A stretch of 10,000 nucleotides of DNA from contig NZ_JAIWNX010000141.1 of assembly GCF_020217185.1 (NCBI RefSeq), forward strand, positions 1-10,000, in the 5' to 3' direction. Of the stretch, positions 1 to 10,000 are shown one piece after another. Below the pieces are notes generated by a model. It was not told where the DNA came from. It saw nothing but the letters and a program-made list of their open reading frames with translations, and searched no databases. Origin of the DNA: Asticcacaulis sp. Its GTDB lineage: Bacteria; Pseudomonadota; Alphaproteobacteria; Caulobacterales; Caulobacteraceae. Each line of letters opens with the position of its first letter. Position 1 is the first letter of the stretch. A program made the translations under genes and the position numbers.

Positions 1-560
1 AGGTCCGCGTGCGGGATTTGCCGTGCAATATCGTCGCACACCGAAGCGTCAAACCCGGCCTGCGTCAGGCGCGACACAAGGGCTTCGGCATGAGCGCGGG
101 TCGGGCTGAAGACTGAGACGCTGTCGATGGCGCGCACCGCACGGAAGGCAAAAGGTATCTCCGAGGCGATGCGTCCTGAGCCGATCAGCAGCAGGCGGCG
201 CGCCTCAGGTTTGGCCAGCCGGTCCATCGCCACGGCGGCCACGGCAGCCGTGCGTCGAGCCGTCAGTTCCTCGCCGTCGATCAGGGCCAGATGCCGGTGC
301 GTTTCACCGTCAAACACCAGATAGGAGGCCGCCACGCACGGCAGGTGGCGCGCCGCATTGCCGGGCGTCACGTGCACGATCTTGACCCCGCCCAGACGCT
401 CAGACCACGCCGGCATCAGCAGCAGCGAGGCGTCGTGCCCCAGGTCGAAGACCGGCCTTTGCGGCGTCTGCGCCCCGGCCCGCAGTCGCGCCGGTAGCTC
501 GCGCACCAGCCGCGCATAGGGCAGGGCGGCTTTCAGGTCATCGGCGGTGATCAGTCGCAT
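1..560 (-). CDS. Ornithine cyclodeaminase / mu-crystallin family protein (3' end beyond window)
   Basis: The visible 186 N-terminal residues begin MRLITADDL and show the family landmarks in order. These are a GVKIVHV segment with the conserved lysine (K60), the IDGEELTARRTAA block (about residues 94-106), and a Rossmann NAD(P) motif LLIGSGRIA (about 124-132). Family members run about 310-330 residues, so roughly the last 130 are missing only because the window ends. Known activities include ornithine or lysine cyclodeamination and reduction of cyclic ketimines (pyrroline-2-carboxylate, piperideine-2-carboxylate) to L-proline or L-pipecolate. The ATG lies 9 bp after the LysR gene stop, with a TAAGGAAA ribosome site spanning that stop, so the two are probably cotranscribed. 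Beside a pipecolate oxidase cluster, an L-pipecolate-forming role is attractive but inferred; alanine dehydrogenase or proline-forming activity is also possible. Confidence 0.88.
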   Translation of the reverse strand, partial: MRLITADDLKAALPYARLVRELPARLRAGAQTPQRPVFDLGHDASLLLMPAWSERLGGVKIVHVTPGNAARHLPCVAASYLVFDGETHRHLALIDGEELTARRTAAVAAVAMDRLAKPEARRLLLIGSGRIASEIPFAFRAVRAIDSVSVFSPTRAHAEALVSRLTQAGFDASVCDDIARQIPHAD

Positions 561-569
561 GGGGTTTCC

Positions 570-1466
570 TTATCGGTATGGGGCGGTTTCTTTCAGCAGC
601 CAGTCGCGGAAGGCCTTAAGCGGCGGGTGATTGCCGCGCTCAGCCGGCCAGACGAGGTGGTAGGCTTCACCGGTGGTCAGCGGGGCCTCAAGCGCCGGGA
701 CCAGCGCGCCGGAGGCAAACTCTTCGTCGGCCAGAAACTGCGGCAATAAAGCGACGCCAAGGCCGGAGCGCGCCACCTGCGCTACGGTCGCAAACTGATC
801 GAACAACATGCCGTGTACGTGGTCGGCGGGCGCGCCGTGCGCCTCCAGCCAGTTTTCCCAGGCGTCGGGGCGTGAGGTCAGATGCAGCAAAGGCGCCTGA
901 CGCAGATCGGCAGGCGCGGCAAAGCCATACTGCGCCTTAAGCTCCGGGGCACAGGCCGGGATGACCACTTCGGGCCGCAACAGCGCGCTTTCCGCGCCGG
1001 GCCAGTCGGGGCGGCCGAAATGGATGGCGGCATCGAGCCCTTCGCTGCGGAAATCGAAGACGCCGATGCGCGTGATCAGATTGACCTGAATGCCGGAATT
1101 ATTGCGCAAAAAATCGGGCAGACGCGGGGCCAGCCAGCGCGTGCCAAAGGTCGGCAGTATGGCCAGTTTCAGCGTCCCGCCGTGCGGATTGGCGCGCAGG
1201 CTGAGCGAGGCCGACGAGATGATTTTCAACGCTTCGCGCACCTCGCGCGCATAGGCCTCCCCCCCGGCGGTCAGGCGCACGGTCTGGCGTTCACGGTGGA
1301 ACAGCTCGACCTCCAACTGCGCCTCCAGCGCGGCGATCTGGCGGCTGACGGCGCTTTGGGTCAGGTTCAGTTCGCGCGCGGCGGCGGTGACCGAACCGAG
1401 CCGCGCCGTGGCTTCAAACGCGGCCAGAAGCGACAGGGACGGGAGGAAGCGGCGAGGTGAGCGCAT
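570..1466 (-). CDS. LysR-family transcriptional regulator (GcvA-like)
   Basis: This 298-residue protein has normal LysR length. The N-terminal winged helix-turn-helix covers residues about 9-68, with the recognition region SVTAAARELNLTQSAVSRQI (25-44) and the typical RLTAGGEAY linker after it. A periplasmic-binding-protein-like effector domain follows from about residue 95, with the late motif GLGVALLPQFLADEE near the C-terminus. The start MRSPRRFLPSLSLLAAFEA matches the usual GcvA-type start a few residues before the HTH. It is divergent from the AmaA-like gene and upstream of the OCD-family gene. LysR proteins usually control the divergent operon and themselves, so the likely job is control of the pipecolate/lysine genes; the inducer cannot be read from sequence. 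In Pseudomonas putida a LysR gene also sits beside amaAB. Confidence 0.93.
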   Translation of the reverse strand: MRSPRRFLPSLSLLAAFEATARLGSVTAAARELNLTQSAVSRQIAALEAQLEVELFHRERQTVRLTAGGEAYAREVREALKIISSASLSLRANPHGGTLKLAILPTFGTRWLAPRLPDFLRNNSGIQVNLITRIGVFDFRSEGLDAAIHFGRPDWPGAESALLRPEVVIPACAPELKAQYGFAAPADLRQAPLLHLTSRPDAWENWLEAHGAPADHVHGMLFDQFATVAQVARSGLGVALLPQFLADEEFASGALVPALEAPLTTGEAYHLVWPAERGNHPPLKAFRDWLLKETAPYR

Positions 1467-1562
1467 ATTCGATTTCGGAATGAAGTCTTGTCAAAATGGC
1501 CCTTGTTGAGGCCGTTCGGGCACGGTACAACCGGTTTAGCCATTACGCAAGAGAATGAACCC
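1467..1562. promoter_or_regulatory. Divergent LysR / amaA control region
   Basis: This is the only non-coding space between the LysR gene and the divergent amaA-like gene if amaA starts at TTG 1563. It must then hold both promoters and the LysR operator. At 1467-1481 there is an imperfect dyad, ATTC-N7-GAAT, containing a T-N11-A core (T1468 to A1480) of the type bound by LysR proteins. It abuts the LysR start codon, where binding would be autorepressive. A second dyad, GGCC-N8-GGCC, lies at 1498-1513. No convincing -35/-10 pair was found for the plus strand. Assignment as operator is inference. Confidence 0.4.
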
Positions 1563-2852
1563 TTGGCCCCTGCGCTTGAGCCTCTTACCCACGGACTGTG
1601 GGCCGCCACGGCCCCCGCTGCGCCGCTGACCGTCGCGCTGAGCGGTGATCTGCGCGCCGATGTGGCGGTGGTGGGGGCGGGCTATACCGGCCTGTCGGCG
1701 GCCCTGACCTTGGCCGAAGCCGGGGCAAAGGTGGTGGTGATCGAGGCGCGCGAGATTGGCTTTGGCGGGGCCGGGCGCAATGTCGGGCTGGTCAATGCCG
1801 GTATGTGGGTCATGCCCGACGAACTGCCCAAGGTGCTGGGGCCGGTGCATGGCGAGCGGCTGTTGCAGGTGCTGGGCAACGGCCCGGCGGAGGTCTTCGC
1901 GCGCGTCGATACGCACAATATCGCCTGCGAACTGCGGCGCGAAGGCACGCTGCATTGCGCCGTCGGTGAGGCGGGGGTGCGCGAACTGCGTGACCGGGCG
2001 CAGCAATGGCAGGCGCGTGGCGCCGATGTACGCCTGCTGGATGCCGCCGAAACGCAGCGAATGGTCGGCAGCGACGCCTATCCCATGGCGTTGCTCGATC
2101 GCCGTGCCGGGGTGATTCAGCCGCTGGCCTATGTGCGCGGTCTGGCCACGGCGGCGGTGGCAGCGGGCGTCGATATTCGCAGCGAAAGCCCGGTGGAACA
2201 GATCGAGGTGGCGGGCGATCAGTGGCGCGTGACGACGACCGGCGGCTCGGTGACCGCGCCCAAGGTGATCATGGCCACCGATGCCTACACCAAAGGGCCG
2301 TGGGAGATCATCCGTAAGGAGCAGGTCTGGCTGCCCTATTTCAACTGCGCCACCACGCCCTTGTCGGATGACATTTTGCGCCACATCCTGCCGGAAGGTC
2401 AGGGGGCCTGGGACACGGCGGAGGTCCTGTCCTCCTTCCGTATGGATGCCGCCGGGCGACTGGTCTTCGGCAGCGTCGGGGCCTTGCGCGGGCCAGCGCA
2501 GGGGGTGCATAGCGGCTGGGGGCAACGCGCCATGACGCGGCTGTTTCCGGCGCTCAAAGGCATCGGTTTCGAACACGAATGGTATGGCTGGATCGGCATG
2601 ACCGACGATAACCTGCCGCGCTTCCATCGCTTTGCCGACGGCGTGGTGGGCGTGTCGGGCTATAATGGCCGGGGCATTGCACCGGGCACGGTGATGGGGC
2701 GGATTCTGGCCGAACACGTGCTGGGGGCGCTGTCCGAAGACGATTTGCCGCTGCCGGTGACGACGCCGCAAGAGGCGAAGCACCGGGGGGCCAAAGAGGT
2801 TTATTACGAGGCCGGTGCGGCGGTGCTGCATGCGGTGGAACACAGGTTTTGA
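1563..2852 (+). CDS. amaA: FAD-dependent oxidoreductase, probable L-pipecolate oxidase (AmaA-like)
   Basis: This DAO-family flavoenzyme has 429 residues from this start. Numbered from here, a dinucleotide-binding VVGAGYTGLS motif covers residues 36-45, with GAGYTG at 38-43. The ADP-ribose-binding acidic residue is in VIEA (E61). GFGGAGRNVGLVNAG (66-80) is typical of the AmaA group, and a C-terminal FAD-contacting GYNGRGIAPG begins at 366. AmaA oxidises L-pipecolate to piperideine-6-carboxylate, and the next gene is the enzyme for that product, which is the strongest functional evidence. No ATG start is available before the Rossmann fold. TTG 1563 puts the start about 12 residues before a conserved GLW, as I recall for the Pseudomonas protein, and leaves 96 bp for the divergent promoter. 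An upstream TTG at 1488 (454 residues, GGAA at 1477-1480) is the alternative. Sarcosine/D-amino-acid oxidase-like activity on another imino acid is possible. Confidence 0.82.
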   Translation: MAPALEPLTHGLWAATAPAAPLTVALSGDLRADVAVVGAGYTGLSAALTLAEAGAKVVVIEAREIGFGGAGRNVGLVNAGMWVMPDELPKVLGPVHGERLLQVLGNGPAEVFARVDTHNIACELRREGTLHCAVGEAGVRELRDRAQQWQARGADVRLLDAAETQRMVGSDAYPMALLDRRAGVIQPLAYVRGLATAAVAAGVDIRSESPVEQIEVAGDQWRVTTTGGSVTAPKVIMATDAYTKGPWEIIRKEQVWLPYFNCATTPLSDDILRHILPEGQGAWDTAEVLSSFRMDAAGRLVFGSVGALRGPAQGVHSGWGQRAMTRLFPALKGIGFEHEWYGWIGMTDDNLPRFHRFADGVVGVSGYNGRGIAPGTVMGRILAEHVLGALSEDDLPLPVTTPQEAKHRGAKEVYYEAGAAVLHAVEHRF

Positions 2853-2894
2853 GCATCCCCTTCGGATTTACGGGCGGATGAAAAGGGAAGACAG

Positions 2895-4406
2895 ATGAGC
2901 GCGGATACACGTATTTTGCTGGAGTCTCTGGGCGTCACTGGCGGCCACACGGGCGGGACCTTGAAGGTCCATTCGCCCAATACCGGCGAGCTGATCGGGG
3001 AGGTCGTTGAAACAAGCATTGGTCAGGCCAGGGCGCGTATCGACGCAGCGCACGAAGCGTTCCTCCAATGGCGTCTGATCCCGGCCCCCAAGCGCGGCGA
3101 GCTGGTGCGTCTGTTCGGTGAAGAACTGCGCGCGCACAAGGAGGCATTGGGTAAGCTGGTGTCGATTGAGGCCGGTAAGGTCACGTCCGAAGGCCTCGGC
3201 GAAGTGCAGGAAATGATCGACATTTGCGACTTCGCGGTCGGCCTGTCGCGGCAACTGTACGGCCTGACCATCGCCACCGAGCGCGCCGAACACCGCATGA
3301 TGGAAACCTGGCACCCACTGGGCGTGGTCGGCATCATCTCGGCCTTCAACTTCCCCGTCGCCGTGTGGGCGTGGAACGCCTGTCTGGCGCTGGTGTGCGG
3401 CGACGCCATCGTGTGGAAGCCGTCGGAAAAGACGCCGCTGACGGCGCTGGCTACCCATGCCCTGTTTGAGCGCGCCGTCGCCGCCTATAGGGCCGCGGGT
3501 CATGCCGTGCCCGAAGGCCTGTCGGCCCTGCTGATCGGCGGTAAAGAGGTTGGTGAAGCGCTGGTCGAGCATGAGAAGGTGCCGCTGGTCTCGGCCACCG
3601 GTTCGACGGCCATGGGCCGCGCTGTGGGCCCGAAGCTGGCTGCGCGTTTTGCGCGCGCCCTGCTGGAGCTGGGGGGCAATAATGCCGCCATTATTGCGCC
3701 GTCGGCGGACCTCGATCTGGCTTTGCGCGGTGTGGCCTTTGCCGCCATGGGCACGGCGGGTCAGCGCTGCACGACGCTGCGCCGCCTGTTCGTGCACGAA
3801 AGCCTTTATGACACCTTCGTGCCGCGCCTGAAGCAGGCCTATGCCTCGGTGAAGGTCGGTCATCCGCTGGAAGAGGGCACACTGATCGGGCCGCTGATCG
3901 ACGCGCACGCCTTTGGTTTGTTTGAAAAAGCGCTGGACGAAGCGCGCAGCGTCGGCGGTCAGGTCACCGGCGGGGCGCGCGTCGATGTGAACGGTAAGGA
4001 CAGCTATTATGTGCGTCCGGCCATCGTTGAAATGGACGCCCATGCGGGGCCGGTGCTGCGGGAAACCTTTGCGCCAATTCTATATGTTATGAAATATGGA
4101 AATATTCAAGACGCCATCGCCATGCAGAATGCCGTCGGCGCGGGTTTGTCGTCCTCGATCTTCACCAATGACATCCGCGAAGCCGAGCTGTTTGTCTCTG
4201 CGGCCGGGTCGGATTGCGGCATCGCCAATGTCAATATCGGGCCGTCGGGCGCGGAAATCGGCGGGGCCTTTGGTGGGGAAAAAGAAACCGGCGGCGGGCG
4301 CGAATCCGGCTCGGATTCATGGAAAGCCTATATGCGCCGCGCCACCAATACCATCAACTATGGCCGCAGCCTGCCTCTGGCCCAGGGGGTGAAGTTCGAT
4401 GTCTAA
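2895..4406 (+). CDS. amaB: Piperideine-6-carboxylate / 2-aminoadipate semialdehyde dehydrogenase (ALDH7, antiquitin type)
   Basis: At 503 residues this closely follows the antiquitin (ALDH7A1) pattern. Visible sites are the NAD-pocket [11 protein letters not shown] (N152), the general base in LLELGGNN (E258) and the catalytic cysteine in GTAGQRCTT (C292). R291, just before C292, corresponds to the aminoadipate-binding arginine of human ALDH7A1, and the [14 protein letters not shown] helix (99-112) carries the matching acidic residues. The C-terminal [20 protein letters not shown] (460-479) is diagnostic. The enzyme oxidises 2-aminoadipate 6-semialdehyde, in equilibrium with piperideine-6-carboxylate, to 2-aminoadipate with NAD+. 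It starts 42 bp after the amaA stop with a strong AAGGGAAG site and overlaps the next gene by 8 bp. The codons at 4076-4111 are strikingly AT-rich but encode conserved residues. Confidence 0.95.
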
Positions 4407-5568
4407 ATTCGATTGGTCCGATCCGTTCCTTCTCGATGCGCAACTGTCCGACGAGGAGCGCCTGATCCGCGACGCGGCGCACGACTATGCGCAGTCGCAG
4501 CTTCTGCCGCGCGTGCTCAAGGCCTATGCCGAGGAGCAGACCGACCCGGCCATTTTCCGCGAAATGGGTGAGCGCGGCCTTTTGGGCGCGACCCTGCCGG
4601 AAACCTATGGCGGGGCAGGCGCGTCCTACGTCGCCTATGGCCTGATTGCGCGCGAAGTCGAGCGCGTGGACTCCGGCTATCGGTCGATGATGAGCGTGCA
4701 GTCCTCTTTAGTCATGTATCCGATCCATGCCTATGGCTCGGAGGCGCAACGGCAAAAATACCTGCCGAAACTGGCGTCGGGCGAATGGATCGGCTGCTTT
4801 GGCCTGACCGAGCCGGACGCCGGGTCCGACCCCGGTTCCATGCGTGCGACGGCACGCAAAACCGAGGGCGGCTATGTGCTCAATGGCAGCAAAATGTGGA
4901 TTTCCAATTCGCCGATTGCTGATGTGTTCGTGGTGTGGGCCAAGCTCGACGGCGTCATTCGCGGTTTTGTGCTGGACAAGGGGATGAGCGGCCTCAGCGC
5001 ACCGAAAATTCACGGCAAATTGTCTCTACGCGCCTCCATCACCGGCGAGATCGTGATGGATAATGTCGAGGTCGGTGAAGACGCCCTGCTGCCCAATGTC
5101 GAGGGGCTGAAAGGGCCGTTCGGCTGCCTCAACCGGGCGCGCTATGGCATTAGCTGGGGCGTGATGGGGGCGGCCGAAGACTGCTGGCACCGCGCGCGGC
5201 AATACGGCCTCGACCGGCAGCAGTTCGGGCGGCCTCTGGCGCAGACGCAACTGTTCCAGAAGAAGCTGGCCGATATGCAGACCGAGATCACGCTGGGGCT
5301 TCAGGCGTCTCTGCGCGTCGGGCAGTTGTTCGACGCCGGGCAGGTGCAGCCGGAAATGATCAGCCTGATCAAGCGCAATAATTGCGGCAAGGCGCTCGAC
5401 ATAGCCCGCCTGGCCCGTGACATGCACGGCGGTAACGGCATACATGAAGAATACCACGTCATGCGCCATGCCCAGAACCTGGAGACGGTCAATACCTATG
5501 AGGGCACGCACGATGTGCACGCCCTGATCCTCGGTAGGGCGCAGACGGGGCTCCAAGCCTTTTTTTAA
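4399..5568 (+). CDS. gcdH: Glutaryl-CoA dehydrogenase
   Basis: This is a full-length acyl-CoA dehydrogenase of 389 residues with the signatures that separate glutaryl-CoA dehydrogenase from its relatives. These are [19 protein letters not shown] (91-109, including R95, which positions the distal carboxylate), [17 protein letters not shown] (132-148), the FAD/substrate segment around 243-260, [14 protein letters not shown] (340-353), and the catalytic glutamate in [17 protein letters not shown] (E368). It converts glutaryl-CoA to crotonyl-CoA plus CO2, passing electrons to electron-transfer flavoprotein. The start ATG lies inside the last codons of the aldehyde dehydrogenase (8-bp overlap), which indicates translational coupling and one operon. 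The protein ends TGLQAFF, as expected for the family. The gene is followed by a repeat-filled gap. Confidence 0.97.
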
Positions 5569-5597
5569 TGGGAAAGCGCATGGCGGCCCTGACGACA

Positions 5598-5690
5598 CCC
5601 CCCTCCGGTTCTGCCTTCGGCAGCCCGGTTTCCCCCCGCACAGGTGCAGGGGGATGTAATCCCTGTTTATACCTCCCCGCTGGCGGGGAG
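5598..5690. repeat. Palindromic GC-rich repeat cluster between gcdH and the CoA-transferase gene
   Basis: The 154-bp gap holds at least four consecutive hairpins and no ORF. CTGCC-TTC-GGCAG lies within a 39-bp block (5598-5636) that recurs exactly at 6882-6920. CCCCC-GCAC-AG-GTGC-A-GGGGG spans 5633-5653. GGGAT-GTA-ATCCC is at 5651-5663, overlapping the previous one. CTCCCCGC-TG-GCGGGGAG is at 5673-5690. There is no T-tract after a stem, so it is not a classical intrinsic terminator. Such intergenic palindromes are common in Caulobacterales-like genomes; a role in mRNA stability or partial termination is possible but unproven. Confidence 0.85.
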
Positions 5691-5710
5691 AGGTGGTGGG
5701 GTGGAACTTC

Positions 5711-5715
5711 AGAGG
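5711..5715 (+). promoter_or_regulatory. Ribosome binding site of the CoA-transferase gene
   Basis: AGAGG lies 7 bp before ATG 5723 and decides this start over the in-frame ATG at 5693. The earlier ATG lies just after repeat DNA and would add ten residues not seen at the N-terminus of this family, whose members begin close to the PLSGLKVLEL segment. Confidence 0.75.
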
Positions 5716-5722
5716 CGACCCA

Positions 5723-6829
5723 ATGAAACCCCTTTCCGGCCTGAAAGTTCTCGAACTGGCGCGCATACTGGCTGGGCCGTGGGCCGGTCAGATTCTGGCC
5801 GATCTGGGGGCCACGGTCGTCAAGGTCGAACGCCCCGGCACAGGCGATGATACACGCGGCTGGGGCCCGCCCTTTATCGGTGATGCGGCGGCCTATTTCC
5901 ACGCCTGTAACCGTGGCAAGTCCTCACTGGCCATCGACATCACTACTCCCGAAGGTCAGGCGGCTATCCGGGATCTGGCGCGCGAGTCCGACGTGCTGAT
6001 CGAGAATTTCAAGGTTGGCGGTCTGCGCCAATATGGCCTCGATTACGACCACCTGAAAGCCGTCAATCCGCGCCTGATCTATGTGTCGATTACCGGTTTC
6101 GGGCAGGACGGGCCCTATGCGCAACGCGCCGGCTATGACTACATCCTGCAGGGCATGTCGGGCCTGATGGACATTACCGGCGACCCGGACGGCGAGCCGC
6201 AAAAGGTAGGGGTGGCGGTGGTCGATCTGTTCACCGGCGTCTATACCTCAACCGCGGTGCTGGCGGCCTTGCGGCAGCGCGACGCGACGGGCGAGGGCTG
6301 TCATATCGACATGGCCCTGTTCGATGTGGCCACGGCCATGCTGGCCAATCAGGCGATGAACTATCTGGCGTCGGGCGTATCGCCGACGCGGCTGGGCAAT
6401 GCGCATCCCAATATCGCGCCCTATCAGGTCTTTGCGGTGAAGGACGGCCACGTCATCGTCGCGGTGGGCAATGACCATCAGTTTTTGCGCTTTTGCGAGG
6501 TGCTGGAAGCGGATTACGTCGCGCAAAATCCGGCCTATGCGACCAATGCCGGGCGGGTCGCGGCGCGGCATCAACTGGTCGCCGAGCTGGAGCCGTTTTT
6601 GCGCAATATGACGCGCGCAGAGTTGCTGACGGCGCTGGAAGCGGCGGGCGTCCCGGCGGGGCCGATCAACCGCATCGAAGACGTGTTCAACGACCCTCAG
6701 ATCGTGCATCGCGGGATGCGTATTGACATCGACGGCGTGCCGGGCGTCGCTTCGCCCATCGTGATCGACGGCGTGCGGATGACGGCGGATACGCCGTCGC
6801 CGGAGTTGAATCAAAAGCACCTCCCCTGA
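5723..6829 (+). CDS. gcdG: CaiB/BaiF class III CoA-transferase, probable succinyl-CoA:glutarate CoA-transferase
   Basis: The 368-residue protein opens with MKPLSGLKVLELARILAGPW, the family N-terminus that binds CoA. It continues with GATVVKVERPGTGDDTRGWGPP (29-50), a CNRGKSSLAID segment (62-72), and VAVVDLFTGVYTS (164-176) with the catalytic aspartate D168 that forms the acyl-anhydride and CoA intermediates. Placement directly after gcdH supports the glutarate to glutaryl-CoA reaction with succinyl-CoA as donor, as described for GcdG and human SUGCT. Family members are usually about 390-410 residues. This one ends SPELNQKHLP where relatives typically continue with a GQHT-like motif and a final helix, and its stop codon lies inside a palindromic repeat, so the C-terminus may be truncated. 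Other dicarboxylate specificities cannot be excluded. Confidence 0.85.
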   Translation: MKPLSGLKVLELARILAGPWAGQILADLGATVVKVERPGTGDDTRGWGPPFIGDAAAYFHACNRGKSSLAIDITTPEGQAAIRDLARESDVLIENFKVGGLRQYGLDYDHLKAVNPRLIYVSITGFGQDGPYAQRAGYDYILQGMSGLMDITGDPDGEPQKVGVAVVDLFTGVYTSTAVLAALRQRDATGEGCHIDMALFDVATAMLANQAMNYLASGVSPTRLGNAHPNIAPYQVFAVKDGHVIVAVGNDHQFLRFCEVLEADYVAQNPAYATNAGRVAARHQLVAELEPFLRNMTRAELLTALEAAGVPAGPINRIEDVFNDPQIVHRGMRIDIDGVPGVASPIVIDGVRMTADTPSPELNQKHLP

Positions 6830-6936
6830 TTTCAGGGGAGGGTGGCCCGAAGGGCCGGGTGGGGTTAATGGCGTAGATGCCCCCCCCTCCGGTTCTGCCT
6901 TCGGCAGCCCGGTTTCCCCCGCCAAAGGCAGGGGGA
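6820..6936. repeat. Palindromic repeat cluster overlapping the CoA-transferase stop codon
   Basis: The block starts with a perfect 10-bp inverted repeat, CCTCCCCTGA (6820-6829) and TCAGGGGAGG (6832-6841). Its left arm contains the last CoA-transferase codons and TGA stop. Next come GGCCC-GAA-GGGCC (6844-6856), the 39-bp block 6882-6920 identical to 5598-5636 (with its CTGCC-TTC-GGCAG hairpin), and CCCCC-GCC-AAA-GGC-A-GGGGG (6916-6935). The 157-bp gap has no ORF of its own. There is no T-tract after a stem, so transcription probably continues into the next gene. Confidence 0.87.
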
Positions 6937-6974
6937 TATAGATGTATTTAGCGCGACCCGACTGGGTAAAGAAT

Positions 6975-6981
6975 GGAAAGG
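6975..6981 (+). promoter_or_regulatory. Ribosome binding site of the ThDP-enzyme gene
   Basis: GGAAAGG ends 5 bp before ATG 6987 and supports that start over the in-frame ATG at 6942. The upstream ATG falls at the edge of the repeat cluster and would add 15 residues before the conserved TGGQILVDQL start of the family. Confidence 0.75.
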
Positions 6982-6986
6982 CAGCC

Positions 6987-8624
6987 ATGCGGACTGGCGG
7001 ACAGATTCTCGTTGATCAACTGACGCGCAATGGCGTGGAACGCCTGACCTGCGTGCCGGGCGAGTCGTATCTGGCGGCACTGGATGCGATGTACGATGCC
7101 GATATCGACGTGCTGATCTGCCGTCACGAAGGCGGGGCGGCGATGATGGCCGAAGCCTATGGCAAGCTCACCGGGCGGCCCGGCATCTGCTTTGTGACGC
7201 GCGGCCCGGGGGCGACCAATGCGGCGCACGGCGTGCATATTGCGCAGCATGATTCGACGCCGATGATCCTGTTTGTGGGGCAGGTCGAACGCGCTTTTCT
7301 GGGCCGCGGCGCGTTTCAGGAACTGGACTACGTGGCGGCCTTTGGCGGCATAGCCAAATGGGTGGTGGAAATTTCCGATCCGAAGCGCATCCCGGAAATC
7401 GTCGCCCGCGCCTTCCGCGTGGCCATGCAGGGCCGCCCCGGTCCGGTGGTGATTTCGCTACCCGAAGACATCCTGACCGAGGGGGTCGAGGTCGCCGATG
7501 CGCCGCCGGTCGAGGCGGTGGAGGCCGCGCCGACCCGCGCGGATATGGCGTCGTTTGCGCAAGCGATAAAGGCGGCAGAGCGTCCGCTGATGATCCTCGG
7601 CGGATCGCGCTGGACGGCCGAAGGCTGCGCGGCGGTGGCCGATTTCGTCGCGCGCTACGACATCCCGGTGGCGACCGAGTTTCGCCGGACGTCGCTGTTT
7701 CCGGCGCACCACCCCTGCTATGCGGGTGATCTCGGTTTCGGGCAGAATCCGGCCCTGTCGCAGCGGGTGAAGGACGCCGATCTGCTGATCCTGCTGGGCG
7801 CGCGCATGGCCGAGGTGCCGTCGAATGGCTACACGCTGATCGGCGGTCAAACGCTGGTGCACATCTTCCCGCAGGCTGAGGAAATCGGGAGGGTCTATCC
7901 GCCCGCTCTGGGGATTGTCAGCACGCCGGATCAGTTCGCCAGGGCCTTGTCGTGGATTGATGAAGCCCCATCGCCGCAGATCATCAGAGGCGCGGCGGCG
8001 GCACATCAGGACTGGCTGAAATGGACGAGCACGCCTTCGCCCATCCCCGGCGATTTTCAGTATGGCGAGGTGATGGTGTGGCTGCGCGAGCACCTGCCGC
8101 CGGAGACAATCATCACCAATGGGGCGGGCAATTACGCCATCTGGGTGCATCGCTACTGGCGGCACGAGCGGCCCTTTACGCAGGTCGCGCCGACCTCGGG
8201 CAGCGTCGGCTATTCGGTCCCGGCGGGCATTATGGCCAAACGTCAGTGCCCCGACGCGCCGGTGGTCACCTTTGCTGGTGACGGCTGTTTCCTGATGAAC
8301 GGCAATGAGTTCGCCACCGCCGTGCAATACGACATACCGCTGATCATTATCGTCATCGACAATGGCATGTGGGGCACGATCCGTATGCATCAGGAGCGCG
8401 AATATCCGCACCGCCCGATCGGCACGGAACTGAAGAATCCGGACTTTGCCGCCTATGCCAAGGCCTTTGGCGGGCATGGCGAAACCGTGCGCACCACGGC
8501 GGAGTTTGCTCCGGCCTTTGAACGGGCGCGGGCGTCGGGCAAACCGGCCATACTGCACTGCCTGATCGACCCGCAGGCCATCACGCCGGCTAAAACGCTG
8601 GATCAGGTGTCAGCCGGGGCGTGA
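6987..8624 (+). CDS. Thiamine-diphosphate-dependent enzyme, acetolactate-synthase-like (candidate 2-oxoacid decarboxylase)
   Basis: This 545-residue protein has the three-domain layout of the acetolactate synthase/decarboxylase superfamily. The N-terminal PYR domain (about 1-165) carries VPGESYLAALDAM and the catalytic glutamate in RHEGGAAMMAEAYG (E48). The central TPP_enzyme_M domain spans about 185-330. The C-terminal PP domain has SGSVGYSVPAGIMA (405-418) and the ThDP/Mg motif GDGCFLMNGNEF (431-442) to VIDNGMWG (N459). FAD need not bind, and no ACT regulatory subunit gene lies nearby, which argues against biosynthetic acetolactate synthase. The exact substrate cannot be read from the sequence. 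Following a glutarate CoA-transferase and gcdH in a pipecolate cluster, decarboxylation of 2-oxoadipate to glutarate semialdehyde is a reasonable inference. Alternatives are another 2-oxoacid decarboxylase, a carboligase, or an enzyme of unrelated metabolism. Confidence 0.92.
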   Translation: MRTGGQILVDQLTRNGVERLTCVPGESYLAALDAMYDADIDVLICRHEGGAAMMAEAYGKLTGRPGICFVTRGPGATNAAHGVHIAQHDSTPMILFVGQVERAFLGRGAFQELDYVAAFGGIAKWVVEISDPKRIPEIVARAFRVAMQGRPGPVVISLPEDILTEGVEVADAPPVEAVEAAPTRADMASFAQAIKAAERPLMILGGSRWTAEGCAAVADFVARYDIPVATEFRRTSLFPAHHPCYAGDLGFGQNPALSQRVKDADLLILLGARMAEVPSNGYTLIGGQTLVHIFPQAEEIGRVYPPALGIVSTPDQFARALSWIDEAPSPQIIRGAAAAHQDWLKWTSTPSPIPGDFQYGEVMVWLREHLPPETIITNGAGNYAIWVHRYWRHERPFTQVAPTSGSVGYSVPAGIMAKRQCPDAPVVTFAGDGCFLMNGNEFATAVQYDIPLIIIVIDNGMWGTIRMHQEREYPHRPIGTELKNPDFAAYAKAFGGHGETVRTTAEFAPAFERARASGKPAILHCLIDPQAITPAKTLDQVSAGA

Positions 8625-8632
8625 CGCTGTTT

Positions 8633-8837
8633 CTCCTCCCTGCGCGTTAGCGTGGGGAGGTGGATTTTGCCGAAGGCAAAAGACGGAGGGGGGCGTCTCC
8701 GGGGATGCGTTTTGGTACTGGCTTTAGCCGTGCGTACGCCCAGGCGGCGAGGGGCGATCTTCGGCAGAGTCATCCCCCTCCACCGCTTCGCGGTCCCCCT
8801 CCCCATTGCTGCGCAACAGGGAGGAGAAAGCAAGGCG
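8633..8837. repeat. Palindromic intergenic element, copy A
   Basis: Copy A is a non-coding element bounded by perfect 10-bp terminal inverted repeats, CTCCTCCCTG (8633-8642) and CAGGGAGGAG (8817-8826), about 194 bp in all; similarity to copy B continues to 8837. Internal hairpins include TTTTGCC-GAA-GGCAAAA (8665-8681), ACCGC-TTC-GCGGT (8782-8794) and TTGC-TGC-GCAA (8806-8816). The inner arms GGAGGGGG (8686-8693) and CCCCCTCC (8774-8781) also pair. The open frames across it (for example 8652-8921) are by-products of the repeat and not genes. It lies 8 bp after the ThDP-enzyme stop. Confidence 0.9.
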
Positions 8838-8851
8838 GTTATCGCGCTTCC

Positions 8852-9055
8852 CTCCTCCCTGCGCGTTAGCGTGGGGAGGTGGATTTTGCCGAAGGCAAAA
8901 GACGGAGGGGGGCGACTCTGAGGGTGGGTTTGGCACTGGCTTTAGCCGTGCGTACGCCCAGGCGGCGAGGGGCGATCTTCGGCAGAGTCATCCCCCTCCA
9001 CCGCTTCGCGATCCCCCTCCCCATTGCTGCGCAACAGGGAGGAGAGAGTAAGGCG
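8852..9055. repeat. Palindromic intergenic element, copy B
   Basis: This is a near-identical direct copy of the preceding element at a 219-bp offset, separated from it by 14 bp. The terminal inverted repeats are again perfect, CTCCTCCCTG (8852-8861) and CAGGGAGGAG (9035-9044). The main difference is a divergent patch of about 25 bp after the first hairpin group, with a 1-bp length change. A few substitutions also occur, including one that breaks the outer pair of the ACCGC hairpin (GCGGT becomes GCGAT). The rest of the 8625-9099 gap, on either side of the two copies, shows no gene or RNA that I can recognise. Confidence 0.9.
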
Positions 9056-9099
9056 TATTTGCGCCGTCCTTTCTTAAGGCAAAGCCGTGGGGACGAGAG

Positions 9100-9579
9100 T
9101 CACACCGACGGCGACGGTTCGCGTTTCAGGCGGCGAAGGCAGAAGGTCGAGCGCGTGTGGCGGATGCCGGGGAATTTCAGCAGCTTCTTGCGCAGGAACT
9201 GCTCATAGCCCTCCGTGCCATCGACCGCCGCGATCAGCACATAGTCGTATTCGCCCGTCGTCAGATAGGCGTCGGTCACTTCGGGCAGGTTCAGCACGTA
9301 GCGCGAAAAGGCTTCGATGCGCTCGTCGTCGTGCGATTCGATATTGATTTCGACGATCACCGTATCCGGCTTACCCACCTGTTCCGGATCGAGCAGGGCG
9401 ACATAGCCGGTGATGACGCCATTTTCTTCCATCCGCTTGATGCGCGACCAGCAGGGGGTGGGCGACAGGCCCACCTGATCGGCGATTTCCTGCGTCGTCA
9501 GGCGACAATTGCTGCGCAGCAATCGCAGGATTTTGCGGTCGGTATCGTCAAGGCCACGGCCTTCAGAACTGCGTGACAT
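9100..9579 (-). CDS. Lrp/AsnC-family transcriptional regulator
   Basis: From the chosen start the protein has 159 residues, the usual Lrp length. The N-terminal HTH is LDDTDRKILRLLRSNCR followed by TQEIADQVGLSPTPCWSRIK (29-48). The C-terminal RAM/effector domain spans about residues 73-150, with the TGEYDYVLIAAVDG loop (108-121) typical of amino-acid-sensing members. The ATG at 9577-9579 has GGA 6 bp upstream and matches the family start just before LDDTD. In-frame ATGs up to 9639 would add up to 20 atypical residues. It is divergent from an indolepyruvate:ferredoxin-oxidoreductase-like gene, a partner Lrp proteins often control, and it converges on the ThDP-enzyme gene across the repeat elements. 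The ligand is probably an amino acid, unidentified. Confidence 0.94.
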   Translation of the reverse strand: MSRSSEGRGLDDTDRKILRLLRSNCRLTTQEIADQVGLSPTPCWSRIKRMEENGVITGYVALLDPEQVGKPDTVIVEINIESHDDERIEAFSRYVLNLPEVTDAYLTTGEYDYVLIAAVDGTEGYEQFLRKKLLKFPGIRHTRSTFCLRRLKREPSPSV

Positions 9580-9659
9580 GGGCATTCCATCTGTAGCAGG
9601 CATCCCATTCTGCGGCAAAGCGTCGCAACGGAATGTCATTTTGTCTATGCCCTCAATAG

Positions 9660-9694
9660 CACGAAATTCGAAAATTCATTCTCCTGATTTCGTG
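9660..9694. promoter_or_regulatory. Candidate Lrp operator between the divergent regulator and oxidoreductase genes
   Basis: A perfect 8-bp inverted repeat, CACGAAAT (9660-9667) and ATTTCGTG (9687-9694), with a 19-bp spacer sits in the AT-rich core of the 168-bp divergent gap (9580-9747). Tandem GAAATTC/GAAAATTC words overlap its left half. Lrp proteins bind AT-rich dyads, often upstream of their own gene. Assignment is from position and symmetry only. Confidence 0.5.
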
Positions 9695-9747
9695 TCATCC
9701 TGCAAAAAAATTCCGCGATAGACGGAAAGCCTAGCAGGGATGATTAA

Positions 9748-10000
9748 ATGCGCGATCAGGTTTCCTTAAGCGACAAGTACGTCCTCGAAGAGGGCCGCGC
9801 TTTTATGAGCGGGGTTCAGGCGCTGGTGCGGTTGCCCCTGATGATCGCGCGGCGCGACCGGCGGGCAGGCCTCAACACAGCGGGCTTTATTTCCGGCTAT
9901 CGCGGCTCGCCGCTTGGCAATTACGATCAGCAGCTGCAGCAGGCCAAATCCCTGCTCGATCCGCTGAATATCGTGGTGCAGCCGGCCATCAATGAAGACC
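9748..10000 (+). CDS. Indolepyruvate:ferredoxin oxidoreductase-like protein, N-terminal part
   Basis: The visible 84 residues read VSLSDKYVLEEGRAFMSGVQ, then ALVRLPLMIARRDR, then AGLNTAGFISGYRGSPLGNY, ending QPAINED. This is the characteristic start of the long fused alpha/gamma-type indolepyruvate:ferredoxin oxidoreductases of proteobacteria, which are about 1150 residues and need thiamine diphosphate and iron-sulfur clusters. They oxidatively decarboxylate 2-oxoacids from aromatic or branched amino acids to acyl-CoA. AGGGA at 9736-9740, 7 bp before the ATG, supports the start. The gene continues beyond the window, so the iron-sulfur and ThDP sites cannot be checked. The divergent Lrp gene suggests amino-acid-responsive control. 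Confidence 0.92.
   Translation, partial: MRDQVSLSDKYVLEEGRAFMSGVQALVRLPLMIARRDRRAGLNTAGFISGYRGSPLGNYDQQLQQAKSLLDPLNIVVQPAINED

Follow-up and report, generated by a model that had tools for sequence, protein, structure and literature searches.

The stretch of DNA analysed here (10,000 nt, hereafter the window) lies on contig 95 of an Asticcacaulis genome of 3.44 Mb that is 95.83% complete. Within it, a LysR gene on the minus strand is divergent from five plus-strand genes, which follow each other in the order AmaA-like, AmaB, GcdH, GcdG and ThDP-dependent enzyme:

570..1466, minus strand: LysR-type (GcvA-like) regulator, likely the regulator of the cluster (NF008352, 258.9 bits, below the cut-off of 288)
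1488..2852, plus strand: AmaA-like FAD oxidoreductase, probable L-pipecolate oxidase (open reading frame from TTG 1488; NF050086, 469 bits, below the cut-off of 600)
2895..4406, plus strand: AmaB, L-piperideine-6-carboxylate / 2-aminoadipate semialdehyde dehydrogenase (NF050084, 800.9 bits, cut-off 730)
4399..5568, plus strand: GcdH, glutaryl-CoA dehydrogenase (solved structures 3d6b, 635.5 bits, and 1sir, 567.5 bits)
5723..6829, plus strand: GcdG-like type III CoA-transferase (ATG 5723, the open reading frame opening at GTG 5693; NF052585 and a solved CoA-transferase matched)
6987..8624, plus strand: ThDP-dependent enzyme, candidate 2-oxoadipate decarboxylase (NF006052/PRK08199, three TPP-enzyme domains, model pLDDT 89.9)
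9100..9639, minus strand: Lrp/AsnC-type regulator (PF13404, PF13412 and PF01037 above cut-off)

The names AmaA, AmaB, GcdH and GcdG, under which the initial annotation had listed the neighbours of the ThDP gene, proved to be apt: AmaB exceeds its curated cut-off and also matches solved alpha-aminoadipic semialdehyde dehydrogenases, GcdH matches solved enzymes, and AmaA and GcdG score below the cut-offs of their models. No solved structure was matched by the AmaA-like protein at E <= 1e-8. The GcdG protein reaches 534.5 bits against NF052585 (succinate--glutarate CoA-transferase, cut-off 750) and matches a solved succinate--hydroxymethylglutarate CoA-transferase with 326.4 bits; the cut-off of NF052585 looks narrow, as it is passed in none of 289 alphaproteobacterial genomes and yet by a Rhizobium leguminosarum protein (locus L192, 793.6 bits). 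The LysR-type regulator likely controls the cluster, and its relatives adjoin AmaB or ThDP genes in Pleomorphomonas, Azorhizobium and Azospirillum.

AmaB and GcdH overlap by 8 nt, and the gaps that precede GcdG and the ThDP gene (about 155 nt each) both hold one copy of a 47-nt repeat (5598-5644 and 6882-6928, 94% identical). Since in another Asticcacaulis locus (L003) a 4-nt overlap of GcdG and the ThDP gene takes the place of the gap, the element may be an insertion. Between the ThDP and the Lrp-type genes (8633-9055) lie two near-identical tandem copies at a spacing of 218-219 (identical to 97% over 127 nt and to 94% over 80 nt), with a terminator-like stem in each.

A gap between 2-oxoadipate and glutarate, which had been pointed out for this cluster, is indeed there: no gene of the window is assigned to the step, and HglS (PF07063) finds no match in the 95.83% complete source genome.

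The ThDP-dependent protein

The ThDP open reading frame is unbroken and comprises 545 codons from ATG 6987, with GGAAAGG just 5' of the start; an alternative in-frame ATG at 6942 would give 560 aa. The protein belongs to NF006052/PRK08199 (849.2 bits, cut-off 539) and carries PF02776, PF00205 and PF02775 above cut-off and no other domains, and its nearest named relatives are from Asticcacaulis (94% identity). The ThDP motifs had been described as intact, which is confirmed by the presence of Glu48, Gly431-Asp432-Gly433 and Asn459, which we take to be the ThDP and Mg2+ residues, Glu48 being the catalytic Glu and the rest the GDG...N motif. Glu48 and the Gly-Asp-Gly stretch are kept in 197 of 197 aligned homologues, and Asn459 in 196.

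The AlphaFold model (pTM 0.91) agrees as well with acetolactate synthases as with benzaldehyde lyase, 2-hydroxyacyl-CoA lyases and oxalyl-CoA decarboxylase, so that the fold, being common to lyases and carboligases as well, is uninformative on the reaction. The best solved match is an acetolactate synthase (TM about 0.9). Domain architecture and fold are thus common to the window protein, acetolactate synthases and the AruI type, whereas its identity to the solved ones is only 26-29% and its scores lie below their curated cut-offs: 314 vs 538.35 bits for TIGR00118 and 339.6 vs 509 for NF006187 (both acetolactate synthase), and 245 vs 500 for PRK07524 (5-guanidino-2-oxopentanoate decarboxylase). 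The name acetolactate synthase, which one source gives to many of the homologues, was rejected on these grounds; another protein of the genome (L002) does pass such cut-offs.

Glu26, Arg72, His84, Arg107 and Gln111 are invariant in the 197 homologues; 196 of them retain Arg466, 196 retain Arg476 and 195 have His468. Residues 466-469 (Arg-Met-His-Gln), which are modelled with a pLDDT below 50, presumably belong to the part closing over the substrate, as judged from the alignment with acetolactate synthases. If they point towards the substrate, this many cationic residues would match a dicarboxylate. However, as the charged active-site residues are near-invariant across the family, including loci with quite different neighbours, the sequence fails to single out 2-oxoadipate from its kin, a point against the 2-oxoadipate reading. 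Residues specific to lysine loci were also sought, and no conserved charged residue inspected separates the locus groups.

Gene neighbourhoods of related ThDP loci

We regarded as a lysine-context neighbour any relative of at least 50% identity to AmaB, GcdG or GcdH of the window that is encoded within 6.5 kb of a ThDP gene. Such neighbours occur at 32 of 197 homologues, namely the window, 18 of 80 loci from a similarity scan of genome contigs, 4 of 100 loci from a class survey and 9 of 16 plasmid loci. The scan loci are the best 80 of at least 579 confirmed ThDP loci, some of them on short contigs. All 18 positive loci are among the 21 of at least 65% identity (the exceptions being L013, L015 and L034), and none is among the remaining 59. 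As such, the co-occurrence with lysine and glutarate genes, which the initial annotation had put forward for a survey, holds for orthologues of at least 65% identity (18/21) and fails for the broad family (4/100 class loci).

The partners recur in varying combinations, which is the pattern expected of a bridging enzyme: the whole set is found at L003, L004, L009 and L016, AmaB only at, for example, L006, L014 and L018, and GcdH-GcdG only at L019, L023 and L029. In the Asticcacaulis loci L003, L004 and L016 the gene order is that of the window, and Chthonobacter (L009) shows LysR-AmaB-DapB-like-GcdH-GcdG-ThDP. Six Pleomorphomonas-type loci read LysR-AmaB-DapB-like-ThDP and a seventh (L008) LysR-AmaB-ThDP, as does Azorhizobium (L014), and in Aquabacter (L023, L029) GcdH-GcdG-ThDP occurs without AmaB. 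Altogether, AmaB-ThDP is found without a nearby CoA-transferase in 11 of the 18 lysine-context scan loci. Loci of the Bradyrhizobium and Bordetella types lie apart in a tree; DadA-like oxidase and racemase-like protein genes recur around them, together with those for an aminotransferase, RidA, a 2-hydroxyacid dehydrogenase and a GntR regulator.

The 16 plasmid loci were inspected out of 50 listed of 212 matching records. AmaB adjoins the ThDP gene in five Azospirillum loci (L190, L195, L203, L204 and L205, the AmaB match of the last being in two pieces), four of which (L190, L195, L203, L204) also hold a LysR gene of 53-57% identity. A GcdG relative lies beside the ThDP gene in R. leguminosarum (L192), Methylobacterium (L194) and Shinella (L198), and two genes away from it in a further Azospirillum locus (L196). 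In R. leguminosarum the CoA-transferase gene, the one whose product passes the NF052585 cut-off, ends 13 nt 5' of the ThDP gene, and the Shinella CoA-transferase is 75.6% identical to it. Among six Rhizobiaceae plasmid loci, the CoA-transferase is present in these two and none is close by in four (L197, L199, L200, L201). In L197 and L199 the ThDP protein shares about 80% identity with that of R. leguminosarum, and an AmaA relative (50-53%) is encoded about 3-5 kb away; near the ThDP genes of L200 and L201, a DAO-family oxidase is encoded together with an aminotransferase.

In the class survey, the ThDP family NF006052 was found above cut-off in 135 of 289 alphaproteobacterial genomes, AmaB in 69 and PF07063 in 13. 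The 100 class loci, one per genome, were taken from the top of a list of 134 other above-cut-off genomes (G028 left out), several of them ending at contig ends, and the four with a lysine-context neighbour are L099, L112, L118 and L123. The ThDP family and AmaB are both present in 44 genomes (odds ratio 2.5, P 0.0014), a co-occurrence that weighs little because the statistic is uncorrected for genome size or kinship. Physical proximity was assessed in 40 of the 43 other genomes with both genes; in the remaining three (G164, G218 and G286) the ThDP matches fall below the roughly 580 bits down to which places were listed. A ThDP gene lies no more than 5 kb from AmaB in three class genomes besides the source (G041, G099, G158), where about 0.14 would be expected if 1.3 ThDP copies per genome are assumed.

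Among the matches listed, 7 of the 11 genomes that have HglS as well as AmaB encode the two within the same distance of each other, the HglS matches being full length in G032, G109 and G255 and partial, at 92-96 bits, in G026, G136, G179 and G217. In no genome, again among the matches listed (seven genomes for HglS, four including the source for ThDP), do both HglS and a ThDP gene lie within 5 kb of AmaB. HglS is missing in 21 of 22 other genomes with lysine-context ThDP loci and present in G214. Of these 22, 20 encode an AmaB of at least 63% identity (exceptions G301 and G304) and 14 a GcdG of at least 56% identity, eight being without; GcdH of at least 70% identity is found in 14 of 21 genomes examined, the source genome included. 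Seven Pleomorphomonas-type genomes (G291, G292, G293, G295, G296, G305 and G306; loci L005-L008 and L010-L012) yield no match to GcdG, GcdH or CsiD, so that CsiD was dropped as a candidate glutarate outlet there (0/7). That AmaB-ThDP occurs in them nevertheless speaks against a fixed glutaryl-CoA outlet.

A tree was built from 147 of the 197 homologues, with 50 Bradyrhizobium-type rows left out (49 in an earlier tree). One supported group of 52 holds 29 of the 32 lysine-context rows, a proportion that exceeds the natural rate because the rows were partly gathered by their likeness to the window; L112, L123 and L196 fall outside. The neighbour label needs 8 changes on this tree, at least 6 of which are forced by well supported branches, as compared to 29.3 in shuffles.

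A candidate 2-oxoadipate decarboxylase

Since the ThDP gene lies between genes that lead from lysine to 2-aminoadipate and genes that use glutarate, and since these pairings recur in other bacteria, it probably encodes the enzyme that removes CO2 from 2-oxoadipate. From our point of view, a non-oxidative 2-oxoacid decarboxylase converting 2-oxoadipate into glutarate semialdehyde and CO2 is the reading to be preferred, with a probability of roughly 0.55. The AmaB product 2-aminoadipate would be transaminated to 2-oxoadipate by an enzyme encoded outside the window. ThDP would then add to the keto group, CO2 would leave and protonation would free glutarate semialdehyde (5-oxopentanoate), which could be oxidised to free glutarate either by AmaB itself or by a dehydrogenase of the succinate-semialdehyde type, the best of which in the source genome scores 629.3 bits and hence slightly below the TIGR01780 cut-off of 646.35. 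At the end of the cluster's pathway, GcdH would yield crotonyl-CoA.

This decarboxylation would be independent of lipoate, CoA and O2, unlike the two known ways past 2-oxoadipate. The 2-oxoadipate dehydrogenase complex (DHTKD1/E1a, E2 and E3) shares the ThDP-dependent decarboxylation of 2-oxoadipate, but is a multienzyme system that yields glutaryl-CoA and NADH (PMC9367764, in part), whereas the window protein consists of PF02775, PF02776 and PF00205 only. HglS (DUF1338), the 2-oxoadipate enzyme of D-lysine catabolism in Pseudomonas putida, likewise removes CO2 and adjoins AmaB in the seven class genomes mentioned above, but it is unrelated to the ThDP enzyme, depends on Fe(II) and O2 and forms 2-hydroxyglutarate (PMC7286885, in part). 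In the open-licence PMC literature no bacterial ThDP-dependent 2-oxoadipate decarboxylase was found: a single hit, PMC10164729, deals with levulinic acid, and the portions consulted of PMC9007349 contain nothing on such a step.

In this context, resting cells of Agrobacterium tumefaciens convert lysine, 2-oxoadipate or glutarate into a biotin precursor via glutaryl-CoA, and CaiB, a glutarate CoA-transferase, is essential for biotin (PMC7645780, in part). In R. leguminosarum a CoA-transferase of the CaiB family precedes the PRK08199 gene; the enzyme leading from 2-oxoadipate to glutarate, however, is not named in the part of PMC7645780 used here, nor does that part report an experiment in which the caiB mutant was fed 2-oxoadipate. 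Taken together, the recurring context in several lineages, the missing HglS and the requirement for free glutarate seen in a related bacterium point to 2-oxoadipate as the likeliest substrate and to plain decarboxylation as the likeliest reaction. The proposal of a 2-oxoadipate decarboxylase is partly supported, by the recurring context and the lack of HglS in 21 of 22 genomes, and tempered by the breadth of the family and its family-wide residues, which, together with the Pleomorphomonas case, keep our confidence from rising further. Additional points against it are the four Rhizobiaceae plasmid loci without a CoA-transferase, the presence of HglS in G214 and the possibility that 2-oxoglutarate dehydrogenase acts on 2-oxoadipate. 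The argument that the decarboxylase would explain the need for a glutarate CoA-transferase has lost weight, as 5-aminopentanoate is another source of glutarate (PMC5653290, in part) and eight of the 22 genomes are without a GcdG match. In Phaeobacter inhibens, the cadaverine and the pipecolate routes both reach glutaryl-CoA (same source, in part).

An unlikely, albeit still credible, alternative is a decarboxylase that is general or acts on another 2-oxoacid and owes its place beside lysine genes to regulation or history, with 2-oxoglutarate dehydrogenase taking 2-oxoadipate to glutaryl-CoA and GcdG salvaging other glutarate. The wide spread of the family, seen in 135 of 289 genomes, and the 96 of 100 class loci without lysine-context neighbours would fit such an enzyme, as would the seven AmaB-ThDP genomes without a GcdG or GcdH match and the relatives of 61-64% identity that adjoin genes for a DadA-like oxidase, a racemase-like protein, an aminotransferase, RidA and a 2-hydroxyacid dehydrogenase. 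It is, however, at odds with lysine-context neighbours that appear in several lineages (at least 6 forced label changes) and are nonetheless clustered (8 vs 29.3 in shuffles), and with the succinate--glutarate type of the CoA-transferase beside the Rhizobium gene.

We consider it quite improbable that the protein is a carboligase or acts on a CoA thioester, in the manner of oxalyl-CoA decarboxylase or 2-hydroxyacyl-CoA lyase, on a substrate supplied by the type III CoA-transferase. Formyl-CoA transferase and oxalyl-CoA decarboxylase form gene pairs which the CoA-transferase and ThDP genes resemble, and acetolactate synthases and benzaldehyde lyase are matched by fold alongside 2-hydroxyacyl-CoA lyases and oxalyl-CoA decarboxylases. 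Yet the CoA-transferase belongs to the succinate--glutarate type and is accompanied by GcdH in the window, 11 of the 18 lysine-context scan loci pair AmaB with ThDP and have none nearby, and the scores against the acetolactate synthase models lie below cut-offs of the kind that L002 of the same genome passes.

Least probable is an upstream decarboxylase that acts on 2-oxo-6-aminohexanoate (open piperideine-2-carboxylate) and leads via 5-aminopentanal and 5-aminovalerate to glutarate: it would also give free glutarate, so that GcdG and GcdH are used, and the related ThDP enzyme AruI removes CO2 from a basic 2-oxoacid (its model PRK07524 giving the 245 bits mentioned), but AmaB, the commonest neighbour, would be bypassed, the PRK07524 cut-off of 500 is missed, and Arg72, Arg107, Arg466, His468 and Arg476, if they line the pocket as the acetolactate synthase alignment implies, suggest an anionic substrate.

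If the 2-oxoadipate decarboxylase reading is true, the large PRK08199 family, which has no function so far, would be given one, lysine catabolism would have a third way past 2-oxoadipate, one that works without a dehydrogenase complex and without oxygen, and the glutarate CoA-transferase of the lysine pathway would gain a rationale. The published gap from 2-oxoadipate via free glutarate to glutaryl-CoA in biotin synthesis (PMC7645780, in part) could then be reduced to one candidate enzyme. One could speculate, rather tentatively, that the enzyme opens a third route for 2-oxoadipate in bacteria, namely in Caulobacteraceae, several Hyphomicrobiales families and Azospirillaceae, replacing HglS beside AmaB, and that in R. 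leguminosarum and Shinella its pair with the CoA-transferase also feeds BioZ-dependent biotin synthesis from lysine or 2-oxoadipate via glutaryl-CoA.

Further recurring neighbours

A DapB-like reductase gene is located between AmaB and the ThDP gene in Pleomorphomonas-type loci (L006:9125-9922) and between AmaB and GcdH in Chthonobacter (L009:6413-7150), with 173.4 and 135.7 bits, respectively, against TIGR00036 (cut-off 122); piperideine-2-carboxylate reductase could be guessed at as its chemical analogue. A DAO-family oxidase recurs near the ThDP gene as well (L014:11752-12933 and L009:11715-12893, with relatives in L099, L126, L200 and L201); no NCBIfam model was above cut-off for the proteins of L014 and L009, and they may be a further pipecolate or amino-acid oxidase.

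In Aquabacter, EutB (ethanolamine ammonia-lyase large subunit) is encoded near GcdH-GcdG-ThDP (L023:5200-6588 and L029:11742-13130); the L029 protein scores 724.5 bits, and that of L023 was assigned through clustering. GcdH-GcdG-ThDP is also present in a metagenome-assembled genome titled Pirellula staleyi (L019), the ThDP protein of which groups with Asticcacaulis, and this grouping may reflect mis-binning or transfer. Finally, a run of genes is conserved in the genus g32 (L083, L084, L086, L087) in which an amidase gene (PF01425, 351.7 bits) lies directly 5' of the ThDP gene, which hints at another substrate for the PRK08199 family.
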